Position numbers and translations under genes: made by a program. Shown here piece after piece: positions 1 through 64,000 of a stretch of 64,000 bases of DNA. This DNA is from Bradyrhizobium guangxiense (GTDB taxonomy: Bacteria; Pseudomonadota; Alphaproteobacteria; Rhizobiales; Xanthobacteraceae). The DNA lies in contig NZ_CP022219.1 in assembly GCF_004114915.1 (NCBI RefSeq), forward strand, positions 1,890,501 through 1,954,500, read 5' to 3'. The stretch's first letter is position 1. Every line of letters starts with the position of its first letter. The notes under the pieces were generated by a model. It ran no database searches and was not told the DNA's origin. It saw nothing but the letters and a program-made list of their open reading frames with translations.

Positions 1-2
1 TC

Positions 3-143
3 ACGCGGGACGCAGACATAGCGCTGTATCGGGCCAAGGAACGCGGAAGAGACTGCACGATTGCCGCTTCATCGCTGGTTTCAGAGGGGCTGGAGATCGC
101 TTCGTTGATCCCATCTATCGCGGATGTCGAGCAAGCTTCGTGA
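3..143 (+). CDS. C-terminal end of a GGDEF (diguanylate cyclase) protein, truncated by the window edge
   Basis: Only the last 46 codons are in the window. The frame reads DADIALYRAKERGRD and then a short tail ending in EQAS and a TGA stop. The A-D-x-A-L-Y-x-A-K-x-x-G-R-x pattern is the conserved end of GGDEF domains, which make cyclic di-GMP from two GTP. The catalytic GGDEF loop lies upstream of the window, so activity and any sensory or EAL domain cannot be judged. The call rests on this one motif. Confidence 0.75.
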   Translation, partial: TRDADIALYRAKERGRDCTIAASSLVSEGLEIASLIPSIADVEQAS

Positions 144-387
144 GGAAGCCAGACAAGCGGGGCGCACACCGGGCCCGTTTGGGCGTGGGCGGGCGGGATC
201 AAGCGCCGCCCGATGCGCATCGGCCCGGACGGGAATCCAAGACTTTGCACCGGGCATGCGGCGACGAATCTTTGTGATGCCGCCTTGACCTCGATCAAAG
301 GCCTGGCTGGCTTCGGGGTACGATGTGTTGCGTTGGATCTGAAATGCTGACGTGATTTTCCTCGGGAGCAAGCAAGGGAGAAACGTA

Positions 388-654
388 ATGCAGAGCAAGC
401 GTGTTTCAAAGAAATCTCTGGCGGGTATGGGCTTTGTGGCCAGCCTGCTGCTCGGCCTGGCAGGCACGGCTGTCAGTCCGGCGCCGGCTCATGCGGTCGT
501 GTATTGCCAGTACATTGACTACCCCCCGAGTTGCGTCGCACGCGCCGGCGTCGTGCTACGTCCTCGTCCGGTGGCTCGCGCGGCGGTACGGGCTGGCACA
601 GCAAGCCGAACCAACTGGAATGGGGGCGTCAATCGTGTCGGAGTGCGGCGCTGA
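388..654 (+). CDS. Small secreted protein of unknown function
   Basis: This 88-residue protein has a clear Sec signal peptide: a basic start (MQSKRVSKKS), a hydrophobic core around residues 13-30 and a likely cleavage after APAHA. The mature part is short, has two cysteines (YCQY, PSCVARAG) and an Arg/Val-rich tail ending VGVRR. The ATG at 388 was chosen because a purine-rich AGGGAGA lies just upstream; the frame is open from 352. A strong hairpin terminator follows at 684-716, so it looks like a single-gene unit. I remember similar small YCQY proteins in Bradyrhizobium but know no function. Confidence 0.65.
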   Translation: MQSKRVSKKSLAGMGFVASLLLGLAGTAVSPAPAHAVVYCQYIDYPPSCVARAGVVLRPRPVARAAVRAGTASRTNWNGGVNRVGVRR

Positions 655-683
655 TCGATGGTGATACCGCGATCGATGAAAAT

Positions 684-716
684 AGCCCCGGTGGTTCGCA
701 CCGGGGCTTCTTGTTG
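684..716 (+). terminator. Rho-independent terminator after the small secreted protein
   Basis: Stem AGCCCCGGTG (684-693) pairs perfectly with CACCGGGGCT (699-708) around a 5-base loop, followed by the T-rich TTCTTGTT. It lies 30 bases after the stop at 654. Confidence 0.8.
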
Positions 717-900
717 GACATGCATGCGCTAACAGGACTCGGCCACCGGAGGGGCGCCGAAATGATCATTCGCGCAGCCGCCTCGCCCGCGAAAGTGCGG
801 CGTTAACCATCGCTGATGGTTCCGGCCTGGACGCATTCGCTTCGAAGTTTCTTAAATTTTGCTGGGTACCTCTGGGGCAGAGTGACCTCGGGGAAAGAGC

Positions 901-1767
901 ATGGGTAAGCGGGCCAAACGTGGAAAGGCGGAGACGCTCGCAATACCGATGGCCGCGAGAGTTGCAATTGGCGCCGTGGCCGTCGCCGCCTTGGGCTACG
1001 GTTTGCTGTCTGGCCCGAGCGTGCAACCGACGCGGACGCCGCCTGCACGCGAAGCCCGGGCATCGTCGAGTCCAGTTTACGTGGCACCTCCGGCTCACGC
1101 ATCGGCTCCAGCCCCGGCTCCCGCTCCGATTCCGGCCCCGGCGCCTCTGGCCGAGCCACCAAAGGCCGACGCCGACGCTCCCGGAGCATTGGTTCGGCAG
1201 GTGGTTGACTACGTCAGCCACCAGACGCCGGGTACGGTGATCATCGATACCGGAAACACATTCCTCTATCTCGTCCTCAACGACAGGCAGGCGATGCGCT
1301 ACGGCATCGGTGTCGGCCGCGAAGGTTTCACATGGTCCGGCGAGCAGACTGTGGCCCGCAAGGCGGAATGGCCGGATTGGCATCCGCCTGCGGAGATGGT
1401 CTCGCGCCAGCCTTATCTGCCGCGGTTCATGGCGGGGGGGCCCGGCAATCCGCTCGGCGCGCGCGCGATGTATCTTGGCGAGACCGAGTATCGCATTCAC
1501 GGCACCAACAAGCCCGACACCATCGGCAAGCGGGTTTCGTCCGGCTGTATCCGGCTGACCAACGAGGACGTCGTCGACCTCTACGAGCGGGTGAAGGTCG
1601 GAGCGAAGGTGATCGTGCTTCCGCCAGCCGCTGCCCGCAGGCCGTCTCAGGGAGCGCCGCCTGACGCCGCGTCCCGATCGCCGGACCCGGCATCGCCGTC
1701 GAACCGGCCCGCGGCAACCAACGCGCAGATGCCATCATCCGGACCAAAGATCGCCGAGGCTCGGTAA
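901..1767 (+). CDS. L,D-transpeptidase (YkuD domain), membrane-anchored
   Basis: This 288-residue protein starts with a basic segment and one hydrophobic anchor at about residues 17-38. A Pro/Ala-rich linker (about 42-90) probably spans part of the periplasm. The YkuD domain is at about 110-240. The signature is complete: His200 in RIHGT and the catalytic Cys216 in SSGCIRLTNEDV. Such enzymes form 3-3 peptidoglycan cross-links or attach proteins to peptidoglycan. A Pro/Ser-rich tail of about 45 residues follows the domain. It stands alone, with a non-coding stretch on its 3' side. The family call is secure; the exact reaction (cross-linking or protein anchoring) is not. Confidence 0.9.
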   Translation: MGKRAKRGKAETLAIPMAARVAIGAVAVAALGYGLLSGPSVQPTRTPPAREARASSSPVYVAPPAHASAPAPAPAPIPAPAPLAEPPKADADAPGALVRQVVDYVSHQTPGTVIIDTGNTFLYLVLNDRQAMRYGIGVGREGFTWSGEQTVARKAEWPDWHPPAEMVSRQPYLPRFMAGGPGNPLGARAMYLGETEYRIHGTNKPDTIGKRVSSGCIRLTNEDVVDLYERVKVGAKVIVLPPAAARRPSQGAPPDAASRSPDPASPSNRPAATNAQMPSSGPKIAEAR

Positions 1768-1983
1768 GCCAGTCCTCCGTCCTCGCTCTGCAATTCAACT
1801 TGCGACACTTTCCCGGATCGGGCGGAGCAGGGTGATAGGGCAGGGCTTATGACTGCGTTGTTCGCAGACGCCCGCATCCAGGTGCCGCGCAGGTCATACC
1901 GGGAAAATACGGGCATCCGGGGCGACGGTCGATCGATGAACTGCACTAACTCCGACTTGCCATCCGCTTTCCCGCCGATGCCT

Positions 1984-1997
1984 TTGATCCAGGTCAA
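1984..1997. promoter_or_regulatory. FixK/FNR-type operator
   Basis: TTGATCCAGGTCAA matches the FixK2 pattern TTGA-N6-TCAA and differs by one base from a perfect TTGAT-N4-ATCAA dyad. Its centre (1990.5) is about 40 bases before a predicted start near 2030-2031, the spacing of class II FNR/FixK activation. A weak -10-like CTAAAT (2018-2023) fits the same start. The regulator encoded at 2229 has the matching recognition-helix residues. Binding is inferred. Confidence 0.55.
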
Positions 1998-2028
1998 CAG
2001 GCGCCTCTCCTGCTCAGCTAAATGAGGT

Positions 2029-2100
2029 GTCGCGTAGTCCCCGCTACGCGACCCCAACCCAAGCCGTCGGCTTCCCCAAGGGCTGGCGGCTTTCTTTTTT
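2029..2100 (+). ncRNA. Candidate small RNA (or attenuated leader) ending in a strong terminator
   Basis: Two stable hairpins lie in a gene-free gap. The first has perfect 9-bp arms, GTCGCGTAG (2029-2037) and CTACGCGAC (2044-2052). A single-stranded CCCAACCC linker follows. The second is a 13-pair stem with some G-T pairs (arms 2061-2073 and 2080-2092), then TCTTTTTT (2093-2100). That is an intrinsic terminator. With the FixK-type box at 1984-1997 placed for a start near 2030, the simplest reading is an RNA of about 70 bases made under FixK/FNR control. The alternative is a leader terminating upstream of the regulator at 2229. Expression is untested. Confidence 0.45.
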
Positions 2101-2194
2101 CCGCCTTCGTCAGTTCGGTGTCCGGCATCCATCCGGGCAACTACCTAGGTTGTCGCGAATTTGCGCTTCGTCAATCCGGTGTGGCCTTCCGTCT

Positions 2195-2212
2195 ACTTAA
2201 CTTGCGTTAAGT
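2195..2212. promoter_or_regulatory. 18-bp palindrome just upstream of the FixK-like gene
   Basis: ACTTAAC-TTGC-GTTAAGT has perfect 7-base arms. It ends 16 bases before the preferred start codon of the FixK-like gene and next to its ribosome-binding site. The inner TTAAC-N4-GTTAA has the half-site spacing of an FNR-family site but different half-site bases. A protein bound here could block transcription or translation of the gene. No binding protein is known to me. Confidence 0.45.
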
Positions 2213-2228
2213 GATCAGGGAGGCGCCC

Positions 2229-2891
2229 ATGCTGGTGAATATCAACACGCATCGACGGCCCGTCGACGGACACCTTGCCGCTCTTGCCGGTGAGCGGGTG
2301 CTTTGCAGTGAGTACAGGTATCGCAAAGGGACCGAGATCTTCGGTGAGGGCGAAGAAGCCGAATACGTCTATCAGATCACCGCGGGCGCAGTCCGGACCC
2401 ACAAGCTGCTCGCAGACGGCCGTCGCCAGATCAATGCCTTTCATCTGCCGGGCGACATGTTCGGATTCGAGAATGGCACCAGTCACCGCTTTACAGCCGA
2501 AGCCATCATCGAAACCAGCGTTCGCATCATGAGGCGGGGCAGCATCATCGAGGCAACCGAGAACCGGGACGGCGGCACAAAGAGCCTTCTGAGACTGGTC
2601 ACGCAGAACCTCCAGCACGCCGAAGACCACATGCTCCTGCTGGGACGAAAGACCGCTCAAGAGCGGGTTGCCACGTTTCTCGTCGAGATGGATGCGCGAC
2701 TGGGACATCCTCAACTTATGACCCTCCCCATGAGCCGTCGCGACATTGCGGATTATCTCGGGCTTACGCTCGAGACTGTTTCGCGCGCCTTATCCGGACT
2801 TCGGGAACAAAATCTGCTTCGCTTCGAGGGCACGACTCAAAGACGGATCGAACTGCTTCGGCGTGAAGAACTCGTGGAGCTGGGCCCATGA
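2229..2891 (+). CDS. Crp/Fnr-family regulator, FixK class (no Fe-S cysteine cluster)
   Basis: This 220-residue protein has a cyclic-nucleotide-type beta-barrel (about 30-110), a dimer helix (about 113-135) and a C-terminal winged helix. The HTH reads MSRRDIADYLGLTLETVSRALSG when continued from residue 168. Its recognition helix carries Glu182, Ser185 and Arg186, the residues by which FNR reads TTGAT. Only one cysteine lies near the N-terminus, so no FNR-type iron-sulfur cluster is expected; that makes it FixK-like, normally a second-tier regulator of low-oxygen genes. ATG at 2229 is preferred over the GTG at 2211 because AGGGAGG sits 5 bases upstream. A palindrome and a FixK-type box lie upstream. 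Which fixK paralogue it is cannot be told. Confidence 0.85.
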   Translation: MLVNINTHRRPVDGHLAALAGERVLCSEYRYRKGTEIFGEGEEAEYVYQITAGAVRTHKLLADGRRQINAFHLPGDMFGFENGTSHRFTAEAIIETSVRIMRRGSIIEATENRDGGTKSLLRLVTQNLQHAEDHMLLLGRKTAQERVATFLVEMDARLGHPQLMTLPMSRRDIADYLGLTLETVSRALSGLREQNLLRFEGTTQRRIELLRREELVELGP

Positions 2892-3242
2892 CCCTCGGTG
2901 ATGGCACCGGCTGGAGGTCCTCGAAGGATTGCGCATAGATGTCTGGAGTTTGTCAGGGAGGTAAGGACGCGACGATTTGGTGGGCCTGGTGGGTCGCTTC
3001 GTCGGCTAACAAGCGTCCCGTCCGTACGGCAAGCGGCAGCCCGGACAGCGCACGTCGTCCTTGATGACATCATGCCGGTGTTTTGCCCGACACGGCAAAC
3101 TCAATTAGCAAAATCCGCAAGCCATCGCGCTGGCAGCTAACTCATTGATCCCGTTGCTACCGGCTACTGTGCATGGGGTTGTTTTCGCGTTTTTGTGGTC
3201 GAGCGGCCCTGACGACGGCTACGTGGGCCGCCGTCCACGCCG
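2892..3242. other. Intergenic region, no supported gene
   Basis: This 351-base gap separates the FixK-like gene from the convergent chemoreceptor gene. Short open frames occur in all directions but none has a convincing ribosome-binding site or recognisable product. Around 3060-3200 the plus-strand frames give fragments such as PVFCPTRQTQLAKS and YCAWGC that recall degenerate repeat-like stretches in Bradyrhizobium intergenic DNA. That is only a memory-based suspicion. Confidence 0.4.
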
Positions 3243-4982
3243 CTACGCCACCCTTGCGATGCGGCCATCCGCCGATACCGCGCGCAGGTTCTGGAAGAAC
3301 TTCTCCACCTCGCGCGATAGCGTATCGGCGGTCTCGGTCAGGCTGCTCGCGGCCGTCAACACCGAGGTTGCCGCCGTATCGGTCTCGCCGATGGCGTCGC
3401 GCAGCGAGGTGATGTTGGCGACCAGTGTCTCGTTGCCCTGCGCGGCGCTCTGCGCGTTGGACGAGATTTCGCGCGTGGCGGCGTCCTGCTGACTGACGGC
3501 GCCGGCGATCGCCGAGGTGACCTCGTTGATCTCGCGCACCGCACCGCCGATCTCGCGGACGGCGTCGACCGCGTTGCGGGTCGAGGCCTGGATCATCGCG
3601 ACGTTCTCGCTGATCTCGGCGGTGGCCTTGGCGGTCTGGCCCGCGAGCGCCTTCACTTCATGAGCGACCACGGCAAAGCCGCGGCCGGCATCGCCGGCGC
3701 GCGCGGCTTCGATGGTGGCGTTGAGGGCGAGCAGATTGGTCTGCTCGGCGATCGCCTGGATCAGATTGAGCACGCCGTCAATGCGCTGCGTGGCTGCGGC
3801 AAGGCTCTCGATCTCGGAGATCGACTTCTCGGTGCGCTGGCCGGTCTGCTCGACCGCACCGGCGCTCTGGCGCACCTGGCGGCCGATCTCCACCACCGAG
3901 GCCGACAGCTCCTCGGCCGCGCCCGCCACCGCCGTGACGTTGTGCGAGGCCTGCTCGGTGGCGTTCGCCGCCGTGCCGGCGCGGCTGGAGGCGTCCGCGG
4001 TGACGCGGGTGATGGTCTGCGCGGTCTCGCGCATGACCGAAGCGTTGTCGCTGAGGCCGCGCATGATCGCGCCGATCGCCTCGCGAAACTGCTCGACCGA
4101 TCGTTCGATGTGGCGAGCGCGCTCCTCGCGCGCGGCGGAATCCTGCGAGACCTGCGAGGCCAGATTGCGGTTGCGGCCCATGGCCTCCTGGAAGACCTGG
4201 ATCGCGCGGGCGAGCGCGCCGATCTCGTCGGCGCGGTCGGAGTGCGGCACCTCGACGTCCTCGGCCCCGTCCGCGACCTGCTTGATGGTGGCGGTGATCG
4301 AGGCGAGCGGCCGGGCGATCGAGCGGGCGATGATGACGATGCCGATCACGACGAGGGCCAGCGCCACGCCGCCGAGGCAGGTCAGCACGAAGGACAAGTC
4401 GCGATTGGTCTCGGTCTGCTGCGCGATCTGTTTGGCGCGCTCGGCATAGACCTTGGACAGCGCCTCGAGATCCTTGTTCAGCGCCGAGCGCACGGCGCGG
4501 TTGGCGTCGTTGTCGCCCCATTCGCGGCCGGCCGCCGCATTGATCTCGACACCGCGGCGCACCAGCTCCTTGCGGAACTCGACGAACTGCTCGATGCGCT
4601 TCTTGAAGGTTGCGAACTGCTCGGCATCGTCGGCCTTGACGATGGTCTCCCAGCGCTTCACGACGTCCAGGATCTGCTCGTTGAACTTGAGCAGGCCCTC
4701 GCCGTACTTCTTCACGACCTTCGGCTCGGTCGACATGTAGACGCCGCGCGATTCCATCACGACCGCATAGACCAGCGAGTTGACGCGCTCGACATTCAGC
4801 GCGGCGGCGTTCGCCGTCTCGATCGCACTGGTCAGGTCGGCGCTGCGGCGGCTGTTGTAGTCGGACAATAGGGCGATCGCCGCCGTGAGCAGCGCGAACA
4901 GCGCGAAGATCGCGTAGAGCTTGGTCGTAAGCGAAAATCGGCCTGCCGGCTTGGCGGCATTCCCAGATCGATCTGCTGTCAT
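3243..4982 (-). CDS. Methyl-accepting chemotaxis protein
   Basis: This 579-residue chemoreceptor has TM1 at about residues 22-41 and a helical periplasmic sensor of about 155 residues resembling the four-helix-bundle class. TM2 is at 197-219, followed by a HAMP domain (about 220-272) and the long signalling coiled coil. The highly conserved hairpin tip is present ([20 protein letters not shown], continuing [15 protein letters not shown]). It would relay ligand binding to CheA/CheW. The C-terminus ends GRIARVA with no CheR-binding pentapeptide, so adaptation probably depends on other receptors or is weak. No che genes are nearby, which makes it an orphan receptor with unknown ligand. Confidence 0.93.
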
Positions 4983-5302
4983 GGTTGTTCACGGGCTCGG
5001 AATGGCCTGAAACGGCCGGTGAGCGGGGTTCGGGCAAAATTGATGCAAAACTATGCAGAACGAAGGTGGACGCGACGTTAACGCGGGGGGCCAGCGAGGA
5101 GGGCGCGCGGCCGACGAAATGGCGAATTATTTCAGCTGGTTGGCGGCGCATCATCGGTTTTCGGCAGACCGCTATGGGGCGGACCCGCGAAAGCTCCAAC
5201 ATGGGCGTGCACGCCGGCCGCCAAGCGCGTATTCCCTGACGCTGTGATCACCTGCAAGATCGATCGGACTCGGCCACCGGCCGACGAACCCGGGAGAGGC
5301 CC
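4983..5302. other. Divergent intergenic region between the chemoreceptor gene and eutB
   Basis: These 320 bases must hold the promoters for the leftward chemoreceptor gene and the rightward eutB gene. I see no convincing gene. An A-rich stretch with two GCAAAA repeats lies at about 5034-5052. No clear sigma-70 pair, operator or cobalamin-riboswitch-like structure could be supported by eye, even though EutBC needs adenosylcobalamin. Confidence 0.4.
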
Positions 5303-6685
5303 TTGGTCTACCGCCACACCATCGACGCCACGACCCACATGTTCCCTGACTTGCGCGATCTTCTCGCCAAGGCGACGCCGCCGCGCTCCGGCGACCGGCT
5401 GGCCGGGATCGCTGCCGACACGGCCGAGCAGATGATCGCGGCGCGGATGGCGCTCGCCGACGTCCCGCTCGCCCAATTCCTGCAGGAAGCCGTCATCCCC
5501 TATGAGGCCGACGAGGTCACCCGTCTCGTCATGGACAGCCATGACGCGAAAGCCTTCGCGCCGGTGGCGTCCCTGACCGTCGGGGCCTTCCGCGACTGGC
5601 TGCTGTCGGATGCCGCAACGCCCGATGTGCTGCGCAGGCTGGCGGGCGGCATTACGCCCGAGATGGCGGCCGCGGTGTCGAAGCTGATGCGCAACCAGGA
5701 TCTGATCCTGGCGGCGCGGAAATGCGAGGTCACCACCGCCTTCCGCAACACCATCGGCCTGAAGGGGCGGATGAGCACGCGGCTGCAGCCCAACCATCCG
5801 TTCGACGATGCCAGGGGCATCACCGCCTCGATCCTCGACGGCATCCTGCTTGGGGCCGGTGATGCCTGCATCGGCATCAATCCCGCCAGCGACGATCCGG
5901 CCGTGATCGCGCAATTGCTGCGGTTGCTCGACGAGATCATCGCGCGGTTGAAGATCCCGACGCAAGGCTGCGTGCTGACCCACGTCACGACGACGCTGTC
6001 GCTGATCGGGCAGGGCGTGCCGGTCGACCTCGTCTTCCAGTCGGTCGCCGGCACCGAGGCTGCCAACCGCAGTTTCGGCATCAACCTTGCGCTCCTGAAG
6101 GAGGCGCAGGAGGCCGGGCTGTCGCTGCAGCGCGGCAGCGTCGGGCAGAACGTGATGTATTTCGAGACCGGCCAGGGTTCGGCGCTGTCGGCGAGCGCCC
6201 ATCATGGCGTCGACCAGCAGACCTGCGAGGCCCGCGCCTATGCGGTGGCCCGCGCCTTCGCCCCGCTGCTGGTCAACAGCGTGGTCGGCTTCATCGGCCC
6301 GGAATATCTCTATGATGGCAAGGAAATCATCCGGGCCGGGCTGGAGGATCATTTCTGTGGCAAGCTGCTCGGCCTGCCGCTCGGCATCGACATCTGCTAC
6401 ACCAACCACGCCGAGGCGGACCAGGACGACATGGACAATCTGCTGACGCTGCTTGCCGCCGCCGGCGTCACCTTCATCATGGGCGTCCCCGGTGCGGACG
6501 ACGTCATGCTGAACTACCAGTCGACGTCTTTTCACGACGCGCTCTATGTCCGGGACGTCTTCGGCTTTCGCCGCGCGCCGGAATTCGACGACTGGCTGGC
6601 GCGGTCGGGCATCACGGGCGGCGATTTCCGGATTGCCGGTGATGCAGGCCTGCTGCCCGATTTTGCCTCGCGGCTGATCGCGTGA
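5303..6685 (+). CDS. eutB: Ethanolamine ammonia-lyase, large (heavy) subunit
   Basis: This 460-residue protein is the catalytic TIM-barrel subunit of the adenosylcobalamin-dependent lyase that converts ethanolamine to acetaldehyde and ammonia. Conserved stretches include FRNTIGLKGRMSTRLQPNHP, DACIGINPASDD, the QNVMYFETGQGSALSA stretch and GVPGADDVMLNYQSTSFHD. Length fits the family. The start is a TTG at 5303 with GGGAGAGG just upstream, so translation may be modest. The partner subunit eutC is not adjacent: an hpnP-like gene lies between them (6837-8423). No microcompartment shell genes are present, so this is the simple cytosolic form of ethanolamine use. Confidence 0.95.
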   Translation: MVYRHTIDATTHMFPDLRDLLAKATPPRSGDRLAGIAADTAEQMIAARMALADVPLAQFLQEAVIPYEADEVTRLVMDSHDAKAFAPVASLTVGAFRDWLLSDAATPDVLRRLAGGITPEMAAAVSKLMRNQDLILAARKCEVTTAFRNTIGLKGRMSTRLQPNHPFDDARGITASILDGILLGAGDACIGINPASDDPAVIAQLLRLLDEIIARLKIPTQGCVLTHVTTTLSLIGQGVPVDLVFQSVAGTEAANRSFGINLALLKEAQEAGLSLQRGSVGQNVMYFETGQGSALSASAHHGVDQQTCEARAYAVARAFAPLLVNSVVGFIGPEYLYDGKEIIRAGLEDHFCGKLLGLPLGIDICYTNHAEADQDDMDNLLTLLAAAGVTFIMGVPGADDVMLNYQSTSFHDALYVRDVFGFRRAPEFDDWLARSGITGGDFRIAGDAGLLPDFASRLIA

Positions 6686-6730
6686 GGGCGGCACGAAGCA
6701 TCAAACTTTCTCTTTCAGGAAACCATTGAC

Positions 6731-6778
6731 GCCGCCCGGAATTATGCTTGTGCCACAATATTGAGAAATTCCGGCGGC
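6731..6778. repeat. Imperfect inverted repeat between eutB and hpnP
   Basis: GCCGCCCGGAATT (6731-6743) and AATTCCGGCGGC (6767-6778) are inverted copies apart from one bulged C, separated by 23 bases. No T-run follows, so it is not an obvious terminator. It lies 58 bases before the hpnP start and could be an operator or an mRNA structure. Confidence 0.4.
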
Positions 6779-6836
6779 AGCATTACGCTATGTGTCTGGC
6801 TGGCAATTTCCGCACCATCGTGGCGGGGGGGCTTAG

Positions 6837-8423
6837 ATGCGAGCTGAAAGTAACGGAACGTCCCGGCGGATCCTCTGCGTGTTTCCGCGCTACACCTCCT
6901 CGTTCGGTACGTTCGAGCATTCCTATCCCCTGACCGATGGTGTCCGTGCCTTCATGCCGCCGCAGGGTCTGCTGCTGATCTCCGCCTATCTGCCGCAGGA
7001 TTGGCAGGGCAAATTCGTCGACGAGAACCTCCGCCGCACCACCAGGGACGAGTTCGAATGGGCCGAGGCGGTCTTCGTCAGCGGCATGCACATCCAGCGC
7101 CAGCAGATGAACGATATCTGCCGCCGCGCTCATGAATTCGATCTGCCGGTCGCGCTTGGCGGTCCCTCCGTCAGCGCTTGTCCCGACTATTATCCGTCGT
7201 TCGACTATCTCCATGTCGGCGAGCTCGGCGATGCCACCAACCAGCTGATCGAGATCCTGTCGCACGACACCTCGCGGCCGGAGCAGCAGGTGGTCCTCAC
7301 GACCAAGGACCGGGTGCCGATGACGGAGTTTCCGATCCCGGCCTACGAACTGGCCGATGTGAAGAAATATTTTCTCGGCAGCATCCAGTATTCCAGTGGC
7401 TGTCCCTATCAGTGCGAGTTCTGCGACATCCCCGGCCTCTACGGCCGCAACCCGCGCATCAAGACGCCGCAGCAGATCATCGCCGAGCTCGACCGCCTGC
7501 GCGAATGCGGCATGACAGACACGATCTATTTCGTCGACGACAATTTCATCGGCAACCGCAAGGCGGCGATGGACCTGCTGCCGCATCTGATCGAATGGCA
7601 GAAGCGGACCGGCTATGTGGTGCGGCTCGCCTGCGAGGCGACGCTCAACATCGCCAAGCGGCCCGAGATCCTCGAGAAGATGCGCGAGGCCTATTTCATC
7701 ACCATCTTCTGCGGCATCGAGACGCCGGATCCCGACGCGCTGAAGGCGATGCAGAAGGACCACAACATGATGGTCCCGATCCTGGAGGGCGTGCGCACCA
7801 TCAACTCCTACGGCATGGAGGTCGTCTCGGGCATCATCATGGGGCTCGACACCGACAAGCCGAATACGTCGGAGGCGCTGCTCGCTTTCGTCGAGGAATC
7901 GCGGATTCCGCTGCTCACGATCAACCTGCTTCAGGCGCTGCCGAAGACGCCGCTGTGGGACCGGCTCCAGCGCGAGGGGCGCCTGGTCGAAGACGACGGC
8001 CGCGATTCCAACGTCGACTTCCTGTTGCCCTATGACGAGGTCGTCGCGTCCTGGAAGCATGCAATGGCGGTCGCCTACGCGCCCGACAAGGTCTACGCCC
8101 GCTATCAGTATCAGTGCGATCATGTCTACTCGCGCCGTCTCAAGATGCCGGTGCCGGACGAGATGAAGACCTGGCCCAACATCCGGCGCGGCCTCGTCAT
8201 GCTGCGCAACATCTTCTGGAAGGTCGGTGTGCTCGGCGACTACAGGCGCGTGTTCTGGAAGTTCGCGCTGGGGCGCATCAAGCGCGGCGACATCGAAGGC
8301 CTGATCGGCTGTACGCTGATCGCGCACCACCTCATCACCTTCGCGCGTGCCGCCTCAAGCGGCAAGCAGAACGCCTCGAACTATTCGATCCGGCTGCGCG
8401 AGGCCGCCGTTCCCGCCGAATGA
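6837..8423 (+). CDS. hpnP: B12-binding radical SAM protein, probable hopanoid C-2 methylase HpnP
   Basis: This 528-residue protein has an N-terminal cobalamin-binding Rossmann-like domain (about 11-140; [27 protein letters not shown]). The radical SAM core has Cys189, Cys193 and Cys196 in [15 protein letters not shown], and a C-terminal DUF4070-like part follows. The layout and the [17 protein letters not shown] start match HpnP as I know it, which methylates C-2 of hopanoids using methylcobalamin and S-adenosylmethionine. The hopanoid genes 6-27 kb downstream support this. Its stop overlaps the eutC start by ATGA, so the two are translationally coupled. A poly-G tract precedes the ATG. Without a search, another B12 radical SAM methylase is a small possibility. 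Confidence 0.85.
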
Positions 8424-9205
8424 GCGACAAGCCCATTCCGGCCCGCCCAACCGTTGACCTGCGGTCGTTCACGCCCGCGCGCGTCGCGCTCGGACGCAGC
8501 GGCGCAAGCGTGCCGACGAAGGCGCTGCTCGATTTCACGCTCGATCATGCCCGCGCCCGCGATGCCGTGCACGCCGCCTTCGATGCGCCGCGCCTGCTCG
8601 CCGATCTCCGCGCACTCGGACTTGCCGTCACCGAGGCGAAGAGCCGGGTGGTCGACCGCAGCGACTATCTGCGGCGGCCGGATCTGGGACGACGGCTTGA
8701 AGCGGGCTCTGCCGAGGCTTTGGCGCGAGCGGCTTCCGCGCCGTGCCAGCTCGCGCTGGTGATCGGCGATGGCCTGTCCGCGGCGGCGGTCCACGCCCAT
8801 GCGGTGGCTCTGGTGGGGCGCCTGCTGCCGCTGCTGGCGGAAGGAGACGATGTCGCGGTTGGCCATGTCGTCGTCGCCTCCGGCGCGCGCGTCGCGCTCG
8901 GCGACGAGATCGGCACCATTCTCGGCGCGCGCATGGTCGTGATGCTGATCGGCGAGCGGCCCGGCCTGTCGGCGCCCGACAGTCTCGGCGCCTATCTGAC
9001 TTTCGCGCCGAAACCCGGCCGCACCGATGCCGAGCGCAATTGCGTCTCCAACATCCACCACGCCGGGTTGAGTTATGACGAGGCTGCCTTCAAGATTGCC
9101 TGGCTGGTGCGCGAAGGGCTGGCCCGGCAGGTCAGCGGCGTGGCGCTGAAGGACGAGAGCGCAGACCGCGCGCCGCGTCGAATTGGCACATTATCGCCCG
9201 GATGA
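8420..9205 (+). CDS. eutC: Ethanolamine ammonia-lyase, small (light) subunit
   Basis: This 261-residue protein completes the EutBC enzyme. Typical EutC stretches are [35 protein letters not shown], the [15 protein letters not shown] segment and [21 protein letters not shown], ending with [17 protein letters not shown]. The ATG at 8420 overlaps the TGA of the upstream radical SAM gene; the longer frame open from 8114 is hpnP shadow. EutC binds the base of adenosylcobalamin together with EutB. Separation from eutB by a gene that itself needs cobalamin is unusual. Confidence 0.93.
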
Positions 9206-9412
9206 CCGGCAACCCCGCCCAAATCGCCGCTTCTTGATCGATTCGGCCACGCTGGGCCTGCTTGCGAAAAGACCTGTTGACCTGCTAAACCCCACGCGGC
9301 GATTTTCCGCGCATTTTCAAAGGGCAAGCCTCCCATTGGTATGGCGTTTTCAAGCCGTTCGCGGTGCGCAATAAGCTCCCAAGACCGAGCCGATTTAGGA
9401 ACTGGACAAGGC

Positions 9413-11779
9413 ATGCTCGAAAAGCACAGCGAGAGTGAGGTTCATGTCGACAAGGTCGAGCAAGGACCTACGTCCTCGATCGCCTTCGGGCTGGAGCGTC
9501 TCGGGCTGATCGCCGTCCGGGCGCCGATCGTCTCCTGCATTGTCCTGCTCGCGCTGATCGTCGGCGCCGTGTTCGGTATCCACCGGATCAAGATCGACGA
9601 TTCGCTGTCGCAGCTGTTTCGCTCCGACACCCGCGAATTCCGCCAATATGAAGAGGTGACCAAGAAGTTCCCCGCCGAGGAATTCGACGTCCTCGTCGTG
9701 GTCGAGGGCAAGACCCTGCTGGCGCGGAACAATCTGGAGAAGCTGCGCGACTTCGTCACCGATCTGCAGCTGGTCGAAGGCACGCGTGGGCTCGTCTCGC
9801 TGTTCTCGGCGCGCCAGGCGCCGGCGCCGGGCAAGCTGCCGGCGGCCCTGTTCCCGGCCGAGCTGCCCGAGGGCGCGGCCTATGACAAGTTCATCGAGAC
9901 GGTCAAGAACAACGAGATCATCCGCGGCAAGCTGCTGTCGGAGGACGGCACGCTGGCGCTGATCGTGCTGTCGCTCGATCCGGAGGTCGTCGCCTCCAAC
10001 AAGCTGACCAAGACGGTGGCCGACATCCGCGCGCTGATGAAGGAGGATCTCAGCGACACCGGGCTCAATGTGCAGCTCTCGGGGGTGCCGGTCATGCAGC
10101 TCGAGATCCGCAACGCGGTCGAACGTGACGGGCTGACTTACAACATCCTCGGCATTCTCGCCGGCTGCATCATCGCCATCATCTTCTTCCGCAAGATCTC
10201 GTTCATGATTGCGGCGGCATTCCCGCCGATGATCGCGATCCTGCTGGCGCTCGGCGCGCTCGGCTGGGCCAATTTCAATCTCAACATGTTCTTGAACGTG
10301 ATGACGCCGCTCATCATGGTGATCAGCTTCTCGGACTCGATGCAGCTCACCTTCGCCGCGCGCGACCGGCTGATCGCAGGCCAGGATAAGTTCACCGCGT
10401 TCAAGAACGCGGTGCTGGTGGTGGGACCGGCCTGCGTGCTGACGCACGGCACCGCCGGCATCTCCTTCATCGCGTTGCAATTCTCCGACTCCGATCTGAT
10501 CCGCAAGTTCGGCGAGGCCGGCCTTGCCGCTACCATCATCGCTTTGGTCGCCGTGCTGTCGCTGGTGCCGGTGTTTGGCGTGCTGTTCGTGCGCAACGAG
10601 AAGGTCTTTGCGGTCAAGTTCCAGGGCGCGGATGCCGGCGTCCAGGCGCTGCGCAATTTCTGCTACTGGATCGCGGTGCGCATGGTCGGCCGGCCCGGCC
10701 TGTTCAGCCTGATCGCGGTGCTGTTCGTCGGCGGCCTCGGCGTCATCTACGCCAATCTGGAGCCGCGCTACCGGCTCCCCGACCAGGTGCCGGACAAGCG
10801 CCAGGCCGTTGCTGCCAGCGACCGGCTCGATGCCAAGCTCACCGGTGCCAACCCGGTCAACGTGCTGATCGCGTTCCCCAAGGGTGAATCGCTCTATTCA
10901 CCGCAGACGCTCCAGACCATCGCTGAAGTCCACGCGACGGTCGAGAAGGCCGCCGGCGTCGGCAATGTCTGGTCGCTGGAGACGCTGCGCCGCTGGCTGG
11001 CGGAAAAGGCCGGCAGCGCCGACGTCGCGACGCTGAAGGAATATGTCAGCGTTATCCCCGAGCATCTGGTGCGGCGCTTCATCGACGCCGAGCAGGACGC
11101 CGTCGTCGTCGCCGGCCGCGTGCCGGACAAGGATTCCAGCCAGCTCCTGCCGATCGTCGACAAGCTCGACACCGAGCTCGACGCCGTCCGCAAGAAGCAT
11201 CCCGGCTACGAGATTGCGGTGACCGGTCTTGCCGCCATCGCCGCGCGCAACTCGGCCAGCATGATCGAGAAGCTGAACCGTGGGCTTACCGTCGAGTTCG
11301 CGCTGGTCGCGATCTTCATCGGCCTCGCCTTCCGCTCCTGGGTGGTGATGTTCGCCTGCATCCTGCCGGGCATCTTCCCGGTGGTGATGTCGGGAACGGT
11401 GCTGTGGGCGATGGGCGAGGGGCTGCAATTCGCCAGCGTCGTCGCGCTCACCGTCTCGTTCGGCCTCGGCTTGAGCGCCACCATCCACTTCCTCAACCGC
11501 CTGCGCCTGGAGAGCAAGCCGGGCGTCGGCTCCGCGCTCGCGGTGGAGCGGGCGACCGTGCTGGTCGGACCGGCGCTGATCCTGACCACGGTGGTGCTGG
11601 CCTGCGGCCTCGTCGTCACCGTGTTCTCGGATCTGCCGTCGCTGCGGCTGTTCGGCTGGCTCAGCGCCTTCTCGATGGTGATGGCGCTGGTCGCCGACCT
11701 CTTCATCCTGCGGCCGACGGCGATGTGGCTGATCAATCTGCACGCCAAGCTGCAGGGCACCGACAAGCCGGCGATCTGA
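9413..11779 (+). CDS. RND/MMPL-family lipid exporter
   Basis: This 788-residue inner-membrane protein has the RND two-fold layout. TM1 at about 37-55 is followed by a large periplasmic loop (about 56-240) and a TM bundle. TM7 at about 440-460 opens the second half, with its own loop and TM bundle. Motifs such as IKIDDSLSQLFRSD and MTPLIMVISFSDSMQL fit the MMPL branch that moves lipids rather than drugs. No HlyD adaptor is adjacent. The hopanoid locus has its own RND protein (HpnN, 29524-32112), so this may be a second lipid or hopanoid transporter. The ATG at 9413 replaces an upstream in-frame start at 9341 that lacks a ribosome-binding site. Confidence 0.85.
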   Translation: MLEKHSESEVHVDKVEQGPTSSIAFGLERLGLIAVRAPIVSCIVLLALIVGAVFGIHRIKIDDSLSQLFRSDTREFRQYEEVTKKFPAEEFDVLVVVEGKTLLARNNLEKLRDFVTDLQLVEGTRGLVSLFSARQAPAPGKLPAALFPAELPEGAAYDKFIETVKNNEIIRGKLLSEDGTLALIVLSLDPEVVASNKLTKTVADIRALMKEDLSDTGLNVQLSGVPVMQLEIRNAVERDGLTYNILGILAGCIIAIIFFRKISFMIAAAFPPMIAILLALGALGWANFNLNMFLNVMTPLIMVISFSDSMQLTFAARDRLIAGQDKFTAFKNAVLVVGPACVLTHGTAGISFIALQFSDSDLIRKFGEAGLAATIIALVAVLSLVPVFGVLFVRNEKVFAVKFQGADAGVQALRNFCYWIAVRMVGRPGLFSLIAVLFVGGLGVIYANLEPRYRLPDQVPDKRQAVAASDRLDAKLTGANPVNVLIAFPKGESLYSPQTLQTIAEVHATVEKAAGVGNVWSLETLRRWLAEKAGSADVATLKEYVSVIPEHLVRRFIDAEQDAVVVAGRVPDKDSSQLLPIVDKLDTELDAVRKKHPGYEIAVTGLAAIAARNSASMIEKLNRGLTVEFALVAIFIGLAFRSWVVMFACILPGIFPVVMSGTVLWAMGEGLQFASVVALTVSFGLGLSATIHFLNRLRLESKPGVGSALAVERATVLVGPALILTTVVLACGLVVTVFSDLPSLRLFGWLSAFSMVMALVADLFILRPTAMWLINLHAKLQGTDKPAI

Positions 11780-11854
11780 GCAGCTTCATCCTCCGGACAT
11801 GGAATCGGCGCAGCCTGGACGACTGCGCCGGGGTTCCGGCTGAGGATGCAGCCT

Positions 11855-12637
11855 ATGCGGCACGACAGCTCCATCGTAGCGTTTCAGCAGAAGCGGGGTG
11901 GCGATTGCGCTGCCTTTCTTGTCCCGTTCCTGACCTCAGACATGATCCTGCTCGATGTCGGCTGCGGGCCGGGGACGATCACCGCGGCGCTCGCAGGCAT
12001 TGTCGGGAGGGCCGTCGGCGTTGATATCGAGCCGAAGGCAATCGCCGCAGCACATCAGCTTGCCCAGACGACGGGCCTCACCAATATGGCCTTTGTCGAG
12101 GCCGACATGGCCGCCCTTCCGTTCGAGAATGGTACGTTCGATGCCGTGTTCTTTCACGCGGTGCTGTACCATCAGAGCGAGGCGGTGCTGACGCGGACGC
12201 TGGCGGAAGCCCGACGCGTGCTAAGGCGGGGCGGGTTCGTCGCAACACGCGACGCCGATGTCGGCGGCAATATTCTTTACCCTGAGCTCGACGGCGTACG
12301 CCTCGCGCTCGATCTCTGGCAGCGCTGGTACGAGCACGAGGATGGGGAGGCGTTGCGCTTCGGTCGCAGGCAGGGCTCCATTCTCCGCGCGCACGGATTC
12401 ACGCCGGTCTGGGCGGGCGCCAGCTACGTCAACCACAGCGCCGATGCGGAGAGCCGCAGCGAGGCAGTTGCCGATGCGCGGCGAAGCCTACTCGGGCTTG
12501 GGCCGCAACTCGCGGGCAAGGGGCTCGCGACGAATGATGAGATTGAGGTTGCGCTTGCCGGATGGGAGGCCTGGGGAGCCGATCCGGACGCGGTCTATTT
12601 CCGATGCCGGTGCGAATGCGTCGCACGCAGCGACTGA
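11855..12637 (+). CDS. Class I SAM-dependent methyltransferase
   Basis: This protein of about 260 residues has a canonical motif I, LLDVGCGPGTITAALAG, an acidic strand-2 end (GVDIEP), and FVEADMAALPFENGTFDAVF as motifs II/III. This is the UbiE/Methyltransf_11 pattern. The substrate cannot be read from sequence. ATG at 11855 is preferred because GAGG ends 9 bases upstream; an in-frame ATG at 11846 sits directly against that GAGG. It lies 75 bases after the RND gene on the same strand and could be co-transcribed, but a role in lipid modification would be a guess. Confidence 0.82.
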   Translation: MRHDSSIVAFQQKRGGDCAAFLVPFLTSDMILLDVGCGPGTITAALAGIVGRAVGVDIEPKAIAAAHQLAQTTGLTNMAFVEADMAALPFENGTFDAVFFHAVLYHQSEAVLTRTLAEARRVLRRGGFVATRDADVGGNILYPELDGVRLALDLWQRWYEHEDGEALRFGRRQGSILRAHGFTPVWAGASYVNHSADAESRSEAVADARRSLLGLGPQLAGKGLATNDEIEVALAGWEAWGADPDAVYFRCRCECVARSD

Positions 12638-12654
12638 TCCGGCGCGCCTCGCAC

Positions 12655-12798
12655 TCACGCCTCGATCCGGACGATCCCGCACGGATTGAACTTGAAATCG
12701 CTCTCGGCGTCGTCCTGGTCGTGCGACAGCGTGAGCTTGCGATCGCGCAGCGTCGCATCGATGCCGCGCTAGGTCATGGCGTTGGCGATCTCCTCCAT
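12655..12798 (-). pseudogene. Remnant of a small gene with an internal TAG stop
   Basis: Read leftward from an ATG at 12798, the frame gives MEEIANAMT, then TAG (12771-12769), then RGIDATLRDRKLTLSHDQDD with a further 17 residues ending IVRIEA and a TGA (12657-12655). GGAG lies upstream of the ATG. The part after the stop has ordinary protein composition, which suggests a 47-residue gene broken by one base change, or a shorter protein starting later. I do not recognise the family. Confidence 0.4.
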
Positions 12799-12827
12799 GG
12801 ATGAGCTCCGGATGAGTTCGTGTCAGC

Positions 12828-12863
12828 AAAAAAGCCCCCGGCTCGCGAGAACCAGGGGCCTTA
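12828..12863 (-). terminator. Rho-independent terminator for the 12888-13385 gene
   Basis: On the minus strand a GC-rich stem (AAGGCCCCTGGTTC against CGAGCCGGGGGCTT, mostly paired) is followed by six T residues (A-run at 12828-12833 on the plus strand). It starts about 25 bases past the stop at 12888. Confidence 0.75.
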
Positions 12864-12887
12864 TGTCTCTCAGCCGAGGAGAGCGTG

Positions 12888-13385
12888 TCAGCTCTTCGTC
12901 ATGGTGATGTTGACGCCGCGGATCTCGCCCTTGGAAGAGATCTGCACCGTCTGCTTGGTGCCGTTGGTGCGCAGCGAGAGGTTGGCGGCAAAGCCGTTGG
13001 CCTCGACGAAGACGTCGATCTGGCCGCCGCCGGCGGTGCCCTGCAGATTGCCGAAGATGTTGCGGCTGGACTCGCTCCAATTGCCGGAGATGCGCTCGCC
13101 CTGGCTCGTCACGTCGCTGGTGAGGTCGAACTTGTAGCTGTCTGACGCACAGTGCAGGGCCTGCTTCAGATTGAGGCCGCTGCCGGCGACCTTGTAGTCT
13201 GCCTTGCAGCGAATGCGCTCGGTGGAGCCGTCGGACAGCGACACCGTGCCGGTGCCGGTCCACGCGCCGTCGAAACCGGCAAACGGGCCGGAGGACTGAG
13301 CATGGCTTGCCGAAACCGAAAGGAGCAGCGCCGCCCCGATGCCGGCCGCCTTGATTGCCAGTCCAGATCGCCCAAAGAATGTCAT
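12888..13385 (-). CDS. Secreted or periplasmic protein of unknown function
   Basis: This 165-residue protein has a signal peptide with a hydrophobic core (IKAAGIGAALLLSVS) and likely cleavage after SASHA. The mature part, starting QSSGPFAGFDGAWTGTGTV, is Gly/Ser/Thr-rich with alternating polar and hydrophobic residues. It looks like a small beta-barrel or beta-sandwich fold that binds a ligand, and it has two cysteines (IRCKADY, LHCASDS). The start at 13385 was chosen because the signal peptide begins there; the frame stays open to 13478. It is a single gene with its own terminator. The family is not one I can name. Confidence 0.7.
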   Translation of the reverse strand: MTFFGRSGLAIKAAGIGAALLLSVSASHAQSSGPFAGFDGAWTGTGTVSLSDGSTERIRCKADYKVAGSGLNLKQALHCASDSYKFDLTSDVTSQGERISGNWSESSRNIFGNLQGTAGGGQIDVFVEANGFAANLSLRTNGTKQTVQISSKGEIRGVNITMTKS

Positions 13386-13848
13386 CGCAAATATCCCGTT
13401 TTGGAACGACGCCCGCTCACGCGTGATAACGTCTCGCCACATCGAAAGTTTAGTGCTCCGAGCCAGTGTCAGGTTCAAAGCCAGACCGCCAGAGATGGCC
13501 GTTCACGACGTCTCGCGCCAGGCCTGGATTGGCTGATTTGGACTTGTTTCGGCATGTTTCTGGCGGGAACGCCGGGGCGGAGAGATGCAGCTCTGCAACA
13601 GGTATGCAGTAAAGCGCAGCCTCCCAGAATTATGACGTAGTATCAATCTCTTACATCTGCCAATGAAGGTCGGGGGAAGACCTGATTTGGCGGGCGCGGC
13701 GCCAATTTGGCCGCATTTGCCAGTGCTTGTGCCTTCTCTGAGGCCGCACTTTCCGCGCGGCAACTTGCCATCAGAATAGTCCGTTCCGGTCATCCGCCCT
13801 GTGCAGTCCGGGCCCGGTGCGATTCTGCCGTCAGAATGAAGGAATACA
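13386..13848. other. Divergent intergenic region, no supported gene
   Basis: This 463-base gap lies between two outward-facing genes for secreted proteins. A minus-strand open frame covers part of it but runs antisense through the clear gene at 13849-14082 and has Arg/Ser-rich shadow composition. Promoters for both neighbours must be here. No operator or RNA structure stood out. Confidence 0.4.
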
Positions 13849-14082
13849 ATGCGTAAGCTTCTCGTCGCTCTCACCCTGTTGTCGGCATCTGTTTCGACGG
13901 CGGCGTTCGCACAGCAAGGGCGCGGCACGGACGCCGAGCAGAAGGCCTGCACGCGCGACGTGCAGAAGTTCTGCCGTCCTGTTATCGACCAGGGCGATTT
14001 CACCGTCCTGGCCTGCCTCAAGGAGAACCGGGCCAAGATCTCACAGGCCTGCGACCAGGTCCTGAAGAACCACAACCAATAA
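13849..14082 (+). CDS. Small secreted cysteine-rich repeat protein
   Basis: This 77-residue protein starts with a signal peptide (MRKLLVALTLLSASVSTAAFA). The mature part of about 56 residues has four cysteines in the pattern C-x-x-D-V-x-K-F-C, then L-A-C-L and Q-A-C. That matches one unit of the cysteine-rich GLG1-like repeat, seen as single copies in rhizobial secreted proteins. AAGGA precedes the ATG. A perfect hairpin terminator follows at 14101. The four cysteines probably make two disulfides in the periplasm. Function is unknown. Confidence 0.75.
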   Translation: MRKLLVALTLLSASVSTAAFAQQGRGTDAEQKACTRDVQKFCRPVIDQGDFTVLACLKENRAKISQACDQVLKNHNQ

Positions 14083-14100
14083 GCTCGGCCATTGGCCCAC

Positions 14101-14126
14101 AAAAGGCGGCCCCAGGGCCGCCTTTT
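14101..14126 (+). terminator. Rho-independent terminator after the cysteine-rich protein gene
   Basis: AAAAGGCGGCC and GGCCGCCTTTT pair perfectly around a tight loop, and the closing T residues act as the U-tract. It may stop transcription in both directions. Confidence 0.8.
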
Positions 14127-14174
14127 CGGACCCGACCCGCGGAAGGGCTGCCATCGCGAGACAGGATTGGTTTT

Positions 14175-14203
14175 GCGGCCATATTCCCCTATATGGGGGC
14201 CGC
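14175..14203. promoter_or_regulatory. Palindromic element upstream of hpnC
   Basis: Outer arms GCGGCC (14175-14180) and GGCCGC (14198-14203) enclose an inner dyad CCCC-TATAT-GGGG (14186-14198). The element ends 72 bases before the hpnC start at 14276, where an operator or a 5' mRNA hairpin would be expected. No matching regulator is known to me. Confidence 0.4.
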
Positions 14204-14275
14204 GGCGGATCGCCGGCATGAGCCCGCGCGAGCGAAGAAGCCCTTTCTATCCAAACGATTGTAAGCCAGCCCTCG

Positions 14276-15160
14276 ATGACCTCTGCGAGCGAATTGCGAT
14301 CCGGCAAGGGTGACCGCGACGAGAATTTTCCCGTCGCGTCCTGGATCATTCATCCGCGTCATCGCGCGCTGATCCTGGCGTACTATAATTTCGTCCGCAC
14401 CGCCGACGACATCGCCGACCACGCGACGCTCCCGCCCGACCAGAAGCTCGCCTACCTCGATCTGCTCGAGGCCGAACTGCTCGGCAAGGGCGACACCCAG
14501 GCCGAGGCCGTCAGCCTGCGGCGCGCGTTGGCCGAGCGCGGCATGGCGCCGCGTCATGCACTCGACGTGCTGATCGCGTTCCGCATGGACGTCACCAAGC
14601 TGCGTTACGAGACCTGGGACGAGGTCATTCACTATTGCCGTTATTCGGCGATGCCGGTCGGCCGCTTCATGCTCGACGTCCATGGTGAGAGCACCTCGAC
14701 CTGGGCCGCATCGGACGCGCTCTGCGCTGGCCTGCAGATCAACAACCATTTGCAGGATTGCGGGAAGGACTTCCGCGAGCTCAACCGCGTCTACCTGCCG
14801 CGCGATGCGCTGGCAGCACACGGCGCCTCGGTCGAACAGCTCGGGCGGTCGCAGTCGCCGCCGGCGATGCTGGCCTGCCTGCAGTCGCTCGCCGCGCGCA
14901 ACGAGGTGCTGCTCAACGAGGGCAGACCGTTGAGCGCCGAGATCCGGGATTTCCGTCTCGGCGTCGACGTCGCGGTGATCCAGGCCTATGCCGACCGCAT
15001 CGTGCGGCTCTTGAAGGTGCGCGATCCCCTGCGCGAGCGGGTGCACCTGAACAAGTTCGAACTGCTCATCTTCAGCCTTGCCGGAATGATCGGCGAGGCC
15101 GGCCGCCGCGCCATGGGACGCAGGGCCATTTCCAGACCGGGGACTGCACATGACGCTTGA
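14276..15160 (+). CDS. hpnC: Hydroxysqualene synthase HpnC
   Basis: This 294-residue enzyme of the trans-isoprenyl diphosphate synthase fold turns presqualene diphosphate, made by HpnD, into hydroxysqualene. Both Asp-rich motifs are visible: RTADDIADH (Asp44, Asp45, Asp48) and QDCGKDF (Asp161, Asp165), and RVYLPRDAL follows the second. It is the first gene of hpnC-hpnD-hpnE-shc-hpnG, all on one strand with overlaps or short gaps. Its end overlaps the hpnD start by 11 bases. The ribosome-binding site before 14276 is weak. The split into HpnC and HpnD steps is known from the literature on bacterial squalene synthesis. Confidence 0.95.
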   Translation: MTSASELRSGKGDRDENFPVASWIIHPRHRALILAYYNFVRTADDIADHATLPPDQKLAYLDLLEAELLGKGDTQAEAVSLRRALAERGMAPRHALDVLIAFRMDVTKLRYETWDEVIHYCRYSAMPVGRFMLDVHGESTSTWAASDALCAGLQINNHLQDCGKDFRELNRVYLPRDALAAHGASVEQLGRSQSPPAMLACLQSLAARNEVLLNEGRPLSAEIRDFRLGVDVAVIQAYADRIVRLLKVRDPLRERVHLNKFELLIFSLAGMIGEAGRRAMGRRAISRPGTAHDA

Positions 15161-15989
15161 GGCGACCTCGCCCGGCGCCAATTATGGCTCCACCGCATCC
15201 GGCAGCTCCTTCTACGCCGCGATGCGCATCCTGCCGCATGACCAGCGCGAAGCGATGTTCCAGATCTACAGCTTCTGCCGCCAGGTCGACGACATCGCCG
15301 ATTCCGACGGCCCGCGCGATGAGCGGCTCGCCGCGCTTCAGGCGTGGCGCAACGACATCGACGCGCTCTATCAGGGCAATCCGCCGCCGCGGCTGAAGGA
15401 CTACGTCGCCTCGGTGAAGACCTTCGGCCTCAAGCGCGAGGATTTCCTGGCGATCGTCGACGGCATGGAGATGGACGTGCCGCAGGACATCCGCGCGCCC
15501 GACATGGCGACGCTCGATCTGTACTGCGATCGCGTCGCCAGCGCCGTGGGACGGCTGTCGGTGCGGGTCTTTGGCCTGCCCGAGGAGGACGGCATCCAGC
15601 TCGCCTATCATCTGGGCCGCGCGCTTCAGCTCACCAACATCCTGCGCGACATCGACGAGGATGCCGGCCTCGGCCGGCTCTATCTGCCGCGCGAGGCGCT
15701 GCTGCATGCCGGCATCACCTCGAGCGACCCGAACCGCGTCATTGCCGAGCGCGCGTTGCCGAAGGTCTGCATGCCGCTGGCGCAGCGCGCGAAGGTGCAT
15801 TTCGAGAAGTCGGACGAGATCATGAACCGCAACAAGCGCCGCACGGTGCGCGCGCCGCGGATCATGTCGAAATACTATCATTCCATTCTGGATCTCCTGA
15901 TTGCGCGCGGTTTCAATGCACCGCGCCAGCCGGTGCGTGTGTCGAAGATCACACGCATCGCCATCCTGCTCCGCTACGCTTTCATCTGA
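15150..15989 (+). CDS. hpnD: Presqualene diphosphate synthase HpnD
   Basis: This 279-residue enzyme condenses two farnesyl diphosphates to presqualene diphosphate. Asp-rich motifs are QVDDIAD (Asp47-Asp51) and LRDIDEDAGLGRLYLP (Asp167, Asp171). It has the typical start GSSFYAAMRILP and the long conserved YSFCRQVDD helix. It overlaps hpnC by 11 bases and hpnE by one (TGATG), so the three are probably translationally coupled and made in fixed ratio. Confidence 0.96.
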   Translation: MTLEATSPGANYGSTASGSSFYAAMRILPHDQREAMFQIYSFCRQVDDIADSDGPRDERLAALQAWRNDIDALYQGNPPPRLKDYVASVKTFGLKREDFLAIVDGMEMDVPQDIRAPDMATLDLYCDRVASAVGRLSVRVFGLPEEDGIQLAYHLGRALQLTNILRDIDEDAGLGRLYLPREALLHAGITSSDPNRVIAERALPKVCMPLAQRAKVHFEKSDEIMNRNKRRTVRAPRIMSKYYHSILDLLIARGFNAPRQPVRVSKITRIAILLRYAFI

Positions 15990-17245
15990 TGCAAAAGACA
16001 GCTCACATCATCGGTGCCGGAATTTCCGGCCTCTCCGCCGCCGTGCGGCTCGCCAATGCCGGCTTCAAGGTCGCGGTGCACGAGGCCACGCACCAGGCCG
16101 GCGGCCGTTGCCGTTCCTATTTCGATGGCGCCACCAACCTCACCATCGACAACGGCAATCATCTGCTGCTCTCGGGCAACAGCCATGCGCGGGCCTATGC
16201 GCGCGCGATCGGCACCGAGGCCGGCCTCGTCGGCCCCGAAAGCGCGCAGTTTCCGTTCGTCGACATCAAGACCGGACAGCGCTGGCAGATCGATCTCGGC
16301 GCCGGCCGGCTGCCGACCTGGGTGTTCGACGAGAGCCGTCGTGTGCCCGACACCGGGCTCACCGATTATCTGAAGCTGGCGCCGCTGATCTGGGCGTCGG
16401 AACAGACGCTGGTCGGCAAGTCGATTCCGACCGAAGGCATTCTTTATCAGCGCCTGGTGCAGCCGCTGCTGCTCGCCGCGCTCAACGTCGATCCGCCCGA
16501 GGGCTCGGCGGGGCTTGCCGGTGCGATCGTGCGCGAGACGCTGCTCGCGGGCGGGCAGGCCTGCCGTCCGCTGATCGCGCGTGACGGCCTCAGCGCCGTG
16601 CTGATCGAGCCGGCCGTGAAGTTCCTGACTGAGCGTGGCCACACCGTTCAGCTCGGCCACGAGCTGCGCTCGTTTGCGAGCGGTGACGGCAAGGCCAGTG
16701 CGCTGAATTTCGGCGGCGAGGACGTGATCCAGCTCGGCGAGGGCGATGTCGTCGTGATGGCAGTGCCGCCGCGTGCGGCCTCCAGCCTGCTGCCGGGCCT
16801 GAAGACGCCGACGGAATTCCGTGCCATCGTGAATGCGCATTTCCGCTTTGAGCCGCCGCCGGGCTCGCCGCCGATCCTAGGCGTGATCGGCGGCGTGGTG
16901 GAATGGCTGTTCGCGTTCCCGAACCGGCTTTCCGTCACCATCAGCAATGGCGACCGTCTGATCGACATGCCCCGCGAGGAACTCGCGCAGACGATCTGGA
17001 ACGACGTCTGCCAGGCGGGCGGCGTGTCGGGCGAGCTGCCCCCGTGGCAGATCGTGCGCGAGCGCCGTGCCACATTTGCGGCCACGCCAGCCCAGAATGC
17101 CTTGCGTCCAGGGCCGGTCACTGCGCTGAAAAACCTGTTCCTTGCCGGCGATTGGACTGCTACGGGATTGCCTGCAACCATCGAGGGATCGGTCCGGTCG
17201 GGCGACCGCGCCGCCGATCTGGTTCTGGCCGCCAAAGGATCCTGA
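15989..17245 (+). CDS. hpnE: Hydroxysqualene dehydroxylase HpnE
   Basis: This 418-residue FAD-dependent amine-oxidase-like protein reduces hydroxysqualene to squalene. The dinucleotide-binding start is IIGAGISGLSAAVRLANAG, followed by the GG-motif region HQAGGRCRS. Near the C-terminus LFLAGDWTATGLPATIEGSV is the usual FAD-contact segment. The ATG at 15989 shares bases with the hpnD stop; the much longer open frame upstream is hpnD shadow. HpnE completes squalene supply for the cyclase encoded next. Confidence 0.95.
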   Translation: MQKTAHIIGAGISGLSAAVRLANAGFKVAVHEATHQAGGRCRSYFDGATNLTIDNGNHLLLSGNSHARAYARAIGTEAGLVGPESAQFPFVDIKTGQRWQIDLGAGRLPTWVFDESRRVPDTGLTDYLKLAPLIWASEQTLVGKSIPTEGILYQRLVQPLLLAALNVDPPEGSAGLAGAIVRETLLAGGQACRPLIARDGLSAVLIEPAVKFLTERGHTVQLGHELRSFASGDGKASALNFGGEDVIQLGEGDVVVMAVPPRAASSLLPGLKTPTEFRAIVNAHFRFEPPPGSPPILGVIGGVVEWLFAFPNRLSVTISNGDRLIDMPREELAQTIWNDVCQAGGVSGELPPWQIVRERRATFAATPAQNALRPGPVTALKNLFLAGDWTATGLPATIEGSVRSGDRAADLVLAAKGS

Positions 17246-17309
17246 GAGGCGGCCCTGACGGGCGATGTCCCGGTCAACTTTCAATCGACTATCGGAGCAA
17301 TCGAGCGAC

Positions 17310-19262
17310 ATGGATTCCGTGAACGCGACCAGCCGCGAAGCTTTGGAATCGAGCATTGCGTCGGCCACCCAGGGCATCCTCGGCTTCCAGCAGTCCGATG
17401 GCCATTGGGTGTTCGAGCTCGAGGCCGACTGCACGATCCCGGCCGAGTACATTCTGCTGCGCCACTATCTTGGCGAGCCAGTCGATACCGTGCTCGAGGC
17501 CAAGATCGGCAATTATCTGCGTCGCGTGCAGGGCGCCCATGGCGGCTGGCCGCTGGTGCATGACGGCGAGTTCGACATGAGCGCCAGCGTGAAGGCCTAT
17601 TTCGCGCTGAAGATGATCGGCGATTCCGTCGACGCGCCGCACATGGTGCGTGCGCGCGAGGCGATCCACGCGCGCGGCGGCGCGATCAACAGCAACGTCT
17701 TCACCCGCTTCCTGCTCGCGACGTTCGGCGTCGTGACCTGGCGCGCTGTGCCGGTGCTGCCGATCGAGATCGTGCTGCTGCCGTTCTGGTCGCCCTTCCA
17801 TCTCAACAAGATCTCCTATTGGGCGCGCACCACCATGGTGCCGCTGATGGTGATCGCCGCGCTGAAGCCGCGCGCGAAGAATCCGAAGGGCGTCGGCATC
17901 GACGAGCTGTTTCTTCAGGACCCGCGTTCGATCGGCATGACCGCGAAGGCGCCGCATCAGAGCATGGCCTGGTTCCTGCTGTTTCGCTCGCTCGACGCAA
18001 TCCTGCGGGTGATCGAACCGCTGTTTCCGAAGAGCCTGCGCAAGCGTGCGATCGACGCCGCGCTCGCCTTCATCGAGGAGCGGCTCAACGGCGAGGACGG
18101 CATGGGCGCGATCTATCCGCCCATGGCCAACATCGTCATGATGTACGACGCGCTCGGCAAGGACGAGAACTATCCGCCGCGCGCGATCACGCGCCGGGGC
18201 ATCGACAAGCTGCTGGTGATCAACGACGACGAGGCCTATTGCCAGCCCTGCGTCTCGCCGGTCTGGGATACGACGCTGACCGCGCATGCGCTGCTGGAAG
18301 CCGGCGGCGACAAGGCGGTGCCGGCGGCCAAGCAGGGCCTCGACTGGCTGATCCCGCGGCAGGAGCTCGAGGTCAAGGGCGACTGGGCGGCAAAGCGGCC
18401 CGACGTGCGTCCGGGCGGCTGGGCGTTCCAGTACAACAATGCCCATTATCCCGACCTCGACGACACCGCCGTGGTGGTGATGTCGATGGACCGCATGCGC
18501 CGAGAGCACGGCGCCACCGGCTATGACGCCGCGATTGCCCGCGGCAGGGAGTGGATCGAAGGCATGCAGAGCGACGACGGCGGCTGGGCCGCCTTCGACG
18601 TCAACAATCTCGAATACTATCTCAACAACATCCCATTCTCTGACCACGGTGCGCTGCTCGACCCGCCGACCGAGGACGTCACGGCGCGCTGCATCTCGAT
18701 GCTGGCCCAGCTCGGCGAGACCGAGAAGTCCAGCAAGCACGTCGCCGACGGGGTCGCCTATTTGCGGAAGACCCAGCACCCCGAGGGGTCCTGGTACGGC
18801 CGCTGGGGCATGAACTTCATCTATGGAACCTGGTCGGTGCTGTGCGCCCTCAACATGGCCGGCGTCGACCATAAGGATCCCATGATTCGCAAAGCCGCCG
18901 CCTGGCTGGCCTCGATCCAGAACGAGGACGGTGGCTGGGGCGAGGACGCCGTCAGCTACCGGCTGGACTATAAGGGCTGGGAGGCCGCCCCCTCGACCGC
19001 TTCGCAAACGGCATGGGCCTTGCTTGCCCTCATGGCGGCAGGCGAGGTTGATCACCCGGCCGTCGCCCGCGGGGTGGAGTACCTGATTGCAACACAAGAC
19101 AAAAAAGGACTGTGGGACGAGCAGCGGTACACCGCCACGGGCTTCCCCCGCGTGTTCTATCTACGGTATCATGGTTACCCAAAGTTCTTTCCGCTGTGGG
19201 CATTGGCGCGGTATCGGAACTTGCGGAACACCAACAGCAGGGTGGTAGGGGTCGGAATGTGA
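17310..19262 (+). CDS. shc: Squalene-hopene cyclase
   Basis: This protein of about 650 residues cyclises squalene to hopene and hopanol on the cytoplasmic membrane face. The catalytic DxDD motif is DLDD at residues 382-385, followed by TAVVVMSMD. Several QW-type repeats are seen (GGWAAFD, GSWYGRWGMN, GGWGEDAVSY, GLWDEQRYTATGFP). The C-terminal FYLRYHGYPKFFPLWALARY is highly conserved. ATG at 17310 (MDSVNAT) was chosen by memory of related cyclases; an in-frame ATG at 17265 would add 15 residues, and neither has a strong ribosome-binding site. Also called hpnF. Its stop overlaps the GTG start of hpnG. Confidence 0.96.
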   Translation: MDSVNATSREALESSIASATQGILGFQQSDGHWVFELEADCTIPAEYILLRHYLGEPVDTVLEAKIGNYLRRVQGAHGGWPLVHDGEFDMSASVKAYFALKMIGDSVDAPHMVRAREAIHARGGAINSNVFTRFLLATFGVVTWRAVPVLPIEIVLLPFWSPFHLNKISYWARTTMVPLMVIAALKPRAKNPKGVGIDELFLQDPRSIGMTAKAPHQSMAWFLLFRSLDAILRVIEPLFPKSLRKRAIDAALAFIEERLNGEDGMGAIYPPMANIVMMYDALGKDENYPPRAITRRGIDKLLVINDDEAYCQPCVSPVWDTTLTAHALLEAGGDKAVPAAKQGLDWLIPRQELEVKGDWAAKRPDVRPGGWAFQYNNAHYPDLDDTAVVVMSMDRMRREHGATGYDAAIARGREWIEGMQSDDGGWAAFDVNNLEYYLNNIPFSDHGALLDPPTEDVTARCISMLAQLGETEKSSKHVADGVAYLRKTQHPEGSWYGRWGMNFIYGTWSVLCALNMAGVDHKDPMIRKAAAWLASIQNEDGGWGEDAVSYRLDYKGWEAAPSTASQTAWALLALMAAGEVDHPAVARGVEYLIATQDKKGLWDEQRYTATGFPRVFYLRYHGYPKFFPLWALARYRNLRNTNSRVVGVGM

Positions 19263-20008
19263 CTTTGGGGACGGGGGACTATTTTACCGCGGGTCAGACC
19301 GTCGACCCGCGGCCAATACTGATCGTGACCGGACTGGTCCAGGAGGCCCGCATCGCAGCCGGGCCCGGAATGGCGGTCATCTGTTCATCCAGCAGCCCGA
19401 CGCAGTTGCGGGCGCTTTTGACCGTGGTGGATCCCGAAACGATTCGCGGCGTGATCTCGTTCGGCGTCGCCGGCGGGCTCGACCCGACGCTGCGCTCCGG
19501 CGACGTCGTGCTGGCGACCGAAGTGCTGTCCGGGGACACCCGTTGGGCCGCGGGGCTCTCGCTCGGCGACGATTTGATCGACCGCCTGACCTCGGGCCGC
19601 CGTCGCGTCGTGCGCGGCAGCCTCGCCGGTGCCGAGGAAGTGGTCACCGGGCGCTCCTGCAAGGCGGCGCTGCATTCCGAGACCGGCGCCTCGGCCGTCG
19701 ACATGGAAAGTCACATCGCCGCCGCCTACGCCGCCGAGGCCGGGCTGCCCTTTGCCGCGGTCCGCGTCATCAGCGACCCCGCCCACCGCGCGCTGCCGGC
19801 GCTCGCCCGCGCCGCGATCAAGCCGAACGGCCAGATCGACCTCGCCGCCGTGCTGCGCGGCATCGTCCGCAACCCGGCAACGCTGCATGCCCTGGTCTCG
19901 ACCGGCATCGACTTCAACCGCGCGCTCCGGTCTTTGCGCGGTTGCCGCGACTATTTGATCGGCACCGAGCTGATCGACAGCGAGGCTTTGGTCTCCAAGG
20001 CGGCCTGA
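19259..20008 (+). CDS. hpnG: HpnG, adenosylhopane nucleoside phosphorylase/nucleosidase
   Basis: This protein of about 249 residues belongs to the PNP/UDP phosphorylase fold. It removes adenine from adenosylhopane to give ribosylhopane or its phosphate, the step after HpnH. Visible motifs are PILIVTGLVQEARIA, the VISFGVAGGLDPTLRSGDVV segment and AVDMESHIAAAYA, where the Met-Glu pair contacts the ribose. The GTG start at 19259 overlaps the shc stop by 3 bases and has AGGGG upstream; an ATG start at 19112 would overlap shc by 150 bases and is rejected. hpnH itself is 6.9 kb away on the other strand. Confidence 0.92.
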   Translation: MTLGTGDYFTAGQTVDPRPILIVTGLVQEARIAAGPGMAVICSSSSPTQLRALLTVVDPETIRGVISFGVAGGLDPTLRSGDVVLATEVLSGDTRWAAGLSLGDDLIDRLTSGRRRVVRGSLAGAEEVVTGRSCKAALHSETGASAVDMESHIAAAYAAEAGLPFAAVRVISDPAHRALPALARAAIKPNGQIDLAAVLRGIVRNPATLHALVSTGIDFNRALRSLRGCRDYLIGTELIDSEALVSKAA

Positions 20009-20032
20009 CCTCTTGATGCGATAAAACAAAAG

Positions 20033-20068
20033 GGCCCGGTCGCGATTGGCGACCGGGCCGTCTGCGTT
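20033..20068. terminator. Bidirectional terminator between hpnG and the ROK regulator gene
   Basis: GGCCCGGTCGC (20033-20043) and GCGACCGGGCC (20049-20059) pair perfectly. An A-rich run lies on the left side and a T-rich tail on the right, so it can serve both convergent genes. The stem nearly equals the one at 26884-26918. Confidence 0.75.
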
Positions 20069-20079
20069 TTGGTGCATGC

Positions 20080-21348
20080 TCACTCGGTCGCCTCCATGCG
20101 GTTTCGGTCCACGACCCACAGGGTCCGTCGCACCATGCCCTCGACGATTGCCGCCGACTCGCTTGGACGCAGATAGATCGCCGTGGACTTGAGCAGCCAT
20201 GGCAACACCGCTTGCTCAAGCCGCTCCTCATAGGCGCGGCGCATCATGTCAAATGCCTGCAGTCCGGGTCCCGCCAGGATCACATGATGTGGGCGCAGTA
20301 CGGATATCGTTGCCGCGACCGCCTCGGCAAGCGCGCGACCTGCCTGCTGGAATACTTGCTCAAGACGGGGATCGCCACTCCGCGCCCGCTCCCGCAGGAG
20401 GGCCATCTGCGCTTCGGAAGGCTGTTGCGCCGCCGCCGGTGGCAAGTCGAGAAAGGTGCGGGCGTCGCGGTAGAGCGCATAATCGGCGAGATGGGCTTCG
20501 ATGCAGCCGCGCTGGCCGCAGCGGCATTGCGGGCCGTTCGATCCCAATTTGATATGGCCAATCTCGCTGCCGGCACCAGCGCCCCAGCGCGCTTCGCCGT
20601 CGACAACGACGCCCATGCCGACGCCGTGGCCGACCATGATCGTGGCTGAGAGGCCCTGCGCCAATGACGGCTCCGCGGCGCAAAGGGCGAGCGCAACCGC
20701 GACAGCGTCATTCGCCATCACGACTTCGGCGTCGAAAGCCTGGCGTACCGGCTTCACCAGATCGACATCGGTGACGGACAGCGCCGGACTCCACAAGTGC
20801 CGGCCAGTGTCCGCGTTCACGATGCCTTGGAGGGCGATTCCTATTCCCAACAGGCGATGGCGCGGTGTGGCTGTCGCCTCAAGCATCGCATCGATCTGCG
20901 CGATCACGAGATCGCATAACGCACCCGCATCGAGGGCTCGCGTCGCGATTTCCAGCCGCGATTGTGCCAGGCCGGAGCCGCTGAAATCCGCGATCAGCGT
21001 TTCAATCAGATTCATGCGGAGCGAGACCGCAATGATGCGGCCGAACTCCGGATTCAGGGTCAGCAGCACGGCTGGCCGGCCACGGCGGCGGCCGCTCAGC
21101 CCATCCGCATCGTCTTCGTCCGTGTCGTCGGACCATGAGGTTGCCGCTGTCTCAGTCTCACACAGCAACTCTTCCGCGATCAGTCTCGACGTCAGGCCAG
21201 ACACGGCGGGGGAGCTCAATCCCGTGCTCCGGGCGAGCTCCACCCGCGGCAACGGCCCGTGGCGTCGCAAGACCTCGACCAGGCGGCCGCGATTCGAGCC
21301 GCGGCCGGGGCTGGACATTCGTCTCGGCTGCTCAATTTGGTCAACCAT
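20080..21348 (-). CDS. ROK-family transcriptional repressor
   Basis: This 422-residue protein has an N-terminal winged helix (about 18-65, VLRRHGPLPRVELARSTGL then SSPAVSGLTSRLI), an acidic linker (about 72-85) and a ROK sugar-sensing domain. The zinc-binding signature reads CRCGQRGCIEAHLADYAL. It resembles XylR/NagC/Mlc-type repressors and lies divergent from a ribose-type ABC transporter operon with an AT-rich gap between. It probably represses that operon until its sugar is present. The sugar cannot be told from sequence. Confidence 0.88.
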   Translation of the reverse strand: MVDQIEQPRRMSSPGRGSNRGRLVEVLRRHGPLPRVELARSTGLSSPAVSGLTSRLIAEELLCETETAATSWSDDTDEDDADGLSGRRRGRPAVLLTLNPEFGRIIAVSLRMNLIETLIADFSGSGLAQSRLEIATRALDAGALCDLVIAQIDAMLEATATPRHRLLGIGIALQGIVNADTGRHLWSPALSVTDVDLVKPVRQAFDAEVVMANDAVAVALALCAAEPSLAQGLSATIMVGHGVGMGVVVDGEARWGAGAGSEIGHIKLGSNGPQCRCGQRGCIEAHLADYALYRDARTFLDLPPAAAQQPSEAQMALLRERARSGDPRLEQVFQQAGRALAEAVAATISVLRPHHVILAGPGLQAFDMMRRAYEERLEQAVLPWLLKSTAIYLRPSESAAIVEGMVRRTLWVVDRNRMEATE

Positions 21349-21512
21349 GCTGCCTCTTTAGTTTATAACGTGAAGTTAATATGTGAAGGGAGATGGTGTG
21401 GTCGAAAAAGCACAGCTAAAAAACGTCGGGTGAGAGTCTTCTTTACTAATATAATACCTCATGTACTATTTCCGCGTGAAGAATGTGGCAGTACATCCCA
21501 ATTTCGATGTTT

Positions 21513-21541
21513 TTGCTCTGTGACATTTCTTCGCTTAATAA
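21513..21541 (+). promoter_or_regulatory. Candidate sigma-70 promoter for the sugar ABC operon
   Basis: TTGCTC (21513-21518) and TAATAA (21536-21541) are 17 bases apart in a markedly AT-rich stretch. A GGCGC-ATAA-GCGCC hairpin (21551-21564) follows in the presumed leader of the substrate-binding protein gene. Prediction by eye only. Confidence 0.35.
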
Positions 21542-21603
21542 AGAAAATAAGGCGCATAAGCGCCGTGAAGCCCTCATTCGGGGTGGTCAAAGGGAGCTGA
21601 AAC

Positions 21604-22566
21604 ATGAACGAATCGATGAAGAAATTGCTAGTGCCGTTGCTCACGACCGCCGCGCTCGCGATGGCGACGGGTGTGGCGCAAGCCCAGCAGAAGAAGACCA
21701 TCGCGCTGGTCACCAATGTGGCGGCCGACTTCTGGACCATCGCCGGCCGCGGGCTCGAGAAGGCGCAGAAGGAGCACCCGGACTACAATATCGAATTGAT
21801 CGTCACCAACGAGGGCACGGCGGCAGGCCAGCGGCGCGAGTTGGACGACCTGCTGGTGCGCGGCGTCGCCGGGATATCCATCTCGGTCGACGATGCGCCG
21901 CATGCGACCGAACAGCTCAACAAGGTGGCGGCCAAGACCGTCTTGATCACGACGGACAGCGACGCGCCGCAGAGCAAACGTCTCGCCTATATCGGCACCG
22001 ACAATGTCGCGGCCGGGCGCCAAGCAGGCGAGGAGATCAAGAAGGCGCTGCCGAACGGCGGCAAGATCGCGCTGTTCGTCGGCACGATGGACGCGGACAA
22101 TGCCCGCGAGCGGGTGCAAGGCATCAAGGACGCGATCGCCGGCACCAAGGTCGAGCTGGTCGATGTGTTCACCGACCAGGTGGACTTCGCCAAGGCCAAG
22201 GCGAATATCGAGAACGTGCTCGTCAAATATCCCGACATCGCGCTGTTGTCCGGCCTTTGGAGCTACGAGACGCCGCTGATCTACGACGCGGTCAAGGCGG
22301 CGGGCAAGGCCGGCAAGGTGAAGATCGTCGGCTTCGACGAGGACCAGCGCACGCTGCGGGGCGTTTCCGACGGCACGATCGAGTCTACGGTGGTGCAGCA
22401 GCCTTACGAGTTCGGCTATCTCTCCGCCACCAACATCATCAAGACGCTGAACGGCGACAAGTCCTGGATCCCGGCTGACGGCAAGCTGATCGTGCCAACC
22501 CAGGTGATCAGCAAGTCCAACGTCGCTGAGTTCACCGCAAATCTGAAGGGACTGCTGAAGAAGTGA
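21604..22566 (+). CDS. Sugar ABC transporter, periplasmic substrate-binding protein (RbsB-like)
   Basis: This 320-residue protein has a signal peptide (MNESMKKLLVPLLTTAALA, cleaved after AQA) and a type I periplasmic-binding fold. Conserved segments are KKTIALVTNVAADFWTIAGRG, the VTNEGTAAGQRRELDDLLVRG stretch and the hinge strand KVKIVGFDEDQRTL. It belongs to the ribose/galactose-type family (Peripla_BP_4). It is followed 58 bases later by the ATPase gene and heads a four-gene set with an OprB porin. Ligand identity is unknown. Confidence 0.92.
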   Translation: MNESMKKLLVPLLTTAALAMATGVAQAQQKKTIALVTNVAADFWTIAGRGLEKAQKEHPDYNIELIVTNEGTAAGQRRELDDLLVRGVAGISISVDDAPHATEQLNKVAAKTVLITTDSDAPQSKRLAYIGTDNVAAGRQAGEEIKKALPNGGKIALFVGTMDADNARERVQGIKDAIAGTKVELVDVFTDQVDFAKAKANIENVLVKYPDIALLSGLWSYETPLIYDAVKAAGKAGKVKIVGFDEDQRTLRGVSDGTIESTVVQQPYEFGYLSATNIIKTLNGDKSWIPADGKLIVPTQVISKSNVAEFTANLKGLLKK

Positions 22567-22624
22567 CTTTCAGCGCCTTTCGACGCCCGGCTGGCACAGT
22601 CGGGCGTCATGCGGGAGGAAATGA

Positions 22625-24147
<1,523 letters not shown>

Positions 24148-24151
<4 letters not shown>

Positions 24152-25206
24152 ACAAGAAAGAACTCGGCCTGGGCTTGCTGCTCTTGGTGATTGCCGCCGT
24201 CACGGGTGCGATCAATCCAGCCTTTCTGTCGCTCGTGAACTTGCTGAACATGGCCAACCTGATCGGCCTGTTCGGCGTGTTTGCACTTGGCGAGGGCCTT
24301 GTGATCATCACCGGCGGCATCGACCTCTCGCTTGGCTCGATGTTCGCGCTGCTCGGCGTCGTATTCATCGACCTTCTGACGACTTATCAGGTTCCCTGGC
24401 CGTTGGCGCTGCTGGCCGTGTTGCTGGGTGGGCTGGCGCTGGGAGGAATACAAGGTTTCCTTGTCACCCGGCTGAAGATGCAGCCCTTCATCGTAACGCT
24501 GTGCGGGTTGCTCATCTATCGCGGCGCCGCGCGCTACTATACGTCCGACTCGACACGCGGCTTCGGCTACGGCGACGAGGCCGGGACGCTGAGCAGCATT
24601 GCCTCCGGCAATGTCGCGGGCATCCCAAACACCTTTATCCTTCTCATCATCCTTGCGCTCGTCCTCGGCGTGGTGCTTCACCGCTCGGTGTACGGGCGCT
24701 GGCTTTATGCCGTCGGCAAGAACGAGGAAGCGGCGCGCTTCTCGGGCATCAACACGAATATCGTGATCGCCGCCGCCTACATCATCAGCGGTGGGCTCGC
24801 CGGCGTTTCGACAGTCTTGTTCGTGTTCTACACGAATTCGGTGTCTCCGAGCTCCTTCGGCAATTTCTATGAGCTCTATGCGATCGCGGCTGCCGTCCTG
24901 GGCGGGTGCAGCCTGCGCGGCGGCGAAGGCTCGATCCTCGGTATCGTGCTGGGGACTGCGCTGCTGCAGGTGCTGCAGAACCTCGTGAACATCCTGGGCA
25001 TCCCCAATTCCCTTAACTTCGCTGTGATGGGGACGGTGATTCTGATCGGCGTGTTGGCGGATCATCAATTGCAGGCCCGACGGCGGCGCAAGATGGCGCT
25101 GGCCGGCCTCGCCCGCACGGCGCCGCGATCGACACTCGAAGGACAGCAGGGCGCAGCTCCGCGCGGCGTGGACGCGTTGCCGGTGAGAGCGGGCGACCAG
25201 GCATGA
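24148..25206 (+). CDS. Sugar ABC transporter permease (RbsC-like)
   Basis: This 352-residue membrane protein has about nine or ten hydrophobic helices and the BPD_transp_2 pattern: GEGLVIITGGIDLSLGSMFA near residue 50 and ISGGLAG, AAAVLGGCSLRGGEGS further on. It forms the channel with the ATPase upstream. The last 45 residues are polar and Arg/Ala-rich, longer than usual. A gap of about 150 bases follows before the porin gene. Confidence 0.93.
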
Positions 25207-25357
25207 CGGATCCAGGCTCCAGTTGACACAAAGCAGCTGCGTGGGCGCGCGGCTGCGAACGGTGTGTGCTGGGGAAGGAGCGCGTTCCAGGCTCGAGGGC
25301 TTGGCGGGAACGTGAGGCAAGAATGACAAAGCCTGAGACGGCGGGAGGACGAGAAAA

Positions 25358-26707
25358 ATGTTGCGCAGGCTTGTGAACACCGCATGTGCGTGCGGTGTGG
25401 GGATCGTTTTGTCATCGCTGTTGGGCGGTGCAGTACATGCGGCCGATTTTGCAACGAAAGCTGCGCCCCTTGCTTATGTGGAGGCCGACGACTTCTGGAC
25501 GAGACCGTATCTGTTCGGCGATCTCGGCCGGACGAGGCTGAAGGAGCAGGGCATCGAGCTGGGTCTGACGCTGGGTAACGAATCTGTCGGCAACGTCACG
25601 GGTGGAAGCAGAAACACCGCAGCCAACGCCGGTCAGCTATGGTTTGGCGCGAAGCTCGACATGGGGAAGCTCGCCGGCATCCAGGGCGGCACCGTCGGCC
25701 TGACGCTGGTCGACCGCTTCGGCAAGAACCTGAATACCGAGGCGGACATTCCCGCCTTGCAGCTGACCAACGAAGTGTTCGGCCGCGGCAATATTCTGCG
25801 CCTGACTCAGCTCTACTACTCGCAGAAACTTTTCGATGATCGCCTTGAGCTCAAGGGCGGTCGTCTTCCCGTCGGCTCCGACTTCTTCTTCGGTCTGTGC
25901 GAGTTCATCAACCTGACCTTCTGCGGCGGCCAGCCCGGCAACATCCAGGGCGGGTACATCTACAACTGGCCGGTGAGCCAGTGGGCCGGTGTCGTCCACT
26001 ACAAGATCGCGCCGGAATTTACGATTTCGGTCGGCGTCTACGACGCCAATCCGAATTACCTGACGACGTCAGATCCGACTGTCTACTTTTTGCCCGGCGT
26101 CCCTCACTCGACCCCCGCCAGCGGCGTGTTGGTCCCGGTGGAGTTGGTCTGGGCGCCGAAAGGACCCTTGAATGGGACCTGGAGATTTGGCGGCTGGTAC
26201 GACAGCGCATCGACCATTGATGGTGGCCTTCCCGGTGTCATCTCCACCATCCCCGGCATTGGAGGTGTCCCGGATCAAAATCTCGGAGATCAACGCGGCC
26301 GCTACGGCGTCTACGAGTCCATTCTTCAGCGCTTGACTGTCGATGGTCCGGGCGCGCAGGGTTGGTACACCTTCCTCAACACGACTGTTGCCGATCATCG
26401 GACGTCGTACCAGGATTACCAGATCGCCCTTGGCTTCCGGCATACCGGAACGTTCAGCTGGCGTCCCCAGGACGAAGTCGGCTTCGCGGTGGGCACGACC
26501 CACGTGAACTCGGCGGCCCTTAGCACCAACGCCGGTGGCAACGAAGTTCCGATCGAAGTCTGGTACGGATGGCAGGCGACCGGCTGGATGAACCTCAAGT
26601 TCGACGCGCAATATGTGATCAATCCCGGTGGGCGCGGCTATAACGCGGTGGGCGTGAAGACCGACAACGCCGTGGTTCTCGGCATGCGAACCGAGGTCCA
26701 TTTCTGA
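25358..26707 (+). CDS. OprB-family carbohydrate-selective porin
   Basis: This 449-residue outer-membrane protein has a signal peptide (hydrophobic core CACGVGIVLSSLLGG, cleavage after AVHA). It has OprB-type stretches: LKEQGIELGLTLGNESVGNV, the LYYSQKLFDDRLELKGGRLP segment and a C-terminal beta-barrel ending in Phe (RTEVHF), the usual outer-membrane sorting signal. GGGAGGA precedes the ATG. Its place after a sugar ABC operon suggests it passes the same sugar across the outer membrane. It may have its own promoter in the 150-base gap. Confidence 0.9.
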   Translation: MLRRLVNTACACGVGIVLSSLLGGAVHAADFATKAAPLAYVEADDFWTRPYLFGDLGRTRLKEQGIELGLTLGNESVGNVTGGSRNTAANAGQLWFGAKLDMGKLAGIQGGTVGLTLVDRFGKNLNTEADIPALQLTNEVFGRGNILRLTQLYYSQKLFDDRLELKGGRLPVGSDFFFGLCEFINLTFCGGQPGNIQGGYIYNWPVSQWAGVVHYKIAPEFTISVGVYDANPNYLTTSDPTVYFLPGVPHSTPASGVLVPVELVWAPKGPLNGTWRFGGWYDSASTIDGGLPGVISTIPGIGGVPDQNLGDQRGRYGVYESILQRLTVDGPGAQGWYTFLNTTVADHRTSYQDYQIALGFRHTGTFSWRPQDEVGFAVGTTHVNSAALSTNAGGNEVPIEVWYGWQATGWMNLKFDAQYVINPGGRGYNAVGVKTDNAVVLGMRTEVHF

Positions 26708-26883
26708 TCTGACGCCAGCACGGCTGATGCGAAAGCCGGGCATGCCAGGAAATCCCATCGGAGCATATGCAACATGCGGCGGCCCCCGCCCTTGGCGGCT
26801 CCGCCCAGTAGGCGAGCTGCAGTCATCTCGACGTTATCGCTGCCCGGCGCAACCCACGCTGCGAACGCGAAGCTGAATAAAAG

Positions 26884-26918
26884 AAAAGGCCCCGTCGCGG
26901 TGGCGACCGGGCCTTTTT
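26884..26918. terminator. Bidirectional terminator between the porin gene and hpnH
   Basis: AAAAGGCCC...GTCGC pairs with GCGAC...GGGCCTTTTT with a single C-C mismatch. A-run and T-run on opposite sides allow use by both convergent genes. The sequence closely resembles the terminator at 20033-20068. Confidence 0.8.
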
Positions 26919-26938
26919 GTTCGTGCCGACTCGCGCGC

Positions 26939-28099
26939 TTACGCGGCCGTCGAAGCCTTCTGCGCGGCCTTCGCCTGCGCGGCGGCGGCTTCGTCCTTGC
27001 GGATCTCGGAGAGCTTCTTCTGGACCTGTTCCGAGAAGATGTACTGCGCCGGGCGCTGCTTGGACATGTCGATTTCCGGCGCCATCGGGCCAGAGGTCTT
27101 GATGCCGCGCAGCGAGACCCACATCGCCTTCAGCGGGTTGTTGAGCGCAGCCGTCGCCGCCGTCGGCTCGTAGCCGCAATGGGCCATACAGTCGGCGCAC
27201 TTCTCGTACTTGCCGGTGCCGTAGGTTTCCCAGTCGGTGGTCTCCATCAGCTCCTTGAAGGTCTTGGCGTAGCCTTCACCGAGCAGATAGCAGGGCTTCT
27301 GCCAGCCGAAGATGTTGCGCGCGGGCATGCCCCAGGGCGTACACTCGTATTGCTGATTGCCGGCGAGGAAGTCCAGGAACAGGCCGGAATGCATGAAATT
27401 CCACTTCTTGCCCTTTCCCATCGCAAAGACGTCGCGGAACAGCTTCTTGGTCTTGGTGCGGTTGAGGAAGTGCTCCTGGTCCGGCGCGCGCTCATAGGCG
27501 TAGCCCGGCGACATCGAGACGCCGACGCCGAGCTCGACGGTGAGATCGAGGAATTTCGCGATCTCCTCGGCCGGATGGCCGTCGAAGATGGTGGCGTTGA
27601 CGTTGACGGTGAAGCCGCGCGCCTTGGCTGCCTTGATTGCGGAGACGGCGCGGTCGAACACGCCCTTCTGCGACACCGCCTTGTCGTGATGGTCACGCAG
27701 GCCGTCGAGATGCACGGAGAAGAACAGGTAAGGGGAGGGCTCGAACAGATCGAGCTTCTTCTCCAGCAGCAGCGCGTTGGTGCAGAGCGAGACGAACTTC
27801 TTGCGCGCGACGAGGCCGCGCACGATCTCGCCGATCTCCTTGTGGATCAGCGGCTCGCCGCCGGGTATGGCGACCATCGGCGCGCCGCACTCGTCGGCCG
27901 CGTCCCAGCACTCCTGCGCGGTCATGCGGCGGTTGAGGATCGCATCGGGATAATCGATCTTGCCGCAGCCGACGCAGGCGAGGTTGCAGCGGAACAGCGG
28001 CTCCAGCATCAGCACGAGTGGGTAGCGCTTGCGGCCAAGCAGTTTCTGCTTGAGCAAATAGCCGCCGATACGCATTTCCTTGAAGAACGGGATAGCCAT
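26939..28099 (-). CDS. hpnH: HpnH, adenosylhopane synthase (radical SAM)
   Basis: This 386-residue radical SAM enzyme joins a 5'-deoxyadenosyl group to hopene, giving adenosylhopane, the entry to C35 hopanoids. The cluster motif is Cys38, Cys42 and Cys45 in FRCNLACVGCGKIDYPD. AIPGGEPLIHKEI is the GGE SAM-binding motif, and further conserved cysteines lie in KCADCMAHCGYEP. The Ala/Lys-rich tail of about 25 residues is poorly conserved. It lies 35 bases after ispH on the same strand, so the two are probably co-transcribed. In the recalled B. diazoefficiens arrangement hpnH lies next to hpnG; here a sugar-uptake locus intervenes. Confidence 0.95.
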   Translation of the reverse strand: MAIPFFKEMRIGGYLLKQKLLGRKRYPLVLMLEPLFRCNLACVGCGKIDYPDAILNRRMTAQECWDAADECGAPMVAIPGGEPLIHKEIGEIVRGLVARKKFVSLCTNALLLEKKLDLFEPSPYLFFSVHLDGLRDHHDKAVSQKGVFDRAVSAIKAAKARGFTVNVNATIFDGHPAEEIAKFLDLTVELGVGVSMSPGYAYERAPDQEHFLNRTKTKKLFRDVFAMGKGKKWNFMHSGLFLDFLAGNQQYECTPWGMPARNIFGWQKPCYLLGEGYAKTFKELMETTDWETYGTGKYEKCADCMAHCGYEPTAATAALNNPLKAMWVSLRGIKTSGPMAPEIDMSKQRPAQYIFSEQVQKKLSEIRKDEAAAAQAKAAQKASTAA

Positions 28100-28134
28100 T
28101 ACAAGTTTCTTTCTGGGCTTTGAATTCGGGTGGG

Positions 28135-29061
28135 TCAGCTCGCAGCCAATTGGGCCGGAAGCCGGAATTCGATGTTTTCCTCGCGGCCCGGCAGTACGGA
28201 GACCTTGACCGGTCCGATCCGCCGCATCGCTTCGATCACGTCATCCACGAGTACCTCGGGCGCCGAAGCGCCGGCCGTGATGCCGACGGTCCTGGCATTC
28301 TTCAACCACTCCGGATTGAGCTCGCTGCCGTCGGCAATCAAATAACTCGCGACGCCGGCTTCGGTGCCGATTTCGCGAAGCCGGTTCGAGTTCGAGCTGT
28401 TGGCAGCGCCCACCACCAAGATCACGTCGACCAGCTTGCTCAAGTCCCTTACCGCAGATTGGCGGTTCTGTGTCGCATAGCAGATATCCCGGATATCCGG
28501 ACCTTGAATATCTGTAAAGCGGGCCTGAAGGGCGGCGATGATGTCCCTGGTGTCGTCGACCGACAGGGTGGTCTGGGTGATGTAGGCCACTGGCGTATCC
28601 GCCGGCAGCGTCAGGGCCTTAACCTCTTGAACGCTTTGGACAAGCAGGACCGGGGCGGGAACCTGGCCCATCGTGCCCTCGACCTCGGGATGTCCGGCAT
28701 GGCCGATCAGGATCAGCGTGCGGCCCTTGGTGATGTAGCGCTTCCCCTGATTGTGAACTTTCGTGACCAGGGGGCAGGTGGCGTTGAGCACCGGAAGGTC
28801 CCGTGCGGCCGCCTCTTCCTCGACGCTGCGGGCGACGCCATGGGCGCTGAAGACCGTCACCGACTTCGGCGGGACCTCCGACAGCTCCTCGACGAAGATT
28901 GCCCCTTTGTTCTTCAGGCTCTCGACGACGTACTTGTTGTGCACGATCTCGTGGCGCACGTAGACGGGCGGGCCGTACTTCTCCAGCGCCCGTTCCACGA
29001 TTTCGATCGCACGCACCACCCCCGCGCAGAAGCCGCGCGGTTGCGCCAGATAAACTTCCAT
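28135..29061 (-). CDS. ispH: 4-hydroxy-3-methylbut-2-enyl diphosphate reductase (IspH/LytB)
   Basis: This 308-residue iron-sulfur enzyme is the last step of the MEP pathway and makes IPP and DMAPP, the precursors of squalene. The three cluster cysteines are present: Cys12 in RGFCAGV, one in [11 protein letters not shown] and one in [10 protein letters not shown]. The start at 29061 ([15 protein letters not shown]) is the usual one for the family; the frame is open to 29223 but the extra residues look unlike IspH. It is linked with hpnH, tying precursor supply to hopanoid extension. Confidence 0.96.
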
Positions 29062-29523
29062 AGGACGTCCGTCACGCAAGTTGCACCAATCCGCTTCGTA
29101 GGTCCCCGGCGGCACTCCGATACTGACCAATGAGTTGCAATATCCGCACCATTGGTTCGCGCACGCGGTAGCCACCCACCCCTCAGGGCTCCGGCGGCAT
29201 GGAGGCGCAGTACTTTGTGTCAAAAAATCGGCAGCAAGGAAAGGTGGAATGAAACCCTGGGATAGGCCGCGGCTCGATTTGAGGTATTATAGTATGGATT
29301 ATGGCGTGCGCAAAATGGCGACATTTGTGCCCACACCTTCGTCACTTTCCCGCCTCAACTCCCCGGCTATACCGACCGCCCCGCATGATTTTGCCCGGGT
29401 CTCCCGCGTTTACTTCGAACCTTGTTGCGGCGAGAACCACCCAAAACAGCAATAGGTTTCGCCCGGGAACTCCGATAAACAGCGGGCGTTTCCGGCAAGC
29501 TGTTAACCGCAGAAAGAAAAGAA
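29062..29523. other. Divergent intergenic region between ispH and hpnN
   Basis: This 462-base gap should hold the promoters of the leftward ispH-hpnH pair and the rightward hpnN. A 106-codon plus-strand frame (29135-29455) has no recognisable product and low coding character. Around 29221-29310 the DNA is AT-richer, with a possible TATAGT -10 at 29288-29293 but no fitting -35. Confidence 0.4.
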
Positions 29524-32112
29524 GTGCTGCAAAGCGTCGTCGTTGCCATCGTCAGGGCCTGCACCCGGTTTGCCTCCCTCGTCGTCGTTCTCGGGCTCCT
29601 GCTGGCAGCGGGCGCGGGCTATTACGCGTCCCGGCACTTCGCCATCAACACCGACATCAATTCGCTGATTGCCCAGAATCTGGACTGGCGCCAGCGCGAC
29701 CAGCAGTTCGACCGGGCCTTCGACCGCGATGCCACGATCACGGCGGTCGTCGAGGCCAAGACTCCGGAAATGGCGAGCGCGGCGTCGGATGCGCTCTATG
29801 CCAAGCTGAAGGACGACAAGACCAACTTCCAGTCGATGCAGCAGCTCGGCAGCGGCGAGTTCTTCGAGAAGAACGGCTTGTTGTTCCTGCCGACCGAGGA
29901 AGTCGGCAAGATCACCGGCCAGTTCGAATCCGCAGCGCCCCTGATCGAGATCATGGCCGGCGACCCCTCCATCCGCGGCCTGACCGGCGCGCTGGAGACG
30001 GGGCTTGCCGGCGTCAAGCGCGGCCAGGTCAAGCTCGACAACACCGCGCGGCCTTTCAACCTGATCGCGCAGACCGTCGAGACCGTGCTCAACAAGGGCA
30101 ATGCGAGCTTCTCGTGGCGCGAGCTCGTCAGCGACGAGCCGCTATCGGATTCCGACAAGCGCGCCTTCATCGAGTTCAAGCCGATCCTCGATTACAACGC
30201 GCTGGAGCCGGGCAAGGGCGCCACCGACGCGATCCGCAAGGCCGCCGCGGATCTGGAGTTTCCGACCAAATACCAGGCGCGGGTGCGGCTGACCGGCCCG
30301 GTCCCGATCGCCAACGAGGAATACGCCACCGTCCAGGAGGGCGCCGTCATCAACGGCGTCGGCACGGTTCTCGTCGTGCTGGTCATCCTGTGGCTGGCGT
30401 TGCATTCGGCGAAGATCATCTTCGCCGTGTTCGTCAATCTCTTCGTCGGCCTTGCGATCACGACCGCAGCCGGCCTGATGATGGTCGGATCGTTCAATCT
30501 GCTGTCGATCGCGTTCGCGGTGCTGTTCGTCGGCCTCGGCGTCGATTTCGGCATCCAATACAGCGTCCGCTACCGCTCGGAGCGCTACAAGCACAACGAT
30601 CTCACGGGCGCGCTGGTGCTGGCGGCCAAGCGCTCGGCGGTGCCGCTGTCGCTCGCGGCGATGGCGACGGCCGCCGGCTTCCTCTGCTTCATGCCGACCG
30701 ACTACAAGGGCATCGCGGAGCTCGGCCAGATCGCCGGCGTCGGCATGCTGGTGGCGTTTCTCTCCTCGATCACCGTTCTGCCGGCCATGCTGAAGCTGCT
30801 GAACCCGCCCGGCGAGAAGGAACCGGTCGGCTATGCCTTCCTCGCGCCGCTCGATCACTTCCTGGAGAAGCACCGCGTGTTGATCGTCGGCGGCACGCTG
30901 CTGCTTGCGCTCGGCGGCCTGCCGCTGCTCTATTTCATGAAGTTCGACTTCAACCCGATGAACCTGCGCAACCCGAAGGCCGAATCGATCGCGACCTTCC
31001 TCGATCTGCGCAAGGACCCCAACACGGGTGCCAATGCCATCAACGTGATGACCACATCCGAGGAGCAGGCAAGGCAGGTCGAGGCGAAGCTGGAGAAGGT
31101 GCCTGAGGTGCTGCGGGTGATGTCGCTCGACAGCTTCGTGCCGCAGGACCAGCCGCCGAAGCTGAAGCTGCTCGCGCAGGGCGCCAAGGTGCTGAACCCC
31201 GCACTCAACCCCGAGCAGATCGACGCGGCGCCGTCGGACCAGGAAAACGTCGAGTCGCTGAAATCCTCGGTCGACAATCTGCGCCGGACCGCGGGCGACG
31301 CGAAGGGCCCGGGCGCGGCCGCCTCGCGCCGTCTGGCAGATGCGCTCGAAAAGCTCGCCAATGGCGACGAGGCCACGCGCAACAAGGCGCAGGACGTGTT
31401 CGTCACGCCGTTGAAGATCGTGTTCGACCAGCTCAGAAATGCGATGCAGGCCGAGCCCGTGACCCTGAAGTCACTGCCGCCCGATCTCGTCAGCGCCTGG
31501 AAGAGCAAGGACGGCATCATCCGCGTCGAGGCGCTGCCCAAGGGCGATCCCAACGACAACGACACGCTGCGCAAATTTGCGGCGGCGGTGCTCGTTGCCG
31601 AGCCGACCGCGATCGGCGGCCCGGTGTCGATTCTGAAATCCGGTGATACCGTAGTGCGGGCATTCATCCACGCCGGCATCTACGCGTTGCTGGTGATCGG
31701 TCTGTTGCTGTGGATCACGCTGCGCCGCTTCGTCGACGTGCTGATGACGCTGGTGCCGCTCCTGGTTGCAGGCGCGGTGACGCTCGAGATCTGCGTGTTG
31801 ATCGGTCTGCCGCTCAACTTCGCCAACATCGTTGCGTTCCCGCTGCTGCTCGGCGTCGGCGTTGCATTCAAAATCTATTATGTCGTCGCCTGGCGCTCGG
31901 GCAGGACAAATCTGCTCCAGACCAGCCTGACACGCGCGATCTTTTTCAGCGCGCTGACAACCGCGACCGCATTCGGGAGCCTGTGGCTGTCGAGCCATCC
32001 TGGCACGTCCAGCATGGGCAAGCTGCTGGCCCTCTCGCTGGTGACCACGCTCGCGGCCGTGCTGCTGTTCCAGCCGGCCCTAATGGGCAAGCCCCGCAAT
32101 CTCAGGGAGTAG
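29524..32112 (+). CDS. hpnN: HpnN, hopanoid-associated RND transporter
   Basis: This 862-residue RND-family inner-membrane protein has TM1 at about 14-33, a long periplasmic loop and a TM bundle including VDFGIQYSVRYRSER. The second half repeats the layout (TM7 near 455-475, TM bundle near 720-860). HpnN is known in Rhodopseudomonas to move hopanoids to the outer membrane. The GTG start at 29524 is preceded by an A/G-rich stretch. It is followed by a DUF2147 gene on the opposite strand whose end overlaps it by 33 bases. Confidence 0.93.
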   Translation: MLQSVVVAIVRACTRFASLVVVLGLLLAAGAGYYASRHFAINTDINSLIAQNLDWRQRDQQFDRAFDRDATITAVVEAKTPEMASAASDALYAKLKDDKTNFQSMQQLGSGEFFEKNGLLFLPTEEVGKITGQFESAAPLIEIMAGDPSIRGLTGALETGLAGVKRGQVKLDNTARPFNLIAQTVETVLNKGNASFSWRELVSDEPLSDSDKRAFIEFKPILDYNALEPGKGATDAIRKAAADLEFPTKYQARVRLTGPVPIANEEYATVQEGAVINGVGTVLVVLVILWLALHSAKIIFAVFVNLFVGLAITTAAGLMMVGSFNLLSIAFAVLFVGLGVDFGIQYSVRYRSERYKHNDLTGALVLAAKRSAVPLSLAAMATAAGFLCFMPTDYKGIAELGQIAGVGMLVAFLSSITVLPAMLKLLNPPGEKEPVGYAFLAPLDHFLEKHRVLIVGGTLLLALGGLPLLYFMKFDFNPMNLRNPKAESIATFLDLRKDPNTGANAINVMTTSEEQARQVEAKLEKVPEVLRVMSLDSFVPQDQPPKLKLLAQGAKVLNPALNPEQIDAAPSDQENVESLKSSVDNLRRTAGDAKGPGAAASRRLADALEKLANGDEATRNKAQDVFVTPLKIVFDQLRNAMQAEPVTLKSLPPDLVSAWKSKDGIIRVEALPKGDPNDNDTLRKFAAAVLVAEPTAIGGPVSILKSGDTVVRAFIHAGIYALLVIGLLLWITLRRFVDVLMTLVPLLVAGAVTLEICVLIGLPLNFANIVAFPLLLGVGVAFKIYYVVAWRSGRTNLLQTSLTRAIFFSALTTATAFGSLWLSSHPGTSSMGKLLALSLVTTLAAVLLFQPALMGKPRNLRE

Positions 32113-32709
32113 GCAGATGTCGCCGACCGGATCGGCGGCGTTCTTCTGACCAGGCTTGGCTGCGGCGGCGGCCGCCTTCGGAGCCGCGGGCGCAGGCGCG
32201 GCGGCAACCGTCGTACCTGCGGCTTTCGGCGCCGGGCCGGCGGACTTCGGCGTGCTCTTGGCCATGGCATTGGCGGTGCTCAAGGGGATCGGCGGGCCAA
32301 CCCGGGTCCAGGTCTCGCCACCGCAGAGGAAGCCCATCACGCAGCCCTTGATTTCGAGCTGGTCGGCACCCGTCGGCGTGATGGTCGCGCTATAGGTCTG
32401 GCCGTCCTGGGCGTTGTAGACTTGTCCTTCCCACTGATCGGCGCCCGGCTTCTTCTTCATGTCGATCAGCGTCACCATGCCCAGCGTCGGTCTGCTTCTT
32501 TTCGAGACATCTGGATTGTTCTCGTCGCGCCCGCCGGGTTTCTTTTCCCAGGCGACGGCGCCCCACATGCTGCCATTGCATTGGGCGACGCGGATGTTGG
32601 CGACGCCGTCGGCCACCCGCCAGTCGCCGGTGGGATCGGCGGCGAGCGCCGGCGTCAGGTAGCTGTAACCGCCAGCCAGTATTAATCCGGTGTAAAGGGC
32701 CAAACGCAT
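32080..32709 (-). CDS. Secreted DUF2147-domain protein with Ala/Pro-rich tail
   Basis: This 209-residue protein has a signal peptide (MRLALYTGLILAGGYSYLTPALAA). The DUF2147 domain (about 25-130) has WGAVAWEKKPGGRDENNPD and PTLGMVTLIDMKK, and an Ala/Pro/Lys-rich tail follows (about 140-200). DUF2147 proteins are small periplasmic lipocalin-like beta-barrels of unknown role. The start at 32709 has GAGGA 7 bases upstream. Its 3' end runs antisense into hpnN by 33 bases. It sits between hpnN and hpnO, which makes a lipid-related role in the envelope worth considering, but nothing in the sequence proves it. Confidence 0.82.
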   Translation of the reverse strand: MRLALYTGLILAGGYSYLTPALAADPTGDWRVADGVANIRVAQCNGSMWGAVAWEKKPGGRDENNPDVSKRSRPTLGMVTLIDMKKKPGADQWEGQVYNAQDGQTYSATITPTGADQLEIKGCVMGFLCGGETWTRVGPPIPLSTANAMAKSTPKSAGPAPKAAGTTVAAAPAPAAPKAAAAAAKPGQKNAADPVGDICLLPEIAGLAH

Positions 32710-32850
32710 GATAGTTCCTCGGCAGTGCAACATGGTTTAAAGCTGTGCTTGCGAAGATGGTCCGAAAAAGGGCAAAAGGCCGCACAGACCGTTTTCAGTA
32801 ACGGTCCCTTTTCAGTTGACGAGACGACCCTCAACCGAAGTATGTAACGG

Positions 32851-34242
32851 ATGCACAGCCCAAATCCAGACATGTCTCAGCTATTCGCGGACCGTCAGGC
32901 CCAGCGCAGCACCCTGCATAATCGGTATCTGAACGAGCAGTTCGTTCGGGTCCTCAAGACCATCGGATACGACGTCGGCTTTCAGAAGGGGCAGGGGCAG
33001 TACCTCTATGATCGCGATGGCGCGCGCTATCTCGACCTGCTGTCCGGCTTTGGCGTGTTTGCGATCGGGCGCAATCATCCGGTGATGCGCGATGCGCTCA
33101 AGAGCGTGCTCGATGCCGACCTGCCCAACCTCGTTCAGTTCGACGTCTCGACGCTCGCCGGCGTGCTGGCCGAGCGGCTGCTGAAATACGTTCCCTATCT
33201 CGACAAGGCGTTCTTCGCCAATTCCGGCGCCGAATGCGTCGAGGCCGCGATCAAATTTGCGCGCGGCGCGACAGGGCGTCCCGGCATCGTGTATTGCTCC
33301 CACGGCTATCACGGCCTGACCTATGGTGCGCTGTCGCTGACCGGCGACGCCAATTTCCGCACCGGTTTCGAGCCGCTGCTGCCGGGCTGCACCCCGATCC
33401 CGTTCAACGATCTGGCGGCGCTGGAAAAGGCGCTGGCCTCGCGCGAGGTCGCGGCCTTCGTCGTCGAGCCGATCCAGGGCAAGGGCGTCAACATGCCCAC
33501 CGACGAGTTCCTGCCCGGCGCGGCCGCGCTCTGCAAGAAATACGGCACGCTGTTCGTCGCCGACGAGATCCAGACCGGCATGGGCCGCACCGGCCGCTTC
33601 CTCGCGGTCGAGCACTGGAACGTCGAGCCCGACATGGTGCTACTGTCGAAGTCGCTGTCGGGCGGCCACGTGCCGGTTGGCGCCGTGCTGACGCGCAAGA
33701 GCATCTTCGACAAGATCTTCAACCAGATGGACCGTGCGGTGGTGCACGGCTCCACCTTCTCCAAGAATGACCTCGCGATGGCCGCGGGCATCGCCACGCT
33801 CGACGTCATGGAATCCGAGAAGCTGATCGATGCGGCCGCCAAGCGCGGCGCCGAACTGCGCCTCGCGCTGACGCGCATGGTGCCCGGCTACGAGCTGCTC
33901 AAGGAAGTCCGCGGCAAGGGCCTCATGATCGGCATCGAGTTCGGCCCGCCGAAATCGCTGCGGCTGCGCGCCTCGTGGAACGTGCTGGAGGCCGCCAACA
34001 AAGGCCTGTTCTGCCAGCTCATCACCGTGCCGCTGTTCAAGGATCACAAGATCCTGACGCAAGTCGCCGGCCACGGCAGCCACACCATCAAGCTGCTGCC
34101 GCCGCTCACCATCACCGAGGAAGATTGCAGCTGGATCGAGCGCGCGTTCGACGACGTCATCGCCGGCAGCCACAAGGTCCCCGGCGCGATCTGGTCGCTC
34201 GGCAAGACGCTGGTGGACAACGCGGTGAGAAGGTCGGCCTGA
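32851..34242 (+). CDS. hpnO: HpnO, class III aminotransferase for aminobacteriohopanetriol
   Basis: This 463-residue PLP enzyme belongs to the ornithine/acetylornithine aminotransferase group. The PLP lysine is Lys267 in LLSKSLSGGHVPVGA. Upstream are FANSGAECVEAAIKFARG and the PLP-Asp segment VADEIQTGMGRTG. HpnO converts the ribosyl/formyl hopane side chain to aminobacteriohopanetriol. Generic class III aminotransferases are longer-branch relatives; the hopanoid setting decides the call. It is a single gene with no co-directional partner. Confidence 0.92.
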   Translation: MHSPNPDMSQLFADRQAQRSTLHNRYLNEQFVRVLKTIGYDVGFQKGQGQYLYDRDGARYLDLLSGFGVFAIGRNHPVMRDALKSVLDADLPNLVQFDVSTLAGVLAERLLKYVPYLDKAFFANSGAECVEAAIKFARGATGRPGIVYCSHGYHGLTYGALSLTGDANFRTGFEPLLPGCTPIPFNDLAALEKALASREVAAFVVEPIQGKGVNMPTDEFLPGAAALCKKYGTLFVADEIQTGMGRTGRFLAVEHWNVEPDMVLLSKSLSGGHVPVGAVLTRKSIFDKIFNQMDRAVVHGSTFSKNDLAMAAGIATLDVMESEKLIDAAAKRGAELRLALTRMVPGYELLKEVRGKGLMIGIEFGPPKSLRLRASWNVLEAANKGLFCQLITVPLFKDHKILTQVAGHGSHTIKLLPPLTITEEDCSWIERAFDDVIAGSHKVPGAIWSLGKTLVDNAVRRSA

Positions 34243-34435
34243 CAGCTTCGTCCATCACGGGACCAATCCTGGCGGCTCACCGGAGAATATTCAGACTGGT
34301 CAGACCGCCGATTCCGGCGACGACGGTGAGTCCCCTTGTCCTCCGTGACGACGGCGCCAATCCGCCGCGTCGCGCGCTGGAGGACAGTGAGAGCCGTCAC
34401 GCTTGAACGTTGGTGTGATCGGCGGGCGGGCGATG

Positions 34436-35200
34436 CTACCCCTCCACATTCGCCTTCATCGCCGCTTCGAACTTGTCGACGAATTCGGCGAGCTCGTCGG
34501 CGCCGAGATCGCTCACCGCCCAGAAGTTCAGGCCGCGGCCGCCCCAGCGGCGGCAGTTGAAGCCCTGCATGGTCTGGGTCTTCGGCGGCCGGTGCTCGGT
34601 GCTCGCGGTTTGCGCCACGAACAGATTGATCACGTGTTGTCGGCGCCGGTAGACCACGGCGCCGATGGCGCGCGCGTCGATATAGTCAAGCCGGCCGCCG
34701 ACCAGCGTGAAACCTTGCGCGGTGAGATCGATCACCGGCGGGGCGACGTCGAGCTTGCCGTTGAACCAGGGCTTCACCGTGTGCTGGTCCGTCGAGATCA
34801 CGTCGGTGAGGTGACCGGCCTGGAGCGAACGCAGATGCGCGGAGACGACCTCCGACAGGACGCGCTGCTGGTCGTCCTGGCGCAGCACGATGGCGACAAC
34901 GCCTGAGGCGGCGAGCGCGGAGACCGCCGAGCCCATGGCAAAGCCGCGCAGCACGGAGCGGCGGGGCGGCTGGGCTTGCTGCTTCGGCAGCGAGGCCTCG
35001 ATCCGGTCGCGCAGGCTTGCCGGCGCGGTATAGCGCAGCTTGGTGCCAGCAAGCATGCGCTGCATTTCGCGTTGCGCGGCAAACTCGGCAGCGCAGTCCG
35101 GGCAACTCGCGATATGCGCTTCGACCTCGCGCGCGTGGCCGGCATCGAGCTCGCCATCGAGCAGCGCGTGAAGCAGGATCCTTGCTTCGTCGCAGGTCAT
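34436..35200 (-). CDS. Anti-sigma factor with N-terminal zinc-binding (ZAS/zf-HC2) domain
   Basis: This 254-residue protein has an N-terminal anti-sigma domain with the H-x3-C-x2-C motif at His29, Cys33 and Cys36 (HIASCPDC). One membrane helix is at about 86-106 and a periplasmic domain of about 145 residues follows. It overlaps the sigma gene by 4 bases, the usual arrangement for a cognate pair. It should hold the ECF sigma inactive at the membrane until a signal arrives. A cysteine in the periplasmic part (GFNCRRW) is notable. Confidence 0.9.
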   Translation of the reverse strand: MTCDEARILLHALLDGELDAGHAREVEAHIASCPDCAAEFAAQREMQRMLAGTKLRYTAPASLRDRIEASLPKQQAQPPRRSVLRGFAMGSAVSALAASGVVAIVLRQDDQQRVLSEVVSAHLRSLQAGHLTDVISTDQHTVKPWFNGKLDVAPPVIDLTAQGFTLVGGRLDYIDARAIGAVVYRRRQHVINLFVAQTASTEHRPPKTQTMQGFNCRRWGGRGLNFWAVSDLGADELAEFVDKFEAAMKANVEG

Positions 35201-35745
35201 CTGGAGTGCTCCTCTTCCGCCGTCCAGGCGGCGCGCAGCATGGCGCGGGCGCGAGCGAGGCGGGACATCACGGTGCCGACGGGGGCGCCGACGACGTCCG
35301 CGATTTCACGATAGGATAGGTTGTTGATCTCACGCAGCACGAATGTTTCCTTGAACGGTTCGGCGAGCGCGTCGATCAGCTTGCGGATGGCACCGGCGTC
35401 GCGGCTGCGCAGCATCTCGGTTTCCGGGCTCGCCTCGCTCTCCTGCCAGATCGGCGTCTGCTCGGCGGCGCCTGGCGTATCCTCGATCGCGCTCGGCCGC
35501 GATGCTCGCCTTGCATATTCGGCGTTGCAGACGTTGCGCAGGATAGCGAACAGCCAGGGCTTCATCGCCGGGCCGCGATAACTGTCAAAATGCTTCAGCG
35601 CGCGCAAATAGCACTCCTGGACTGCGTCCTCGGCGTCGGAGGCATCGCGCAGCAGGTAGCGTGCGAGGGTGTAGACGTCGTCGAGATAGGGCAGCGCCGC
35701 CTCGCGGAAGCGTTGCGCCTTCTGCACATCGTCGGTGGCGGGCAT
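35197..35745 (-). CDS. ECF RNA polymerase sigma factor
   Basis: This protein of about 182 residues has region 2 (YTLARYLLRDASDAEDAVQE, then CYLRALKHFDSYRG) and region 4 with the HTH LSYREIADVVGAPVGTVMSRLARAR. The start at 35745 (MPATDD) has GAGGAG upstream; an in-frame start at 35895 would add 50 residues of non-sigma composition. It is overlapped by its anti-sigma and lies downstream of cupredoxin and metallophosphoesterase genes on the same strand. That association suggests an envelope or copper/redox stress signal. Confidence 0.92.
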   Translation of the reverse strand: MPATDDVQKAQRFREAALPYLDDVYTLARYLLRDASDAEDAVQECYLRALKHFDSYRGPAMKPWLFAILRNVCNAEYARRASRPSAIEDTPGAAEQTPIWQESEASPETEMLRSRDAGAIRKLIDALAEPFKETFVLREINNLSYREIADVVGAPVGTVMSRLARARAMLRAAWTAEEEHSR

Positions 35746-35830
35746 CGCTCCTCGCCTTGCCTCTCGTTCTGCTTGTGGCTTCGTTTCGTCCCGGTTCGGT
35801 GTGCCGTTGTATGTGACCGAAGGCGCACGA

Positions 35831-35860
35831 GCCCGGCCGGCGTGGGACCACCGGCCGGGC
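35831..35860. repeat. Strong hairpin between the cupredoxin and sigma factor genes
   Basis: GCCCGGCCGG and CCGGCCGGGC are perfect 10-base arms around a 10-base loop. No T-run follows on either strand. It could slow or partly stop transcription between the cupredoxin gene and the sigma gene, or be a repeat. Confidence 0.4.
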
Positions 35861-35887
35861 AAGACGTTGATGCCTTGGTTGGAGACG

Positions 35888-36223
35888 TTACTCAACCTTG
35901 ATCATCCCCGTCATGTGCGGGTGCAGCGAACAAAAATATTTGTAGTCGCCCGCATTGGTGAAGGTGAAGGAGAACTTGTCGTCCGTGTCCAGGGTCTTAG
36001 ACCTGAACTTGCCGGCCGACACCACGGTGTGCGGGATGTCGTCCCGGTTGGTCCAGGTCACAGTGGTGCCGACCTTGATCTTGAGCTCGGCCGGCTGGAA
36101 AACGAAATTGTCGATATGGACCTCCATGTCGTCGGCACGGGCCTTTGTTGCGGGCAACAGGATAGCCGCGGCCAAAGCGAGACTGAGATCGACACCGAAG
36201 TCGCGGCGGTTGAGTGTCTTCAT
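35888..36223 (-). CDS. Exported cupredoxin (amicyanin/pseudoazurin-like)
   Basis: This 111-residue protein has an N-terminal twin-arginine-like signal (LNRRDFGVDLSLALAAA) cleaved near KARA. The type I copper site is visible: His65 in IPHTVV, then Cys98, His101 and Met104 in YFCSLHPHM. Such small blue copper proteins carry electrons in the periplasm. The start at 36223 has a GGTGGAAG ribosome-binding site. It follows the metallophosphoesterase gene by 14 bases, so they are one operon, and leads into the ECF sigma/anti-sigma pair. Confidence 0.9.
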   Translation of the reverse strand: MKTLNRRDFGVDLSLALAAAILLPATKARADDMEVHIDNFVFQPAELKIKVGTTVTWTNRDDIPHTVVSAGKFRSKTLDTDDKFSFTFTNAGDYKYFCSLHPHMTGMIKVE

Positions 36224-36237
36224 TGTCTGCTTCCACC

Positions 36238-37182
36238 TTAGCCCTGGAGCGGCGTGTCGATGATCGCGAGGCGCTGCTCGTTCTGCTTGAAGTTGATGCT
36301 GGCGACCCCGAGCATGCCGCGGAGCTTGGCGTCCTCGACCTTCATCGGGCCGGGCGAGGGGGCGGCCCCCGGCGCCGGCTGCGGGAAGGCGGTGGAGCGC
36401 GCGGTATGGAAGGTGACGTTGCCCTCGACTTTCTGCATCACCTGATGGATGTGCCCGTTCAGCACGGTGACCGAGCCGAAGCCCTTGACGTATTCGAGCG
36501 CACGGCCGCCGTCCTCGGTGCCCCAGCCCCATTCGGGATAGACGGTCCACAGCGGAATGTGCGCGAACAGCACGATCGGCGTCGATTTCGACTTGCCGCG
36601 CAGATCGTCCTCGAGCCAGGCGAGCTGCTCGGCGCCGAGATTGCCGAGACCGCCAGCCTTGAGGTCGACCACGTTGACGAGGCCGACGAAGTGCACGCCG
36701 CCGGCGTCGAACGAGTACCAGCCGTGTCCCTTGGTGCCGCGGCCGTAGCGCTCGCGATAGAGCTTCACCTCCTCGTCGATGAAATCATGCTCGCCGGGGA
36801 CATAGTGTACGTCGAGCTTGGTCTGCGAGATGATGCGCTCGGCGTTGTCGAACTCGGCGGCTTTCGACAGATGCGTGATGTCGCCGGTGTGGATCATGAA
36901 CGAGGGCTTGGCCGGCATTGCGTTGATCTTGTTCACGGCCTCCTCCAGCGTGCCGAGTGCATTGGGATTGGCCGGCTTGTCGAAGCCGACATGGCTGTCG
37001 CTGATCTGGAGGAAGGTCATGCCCGGCGCGGCCGCGGTCGCAGCTTGCGCCGAATCGATGATGCCGAGCGCGCGGGGCACGCCGCCCGTGACGGTCCACA
37101 GCACCCCGGTGCCGGCCCATGTCATGCATTCCAGCACCTTGCGGCGGCTGACGCCGTCGTCTCCGTGGTCGTGTCCGCTCAT
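36238..37182 (-). CDS. Tat-exported calcineurin-like metallophosphoesterase
   Basis: This 314-residue protein has a twin-arginine signal (VSRRKVLECMTWAGTG). The metallophosphoesterase motifs come in order: DSHVG, HTGDITH, PGEHDF in place of the common GNHD, FAHIPLW and NGHIHQ. GAGGAG precedes the start. The GEHD variant removes the usual Asn metal ligand or phosphate contact, which is seen in a subset of these proteins. It heads the strand order phosphoesterase, cupredoxin, sigma, anti-sigma. Substrate unknown. Confidence 0.88.
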   Translation of the reverse strand: MSGHDHGDDGVSRRKVLECMTWAGTGVLWTVTGGVPRALGIIDSAQAATAAAPGMTFLQISDSHVGFDKPANPNALGTLEEAVNKINAMPAKPSFMIHTGDITHLSKAAEFDNAERIISQTKLDVHYVPGEHDFIDEEVKLYRERYGRGTKGHGWYSFDAGGVHFVGLVNVVDLKAGGLGNLGAEQLAWLEDDLRGKSKSTPIVLFAHIPLWTVYPEWGWGTEDGGRALEYVKGFGSVTVLNGHIHQVMQKVEGNVTFHTARSTAFPQPAPGAAPSPGPMKVEDAKLRGMLGVASINFKQNEQRLAIIDTPLQG

Positions 37183-37330
37183 CGCACGTCTCCTCTCGCC
37201 CGGAAGTGGGCTTCGGGGAGGTGATCAGGGCAGGCGCGGGCTTATTCCCGGACGGGATGACGTTTTCGTGAGGTGATGGGATTGTAGTCCAGATGGACCG
37301 AAGGATAATCCGGGATCAGTCGCGCGGGGG

Positions 37331-37364
37331 CACCCGGATTGCGCTTCGCTCCATCCGGGCTACG
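37331..37364. repeat. Short dispersed palindromic repeat at the end of the hydrolase gene
   Basis: CCCGGAT (37333-37339) and ATCCGGG (37353-37359) flank GCGCTTCG-type sequence. This pattern recurs in Bradyrhizobium intergenic DNA as I remember it. It abuts the hydrolase stop codon at 37360 and may end its transcript. Confidence 0.5.
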
Positions 37365-38250
37365 GAGCGGAGATCGCGAATTCCCGCACGGCCTCCACCA
37401 CGGCCGCCGGCACTTCCTGCGCGACGCAATGCCCGGCGTCTTCAAAGACGAACGTGCTGACGCGCGGTATCAACGACACGGCCCGTCGTGCCATCTCCCA
37501 ATAGATCGGGCCTGATTTCGCAGTGGTCGTGACGCGCACCGGGCAGTCGATCTCGGCGAGCGAGCCAAACGGATTGCCGCGGGCATCGCCGACATAGACC
37601 TGCTCCATCGCCTCGTAGATCGGACGCAGGATCGCGGATTCGATCTCAGGCGTGCAGCAAAGCCGCACCCGACCATCGTCGAGCGCGGTGAAGCCGTGAC
37701 GCACATAGGCGCGGAGCGATGCTTCGGTCCAATCGGCAAAGGCCGGCGCCACGCGGTAGCGCTCGAACACGGCATCGGTACTGTCGAACTCGGCCCGTCG
37801 GCGCAGCGTGCCCTCGACGCGGGCGAGGGATTCGCCGCTCAATCCGCCCGCGCACGCCGCGCGCGGGTCCATCACCGTCGGCTCCATCACGAACAGGCGC
37901 CTGAAGCGGCCGGGCAACAGCTTTGCCGCGAGCAGGAGATCGGTCGCCCCCGCACTGTGGCCGATGCCGTAGACGTCTCGCAGGCCGAGCGCATCGACCA
38001 CGCGGCAAGCATCCTCCGCATAGTCCAGGAAATGATAGGCATCAGGCTTGTGGCTCACGCCGTGGCCGCGGCGGTCGAGCGCATAAACGGTGTGGGTCGA
38101 TGCGAGCTCGCGCGCGACCTCCTCCCAGACGGCAGCGACGAAGCCGGTGCCGTGTACGAGGAGCGCAGGCGGCTTGCCGCGCTCGCCCCATTGCAGCAGG
38201 GCGATCTCTGCGTCGGCAGGGCCGATGGAAAGACACTGCGAGGTGATCAT
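37360..38250 (-). CDS. Alpha/beta hydrolase
   Basis: This 296-residue protein has the alpha/beta-hydrolase fold. The oxyanion segment is LLVHGTGFVAAVW and the nucleophile elbow is GIGHSAGAT with the catalytic serine. A C-terminal His lies in EDAGHCVAQEVP. The acid residue is less clear. It lies 12 bases after the GMC oxidoreductase gene on the same strand, so the two are likely co-transcribed. Substrate unknown; esterase or C-C hydrolase activity are both possible. Confidence 0.87.
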   Translation of the reverse strand: MITSQCLSIGPADAEIALLQWGERGKPPALLVHGTGFVAAVWEEVARELASTHTVYALDRRGHGVSHKPDAYHFLDYAEDACRVVDALGLRDVYGIGHSAGATDLLLAAKLLPGRFRRLFVMEPTVMDPRAACAGGLSGESLARVEGTLRRRAEFDSTDAVFERYRVAPAFADWTEASLRAYVRHGFTALDDGRVRLCCTPEIESAILRPIYEAMEQVYVGDARGNPFGSLAEIDCPVRVTTTAKSGPIYWEMARRAVSLIPRVSTFVFEDAGHCVAQEVPAAVVEAVREFAISAP

Positions 38251-38262
38251 GCGGGACGGACG

Positions 38263-39882
38263 CTACTCTGCATCCTCCAGGATCATCGTCGCACCTTTCT
38301 CGGCGATCATCGCCGTCGGCGTGTTGGTGTTGCCCGAGGTGATGGTCGGCATGATCGAGGCATCGACGATGCGCAAGCCTTCGAGGCCGTAGAATCGCAG
38401 GCGCTCGTCGACCACCGCCATGGGATCGCTGACCGCGCCCATCTTCGCGGTGCCGACAGGATGGAAGATGGTGGTGCCGATGTCGCCGGCGGCCTTTGCC
38501 AGCGAGGCATCGTCGTCTCCGACGGACGGCCCGGGCAGATATTCGATCGGACGGTACTTTGCTAGCGCCTTCTGCTGCATCAGGCGGCGCGTGGTGCGGA
38601 TGGCGTCGGCGCCGACCTGGCGGTCGTCGTCGGTCGACAGGTAGTTTGGCGCGATGATCGGCTTCTCATCGGGTGTCGCCGAGCGCAGCCGCACGGTGCC
38701 GCGCGAGGTCGGCTGCAGATTGCAGGCGCTGACCGTGATGGCGGGAAAGCGGTGCAGGGGATCACCGAACTTGTCGAGTGACAGCGGCTGCACGTGGAAC
38801 TGGATGTTGGCGCGGGCGCGCGTTGCATCCGAGCGGGTGAAGATGCCGAGCTGCGACGGCGCCATGGTGAGGGGCCCGCGGCGGCGGAAGGCGTAGTCGA
38901 GACCCATCAATCCACGGCGGAACAGATTGTAATAGGTCTCATTCAGCGTACGCACGCCCTCGACCTTGTAGATCGCACGCTGCTGCAGGTGGTCCTGCAG
39001 ATTGCGCCCCACGCCGGGCTTGTCCATGACGATGTCGATGCCGAGCGGCGACAGCCAATCCGTCGGTCCGATGCCGGAGCGATGCAGCACCTGCACCGAG
39101 CCGATCGAGCCGGCCGAGAGGATCACCTCGCGTTTCGCGCGCGCCTCGATGATCTCGCCGTTCTGGATGAAGCGCACGCCGACGGCATGGCCCTGCTCGA
39201 TGATGAGGCGGTCGACCAGCACGTGCTTCTTGAGCCGCAGGTTCGCCCGGTTCAGCGCCGGCTTGAGAAAGCCGCGCGCCGAGGACCAGCGCCGGCCGCG
39301 CTTCTGGTTGACGTGGAAATAGCTGGTACCTTCGTTATCGCCGGTGTTGAAATCTGGGATGCGCTTGATGCCCATTTCCTCGGCGGCATCGCCGACGGCA
39401 TCGAGAATATCCCAAGACAGCCGCGGCGCTTCGATGCGCCAGCCGCCGCCGGCGCCGTGATGCTCGCTGGCGCCGAGGAAATGGTCTTCGAGCTTTTTGA
39501 ACAGCGGCAGCACGTCATCATAGCCCCAGCCGGTCATGCCGAGCTGGCGCCAGTGATCGTAATCAGCTGCTTGTCCGCGCATCGAGATCATGGCGTTGAT
39601 CGCCGAGCAGCCGCCGATCACCTTGCCGCGGGGATAGGCGAGCGAACGGCCGTTCAGGCCCGGCTCGGGCTCGGTCTTGAACATCCAGTCCGAGCGCGGA
39701 TTGCCGATTGCGAAGAGATAGCCGACCGGGATGTGGAACCAGATCCAGTTGTCGTCGCCGCCGGCTTCGAGGACGAGGACGCGGTTCCTCGGCTCGGCCG
39801 AGAGCCGGTTGGCGACGATGCAGCCGGCTGTGCCGGCTCCGACGACAATGTAGTCAAACTCACCTTCGAGCCCCCTTGGCAT
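38263..39882 (-). CDS. GMC-family FAD-dependent oxidoreductase (choline dehydrogenase-like)
   Basis: This 539-residue flavoprotein starts with the FAD-binding motif VVGAGTAGCIVANRLS. It carries the GMC signature YPRGKVIGGCSAINAM and the second signature GSIGSVQVLHRSGIGP. The catalytic His is in TIFHPVGTAKMG near the C-terminus, and a conserved Asn/His lies in TSGNTNTPT. It oxidises an alcohol, but the substrate (choline, polyethylene glycol, other) cannot be told. It has a purine-rich ribosome-binding site and pairs with the hydrolase gene. Confidence 0.92.
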   Translation of the reverse strand: MPRGLEGEFDYIVVGAGTAGCIVANRLSAEPRNRVLVLEAGGDDNWIWFHIPVGYLFAIGNPRSDWMFKTEPEPGLNGRSLAYPRGKVIGGCSAINAMISMRGQAADYDHWRQLGMTGWGYDDVLPLFKKLEDHFLGASEHHGAGGGWRIEAPRLSWDILDAVGDAAEEMGIKRIPDFNTGDNEGTSYFHVNQKRGRRWSSARGFLKPALNRANLRLKKHVLVDRLIIEQGHAVGVRFIQNGEIIEARAKREVILSAGSIGSVQVLHRSGIGPTDWLSPLGIDIVMDKPGVGRNLQDHLQQRAIYKVEGVRTLNETYYNLFRRGLMGLDYAFRRRGPLTMAPSQLGIFTRSDATRARANIQFHVQPLSLDKFGDPLHRFPAITVSACNLQPTSRGTVRLRSATPDEKPIIAPNYLSTDDDRQVGADAIRTTRRLMQQKALAKYRPIEYLPGPSVGDDDASLAKAAGDIGTTIFHPVGTAKMGAVSDPMAVVDERLRFYGLEGLRIVDASIMPTITSGNTNTPTAMIAEKGATMILEDAE

Positions 39883-40057
39883 TCTGCTTCCACCCGGATG
39901 GTCACTTAGCGTTCCGCCCTAATAGGCAGACGCGGCGGATCGGGACAAGCCCGGCCATGCCGGGCGGGCAGGGCTAGACCCCGATGTCAGGCGGTTGGGT
40001 GGACCGACGCTTGCATGGTAGACAGTCCAGTATTTTCCACAAAGCTCGAGACCCTCC

Positions 40058-41230
40058 ATGCCCATCGTGAACCGCGTCGCCGACCTCCAACCCGATATTC
40101 AGGCCTGGCGCCGGGACATCCACCAGCATCCCGAGCTGCTGTACGACGTTCATCGCACTGCAGCATTCGTGGCGGACCGGCTGCGCGAGTTCGGCTGCGA
40201 TGAGGTCGTGACCGGCCTTGGCCAAACCGGTGTGGTCGGCGTGATCAAGGGCAACAAGCCGGCCGGCGAGGGCCTCAAGGTGATCGGGTTGCGCGCCGAC
40301 ATGGACGCGCTGCCGGTCGAGGAGCAGACCAACCTGCCTTACGCCTCCAAGACCCCGGGCAAGATGCACGCCTGCGGCCATGACGGTCACACCGCGATGC
40401 TGCTCGGGGCAGCCCGCTACCTGGCCGAGACCCGCAACTTCGCCGGCGATGCCGTGGTGATCTTCCAGCCGGCGGAAGAGGGCGGCGCCGGCGGCGCGGC
40501 CATGGTCAAGGACGGCCTGATGGAGCGCTTCGGCATCGAGCAGGTCTACGGCATGCACAATGGCCCGGGCATTCCGGTCGGCTCGTTCGCGATCCGGCCG
40601 GGTCCGATCATGGCGGCGACCGACGAGGTCGATATCAACATCGAGGGCCTCGGCGGCCATGCCGCACGTCCGCACAAATGCGTCGATTCCGTGCTGGTTG
40701 GCGCGCAGGTGATCACCGCCCTGCAATCGATCGTCGCGCGCAGCGTCGATCCCCTGGAATCGGCCGTGATCTCGATCTGCGAATTCCACGCCGGCAACGC
40801 CCGCAATGTCATTCCGCAGACGGCGACGCTGCGGGGCACCATCCGCACGCTCTCGCCCGAGGTGCGCAAGCTGGTCGAGAAGCGCGTGCACGAAGTGGTT
40901 GCGGGCGTCGCGCAGATCACCGGCGCCAAGATCGACCTGCGTTACAAGCGCAACTACCCGGTCGTGAACAACCACGCCGCGGAGACCGAGGTGGCGCGGC
41001 GCATCGCCAAGCAGGTCTCCGGCGACGCCAATGTGCACGAGATGCCGCCGCTGATGGGCGGCGAGGATTTCGCCTACATGCTGGAAGCGCGGCCCGGCGC
41101 CTTCATCTTCTGCGGAAACGGCGACAGCGCCGGCCTGCATCACCCCGCCTACAATTTCAACGACGAGGCGATCGTCTACGGCACGTCCTATTGGGTCAAG
41201 CTCGTTGAGGAGTCGCTCGCGGCATCGTAA
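40058..41230 (+). CDS. M20-family amidohydrolase (hippurate hydrolase-like)
   Basis: This 390-residue metallopeptidase-fold protein has DIHQHPELLYDVHRT near the N-terminus, LRADMDALPVEE, the metal-binding HACGHDGHTAMLLGAA and FQPAEEGGAGG with the catalytic Glu pair. The dimerisation domain follows (about 185-300) and then MGGEDFAYML with a metal Glu. It hydrolyses N-acyl amino acids or related amides in the cytoplasm. No amino-acid transporter is next to it. Exact substrate is open. Confidence 0.92.
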   Translation: MPIVNRVADLQPDIQAWRRDIHQHPELLYDVHRTAAFVADRLREFGCDEVVTGLGQTGVVGVIKGNKPAGEGLKVIGLRADMDALPVEEQTNLPYASKTPGKMHACGHDGHTAMLLGAARYLAETRNFAGDAVVIFQPAEEGGAGGAAMVKDGLMERFGIEQVYGMHNGPGIPVGSFAIRPGPIMAATDEVDINIEGLGGHAARPHKCVDSVLVGAQVITALQSIVARSVDPLESAVISICEFHAGNARNVIPQTATLRGTIRTLSPEVRKLVEKRVHEVVAGVAQITGAKIDLRYKRNYPVVNNHAAETEVARRIAKQVSGDANVHEMPPLMGGEDFAYMLEARPGAFIFCGNGDSAGLHHPAYNFNDEAIVYGTSYWVKLVEESLAAS

Positions 41231-41246
41231 GGCTTTTTCTTCACTT

Positions 41247-41385
41247 CGCCCCGCTTGCGGGGAGAGGTCGATCGCATAAGCGATCGGGTGAGGAGGACTC
41301 TCCGCGAGTCCATCTCTCACTGGGGGCGCGGAAGCGGCCCCTCACCCCAACCCTCTCCCCGTAAGAACGGGGAGAGGGAGAGGAA
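41247..41385. repeat. Dispersed multi-hairpin repeat between convergent genes
   Basis: Three nested palindromes lie in 139 bases: CCCCGCTTGCGGGG, then CGATCGCATAAGCGATCG, then CTCTCCCCGTAAGAACGGGG. I recognise this as a common Bradyrhizobium intergenic repeat. It fills the gap between the M20 gene and the Pit gene and probably doubles as a two-way terminator. Confidence 0.65.
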
Positions 41386-41386
41386 C

Positions 41387-43015
41387 TCAGAAGATCCGCG
41401 AGAAGATCACGTAGAGCGTGGCCGACAGCATGATCGCGCAGGGCAACGTCAGCACCCACGCCATCAGCAGGTTGCGGATAGTCGACCATTGCAGGCCCGA
41501 ACCGTTGGCGGCCATGGTGCCGGCGACGCCGGACGACAGCACGTGCGTGGTCGAGACCGGCAGGCCGAACACGTCGGCGGCGCCGATCGTGGCGGCGGCG
41601 ACGAGCTCGGCGGAGGCGCCTTGTGCGTAGGTGAGGTGGCTCTTGCCGATCTTCTCGCCGACCGTGATCACGATGCGCTTCCAGCCGATCATGGTGCCGA
41701 GGCCGAGGGCGATGGCGACCGCGATCTTCACCCAGTTCGGAATGAACTTGGTGGCGGCGTCGAGCGAGCCCTTGTAGGCGTTCAGGGTCGCGATCTCCTC
41801 CTTGTTGAGATCGTTCTCCTTGTCCTTCATTAGGAAGCGGATCGCTTCCGAGGTCATGTACATGTCGTTGCGGGTGTTGCCGACGGCTTCCGCCGGCACC
41901 TTGCTCAGCGAGCCGTATTGGGCGACCTGATTGCCGACGTCCTTCACCAGCACGGCGAGCGAGGGATAGGTGCCCTCGTTGAGCTGACGCAGCGCGATGT
42001 ACTGCGTGACCGCCGGGCGGGGATCGCCGATGATGCTGTGGCCGGCGCCCTTCGCCGCGATCACCTTGGAAGCGGCATCCGAGGTCTTCTGGAACTGGGC
42101 GACCTGGGATTCCGGCAGCGCCCGGTTGAGCGCATAGGCCGTCGGCACGGTGCCGATCAGGATCAGCATGATCAGGCCCATGCCCTTCTGGCCGTCGTTC
42201 GAGCCGTGCGCGAAGCTGACGCCGGTGCAGGTTGCGATCAAGAGGCCGCGGATCCAGAGCGGCGGCGCCTTGTTGCCTTCGGGCGCAGCGTAGAGTGCGG
42301 GGTTGCGCACGATGAACTTGAGCACGAGCAGCAGCACGGCGGCACAGATGAAGCCGAACAGCGGCGACAGCAGCAGCGCGTAGCCGATCTCGGTCGCCTT
42401 GGTCCAGTCCACGCCCGAGGTGCCGTCGCGGCCGCGCATGACGGCGTTGGCAACGCCGACGCCGATGATCGAGCCGATCAGGGTGTGCGAGGACGAGGCG
42501 GGCAGGCCGAAGAACCAGGTGCCGAGATTCCACAGGATTGCGGCGATCAGCAGCGCGAACACCATGGCAAAACCGGCGCTGGAGCCGACCTGGAGGATCA
42601 GCTCGACCGGCAGCAGCGAGACGATGCCGAAGGCAACCGCGCCGGAGGAGAGCAGCACGCCGAGGAAGTTGAAGAAGCCCGACCACATCACGGCAACTTC
42701 AGCCGGCAGCGAATGGGTGTAGATCACGGTTGCCACCGCATTGGCGGTGTCGTGGAAGCCGTTGACGAACTCGAAGCCGAGCGCGATCAGCAGCGCAACG
42801 AACAGCAGGATGTAGGGCAGGTAGGTCGTCACGCGCGTGCCGGTCGCATTGACGTCGACATAGATGCTGTAGGCGACGAACAAGAGGCCCGCAGCGAGGA
42901 TGCCGAAGAACAGGATCATCGTCAGCGGATTGAAGCCCTTCTCGAGATTTGGCCGCGAGGCCGGCTGGACAGGCGCGGGATCGGCTACCGCGCGGTCGAA
43001 TGCAACATCGGTCAT
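41387..43015 (-). CDS. Low-affinity inorganic phosphate transporter (Pit family)
   Basis: This 542-residue inner-membrane protein has about 12 hydrophobic helices. The two PHO4 repeats are GFEFVNGFHDTANAVATVIYT in the first half and the HGSNDGQKGMGLIML segment in the second. The C-terminal FGLPVSTTHVLSSGVAGTMA is also typical. It imports metal-phosphate with protons. The central loop (about 320-420) is longer than in E. coli PitA. AAGGGG precedes the ATG. It stands alone between convergent and co-directional genes. Confidence 0.93.
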   Translation of the reverse strand: MTDVAFDRAVADPAPVQPASRPNLEKGFNPLTMILFFGILAAGLLFVAYSIYVDVNATGTRVTTYLPYILLFVALLIALGFEFVNGFHDTANAVATVIYTHSLPAEVAVMWSGFFNFLGVLLSSGAVAFGIVSLLPVELILQVGSSAGFAMVFALLIAAILWNLGTWFFGLPASSSHTLIGSIIGVGVANAVMRGRDGTSGVDWTKATEIGYALLLSPLFGFICAAVLLLVLKFIVRNPALYAAPEGNKAPPLWIRGLLIATCTGVSFAHGSNDGQKGMGLIMLILIGTVPTAYALNRALPESQVAQFQKTSDAASKVIAAKGAGHSIIGDPRPAVTQYIALRQLNEGTYPSLAVLVKDVGNQVAQYGSLSKVPAEAVGNTRNDMYMTSEAIRFLMKDKENDLNKEEIATLNAYKGSLDAATKFIPNWVKIAVAIALGLGTMIGWKRIVITVGEKIGKSHLTYAQGASAELVAAATIGAADVFGLPVSTTHVLSSGVAGTMAANGSGLQWSTIRNLLMAWVLTLPCAIMLSATLYVIFSRIF

Positions 43016-43111
43016 GTGGACGCCCCTTAACTTTCAGGTAAGGGTATTGTCCGCGATGGATTTGAAGGCTGGATGACAAGCGCCGGTTGAAAAGCGTCTT
43101 CCTGCCAGTAT

Positions 43112-44554
43112 TTAGGCCGCGTGCGCGGCTTTCCTCTGCAGGCCAGCGGCGATCTTCAGATCTTCGACAAAGCGCTGATATTCCAGCACCTTGGCTTCCG
43201 GATCGGGCAGCCGCAGCAGATAGGACGGGTGCACCGTCACCAGCGCCTTGCGGCCGTCGGGAAGGTCGATGAGGCGGCCGCGGGTCTTGCCGATGGGAGT
43301 GATCTTGCCGAACACGCTCTGCGCGGCGGTGGCGCCCATCGCGACGATGAGCTCAGGCTGGATTGCCGAAACTTCCCGCTCGTACCATTGCCGGCATGCC
43401 CGGATCTCAGGCGTGTTCGGCTTCTGGTGCAGGCGGATCTTCCCGCGCGGCACGAATTTGAAGTGCTTCACGGCGTTGGTGACATAGACCTTCTTGCGAT
43501 CGACACCGGCTTCCTCCAGCGCACGGTCCAGCATCTGGCCGGCCGGGCCGACGAAGGGATGGCCGGCGAGGTCTTCCTTGTCGCCGGGCTGCTCGCCGAC
43601 CAGCATGATATTGGCATTCTTCGGGCCCTCGCCGAACACGGTCTGGGTCGCGTCCTTGTAGAGATGGCAGGCGCGGCAATGCGCGGCCTCCTCGCGGAGC
43701 GTTTCGAGATCGTCGGCAGCGGTCTTGCGTTTCATCGGGGCCTCCGGCCGCTTCTGAGGCTTGTGCGGATCGGTTGCGGCATTGGCGATCATGGCGCCGG
43801 TCATGCGTTCGGCGTCCTCGATCAAGGGCTTAATGATCGAAGCCTCGGGCAGGTTCCTCCAGTATTTCTTCGGCATCTCCGCCTGCATCGCCTTCACCTT
43901 GAGGCGGGCCGGATTGAAGATGCTGGCGTAGTAGCGCCGCCAGGTTTCCTCCAGCCGGTCTTCGCTGGGCGCCTCGCGCCTGCTGACACCCGACGTGAAG
44001 GAGAGCGCATGGCCATCCCAATGCGCGCACAGATCGGGCGTCAGGATCGACCAGGGCATGTCGGCAAAGCGTTTTGCGAAGAACGGCGCGGCGAGCTCCA
44101 CGATGTGATGCTCGGGCTCGAACCAGGCAACGTAATGCGCCTGGCGTTCCCTGCCGATCTCGCGGAAGCGCACGAAGGCATGCATCTTGTGCTCGTCGCG
44201 ATGGACTGCTCGCGCCATGGCGGTGACCTGCGCGACGTCAGGATCGGTCGCGACCTCGATGAGATCGTGGTTGTCCTTCAGCCGGAACAGCAGCCGATAC
44301 AGGATCGCAAAGCGCTGGGGATCTCGGTGCAGGATCGCGGCCTGGGCGAGCTCGACGAATTTGCCTGATACGTTGAAGGTACCCTCGTTCACCTCGAGCA
44401 TCGGAGACGGCGCTTGTGGCGCGAATAAGTCCGCTTCGCCGCCTTTCACGGTCCAGGTGACATCACTGGGCGGCACGTGGTGAAGCACGAGGCTCCGCGC
44501 TGCTTTGCGCCAGCCGTCGAAATCGGTTTCGGTGTCGAGGGTGATGTACTGCAT
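43112..44554 (-). CDS. UdgX-family uracil-DNA glycosylase fused to a DUF4130-type domain
   Basis: This 480-residue protein has two parts. The N-terminal about 265 residues match the DUF4130/TIGR03915 'DNA metabolism' domain. The C-terminal about 200 are a uracil-DNA glycosylase-like domain with Cys293-x2-Cys296, the UdgX form of motif A GEQPGDKEDLAGHPFVGPAG (320-339), an arginine-loop with His376 (GKIRLHQ) and motif B VHPSYLLR. In mycobacterial UdgX the equivalent His bonds covalently to uracil-DNA; here RLH replaces the usual RIH. Its start overlaps the end of the radical SAM gene upstream, the known partner family. Confidence 0.9.
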   Translation of the reverse strand: MQYITLDTETDFDGWRKAARSLVLHHVPPSDVTWTVKGGEADLFAPQAPSPMLEVNEGTFNVSGKFVELAQAAILHRDPQRFAILYRLLFRLKDNHDLIEVATDPDVAQVTAMARAVHRDEHKMHAFVRFREIGRERQAHYVAWFEPEHHIVELAAPFFAKRFADMPWSILTPDLCAHWDGHALSFTSGVSRREAPSEDRLEETWRRYYASIFNPARLKVKAMQAEMPKKYWRNLPEASIIKPLIEDAERMTGAMIANAATDPHKPQKRPEAPMKRKTAADDLETLREEAAHCRACHLYKDATQTVFGEGPKNANIMLVGEQPGDKEDLAGHPFVGPAGQMLDRALEEAGVDRKKVYVTNAVKHFKFVPRGKIRLHQKPNTPEIRACRQWYEREVSAIQPELIVAMGATAAQSVFGKITPIGKTRGRLIDLPDGRKALVTVHPSYLLRLPDPEAKVLEYQRFVEDLKIAAGLQRKAAHAA

Positions 44555-45789
44555 CAGAAGCCAAATCCCAATTGCGTTGCTTTCGGCTTGAACCGTTCGA
44601 CCAGCCGCGCCTCGTCGAGGCGGGGTGGCGGCGGCCGGGGATCGCTGAGGACAATGAACGGCAGCGCCTTGTTGCGGGGGACATGCAGGCGCGCCAGATC
44701 GGCCAGGCGGATCGTGGTGGTGCGCCGTGTCGCGATGATGCGTTCGACCGTCCTGGTGCCGAAGCCCGGCACGCGCAGCAGTTCTTCACGGCTGGCGCGG
44801 TTGACGTCGAGCGGGAAGCGGTCACGGTGACGCAGCGCCCATGCCAGCTTTGGATCGATCTCGAGCGGCAGCATCGCGCTGTCGTCGACGATCTCGCCGA
44901 CGTCAAAACCGTAGAACCGCATCAGCCAGTCGGCCTGGTAGAGCCGGTGCTCGCGCAGCAGCGGCGGCTGCACCAGAGGCAAGGCGCGGCTGGCATCGGG
45001 GATCGGGCTGAAGGCGGAATAGTAGACGCGCCGCAGCCGGTAGGCGCCGTAGAGATTGGCGCTGGTGTGGAGAATGGTGTGGTCGGAGGCGCTATCTGCA
45101 CCGACGATCATCTGCGTGCTTTGCCCGGCGGGTGCAAAGCGCTGTGGCTTGGCCTTCGTTTTCGTTGCGCGGTTCTCCTCGGCCTCGTCGAGCTTCAGCC
45201 GCAGCCGGCCCATGGTGCGGCGGATCGCGCGCACGTCTTTCTCCGGCGCGAATTGCTGCAGGCTCGTCTCCTGCGGCATCTCGATGTTGATGGAGAGACG
45301 GTCGGCATATTTGCCGGCCTCCGCGATCAGCGCGTCGTCGGCTTCGGGAATGGTCTTCAGGTGGATGTAGCCGCGGAAGTGATGCTCCTCGCGCAGTTTT
45401 CGCGCGACGCTGACCACCTGCTCCATGGTGTAGTCGGGACTGCGAATGATGCCGGAGGAGAGGAACAGGCCCTCGATGTAATTGCGCCGGTAGAAGTCGA
45501 GCGTCAGCTTGACCACTTCGTCGATGGTGAAGCGGGCGCGCGGCACGTTCGAGGAGGCGCGGTTGACGCAATAGAGGCAATCGTAATTGCAGGCGTTGGT
45601 CAGCAGCACCTTGAGCAGGGAGATGCAGCGTCCGTCCGGCGCGTAGGAATGGCAGATACCCATCCCGGGCGCCGTCGAGCCCATGCCCTTGCCGTCGCTG
45701 GAATCCCGCCTCTCGGTGCCGCTGGAGGCGCAGGATGCGTCGTACTTGGCGGCATCGGCCAGAATCTCCAGCTTGCGTTGCACGTCCAT
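44554..45789 (-). CDS. Radical SAM DNA-repair-associated protein (rSAM_link_UDG family)
   Basis: This 411-residue protein has the radical SAM cluster motif at Cys67, Cys71 and Cys74 (NACNYDCLYC). A helix-hairpin-helix DNA-binding motif lies near the C-terminus (DVNRASREELLRVPGFGTRT). The gene pairs with the UdgX-like gene and overlaps it by a base or more, matching the TIGR03916 family 'putative DNA modification/repair radical SAM protein'. The start at 45789 has AAGGGA upstream; the frame is open to 46008 but that would cross the LexA box. The reaction is unknown. Confidence 0.88.
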   Translation of the reverse strand: MDVQRKLEILADAAKYDASCASSGTERRDSSDGKGMGSTAPGMGICHSYAPDGRCISLLKVLLTNACNYDCLYCVNRASSNVPRARFTIDEVVKLTLDFYRRNYIEGLFLSSGIIRSPDYTMEQVVSVARKLREEHHFRGYIHLKTIPEADDALIAEAGKYADRLSINIEMPQETSLQQFAPEKDVRAIRRTMGRLRLKLDEAEENRATKTKAKPQRFAPAGQSTQMIVGADSASDHTILHTSANLYGAYRLRRVYYSAFSPIPDASRALPLVQPPLLREHRLYQADWLMRFYGFDVGEIVDDSAMLPLEIDPKLAWALRHRDRFPLDVNRASREELLRVPGFGTRTVERIIATRRTTTIRLADLARLHVPRNKALPFIVLSDPRPPPPRLDEARLVERFKPKATQLGFGF

Positions 45790-45839
45790 ATTTGAATCCC
45801 TTTGATTCAGCTCATGAATCCGACGGCGCGCCAATTCGA

Positions 45840-45870
45840 TTGACTCTTCTGGTGCCGTTAGCTTTATATT
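45840..45870 (+). promoter_or_regulatory. Predicted imuA promoter
   Basis: TTGACT (45840-45845) and TTATAT (45864-45869) are 18 bases apart, a plausible sigma-70 pair. The LexA box begins two bases later, so bound LexA would cover the start point. Confidence 0.5.
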
Positions 45871-45871
45871 A

Positions 45872-45886
45872 GAACATATCATGAAC
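45872..45886. promoter_or_regulatory. LexA (SOS) box between divergent DNA-damage operons
   Basis: GAACATATCATGAAC is an exact match to the alphaproteobacterial direct-repeat LexA site GAAC-N7-GAAC. It lies 67 bases before imuA and 83 bases before the radical SAM gene on the other side. Placement right after a -10-like element fits repression of imuA-imuB-dnaE2. Control of the leftward pair is inferred. Confidence 0.85.
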
Positions 45887-45952
45887 AAATGAGCCAGCCG
45901 CTGGTTCTCTTTTTGAGAGCCATCGGCAATCACCTCTGAAGGAGCGGCGTAT

Positions 45953-46759
45953 ATGAGCGGCGCACGTATGAGCGCGCTTGCGACCTTGCGCGGCCAGATC
46001 GAGCGCATCGAGACGGCGGAGATCGTGCATCAGCACGACCGCGTCGCGCTCGGCCATAGCCAGGCCGATACCGTGCTGAAGGGCGGGCTCGCGCGCGCGG
46101 CGGTCCACGAGGTGTTTTGCGAGGGGCGCCAGGGCGCGGCCGCGACGGGTTTTGTCATGGGGCTTGCGGGGCGCGTGAGCGCGCAGCGGCCGCTGCTGTG
46201 GGTGCGGCAGGATTTTTCGGAAGTTGAAGCCGGCGCGCTGTCGATGAGCGGGCTATCCGAGCTCGGCCTCGATCCGCGCCGCGTGGTGATGGTTCGCGCC
46301 GCCGATGTCGAGAGCGCGTTGCGCACCTCGGCCGACGCGCTTGCCTGCGACGCGCTGGGCGCCGTCGTGCTCGAGCTTTGGGGGGATATCAGGCAGTTCG
46401 ATCTGGTGGCGAGCCGCAAGCTGACGCTGGCCGCGCAATCGTCCGGCGTCACCGGCCTGATGTTGCGGATGGCGGCGCAGCCGTTGCCGTCGACCGCGGA
46501 GACGAGATGGATGCTGCGCGCGGCGCATTCGCCGCCGGGCACTGCTTCAATGCCTGCGGCGCCTTGGAGTGCCTGGGGCGCGCCGCGCTTCGATGCCGAG
46601 CTCTTGCGCAATCGTCATGGCCAATGCGGCCGCTGGATCATGGAATGGAATTGTGATGAGTGCCAGTTCAGTGAACCGTCGGCGTATCCTCAGCCTGTGG
46701 CTGCCGCGCCTGCCCATCGACCGGATCCAGCGCTTTCTTGGCAGCGCCGGACTGGTTAA
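45953..46759 (+). CDS. imuA: ImuA, RecA-like accessory protein of the mutasome
   Basis: This 268-residue protein resembles a degenerate RecA/SulA-type ATPase-fold domain. Visible segments include AAVHEVFCEGRQGAAATGFVM, where the P-loop is not canonical, RPLLWVRQD and GLSELGLDPRRVVMVRAAD. The end GRWIMEWNCDECQFSEP is typical of ImuA. AAGGAG lies 8 bases before the ATG. It overlaps imuB by about 100 bases. With ImuB and DnaE2 it forms the SOS-induced mutagenic repair system; it probably bridges to RecA filaments. The LexA box 67 bases upstream supports damage induction. Confidence 0.9.
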   Translation: MSGARMSALATLRGQIERIETAEIVHQHDRVALGHSQADTVLKGGLARAAVHEVFCEGRQGAAATGFVMGLAGRVSAQRPLLWVRQDFSEVEAGALSMSGLSELGLDPRRVVMVRAADVESALRTSADALACDALGAVVLELWGDIRQFDLVASRKLTLAAQSSGVTGLMLRMAAQPLPSTAETRWMLRAAHSPPGTASMPAAPWSAWGAPRFDAELLRNRHGQCGRWIMEWNCDECQFSEPSAYPQPVAAAPAHRPDPALSWQRRTG

Positions 46760-48251
46760 GACCAATCATGAGCCGAGCATTGTCGTCATCAAGGAGAACA
46801 ATGCGCTGGTGATCCATGCGCTGGACGAGGCCGCCGAACGTCTCGGCCTGTATATCGGCCAGCCCCTCGCCAATGCCCGGGCGATGTGCCCGGATCTGAA
46901 AGTGTTCGACGCCGATGTGGTGGCCGATGCGAAGACGCTCAGCGATATCGCCGATTGGTGCGACCGCTTCACGCCGCTGGTTGCGCTCGATCCGCCGCAC
47001 GGGCTGTTCCTCGATATCACCGGTTGCACGCATCTGTTCGGCGGCGAGGCTGCGCTGTTGCGAGCGTTGGTCCGGACGCTTGCCCGTCAGGGCTTTGCCG
47101 TCGGTGCGGCAATTGCCGGCACGTCGGTCTGCGCGCGCACGCTGACGCGGCAGGCCGCGGGCACCATCGTCGCCGATGGTGAAGAGGCGGCGGCGATCGC
47201 GCAGTTTCCGGTGTCCGCGCTCGGTGCGGGCGAGGCGATCACCACGGGCCTGCGCCGCGCCGGCCTGAAGACCATTGGCGACGTCGCCGCGCGCGCGCCG
47301 AGCGAGATCACGGCGCGGTTCGGCGCCCGGTTCTCCACGCTGCTCGCCCATGCGCTGGGGCAGGGCGATGCGCCGATCAGCCCGCGAAAACCGCCGCCCG
47401 ATTACATCGTCGAGAAGCGCTTCGCCGAGCCGATCGCAACCGACACCATGATTGCGATGACGCTGTCGCGACTCGCCGACACGTTGATCGCCTCCATGGA
47501 GAAACAGGGCAAGGGCGCGCGGCGGCTGGAAGCCGCCTTCTTCCGCACCGACGGCGTGGTGCGCGCGATCATGGTCGAGACCGGACGTCCCGTGACGCGA
47601 AGCGCGGTGATCGATCGGCTGTTTCGCGAGCGTCTCGATGCGCTCGCCGATCCGCTCGATCCCGGCTTCGGCTTCGACATGGTGCGCCTGTCGGCGAGCC
47701 GCACCGAGATCGTGGTGCAGGAGCAGCGCGATCTCGACGCTCATGTCCACGACAATGATGAGCTCGCCGCCTTGATCGACCGCATCGCCGCGCGCATCGG
47801 TGGAAAACGCGTCGTCGTGCACCTGCCTGAGGATACCCATATCCCCGAATGCGCGGTGATGACCGCGCCGGCGCAGCATCATCTTGCTGCCGCCATGCAG
47901 GCCGAATGGCCCGCACGCGTCGAGAGCGAGCCGCCGCTGCGCCCCTTGAGGCTGTTCGACAAGCCGGAGCCGATCAAGGTGCCGTTCGCGGCCGTGCCGG
48001 ATGGTCCGCCCCATCAGTTCACCTGGCGCCGCGCGCTGCATGCCGTGGTGCGGGTGGAGGGGCCCGAGCGCATCGCGATGGAATGGTGGCGGCAGGACGG
48101 CAAGCAGCTGACGCGGGATTATTTCCGCGTCGAGGATGCCGAGGGCCTGCGCTTCTGGATCTTTCGCGACGGTCTTTACGAAGGGGAAGTGTTCGATGGC
48201 GATGGCAAGCCCGCTTCTCCCGGCTGGTATGTGCACGGTCTTTTCGCATGA
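46656..48251 (+). CDS. imuB: ImuB, catalytically dead Y-family polymerase-like protein
   Basis: This protein of about 531 residues has the Y-family palm/thumb layout (RRILSLWLPRLPIDR near the start, then ALDPPHGLFLDITGCTHLFG) but lacks the acidic catalytic residues. ImuB is the hub that links ImuA, the beta clamp and DnaE2. ATG at 46656 was chosen by family start; GGAA lies about 12 bases upstream and earlier ATGs exist in the overlap with imuA. Its stop overlaps the dnaE2 start by ATGA. Confidence 0.93.
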   Translation: MSASSVNRRRILSLWLPRLPIDRIQRFLGSAGLVKTNHEPSIVVIKENNALVIHALDEAAERLGLYIGQPLANARAMCPDLKVFDADVVADAKTLSDIADWCDRFTPLVALDPPHGLFLDITGCTHLFGGEAALLRALVRTLARQGFAVGAAIAGTSVCARTLTRQAAGTIVADGEEAAAIAQFPVSALGAGEAITTGLRRAGLKTIGDVAARAPSEITARFGARFSTLLAHALGQGDAPISPRKPPPDYIVEKRFAEPIATDTMIAMTLSRLADTLIASMEKQGKGARRLEAAFFRTDGVVRAIMVETGRPVTRSAVIDRLFRERLDALADPLDPGFGFDMVRLSASRTEIVVQEQRDLDAHVHDNDELAALIDRIAARIGGKRVVVHLPEDTHIPECAVMTAPAQHHLAAAMQAEWPARVESEPPLRPLRLFDKPEPIKVPFAAVPDGPPHQFTWRRALHAVVRVEGPERIAMEWWRQDGKQLTRDYFRVEDAEGLRFWIFRDGLYEGEVFDGDGKPASPGWYVHGLFA

Positions 48252-51200
48252 ACCCCCCCGCCTATGCCGAGATCGGCATCACCACCAATTTCTCCTTCCT
48301 GCGCGGCGGCTCGGATCCGCGTGCCTATGTGCATCAGGCCAGCATTCTCGGCATTCCCGTGATCGGTATCGCCGATCACAACACGCTTGCCGGCGTGGTG
48401 CGGGCCTATAAAGAGCTCGACAATGACAAGGTGCTGCACAAGCCGAAGCTGCTGATCGGCGCGCGCATCGTCTTCATCGACGGCACGCCGGACATTTTTG
48501 TCTATTCGCGCGACCGCGCCGCCTATGGCCGGCTCTGCCAGCTCCTGACCCGGGGCAAGCGTGGCGACGACATCACGCGGATCGAGAAGGGCGAGTGCCG
48601 TCTCACCTTCGCCGATCTTCTCGAATTCTCGGAAGGCCAGCTCCTGGTGCTGACGCTGCCGCATCGCTTTGATCCCGCACAGGCGCTGGATGTGCTCGCA
48701 AAGCTGAAGGCGAGCCGTGCCGAGGGCGTATGGCTGGCGGCGAGCCTGATCTATCGCGGCGACGACCGGCGTCGCCTCTCACGGCTCGACGATCTCGCCG
48801 CAAAAGCAAAGGTGCCGCTGCTCGCGACCAACGAGGTGCTCTATCACGATCCCGGCCGTCGTCCTCTCCAGGACGTGCTGACCTGCATCCGGGAAAAGAC
48901 CACGATCGAAGCTGTGGGGCGGAAGCTGGAAGCCAATGCCGAGCGCTTTCTTAAGACGCCGAGGGAGATGGCGCGGCTGTTCCGCGATTTCCCTGATGCG
49001 ATCGCGGAGACCATGCGCTTTGCGGACAGGATCGAATTCTCGCTCGACCAGCTCAAATACCAATATCCGGACGAGCCGGTGCCGCCGGGCAAGACCGCGC
49101 AGGGGCATCTGGAGGATCTGACCTGGGCGGGCGTCGACAAATATTTCGACGGCAAGATCGACGACAAGCTGCGGGCGACGCTCAACAAGGAGCTCGCGCT
49201 GATCGCCGAGCTGAAATACGCGCATTATTTCCTCACGGTGCATGACATCGTGCACTACGCGCGCAGCCAGAACATTCTGTGCCAGGGCCGGGGATCGGCG
49301 GCGAATTCGGCCGTGTGCTACGTGCTCGGCATCACCTCGGTCGATCCGACCAAGGTGGACCTCTTGTTCGAACGCTTCATTTCCAAGGAGCGGCTGGAGC
49401 CGCCCGATATCGACGTCGATTTCGAGCATTCGCGCCGCGAGGAGGTGATGCAATATGTCTATCGCCGCTACGGCCGCCACCGTGCCGCGATCATCGCTAC
49501 CGTCATCCATTATCGCCCGCGCAGCCCCATCCGCGACGTCGGTAAGGCGCTGGGCCTGACCGAAGACGTCACCGCCGCGCTCGCCGACACCGTCTGGGGC
49601 AGCTGGGGCAAGGGTCTCAACGACATGCAGGTCAGGCAGGCCGGGCTCGATCCCGATAATCCCATGATCAACCTCGCGGTCGAGCTTGCGACCGAGCTGA
49701 TCGAATTCCCACGCCATCTCTCCCAGCATGTCGGCGGCTATGTCCTGACGCAGGACCGGCTCGACACCTATGTGCCGATCGGCAACGCAGCGATGGACGA
49801 TCGCACCTTCATCGAATGGGACAAGGACGACGTCGACGCACTCAGCATGATGAAGGTCGACGTGCTCGCGCTGGGCATGCTCACCTGCATCCGCAAGTGC
49901 TTCGATCTGATCGCGGATCACAAGGGCAGGCGCTGGGTGCTGGCGAGCGTCCCGCAGGACGATCCCAAGGTCTACGACATGCTGTGCGCCGGGGAATCGC
50001 TCGGTGTGTTCCAGGTCGAGAGCCGCGCGCAGATGAACATGCTGCCGCGCCTGAAACCGCGAACCTTCTACGATCTCGTCATCGAAGTCGCGATCGTGCG
50101 GCCCGGGCCGATCCAGGGCGACATGGTGCATCCTTACTTGCGGCGGCGGAACGGCCAGGAGAAAGTGACCTATCCGTCACCAGCGCCAGATCACGGTCCC
50201 GCGGACGAGCTCTACAAGGTGCTGCACAAGACCAAGGGGGTGCCTCTGTTCCAGGAACAGGCGATGCGCATCGCGATCGAGGCGGCCAAATTTACCTCCG
50301 AGGAGGCCAACGGCCTGCGCCGTTCGATGGCGACCTTCCGCAATGTCGGCACCATCGGCCAATACGAGAAGAAGCTGATCGGCAACATGGTCGCGCGCGG
50401 CTACGATCCCAACTTCGCCAGAAGCTGCTTTGACCAGATCAAGGGTTTTGGTTCCTACGGCTTTCCGGAGAGCCATGCCGCAAGCTTTGCGCAACTGGTC
50501 TACATTTCCTCATGGCTGAAGCACTACCATCCCGATGCCTTCTGCTGCGGCCTCCTGAACTCGCAGCCGATGGGATTTTACGCACCGGCGCAGATCGTCG
50601 GTGATGCCCGCAAGAACGGTGTCGAGGTCCGCGACATCGACGTGTCCTACAGCTTTGCGCAAAACACGCTTGAGGAAGGGAGCGGCAGGGATTGCGCCGT
50701 GCGCCTCGGCTTTCGCCAGATCGACGGTTTTCATTGGCTGGATGAAGACGAGGAGAGGCTGAAACGCTCCCAGCTGTCATTCCGGGGCGCGCCGAAAGGC
50801 GCAAGCCTGGAATCCATCGGGCCGTACACGCCTGGCGGAATGGATTCCGGGCTCGACGCTGACGCGTCGCCCCGGAATGACGATGTCGAGAAAGCTCAGG
50901 ACTGGGCCGACCGCATCATCGCCGCTCGCAGCCGCCGGCCCTTCACCTCGCTCGAAGACTTCGCCCGCGACACCGGCCTGCCCAAGCGCGCGCTGATCCT
51001 GCTGGCGGATGCCGACGCCTTCCGCTCGCTCGGGCTCGACCGCCGTGAGGCGCTATGGCAGGTGCGGCGGCTGCCCGACGACGTGCCGCTGCCGCTGTTC
51101 GAGGCGGCCACCGCGCGCGAGCAGCCGGACGAAGGCGCAAAACCGCTGCCGGCGATGCCGCGCGCCGAGCAGGTGGTCGCGGACTACCAGACCATCCGGC

Positions 51201-51712
51201 TATCGCTGAAGGGCCACCCGATGGAATTCCTGCGCGAGATGTTTTCGTGCGAGCGCGTCGTTGCCTGCAAGGACGTCAACCATGAGAACGAGCGGCGCCG
51301 CGTCCGCTGTGCCGGCGTGGTGCTGGTCCGGCAGCGGCCGGGCAGCGCCAGCGGCGTCGTGTTCATGACGCTGGAGGACGAAACCGGCATCGCCAATGTC
51401 GTGGTCTGGCCCAAGATCATGGAGCAGTACCGCAAGGAGGTGATGGGCGCGCGCCTCATCCTGGTCGAAGGCTACATCCAGAGCAGCCCCGAGAAGGTGA
51501 CGCATCTCATCGCCCAGCGCATGATCGACCGCTCGCACGATCTGGTCGGATTGGCCAACGACGCTCTAAGCCGCAAACATCCGGTGCCGGCAGGCGCCAC
51601 CGTGGTCGAGCCGCTCAACGAAGACCCCCGCGCCCTCGCGGACATGCCCGCGCAAAAAATCCGCCACCCCCGCAACGTCCGCATCCTGCCGCCGTCGCGG
51701 GATTTTCATTGA
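48248..51712 (+). CDS. dnaE2: DnaE2, error-prone DNA polymerase III alpha-like subunit
   Basis: This 1154-residue protein has an N-terminal PHP domain (AEIGITTNFSFLRGGSDPR, ADHNTLAG), the C-family polymerase core (PPDIDVDFEHSRREEVMQYV) and a C-terminal OB domain (VLVRQRPGSASGVVFMTLED). It carries out SOS mutagenesis with ImuA and ImuB. ATGA overlap with imuB shows coupling, and a run of seven C follows the start codon. A 106-base palindromic repeat (50776-50881) lies in frame in the linker after the fingers domain, adding about 35 residues (SFRGAPKGASLES and on) not expected in the family. Confidence 0.94.
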   Translation: MNPPAYAEIGITTNFSFLRGGSDPRAYVHQASILGIPVIGIADHNTLAGVVRAYKELDNDKVLHKPKLLIGARIVFIDGTPDIFVYSRDRAAYGRLCQLLTRGKRGDDITRIEKGECRLTFADLLEFSEGQLLVLTLPHRFDPAQALDVLAKLKASRAEGVWLAASLIYRGDDRRRLSRLDDLAAKAKVPLLATNEVLYHDPGRRPLQDVLTCIREKTTIEAVGRKLEANAERFLKTPREMARLFRDFPDAIAETMRFADRIEFSLDQLKYQYPDEPVPPGKTAQGHLEDLTWAGVDKYFDGKIDDKLRATLNKELALIAELKYAHYFLTVHDIVHYARSQNILCQGRGSAANSAVCYVLGITSVDPTKVDLLFERFISKERLEPPDIDVDFEHSRREEVMQYVYRRYGRHRAAIIATVIHYRPRSPIRDVGKALGLTEDVTAALADTVWGSWGKGLNDMQVRQAGLDPDNPMINLAVELATELIEFPRHLSQHVGGYVLTQDRLDTYVPIGNAAMDDRTFIEWDKDDVDALSMMKVDVLALGMLTCIRKCFDLIADHKGRRWVLASVPQDDPKVYDMLCAGESLGVFQVESRAQMNMLPRLKPRTFYDLVIEVAIVRPGPIQGDMVHPYLRRRNGQEKVTYPSPAPDHGPADELYKVLHKTKGVPLFQEQAMRIAIEAAKFTSEEANGLRRSMATFRNVGTIGQYEKKLIGNMVARGYDPNFARSCFDQIKGFGSYGFPESHAASFAQLVYISSWLKHYHPDAFCCGLLNSQPMGFYAPAQIVGDARKNGVEVRDIDVSYSFAQNTLEEGSGRDCAVRLGFRQIDGFHWLDEDEERLKRSQLSFRGAPKGASLESIGPYTPGGMDSGLDADASPRNDDVEKAQDWADRIIAARSRRPFTSLEDFARDTGLPKRALILLADADAFRSLGLDRREALWQVRRLPDDVPLPLFEAATAREQPDEGAKPLPAMPRAEQVVADYQTIRLSLKGHPMEFLREMFSCERVVACKDVNHENERRRVRCAGVVLVRQRPGSASGVVFMTLEDETGIANVVVWPKIMEQYRKEVMGARLILVEGYIQSSPEKVTHLIAQRMIDRSHDLVGLANDALSRKHPVPAGATVVEPLNEDPRALADMPAQKIRHPRNVRILPPSRDFH
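50776..50881. repeat. Dispersed palindromic repeat inserted in frame in dnaE2
   Basis: Left end GTCATTCCGGGGCG and right end CGCCCCGGAATGAC are exact inverted copies, and inner arms around GGAATCCAT and ATGGATTCC also pair. The element is a form I remember as frequent between genes in Bradyrhizobium. Here it lies inside the dnaE2 frame and is read through without a stop, encoding about 35 residues rich in Gly, Ser and Asp. Confidence 0.8.
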
Positions 51713-51760
51713 GGTGTGACGCGAGATGCCGCCACACGCTTACTGCCGTAGGGCCGGCAA

Positions 51761-51836
51761 AGGCGCGTAAGCGCCGTGCCGATCTTCCAGCAGCTTGTCG
51801 CGAAGGCGGTGGGCACGTTTCACTTTGCCCACCCTA
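51761..51836. repeat. Intergenic hairpin repeat after dnaE2
   Basis: GGCGC-GTAA-GCGCC (51762-51775) and GGTGGGCA/TGCCCACC (51808-51815, 51826-51833) are perfect hairpins. They look like halves of a common Bradyrhizobium repeat separated by extra sequence. It lies between convergent dnaE2 and the SDR gene and may end both transcripts. Confidence 0.5.
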
Positions 51837-51863
51837 GGAGTGCTTCGATGACGTTGCCGCGCT

Positions 51864-52634
51864 TCAAAAATTCACCCGGTTCGAGATCGCGCCGTCCACG
51901 ACGAGATTGGATCCCGTGGTGAACCCCGACACCGGGCTTGCCAGGAACACCGCGGCGCTCGCGATCTCCTGCGGCGTTGCCATACGTCCGGTCGGATTGC
52001 GCTTCATCGCGTCGTTGTAACGCTCGGGCATGTTCTTCTCGATCATCTCCCAGACCCCGCCCTTGAAATAGACGGTGCCGGGCGAAACGACATTCACGCG
52101 GATCTTCTTCTTGGCGTATTGCCGCGCCAACCCCTTGGCCATGTGGATCAGCGCCGCCTTGATCGGGCCGTAGGAGCTGGCCGCGTCCGCCTGCGCCGCG
52201 GCGATCGACGAGATGATCACGAAGGCGGCGTCGCCGCTGCTGGCGCCGCTGGCCTCGAGGAACGGCCGCGCGGCGTCGAACGCATGCACGGCGCCGAGCA
52301 CGTCGAGCCGGAAATTCTGCTCCCAGGACGCGGGATCGGCCCCTTGCGCCATCGCGCCGGCATTGGAGAACAGCAGGTCGATGCCGCCGAGCTCCTTTGC
52401 TGCGCTCTCGATCCAGGCCTTCAACGCCGCGCCGTCGGTGACGTCGATGGCGCCGCCGACAGCCTTGATACCGCTCGCCTTCAGCTCAGCGACGGTCGCC
52501 GCCACCTGCTCGGCATTGCGTGCACACACCGCGACATTGGCGCTTTCACCGGCGAGCGTTGCCGCAATCGCCCGCCCGATGCCGCGCGTGCCGCCGAGGA
52601 CGAGAGCGTTCTTGCCTTTGAGACCGAGATCCAT
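51864..52634 (-). CDS. Short-chain dehydrogenase/reductase (SDR)
   Basis: This 256-residue protein has the Rossmann start LVLGGTRGIGRAIAA, the NAG motif LLFSNAGAMA, the catalytic serine in IISSIAAA and the YxxxK pair in SSYGPIKAAL. The C-terminal SGFTTGSNLVVDGAISNRV is typical. AAAGGAG precedes the ATG. Cofactor NAD(P)(H); the substrate is unknown, and no neighbour suggests one. Confidence 0.92.
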   Translation of the reverse strand: MDLGLKGKNALVLGGTRGIGRAIAATLAGESANVAVCARNAEQVAATVAELKASGIKAVGGAIDVTDGAALKAWIESAAKELGGIDLLFSNAGAMAQGADPASWEQNFRLDVLGAVHAFDAARPFLEASGASSGDAAFVIISSIAAAQADAASSYGPIKAALIHMAKGLARQYAKKKIRVNVVSPGTVYFKGGVWEMIEKNMPERYNDAMKRNPTGRMATPQEIASAAVFLASPVSGFTTGSNLVVDGAISNRVNF

Positions 52635-52691
52635 TGTTTGGCTCCTTTTTGCTGGTGCCGCGAGTGTAGCTGTTTCAGAAGACTCACAGAA

Positions 52692-52797
52692 GCCTCTCCG
52701 TCGTCATTGCGAGCGAGCGAAGCAATCCAGAGTCTCTCAACGGAAACAGTCTGGATTGCTTCGTCGCAAAGGGCTCCTCGCAATGACGTGGAGAGGC
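52692..52797. repeat. Dispersed palindromic repeat upstream of the SDR gene
   Basis: GCCTCTCC (52692-52699) pairs with GGAGAGGC (52790-52797). Inside, GTCATTGCGAG (52703-52713) pairs with CTCGCAATGAC (52777-52787), and CAATCCAGA-type inner arms follow. This long hairpin resembles a common Bradyrhizobium 'GTCATTGCGAG' repeat. It separates the SDR gene from the small membrane protein gene. Confidence 0.7.
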
Positions 52798-52808
52798 ATG
52801 TGCGTCCC

Positions 52809-53096
52809 TCACTCCGGCGCGGCGCCTACCGGCGGTCCGCCGGGCGGGCGGTGCAGGAAGGTGAGCGAGGCATAGGCGCCGACCCAGGAGCCGATCGCGG
52901 CGAAGGCGACATAGAAGGCGTTTTCGGTGTAGCTGATCACCGCGTAGGATGAGAGCAGGTACCAGATCGCGCTCCAGGTGGCGGCCGGCACGCGCTTGCG
53001 TGCGACCACGGCCGAGGTGAACATCACATAGACCGCGTCGGTAGCCGCCGTTGCGACGAACACGGCGCCCGCGGTGAGGGGATCGATGGCGGCCAT
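52809..53096 (-). CDS. Small integral membrane protein of unknown function
   Basis: This 95-residue protein has three likely membrane helices at about 8-27, 40-58 and 61-82, and a short Pro/Gly-rich cytoplasmic tail (HRPPGGPPVGAAPE). AAGGA precedes the ATG. It is divergent from the CoA-transferase gene, 68 bases away. I do not recognise the family; the even composition and ribosome-binding site argue that it is a real gene. Confidence 0.7.
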   Translation of the reverse strand: MAAIDPLTAGAVFVATAATDAVYVMFTSAVVARKRVPAATWSAIWYLLSSYAVISYTENAFYVAFAAIGSWVGAYASLTFLHRPPGGPPVGAAPE

Positions 53097-53164
53097 TGCA
53101 ATCCTTTCTGCGATCGTGACATGGTCGCGAAAAGTACAGCAAACGACGAGTGAGAGAAGCGGCC

Positions 53165-54565
53165 ATGCAAGGACCCGCCGACATTCTCAAGGAGATCTGG
53201 ACCTCCGCCGGCGGCGATCGGGCCGCGCTCGAACGCGTGCGGCTGACCGGCGAGGAGCCGCAGCTTCCGTCCTCATTTCGTGTTGCTGTCGCGGGCCAAG
53301 CCACGATCGCCGCCGCAGGCCTCGCCGCTGCCGAGATCTGGCGGCTGCGCAGCGGGCAGACGCAGGATGTTTCCGTCGACATGCGTCACGCCGTTGCCGA
53401 ATGCCGTTCCGAGCGCTATTTGCGTCTGGACGACAAGCCGCCGCCCCCGGCCTGGGACGCAATTGCCGGTGTCTACAAGACCGGCGATGGCCGCTTCGTC
53501 CGCTGCCACACCAATTTTCCGCATCACCGCGATGCCGTCTGCAAGGTGCTTGCTTGCGAGCCTGAGCGCGAGAAGGTGCAGGCGGCACTGATGCGATGGA
53601 CGGGCGAGGATTTCGAGACAGCGGCCTACGCCGCCGGCGGCGTCGTTGCCCTGATGCGCTCCCACGACGAATGGTCCGCGCTGCCGCAAGCACGTGCGCT
53701 CGCGCAATTGCCGCTGCTTTCGATCGAGAGGATCGGCGAGGCCGCGCCAAGGCCGTGGCCCGAAGGCGATCGTCCGCTCGAAGGTCTTCGCGTGCTCGAT
53801 CTCTCCCGCGTCATCGCAGGTCCCGTCGCCGGCCGCACGCTCGCCGCGCACGGTGCCGACGTGCTGTTGGTGTCGGGGCCCGAGCTGCCGGCCATTCCCT
53901 GGCTCACCATCGATACCGGCCGCGGCAAGCTCACCACCTTCATCGAGCTGAAGAGCGAGACGGGCAGGGCGCAATTGCGCGAGCTGCTCACTGGCGCCGA
54001 CATCTTCTCGCAGGGCTATCGCCCGCGCGCGCTCGCCGCGCTCGGCGTTTCTCCGGAGGATGCAGCGAAGATCAGTCCCGGCATCGTCTATGTCACGCTG
54101 TCGGCCTACGGCCATGCCGGCCCCTGGGCCGAGCGGCGCGGCTTCGACTCGCTGGTGCAGACCACGACCGGCTTCAACCATGCTGAAGGTCAGGCCGCCG
54201 GCCTCGACGGCCCAAAGGAATTGCCGGCACAGATCCTCGACCACGCCACCGGCTATCTGATGGCGTTCGGCGCGATGATGGCCAGAGCACGCCAGGCGTG
54301 CGAAGGCGGCAGCTGGCACGTGCGGGTGTCGCTGGCGCAGACCGGACGCTGGCTGTGGAATCTCGGTCGGCTCAACGGCGGGCTGAACATCCCGGATCTT
54401 ACGGGGGAAGCTGTACATGCTGCGTTCATCGAGCGCATGCCATCTGGCTTTGGCACGTTGAAGGCAGTGCAGCATTCGGCACGACTATCGAAGACGCCGG
54501 CGCAATGGAGCCGTCCGGCGATGCCGCTCGGCAGTCATCCGGCACAGTGGCCGCCTCGAAGCTGA
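53165..54565 (+). CDS. CaiB/BaiF family III CoA-transferase-like protein, rearranged halves
   Basis: This protein of about 466 residues shows the family pieces in unusual order. Residues about 35-195 resemble the C-terminal half of a family III CoA-transferase (RLRSGQTQDVSVDM, then YKTGDGRFVRCH). From about 200 a typical N-terminal half begins (PLEGLRVLDLSRVIAGPVAG) and includes an Asp at residue 359 in ILDHATGYLMAFGAMM, where the catalytic Asp sits in formyl-CoA transferase. The matching place in the first half reads VAVAGQATI and lacks Asp. ATG at 53165 is used; a GTG at 53150 is also in frame. Substrate unknown. Confidence 0.8.
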   Translation: MQGPADILKEIWTSAGGDRAALERVRLTGEEPQLPSSFRVAVAGQATIAAAGLAAAEIWRLRSGQTQDVSVDMRHAVAECRSERYLRLDDKPPPPAWDAIAGVYKTGDGRFVRCHTNFPHHRDAVCKVLACEPEREKVQAALMRWTGEDFETAAYAAGGVVALMRSHDEWSALPQARALAQLPLLSIERIGEAAPRPWPEGDRPLEGLRVLDLSRVIAGPVAGRTLAAHGADVLLVSGPELPAIPWLTIDTGRGKLTTFIELKSETGRAQLRELLTGADIFSQGYRPRALAALGVSPEDAAKISPGIVYVTLSAYGHAGPWAERRGFDSLVQTTTGFNHAEGQAAGLDGPKELPAQILDHATGYLMAFGAMMARARQACEGGSWHVRVSLAQTGRWLWNLGRLNGGLNIPDLTGEAVHAAFIERMPSGFGTLKAVQHSARLSKTPAQWSRPAMPLGSHPAQWPPRS

Positions 54566-54710
54566 CGTGGGGCTGACGCGTCGCAAAATTTTAACTCAAA
54601 CGGAAAGGCGCGAAGCGTTTTTTAGGTTGTTTGAACTCTCAATTCGGCACTATTAGCGCGACCGATGAGGCTATCGTTTGCCGACATCGTCGCAGACACG
54701 ACCGGGCTCC

Positions 54711-55955
54711 ATGGTAGTTGAAAATACCAAGCGATTGCAGGTGTTTACAAAACAACGGATGATCGCATCCGTAGTTTTACTAGCTCTTGCCGGCGGCGGG
54801 GCCTACGGTTTTCTCCGTGCGGGCGCCAAGGAGAAGAACCACTCCGAGATCTCCAGCCAGTCGCGCAGGAATGCGCAGAACTTCACGCCGACGGCGTCCG
54901 AATGGGCGACGCTGACGATCGAGCCGGTCAAGACCAGGGCCTTCCGCGCCGAATACGTCACCGAAGGCAAGGTCGCCGTCGACGAGGACCGTTCGACGCC
55001 GGTGTTCTCGCCCTATGCCGGCCGCGTCACCAAGCTGCTGGCCAAGCCGGGTGAGACGCTGAAGCAGGGGCAACCGCTGTTTACGATCGAGGCCGCCGAC
55101 ACGGTGCAGGCCCAGAACGACTTCATCGCGGCGATGACCTCGCAGAACAAGGCGAAGTCGGCGCTCGAGCTCTCCGACATCCAGTTCAAGCGCGCCAAGG
55201 ACCTCTACGAGGGCCATGCCATTCCGCTGAAGGACTATCAGCAGGCGGAGGCGACCCAGGTTCAGGCGCGCAACGACATGCGCTCCTCGGAGACCGCGCT
55301 GGAAGCCGCGCGCAACAAGCTGCGCATCCTCGGCTTCACCGACGAGACCATCAAGGCGTTCCAGGACAAGGGCGTGATCAATCGGGAAGTCACGATCTAC
55401 TCGCCGATCGCCGGCACGGTCGTGCAGCGCAAGATCGGCCCGGGTCAGTACGTCAATTCCGGCGCCAGCGATCCGGTCTTCGTGGTCGGCGATCTCTCCA
55501 CGGTCTGGCTCACCGCCTTCGTGCGCGAGAGCGATGCGGCGGCGATCTGCATCGGGCAGGACATCACGGTCAACGTGATGGCGCTGCCGGGCCGTCCGCT
55601 CACCGCGAAGATCAACTACGTCGCCGCCGCGATCGACCCCAACACCCGCCGTCTGCTGGTCCGCGCCACCATCGACAACAAGGACGGCTTGCTCAAGCCA
55701 GAAATGTTCGCCAACGTCACGATCTATTCGGCCGGCGACCGCGCCGCGCCGGCCGTGCCGAAGCAGGCCTTGATCTATGAAGCCGACAAGGTCCGCATCT
55801 GGGTCGCGCGCGACGACAAGTCGGTCGAGCTGCGCCAGATCAAGATCGGCCTCGTCAACGGCAACCTCGTCGAGGTCACCAGCAATCTGACACCCGGCGA
55901 GCAGGTCGTCACCAAGGGCAGCCTTTTCATCGACCGCGCGGCGTCCGGCAGCTGA
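54711..55955 (+). CDS. Periplasmic adaptor (membrane fusion) protein of an RND pump
   Basis: This protein of about 414 residues has an N-terminal membrane anchor (about 18-36, MIASVVLLALAGGGAYGFL), a lipoyl half-motif region (SPYAGRVTKLLAKPGETLKQ), an alpha-hairpin (about 125-190) and a beta-barrel domain. IYSPIAGTVVQRKIGPGQYV is the second lipoyl half. It resembles CusB/HlyD adaptors. ATG at 54711 is preferred to a TTG at 54678. The RND gene begins 40 bases after its stop, so the two are one operon; no TolC gene follows here. Confidence 0.9.
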   Translation: MVVENTKRLQVFTKQRMIASVVLLALAGGGAYGFLRAGAKEKNHSEISSQSRRNAQNFTPTASEWATLTIEPVKTRAFRAEYVTEGKVAVDEDRSTPVFSPYAGRVTKLLAKPGETLKQGQPLFTIEAADTVQAQNDFIAAMTSQNKAKSALELSDIQFKRAKDLYEGHAIPLKDYQQAEATQVQARNDMRSSETALEAARNKLRILGFTDETIKAFQDKGVINREVTIYSPIAGTVVQRKIGPGQYVNSGASDPVFVVGDLSTVWLTAFVRESDAAAICIGQDITVNVMALPGRPLTAKINYVAAAIDPNTRRLLVRATIDNKDGLLKPEMFANVTIYSAGDRAAPAVPKQALIYEADKVRIWVARDDKSVELRQIKIGLVNGNLVEVTSNLTPGEQVVTKGSLFIDRAASGS

Positions 55956-55994
55956 TCGACGACCCAAGAAAACTCGAGACAAACTGAAGCTTGA

Positions 55995-59111
<3,117 letters not shown>

Positions 59112-59114
59112 CCG

Positions 59115-60077
59115 TCAGAACCCGTAGAGCCGCGCCGGATTGTCGACCAGGATCTTCTTGCGCACATCGGCATCCGGCGCCCAGACCGGAAGCTGGTTGA
59201 GCAGGCGGCCGTCGTCGATCTGATAGAGGGGCGCGATGTCGGTTGGCTTGCGGCCCTCGACGCGGCTGGAATCCGGATGCGGCCAGTCGGTGCCCCAGAC
59301 GATGCGGTCCGCATTTGCCGCGATCAGCGCACGTGCATAGGGCACCATGTCCTGATAGTCGGGCGCGAGCTTGGACGAGCGATAAGCGCCGGAGATCTTC
59401 ACATAGGCCTTGCCGGATTTGACGAGCGCGACCAGGTCGGCAAATCCCGGCTGCTCCAGCCCGAGCGAAGCTTCCAGCCCGCCGAAATGATCGAACACCA
59501 CGGGCACCGGCGCCGTCTCGACGAGGTCCTTGATCGCCGAAATCATGGCAAGCGTGGTGTAGAGCTGCACGTGCCAGCCGCGCGCCTTCATGCGCTCGAC
59601 GGCGGCGGTGAAGCGCGGCCGGCCGACATTGGGGTCGTTGACGCCCCCGGTCGCAAGATTGAGACGGATGCCGCGGAAGCCTTCCTGCTGCATCGTGTCG
59701 AGTTGCGCCTCGGTGATCTTGTCGTCGACCACCGCCACCCCGCGCGCGGTCGCGCCGCGCGCCTTCATGCCGAACAGGGTGGAGGAGTTGTCGGTGCCGT
59801 AGACGCTCGGCGTGACGATCACCACGCGCTCGATATGGAGCGCCTTGTGCAGCGCGGCCATTTCTTCTGGTGAGGCCGGCTCGGGCGTGTAGACGCGCCC
59901 TGCGAAGAACGGAAACTTTTCGACATCGCCGTGAATGTGGGTGTGACAGTCGCAGGCATGCGCCGGGACGTCAAAATTGATCGGCGTCGCGGGCTGCGCG
60001 GCACGGGCGTGGGCTTTGTTGGTCATGGCTACTCCGGCCGCGAGGGAGGCAAGCAGGACGCTGCGTCGACTGAGCAT
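59115..60077 (-). CDS. Exported amidohydrolase-family hydrolase (lactonase-like)
   Basis: This 320-residue TIM-barrel protein has a twin-arginine-like signal (LSRRSVLLASLAAGVA, cleaved near AHARA). Metal-binding HACDCHTHIHGD opens the barrel and WGTDWPHPD near the C-terminus supplies a catalytic Asp. It resembles 2-pyrone-4,6-dicarboxylate lactonase (Amidohydro_2). GGAGAG precedes the ATG. It ends 3 bases from the convergent RND gene. The export signal is unusual for LigI-like enzymes, so a periplasmic substrate is likely. Confidence 0.87.
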   Translation of the reverse strand: MLSRRSVLLASLAAGVAMTNKAHARAAQPATPINFDVPAHACDCHTHIHGDVEKFPFFAGRVYTPEPASPEEMAALHKALHIERVVIVTPSVYGTDNSSTLFGMKARGATARGVAVVDDKITEAQLDTMQQEGFRGIRLNLATGGVNDPNVGRPRFTAAVERMKARGWHVQLYTTLAMISAIKDLVETAPVPVVFDHFGGLEASLGLEQPGFADLVALVKSGKAYVKISGAYRSSKLAPDYQDMVPYARALIAANADRIVWGTDWPHPDSSRVEGRKPTDIAPLYQIDDGRLLNQLPVWAPDADVRKKILVDNPARLYGF

Positions 60078-60127
60078 GGTTTCTCTCCCGACTGATTTTT
60101 TATAGGCGAGTGAAAGAGAATATCACA

Positions 60128-60685
60128 TCAGCCGGGCAACCGCTCCGTTTCGCTGCATAGCTGCTCGACAAGGTCTGCAAGCGGACGCAAGCCGTCGACG
60201 CGGGCGACCGGGCAGGGCAGGCCCGATAGCCACGCTTCATGCTTGGCGAGACTGCGGCCCTCGCGGTCGCCGGCTTCGTAATGGGATGCCCATTCGACGA
60301 AGTCTTCGGTCTCATCATGCCGCCACCCGCCCGGCGCGACGGCACCAGCGCCGAAATGGGCGGCCTCGCGGGCGCGCAATCGCTCCAGGCGGACGTCGCG
60401 CGGCGTGGTCACGAAGACGACGAGGTCGAAGAGTGGAACAAGCTCCTCGCCCCAGCCGTTGACGGATCCGCTCAGCACCCAGTCCAGGCGCGGCAGAAAC
60501 ATCTCGCGCATCAAGCGCAGACGCTCCGATACCGGGCGCGTCGTCCGGTAGGGTGGCACGGTCGGCAGCCAGAAATAATCGTCGCTGTCATGATGCGGCA
60601 GCGCAAGCCGGCCCGCGAGCGCACGACCGAGCGTCGTCACGCCGGAGCCCGAAGCGCCCGTCAGATGGATGCGGCGGCTGTTCAT
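60128..60685 (-). CDS. P-loop NTPase, adenylate-kinase-like
   Basis: This protein of about 185 residues has Walker A GASGSGVTTLGRALA near the N-terminus and SDDYFWLPTVPPYR as the following substrate-side segment, with an Arg-rich lid (RDVRLERLRAREAAHFG). It fits small AAA_18/adenylate-kinase-like proteins often called toxin- or topology-type kinases. The start at 60685 (MNSRRIHLTG) is set by the P-loop strand; the ribosome-binding site is weak. It begins 22 bases after the tolC stop and may be co-transcribed. Confidence 0.78.
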   Translation of the reverse strand: MNSRRIHLTGASGSGVTTLGRALAGRLALPHHDSDDYFWLPTVPPYRTTRPVSERLRLMREMFLPRLDWVLSGSVNGWGEELVPLFDLVVFVTTPRDVRLERLRAREAAHFGAGAVAPGGWRHDETEDFVEWASHYEAGDREGRSLAKHEAWLSGLPCPVARVDGLRPLADLVEQLCSETERLPG

Positions 60686-60707
60686 CGGCAGCGGGGAAGA
60701 TTTGGGC

Positions 60708-62138
60708 CTATTGCCCCGATGGCGTGCGCAGGCCGTGCCAGGCATCGCGGACCTGGTGGTAGTGCACCTCGGGCAGATAGTCCGGTGTGTTCAGGCTCAG
60801 CGTCTTGACGTCGAGATGTCCGACGGCGCTGAGCAGCGTGTAGGAGGCGATGACGCGGTCGCGCAGCGCGCCGATCAGGCGGGCCTTGGCCTGGATCAAA
60901 TCCGCCTGCGAGTTCAGCACGTCCACCGTCGTGCGTTGCCCGCCGGCGGCTTCGCGCTGCACGCCCTGCAGCGCAACGGTTGCCGCCTTCACCTCGGATT
61001 CCGAGGCCGAGACCGCGATCTTGGCACCTTCATTGGCGACCCAGGCGCTGACCACCGCCGTGCGCGCCTGGTTCCTCACCTGGTCGAGCACCAGCCGGCT
61101 CTGTGCCGTGACCTCCTTGGCCTGCCGGGTCTGTGCGGCGGCCTGGCCGCCGTCGTAGATCGGCGCGGTGACGTTGGCGACGATCGAGGCCTGGTCCTCG
61201 GCGAAGGTCCCGAGAGTCGGGTCGTTGTTGCGGCTCTTGCTGGCGCTGCCCTGGATGGTGGCGCTCGGCAGCAGCGCGCCTTCGGCGATGCGGATGTTGG
61301 TGGAGGCGACGTCGACGTCGAAGCCTGCGGCCATCACCGCCGGATGCTGGCGGATCGCCATAGTCATGGCGTCTTCGCGGCTCTTCGGCAGATAGCGGTC
61401 GACCACCTCGGCGGGCCGAAGCTGCGAGGGTGAATTGCCGATCACTTGCGCATAGATCGCCTGGCTGACGGCAAGCGCGACCTCGGCGGCGTTGAGGTCG
61501 GCGAGACCGCGATTGAGCCGTGCCTCGGCCTGCGCGCTGTCGGTCGGCGTGACGTCGCCGGCATTGAGGCGGCGCTGGGTGACCGCGAGGGTCTCGCGCA
61601 GGAAGGCGACGTTGGAGCGCTGCGCCTCGACTAGGGACTGGTTCGCCAGCACGTTGGTATAGGCCGTGACGGCGTCGAGCAGCACGCCCTGGCCGACATT
61701 GCGCAGCGCCTCGCGGCCCGACTGCACCTGGAGCTCGGCGGCCCGCACATTGTTGGCGGTGCGGAACCCGTTGAACAGGTTCTGCGTCACGGTGACGCCG
61801 ATGATCCATGGCTTCAGGTTGCCGGTCTGGATCGTGTTGTCGGGCAGCAGGTTGCGCACCGATTGCAGGCCGGCGCTGAGGCTCGCCACGATCTGCGGCC
61901 GGTAACCGGCGAGGGCCTGCGGCACGTTCTCGTCCGTTGCGCGTTGTCGCGCACGTTCGGCATTGAGCTGCGGATTGGTCTGGTAGGCTTTGGCCAGCGC
62001 CTCCGGCAGGGCTTCAGCCCATGCGGCGGAGGGGAGGGCGCACGACAGCGCCAGCGTGCTCCATGTCGCAAGCACAGGAGCCACGCCCGATCGATGCCGC
62101 TTCACCGCGCGACCAGCTCTGGCGGTACGCCCAATCAT
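60708..62138 (-). CDS. TolC-family outer-membrane channel protein
   Basis: This 476-residue protein has a signal peptide (core PVLATWSTLALSCALP, cleavage after AWA) and two OEP repeats. Conserved pieces are LPEALAKAYQTNPQLNAERA, the LKPWIIGVTVTQNLFNGF segment and, in the second repeat, QREAAGGQRTTVDVLNSQAD. AGGA precedes the ATG. TolC is the shared exit duct for RND pumps and type I secretion. With no pump gene in the same operon it probably serves several, possibly including the RND pair upstream. Confidence 0.93.
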   Translation of the reverse strand: MIGRTARAGRAVKRHRSGVAPVLATWSTLALSCALPSAAWAEALPEALAKAYQTNPQLNAERARQRATDENVPQALAGYRPQIVASLSAGLQSVRNLLPDNTIQTGNLKPWIIGVTVTQNLFNGFRTANNVRAAELQVQSGREALRNVGQGVLLDAVTAYTNVLANQSLVEAQRSNVAFLRETLAVTQRRLNAGDVTPTDSAQAEARLNRGLADLNAAEVALAVSQAIYAQVIGNSPSQLRPAEVVDRYLPKSREDAMTMAIRQHPAVMAAGFDVDVASTNIRIAEGALLPSATIQGSASKSRNNDPTLGTFAEDQASIVANVTAPIYDGGQAAAQTRQAKEVTAQSRLVLDQVRNQARTAVVSAWVANEGAKIAVSASESEVKAATVALQGVQREAAGGQRTTVDVLNSQADLIQAKARLIGALRDRVIASYTLLSAVGHLDVKTLSLNTPDYLPEVHYHQVRDAWHGLRTPSGQ

Positions 62139-62325
62139 GTAATCCTGCTAAACCCCGGCTGTCCGCCCCCGCCGACGATGGCCTCTTAACTGTTTAGCCA
62201 GCCGAGGTCCCGCAGGCAAACTGCCGCGGGGGAAACTCCCATGAAATCCGTGCTTGTTGCAGCTTCGTCACAGGATCTTACAGGAGCGCGGCAGAGCCTT
62301 ACACCAGCCTGACCGTTCGCCGACG

Positions 62326-63105
62326 TTACCGGTTCTTGTTCACCGGCTTGCGCTTCTCGATGAACGCCGCCATGCCCTCGGAGCGGTCCTCCAGCGCGAA
62401 GGTCGCGTGGAACAGGTTGCGCTCGACGCTCATGCCCTCGGCAAGCGTGGTCTCGAAGGCGCGGTTCACCGCTTCCTTGGCCATCGCGGCCGCGGGCCGC
62501 GACATCGCGGCGATCTTCTCCGCCGCCGCCATCACTTCGTCCATCAGCTTGTCGGCGGGCACGATGCGGCTGACGAGGCCTGAGCGCTCGGCCTCTGCCG
62601 CATCCATCATGCGCCCGGTGAGGCACAGGTCCATCGCCTTCGATTTGCCGATGGCGCGCGTCAGGCGCTGGGTACCGCCGATGCCGGGAATGGTGCCGAG
62701 CGTGATCTCGGGCTGGCCGAACTTTGCGGTGTCGGCCGCGATGATGATGTCGCACATCATGGCGAGCTCGCAGCCGCCGCCGAGCGCATAGCCGGCAACC
62801 GCCGCAATCGTCGGCTTGCGGCAACGTGCGATGCGGTCGCCGCCGATCGCGGCAAAATCCTCGGAGAACATGTCGATGAAGCCCTTCGGCTGCATCTCCT
62901 TGATGTCGGCGCCGGCGGCAAAAGCCTTTTCGCTGCCGGTCACGACGATGCAGCCGATGGCGTCATCGGCCTCGAGATCCTCGACCGCCGCGGCGATCTC
63001 GCGGAAGACGCCGAAGGAGAGCGCGTTGAGCATCTTCGGTCGGTTCAGCTTGATAATGCCGACCGCACCGATGCTTTCGACGATGATGTGTTCGAACGTG
63101 CTCAT
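62326..63105 (-). CDS. Enoyl-CoA hydratase
   Basis: This 259-residue crotonase-fold protein has the oxyanion-hole segments [12 protein letters not shown] and [18 protein letters not shown], where the Glu of GCEL is one catalytic acid, and [17 protein letters not shown] with the second Glu. It hydrates 2-enoyl-CoA in beta-oxidation. GGAG precedes the ATG. It is a single gene here, so the pathway partner is not shown by context. Confidence 0.94.
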
Positions 63106-63264
63106 GCTCCACCCACGCTTTTGATTGGGCGGGCAATGTGCCTGCTGGCGCGGATGCCTTCAAGGGGGCTGAAGGCCGCCGGAACACGCCGCGAGAGGCA
63201 CATTCCGGCGGACGGCTTTCAAAGCCAAGCAAGCCAGGAATTCAAGCCCGGATCGAACCCGCAA

Positions 63265-63918
63265 TCACGCCATGAACATGCGCGCGGCGGACGCCAGCGT
63301 CAGCAGCGTGCCGACGCCGATGAAGATCTTGCCGATCAGGGAGCTCTGGTCCCAGGCCGAGCTCTGCTGGCTGCTTGCCATGACCGGCGCCGGCCGGGGC
63401 TGGGCCTCGGTTGCGGCAATCACCGCCTTCTGTGCCGGTGGGCTATCCTGTTGCGCGGCGCGATCGATCTCGTTGGGCTGATCGGGTGCGACGACCTGGC
63501 TCTCGGCGCCGGTATTATCGGCCGCTGCCTGGACATTGTCGTTGGCGCGGTCCGTCATCGCGGAGGCTGCAGCCGCGGTTGGCGTATCGGTGGCGGCGAG
63601 CTGCGCATTGGCGTTGGCAACTGCCGGCGGCATCTGGCTCGAGGCCGGCGCGTTGTTGTCGGCCTTTTTGTCGGCCACAGCCTCGTCGGCCTTTGCCGGC
63701 GCGTCGGTCTTGTCGTCCGATTTCTGTGCCGTCTTGCTGCTGCCGGTGCGGCGTGACTCGTGGCGCCGATGCTTGCCCGGCTTGGCCGTGTCGGCCTGCT
63801 TGCCCGCGCTGTCCGAATTGCTCGTGGCTGAGGTTGGGGCCGCCTGAGCAGGACCTCCGAACAGCAACAATAGCCCGGCCAGAACAATCAGGGCCGCGCG
63901 CCCGCTGGCTTTCATCAT
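63265..63918 (-). CDS. Secreted Ala-rich protein with C-terminal membrane helix
   Basis: This 217-residue protein has a signal peptide (ALIVLAGLLLLFGGPAQA) and a long low-complexity middle rich in Ala, Asp, Lys and Gln (about 25-180). A C-terminal hydrophobic segment (SLIGKIFIGVGTLLTLASAA) could be a membrane anchor. GGGGAG precedes the ATG. The composition suggests an unstructured periplasmic spacer. No family is recognised. Confidence 0.7.
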   Translation of the reverse strand: MMKASGRAALIVLAGLLLLFGGPAQAAPTSATSNSDSAGKQADTAKPGKHRRHESRRTGSSKTAQKSDDKTDAPAKADEAVADKKADNNAPASSQMPPAVANANAQLAATDTPTAAAASAMTDRANDNVQAAADNTGAESQVVAPDQPNEIDRAAQQDSPPAQKAVIAATEAQPRPAPVMASSQQSSAWDQSSLIGKIFIGVGTLLTLASAARMFMA

Positions 63919-64000
63919 GGTGATGATCTCCCCAATTCCGCCCGTCCCGGACCGAACAGAGACCCTGGGGCGTGACGACAGCGGGGCAGAAAATGGGAAT

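Follow-up and report, generated by a model that had tools for sequence, protein, structure and literature searches.

The window (the whole stretch of 64,000 nucleotides of Bradyrhizobium guangxiense DNA that was analysed) carries on its plus strand a FixK/FNR box, TTGATCCAGGTCAA (1984–1997, axis at 1990.5), a -10-like element, CTAAAT (2018–2023), and the sequence of a predicted small RNA of about 68–70 nt (2031–2098), to which the covariance model R2 described below gives a match at 2029–2098 of 78.9 bits. Folding and covariation divide the predicted RNA into hairpin 1 (2031–2050; stem 2031–2038/2043–2050, loop CCCC), a C-rich single-stranded linker, ACCCCAACCC (2051–2060), and hairpin 2 (2061–2100), an intrinsic terminator with CCCC in its loop, whose 13-pair stem (2061–2073/2080–2092) is followed by TCTTTTTT. 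Further downstream on the same strand are a conserved TACGTAGG-like element, here CTACCTAGGT (2141–2150; seen in alignments by eye), and the promoter of a regulator gene, recognized by a second FixK-type box, TTGCGCTTCGTCAA (2161–2174), and a -10-like CTTAAC (2196–2201; from sequence and alignment). The gene itself (2229–2891, ATG at 2229) encodes a FixK-class CRP/FNR regulator, as judged from alignment and from protein searches: its best PDB sequence match is FixK2 (4i2o, E 1.7e-68), and its closest NCBIfam model is FixK, at 210.8 bits and under that model's cut-off of 300. An earlier note on this DNA had described a two-hairpin RNA ending in a 13-pair terminator and a T6 run, next to a regulator with Glu/Ser/Arg recognition residues; both were found, the latter as the residues ETVSR.

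The box TTGATCCAGGTCAA agrees with TTGAT-N4-ATCAA at 9 of the 10 specified positions and is an exact fit to the published FixK2 consensus, TTG(A/C)-N6-(T/G)CAA (PMC5582078), bearing out its earlier description as near-perfect. Taken alone it is weak evidence and unremarkable in 64 kb: sites with at most one mismatch from the box pattern number 3 in the window where 0.67 are expected, and at least 3 arise in 5 of 100 shuffles. What raises the observation above chance is the comparison with relatives, not the box alone. A simple sigma-70 scan of 1700–3200 found no promoter. The -10-like element that the earlier note had mentioned is present as CTAAAT and has a similar counterpart in several of the copies that precede FixK-like genes; across the 42 box-bearing copies described below the -10 region is poorly conserved (identity 0.33). 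The start of the RNA was placed by analogy with nosR, for which activation by FixK2 has been mapped to a box at a spacing of 40.5 (PMC5582078). Because the box axis lies at 1990.5, the same spacing predicts a start at 2031, in keeping with the earlier estimate of about 40 bases between box and RNA, and an RNA starting there would be 68–70 nt long and begin at the foot of hairpin 1. Across family copies the box stands at a fixed distance from hairpin 1; the start itself we infer, taking 40.5–41.5 as the class II range. The sequence 2031–2098 folds at -32.4 kcal/mol (z -5.1 against shuffles), and for 2022–2102 z reached -5.5, with none of 200 shuffles as good.

Relatives were sought with positions 2010–2105 as a DNA similarity query, the box being excluded. 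This search returned 7 places in 5 of 100 genomes, among them the genome of the window, which has a second copy; a match outside the genus (L006), which by eye lies in apparent coding sequence, was dropped before model building. A covariance model of the hairpins only (R1), made from six sequences of the DNA search, found 53 places at E≤0.01 in 39 of 146 genus genomes. Among the 52 places read together, 26 carry a box of at least 9/10 positions centred 37–40 bases before the model start and 26 have no box in position; the 53rd (L116, in G043) has no box. The box-less places include one clear family member (L010) and, ahead of a FixK-like gene in G040, what is probably a decayed copy (L050). 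At E≤1.3e-6, R1 found 19 places, namely the 6 training sequences and 13 new ones, and all 13 new places have a box of at least 9/10 centred 37–40 bases before the model start.

A second model (R2), again of the hairpins only, was built from 27 aligned members, 26 of them with a box. Searching 265 genus genomes with it gave 59 places in 48 genomes at E≤1e-3 and, at E≤4e-6, 46 members in 36 genomes. The FixK box (at least 9/10, centred 37–40 bases before the model start) is present in 42 of the 46, a count that depends partly on the box through training; because nearly all of the R2 training members bear a box, R1, which is independent of it, is the cleaner box test. The distance is 38 bases in 27 of these copies, 37 in nine, 39 in four and 40 in two. 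Four members (L010, L068, L069, L100) have no proper box, and the 13 weaker places, with E values from 1.7e-5 to 9e-4, all lack a box in place, one of them (L115) having a 9/10 box at 44 bases, ahead of a FixK-like gene. The covariance search that the earlier note had suggested thus yields a family whose distribution is patchy, the filters having been strict enough to make 36 of 265 genomes a minimum. When they were relaxed on five genomes, one more diverged copy (L212) appeared, with a 9/10 box at 38 bases; four other relaxed places read alongside it have no box.

Across the 42 boxed copies, mean pairwise identity is 0.94 in the box, 0.29 in the spacer and 0.31 in the 15 bases upstream, the last two being close to the level of unrelated sequence. 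Background boxes occupy 91 of 327,445 positions in loci L009–L116, a figure in which most members' own boxes are counted. For covariation we used 48 members, the 46 from R2 and two found by pattern (L131, L142), and in their alignment 95.4% of stem cells are paired. Two-sided changes occur in 12 of 19 pairs against 6.6 in shuffles, and none of 500 shuffles reaches the observed value, in an alignment that was fitted to the structure and somewhat favours it; when the partner columns of the 48 members are slid by 1–3, the signal collapses. All seven pairs of hairpin 1 show two-sided changes, and the RNA of the family has its own intrinsic terminator, the stem of which covaries. Lack of conservation in relatives, which the earlier note held would speak against its reading, is not what we observed: box, spacing, hairpins and terminator recur together, and this recurrence supports the FixK-type small RNA unit proposed there.

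The family appears to be specific to the genus. We scanned the genome_contigs set (84,980 species, which may leave out the genome studied here) for the box combined with GCGYAG and GCYRRCRGC, a slight widening of a pattern that had caught 20 of the 42 members. The scan gave 37 matches, 14 in Bradyrhizobium records (including nanningense, japonicum, viridifuturi, huanghuaihaiense, iriomotense, liaoningense and mercantei) and 23 elsewhere. All 14 fit R2 at E≤1.2e-9. None of the 23 fits R2 at the matched place at E≤0.05, one of these records (L141) having an R2 match of E 0.076 at a different place. When R2 was run on 296 genomes of the bacterial family, 27 places in other genera passed E≤1e-3; no box above 7/10 was present at the 26 of them that were read, and we rejected these places as members; they look like ordinary terminators. 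The small RNA family is so far seen in Bradyrhizobium only.

The RNA unit was established by computation, as were its fold, its conservation and the constant spacing of its box; transcription is predicted from them. We consider it quite likely that 1984–2100 is a small-RNA gene that stands on its own and is controlled by an activator of the FixK/FNR type. Which activator this would be is suggested by published boxes. The nap box, TTGATCCAGATCAA, is one base different from TTGATCCAGGTCAA, and boxes of this sort are sites of FixK2 action in B. diazoefficiens (PMC5582078). Because of this near-identity and of the nosR box at 40.5, FixK2 is the likely activator, and we regard it as probably the main one. 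A FixJ gene (342 bits, where the cut-off is 255) lies in the genome in one cluster with a FixK-type gene that is 57% identical to the window regulator, a short response-regulator frame lying between the two. We propose that a FixK-type CRP/FNR activator, most likely FixK2 under FixLJ, would bind the box at -40.5 and recruit RNA polymerase at low oxygen; the polymerase would start at about 2031 and stop at the terminator, leaving a stable RNA of about 68 nt with its 5′ end sealed in hairpin 1.

The small RNA could also be real and be activated mainly by FnrN or by a FixK paralogue, the neighbouring regulator included, rather than by FixK2; we think this unlikely, and it overlaps with the preferred reading. 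Candidates are at hand, as the genome has at least three FixK-like proteins, among them a second FixK-type paralogue 62% identical to the window regulator, as well as one FNR-like protein in which a cluster of Cys residues was seen by eye at the N-terminus, and the sites recognised by FnrN and FixK are almost identical (PMC4999443). However, no sequence feature here tells these readers apart, the published precedent for boxes of this kind in B. diazoefficiens is FixK2, and copies of the small RNA gene exist without the neighbour gene close by.

It is improbable that the hairpins are merely a strong terminator or a REP-like structural repeat, giving an RNA without a function of its own. Terminator-like stems are indeed frequent (3 within 1.5 kb, where 1.3 are expected), and multi-copy palindromes are known in Bradyrhizobium (PMC5082802). 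Against this stand a box at a fixed spacing in all but four members, two-sided changes at every pair of hairpin 1, and conservation that extends beyond the terminator to hairpin 1 and the C-rich loop of that hairpin; moreover, the family occupies at most 3 places per genome (R2, 265 genus genomes), unlike REP elements.

The earlier note's main alternative was a leader terminating before the regulator gene, and the neighbouring genes bear on this directly. A regulator homologue follows the RNA on the same strand in 15 of the 42 boxed loci, the matched region beginning 31–152 bases after it, and likewise in the box-less member L100, whereas 27 of the 42 have no regulator homologue within about 1.5 kb downstream. 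Adjacency to a FixK-class gene therefore holds in the window and does not hold across the family. Three loci of one sub-group (L136, L140, L160) have a similar gene after the RNA on the opposite strand, which in the one tested encodes a CBS/BON-domain protein; in L160 a FixK-like reading frame lies about 3 kb away (by eye).

Viewed from the regulator, 44 homologous places were found, and 29 were examined after the window's own and 14 others were left out. An own FixK-type box stands 61–98 bases before the matched start in 27 of these 29, with or without the small RNA. The small RNA is present at 10 of the 29 loci, each with a 10/10-position box ahead of the RNA; the remaining 19 have no box of at least 9 positions at the place of the small RNA. 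Nine of these 19 (L183–L187, L193, L199, L202, L204) have a weaker TTGATCNNNCGCAA site 164–237 bases upstream without the R2 hairpins, and a similar sequence follows the site in this sub-group; the TTGATCNNNCGCAA sites possibly belong to another transcript. A genome whose regulator is 93% identical (G059) has no small RNA copy at E≤0.1. In G197 the small RNA is intact and the regulator's own box is missing, leaving the upstream box alone, so this regulator may have lost its own promoter. The FixK-like reading frame of that locus (L117 6420–7262, minus strand) extends upstream through the small RNA gene, for which reason an annotated regulator start at this place may be wrong. Another locus (L126, G000:C1:4318-4500) holds what looks like a piece of a FixK-like gene, with 79% identity across the C-terminal 61 residues. 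In many relatives TACGTAGG lies about 80–95 bases before the FixK-like gene; it resembles the FixJ motif GTAMGTAG (PMC4999443), and given this element the regulator gene may be under FixJ too.

A terminated leader, or attenuator, in which transcription from the box stops at 2098 and on some signal reads through into the regulator, would suit the same-strand loci and G197, where read-through may matter, but it is very improbable because a separate FixK-type box serves the regulator gene, and it was rejected as the main reading on that promoter and on the neighbour genes, most members lying elsewhere and the RNA coming and going independently of the gene (as in G059).

The free-standing small RNA of the preferred reading would expose three C-rich single-stranded patches, namely loop 1, the linker and loop 2. 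Runs of at least three C are found in loop 1 in 44 of the 48 members, in the linker in 44 and in loop 2 in 35; one sub-group (for example L041, L054, L101) has no C run in loop 2. Such loops suggest, by analogy, a trans-acting RNA working like sX13 of Xanthomonas (RF02232), which is likewise highly structured with C-rich (CCCC) loops and, independently of Hfq, represses mRNAs that carry G-rich motifs close to their start codons (PMC3771888). We propose that the RNA would base-pair in trans with several mRNAs at their G-rich ribosome-binding regions, so that less of their protein is made when oxygen is low; that repression in trans works by way of the C-rich patches is, in our estimate, evenly balanced between right and wrong. 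A scan of the genome for CTTGGGGAAG, the 10-base complement of loop 2, gave 13 sites against 13 for the reversed control, and hence no excess; 2 of the 13 are the small RNA genes themselves, and this crude scan brought up no convincing target. The likeness to sX13 is one of mechanism and not of membership, because the sX13 covariance model does not match (16.6 bits against a gathering threshold of 50); sX13 has three hairpins where the RNA described here has two, and the latter has a FixK-type promoter. The relaxed Rfam matches to sX13 and sroD both fall far under gathering and were set aside as chance or convergence.

At gathering thresholds, Rfam 15 has no match in the window, in 12 member loci or in three look-alike loci (L026, L032, L035; see below). 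Low-oxygen small RNAs under CRP/FNR-type activators are a known kind, to which this Bradyrhizobium family would be a new addition. FnrS of Escherichia coli is a low-oxygen small RNA under an activator of the CRP/FNR family and represses mRNAs that are dispensable without oxygen (PMC8139620); in contrast to FnrS, of which there is no Rfam match here, the present RNA is multi-copy and its likely activator is FixK under FixLJ. PcrZ comes from an alphaproteobacterium, Rhodobacter sphaeroides; it is a small RNA of low-oxygen conditions and requires an FNR-type protein (PMC8139620), but is thought to be directly activated by PrrA, with FnrL acting perhaps indirectly, whereas here 42 of 46 members have a FixK box at what would be the class II distance. 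Validated small RNAs of Bradyrhizobium include BjsR1–BjsR10 of B. japonicum USDA 110, some with 2–4 imperfect copies (PMC5082802). Taking G197 as USDA 110, on which this comparison rests, its one strong copy (8,442,103–8,442,172, minus strand) lies at none of the printed BjsR starts, the nearest being BjsR6a at 8,446,941, 4.8 kb off; a second, weak place in G197 (261,330, E 0.05) has no box. The BjrC small RNAs of Bradyrhizobium and Rhodopseudomonas belong to the same lineage (PMC7143759), and here too there is no Rfam gathering match, though BjrC RNAs outside Rfam could still coincide with the family. The earlier note knew of no small RNA described at this locus; consistent with this, no FixK-controlled small RNA was recognised in the literature passages searched. 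Published data may already contain an unnamed start site for the small RNA.

Oxygen control in bradyrhizobia has mostly been described through proteins such as FixLJ, FixK2, RegSR and NifA, and the present family appears to point to an unstudied layer of this control in Bradyrhizobium. A systems study of microoxic B. diazoefficiens describes the characterisation of small-RNA control as poor and considers how transcript patterns differ from those of proteins (PMC6515984). An RNA under FixK control, one copy of which lies in the apparent USDA 110 genome, would be a concrete and testable candidate for this gap, and one that bears on nitrogen fixation and denitrification. Tentatively, and with slightly less confidence than doubt, we propose that the multi-copy family would be a post-transcriptional repressor arm of the FixLJ–FixK2 cascade and the first small RNA placed under direct control of a FixK protein. 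It would shut down aerobic functions under microoxia and in nodules, and as an independent module it would have been duplicated and carried to positions next to different low-oxygen genes.

Two further elements were seen in the course of this work. The window has another good FixK box, TTGACCTCGATCAA, at 285–298, with a -10-like TACGAT at 319–324; it precedes an open reading frame (388–654) for a small, probably secreted protein of 88 aa, which has no Pfam or NCBIfam match. In addition, nine loci among the weak R1 matches (L026–L028, L030–L032, L035, L043, L055) appear to hold another conserved RNA, which likewise has two hairpins and C-rich loops, most of them containing TTGAAGTCCCCAAGCTTC ... 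GCCCCGCTTCCCCCAGGCGGGG. Most of these look-alike loci also have a GAACC and CGTC pair upstream, which is reminiscent of promoters of the general-stress sigma factor (EcfG).
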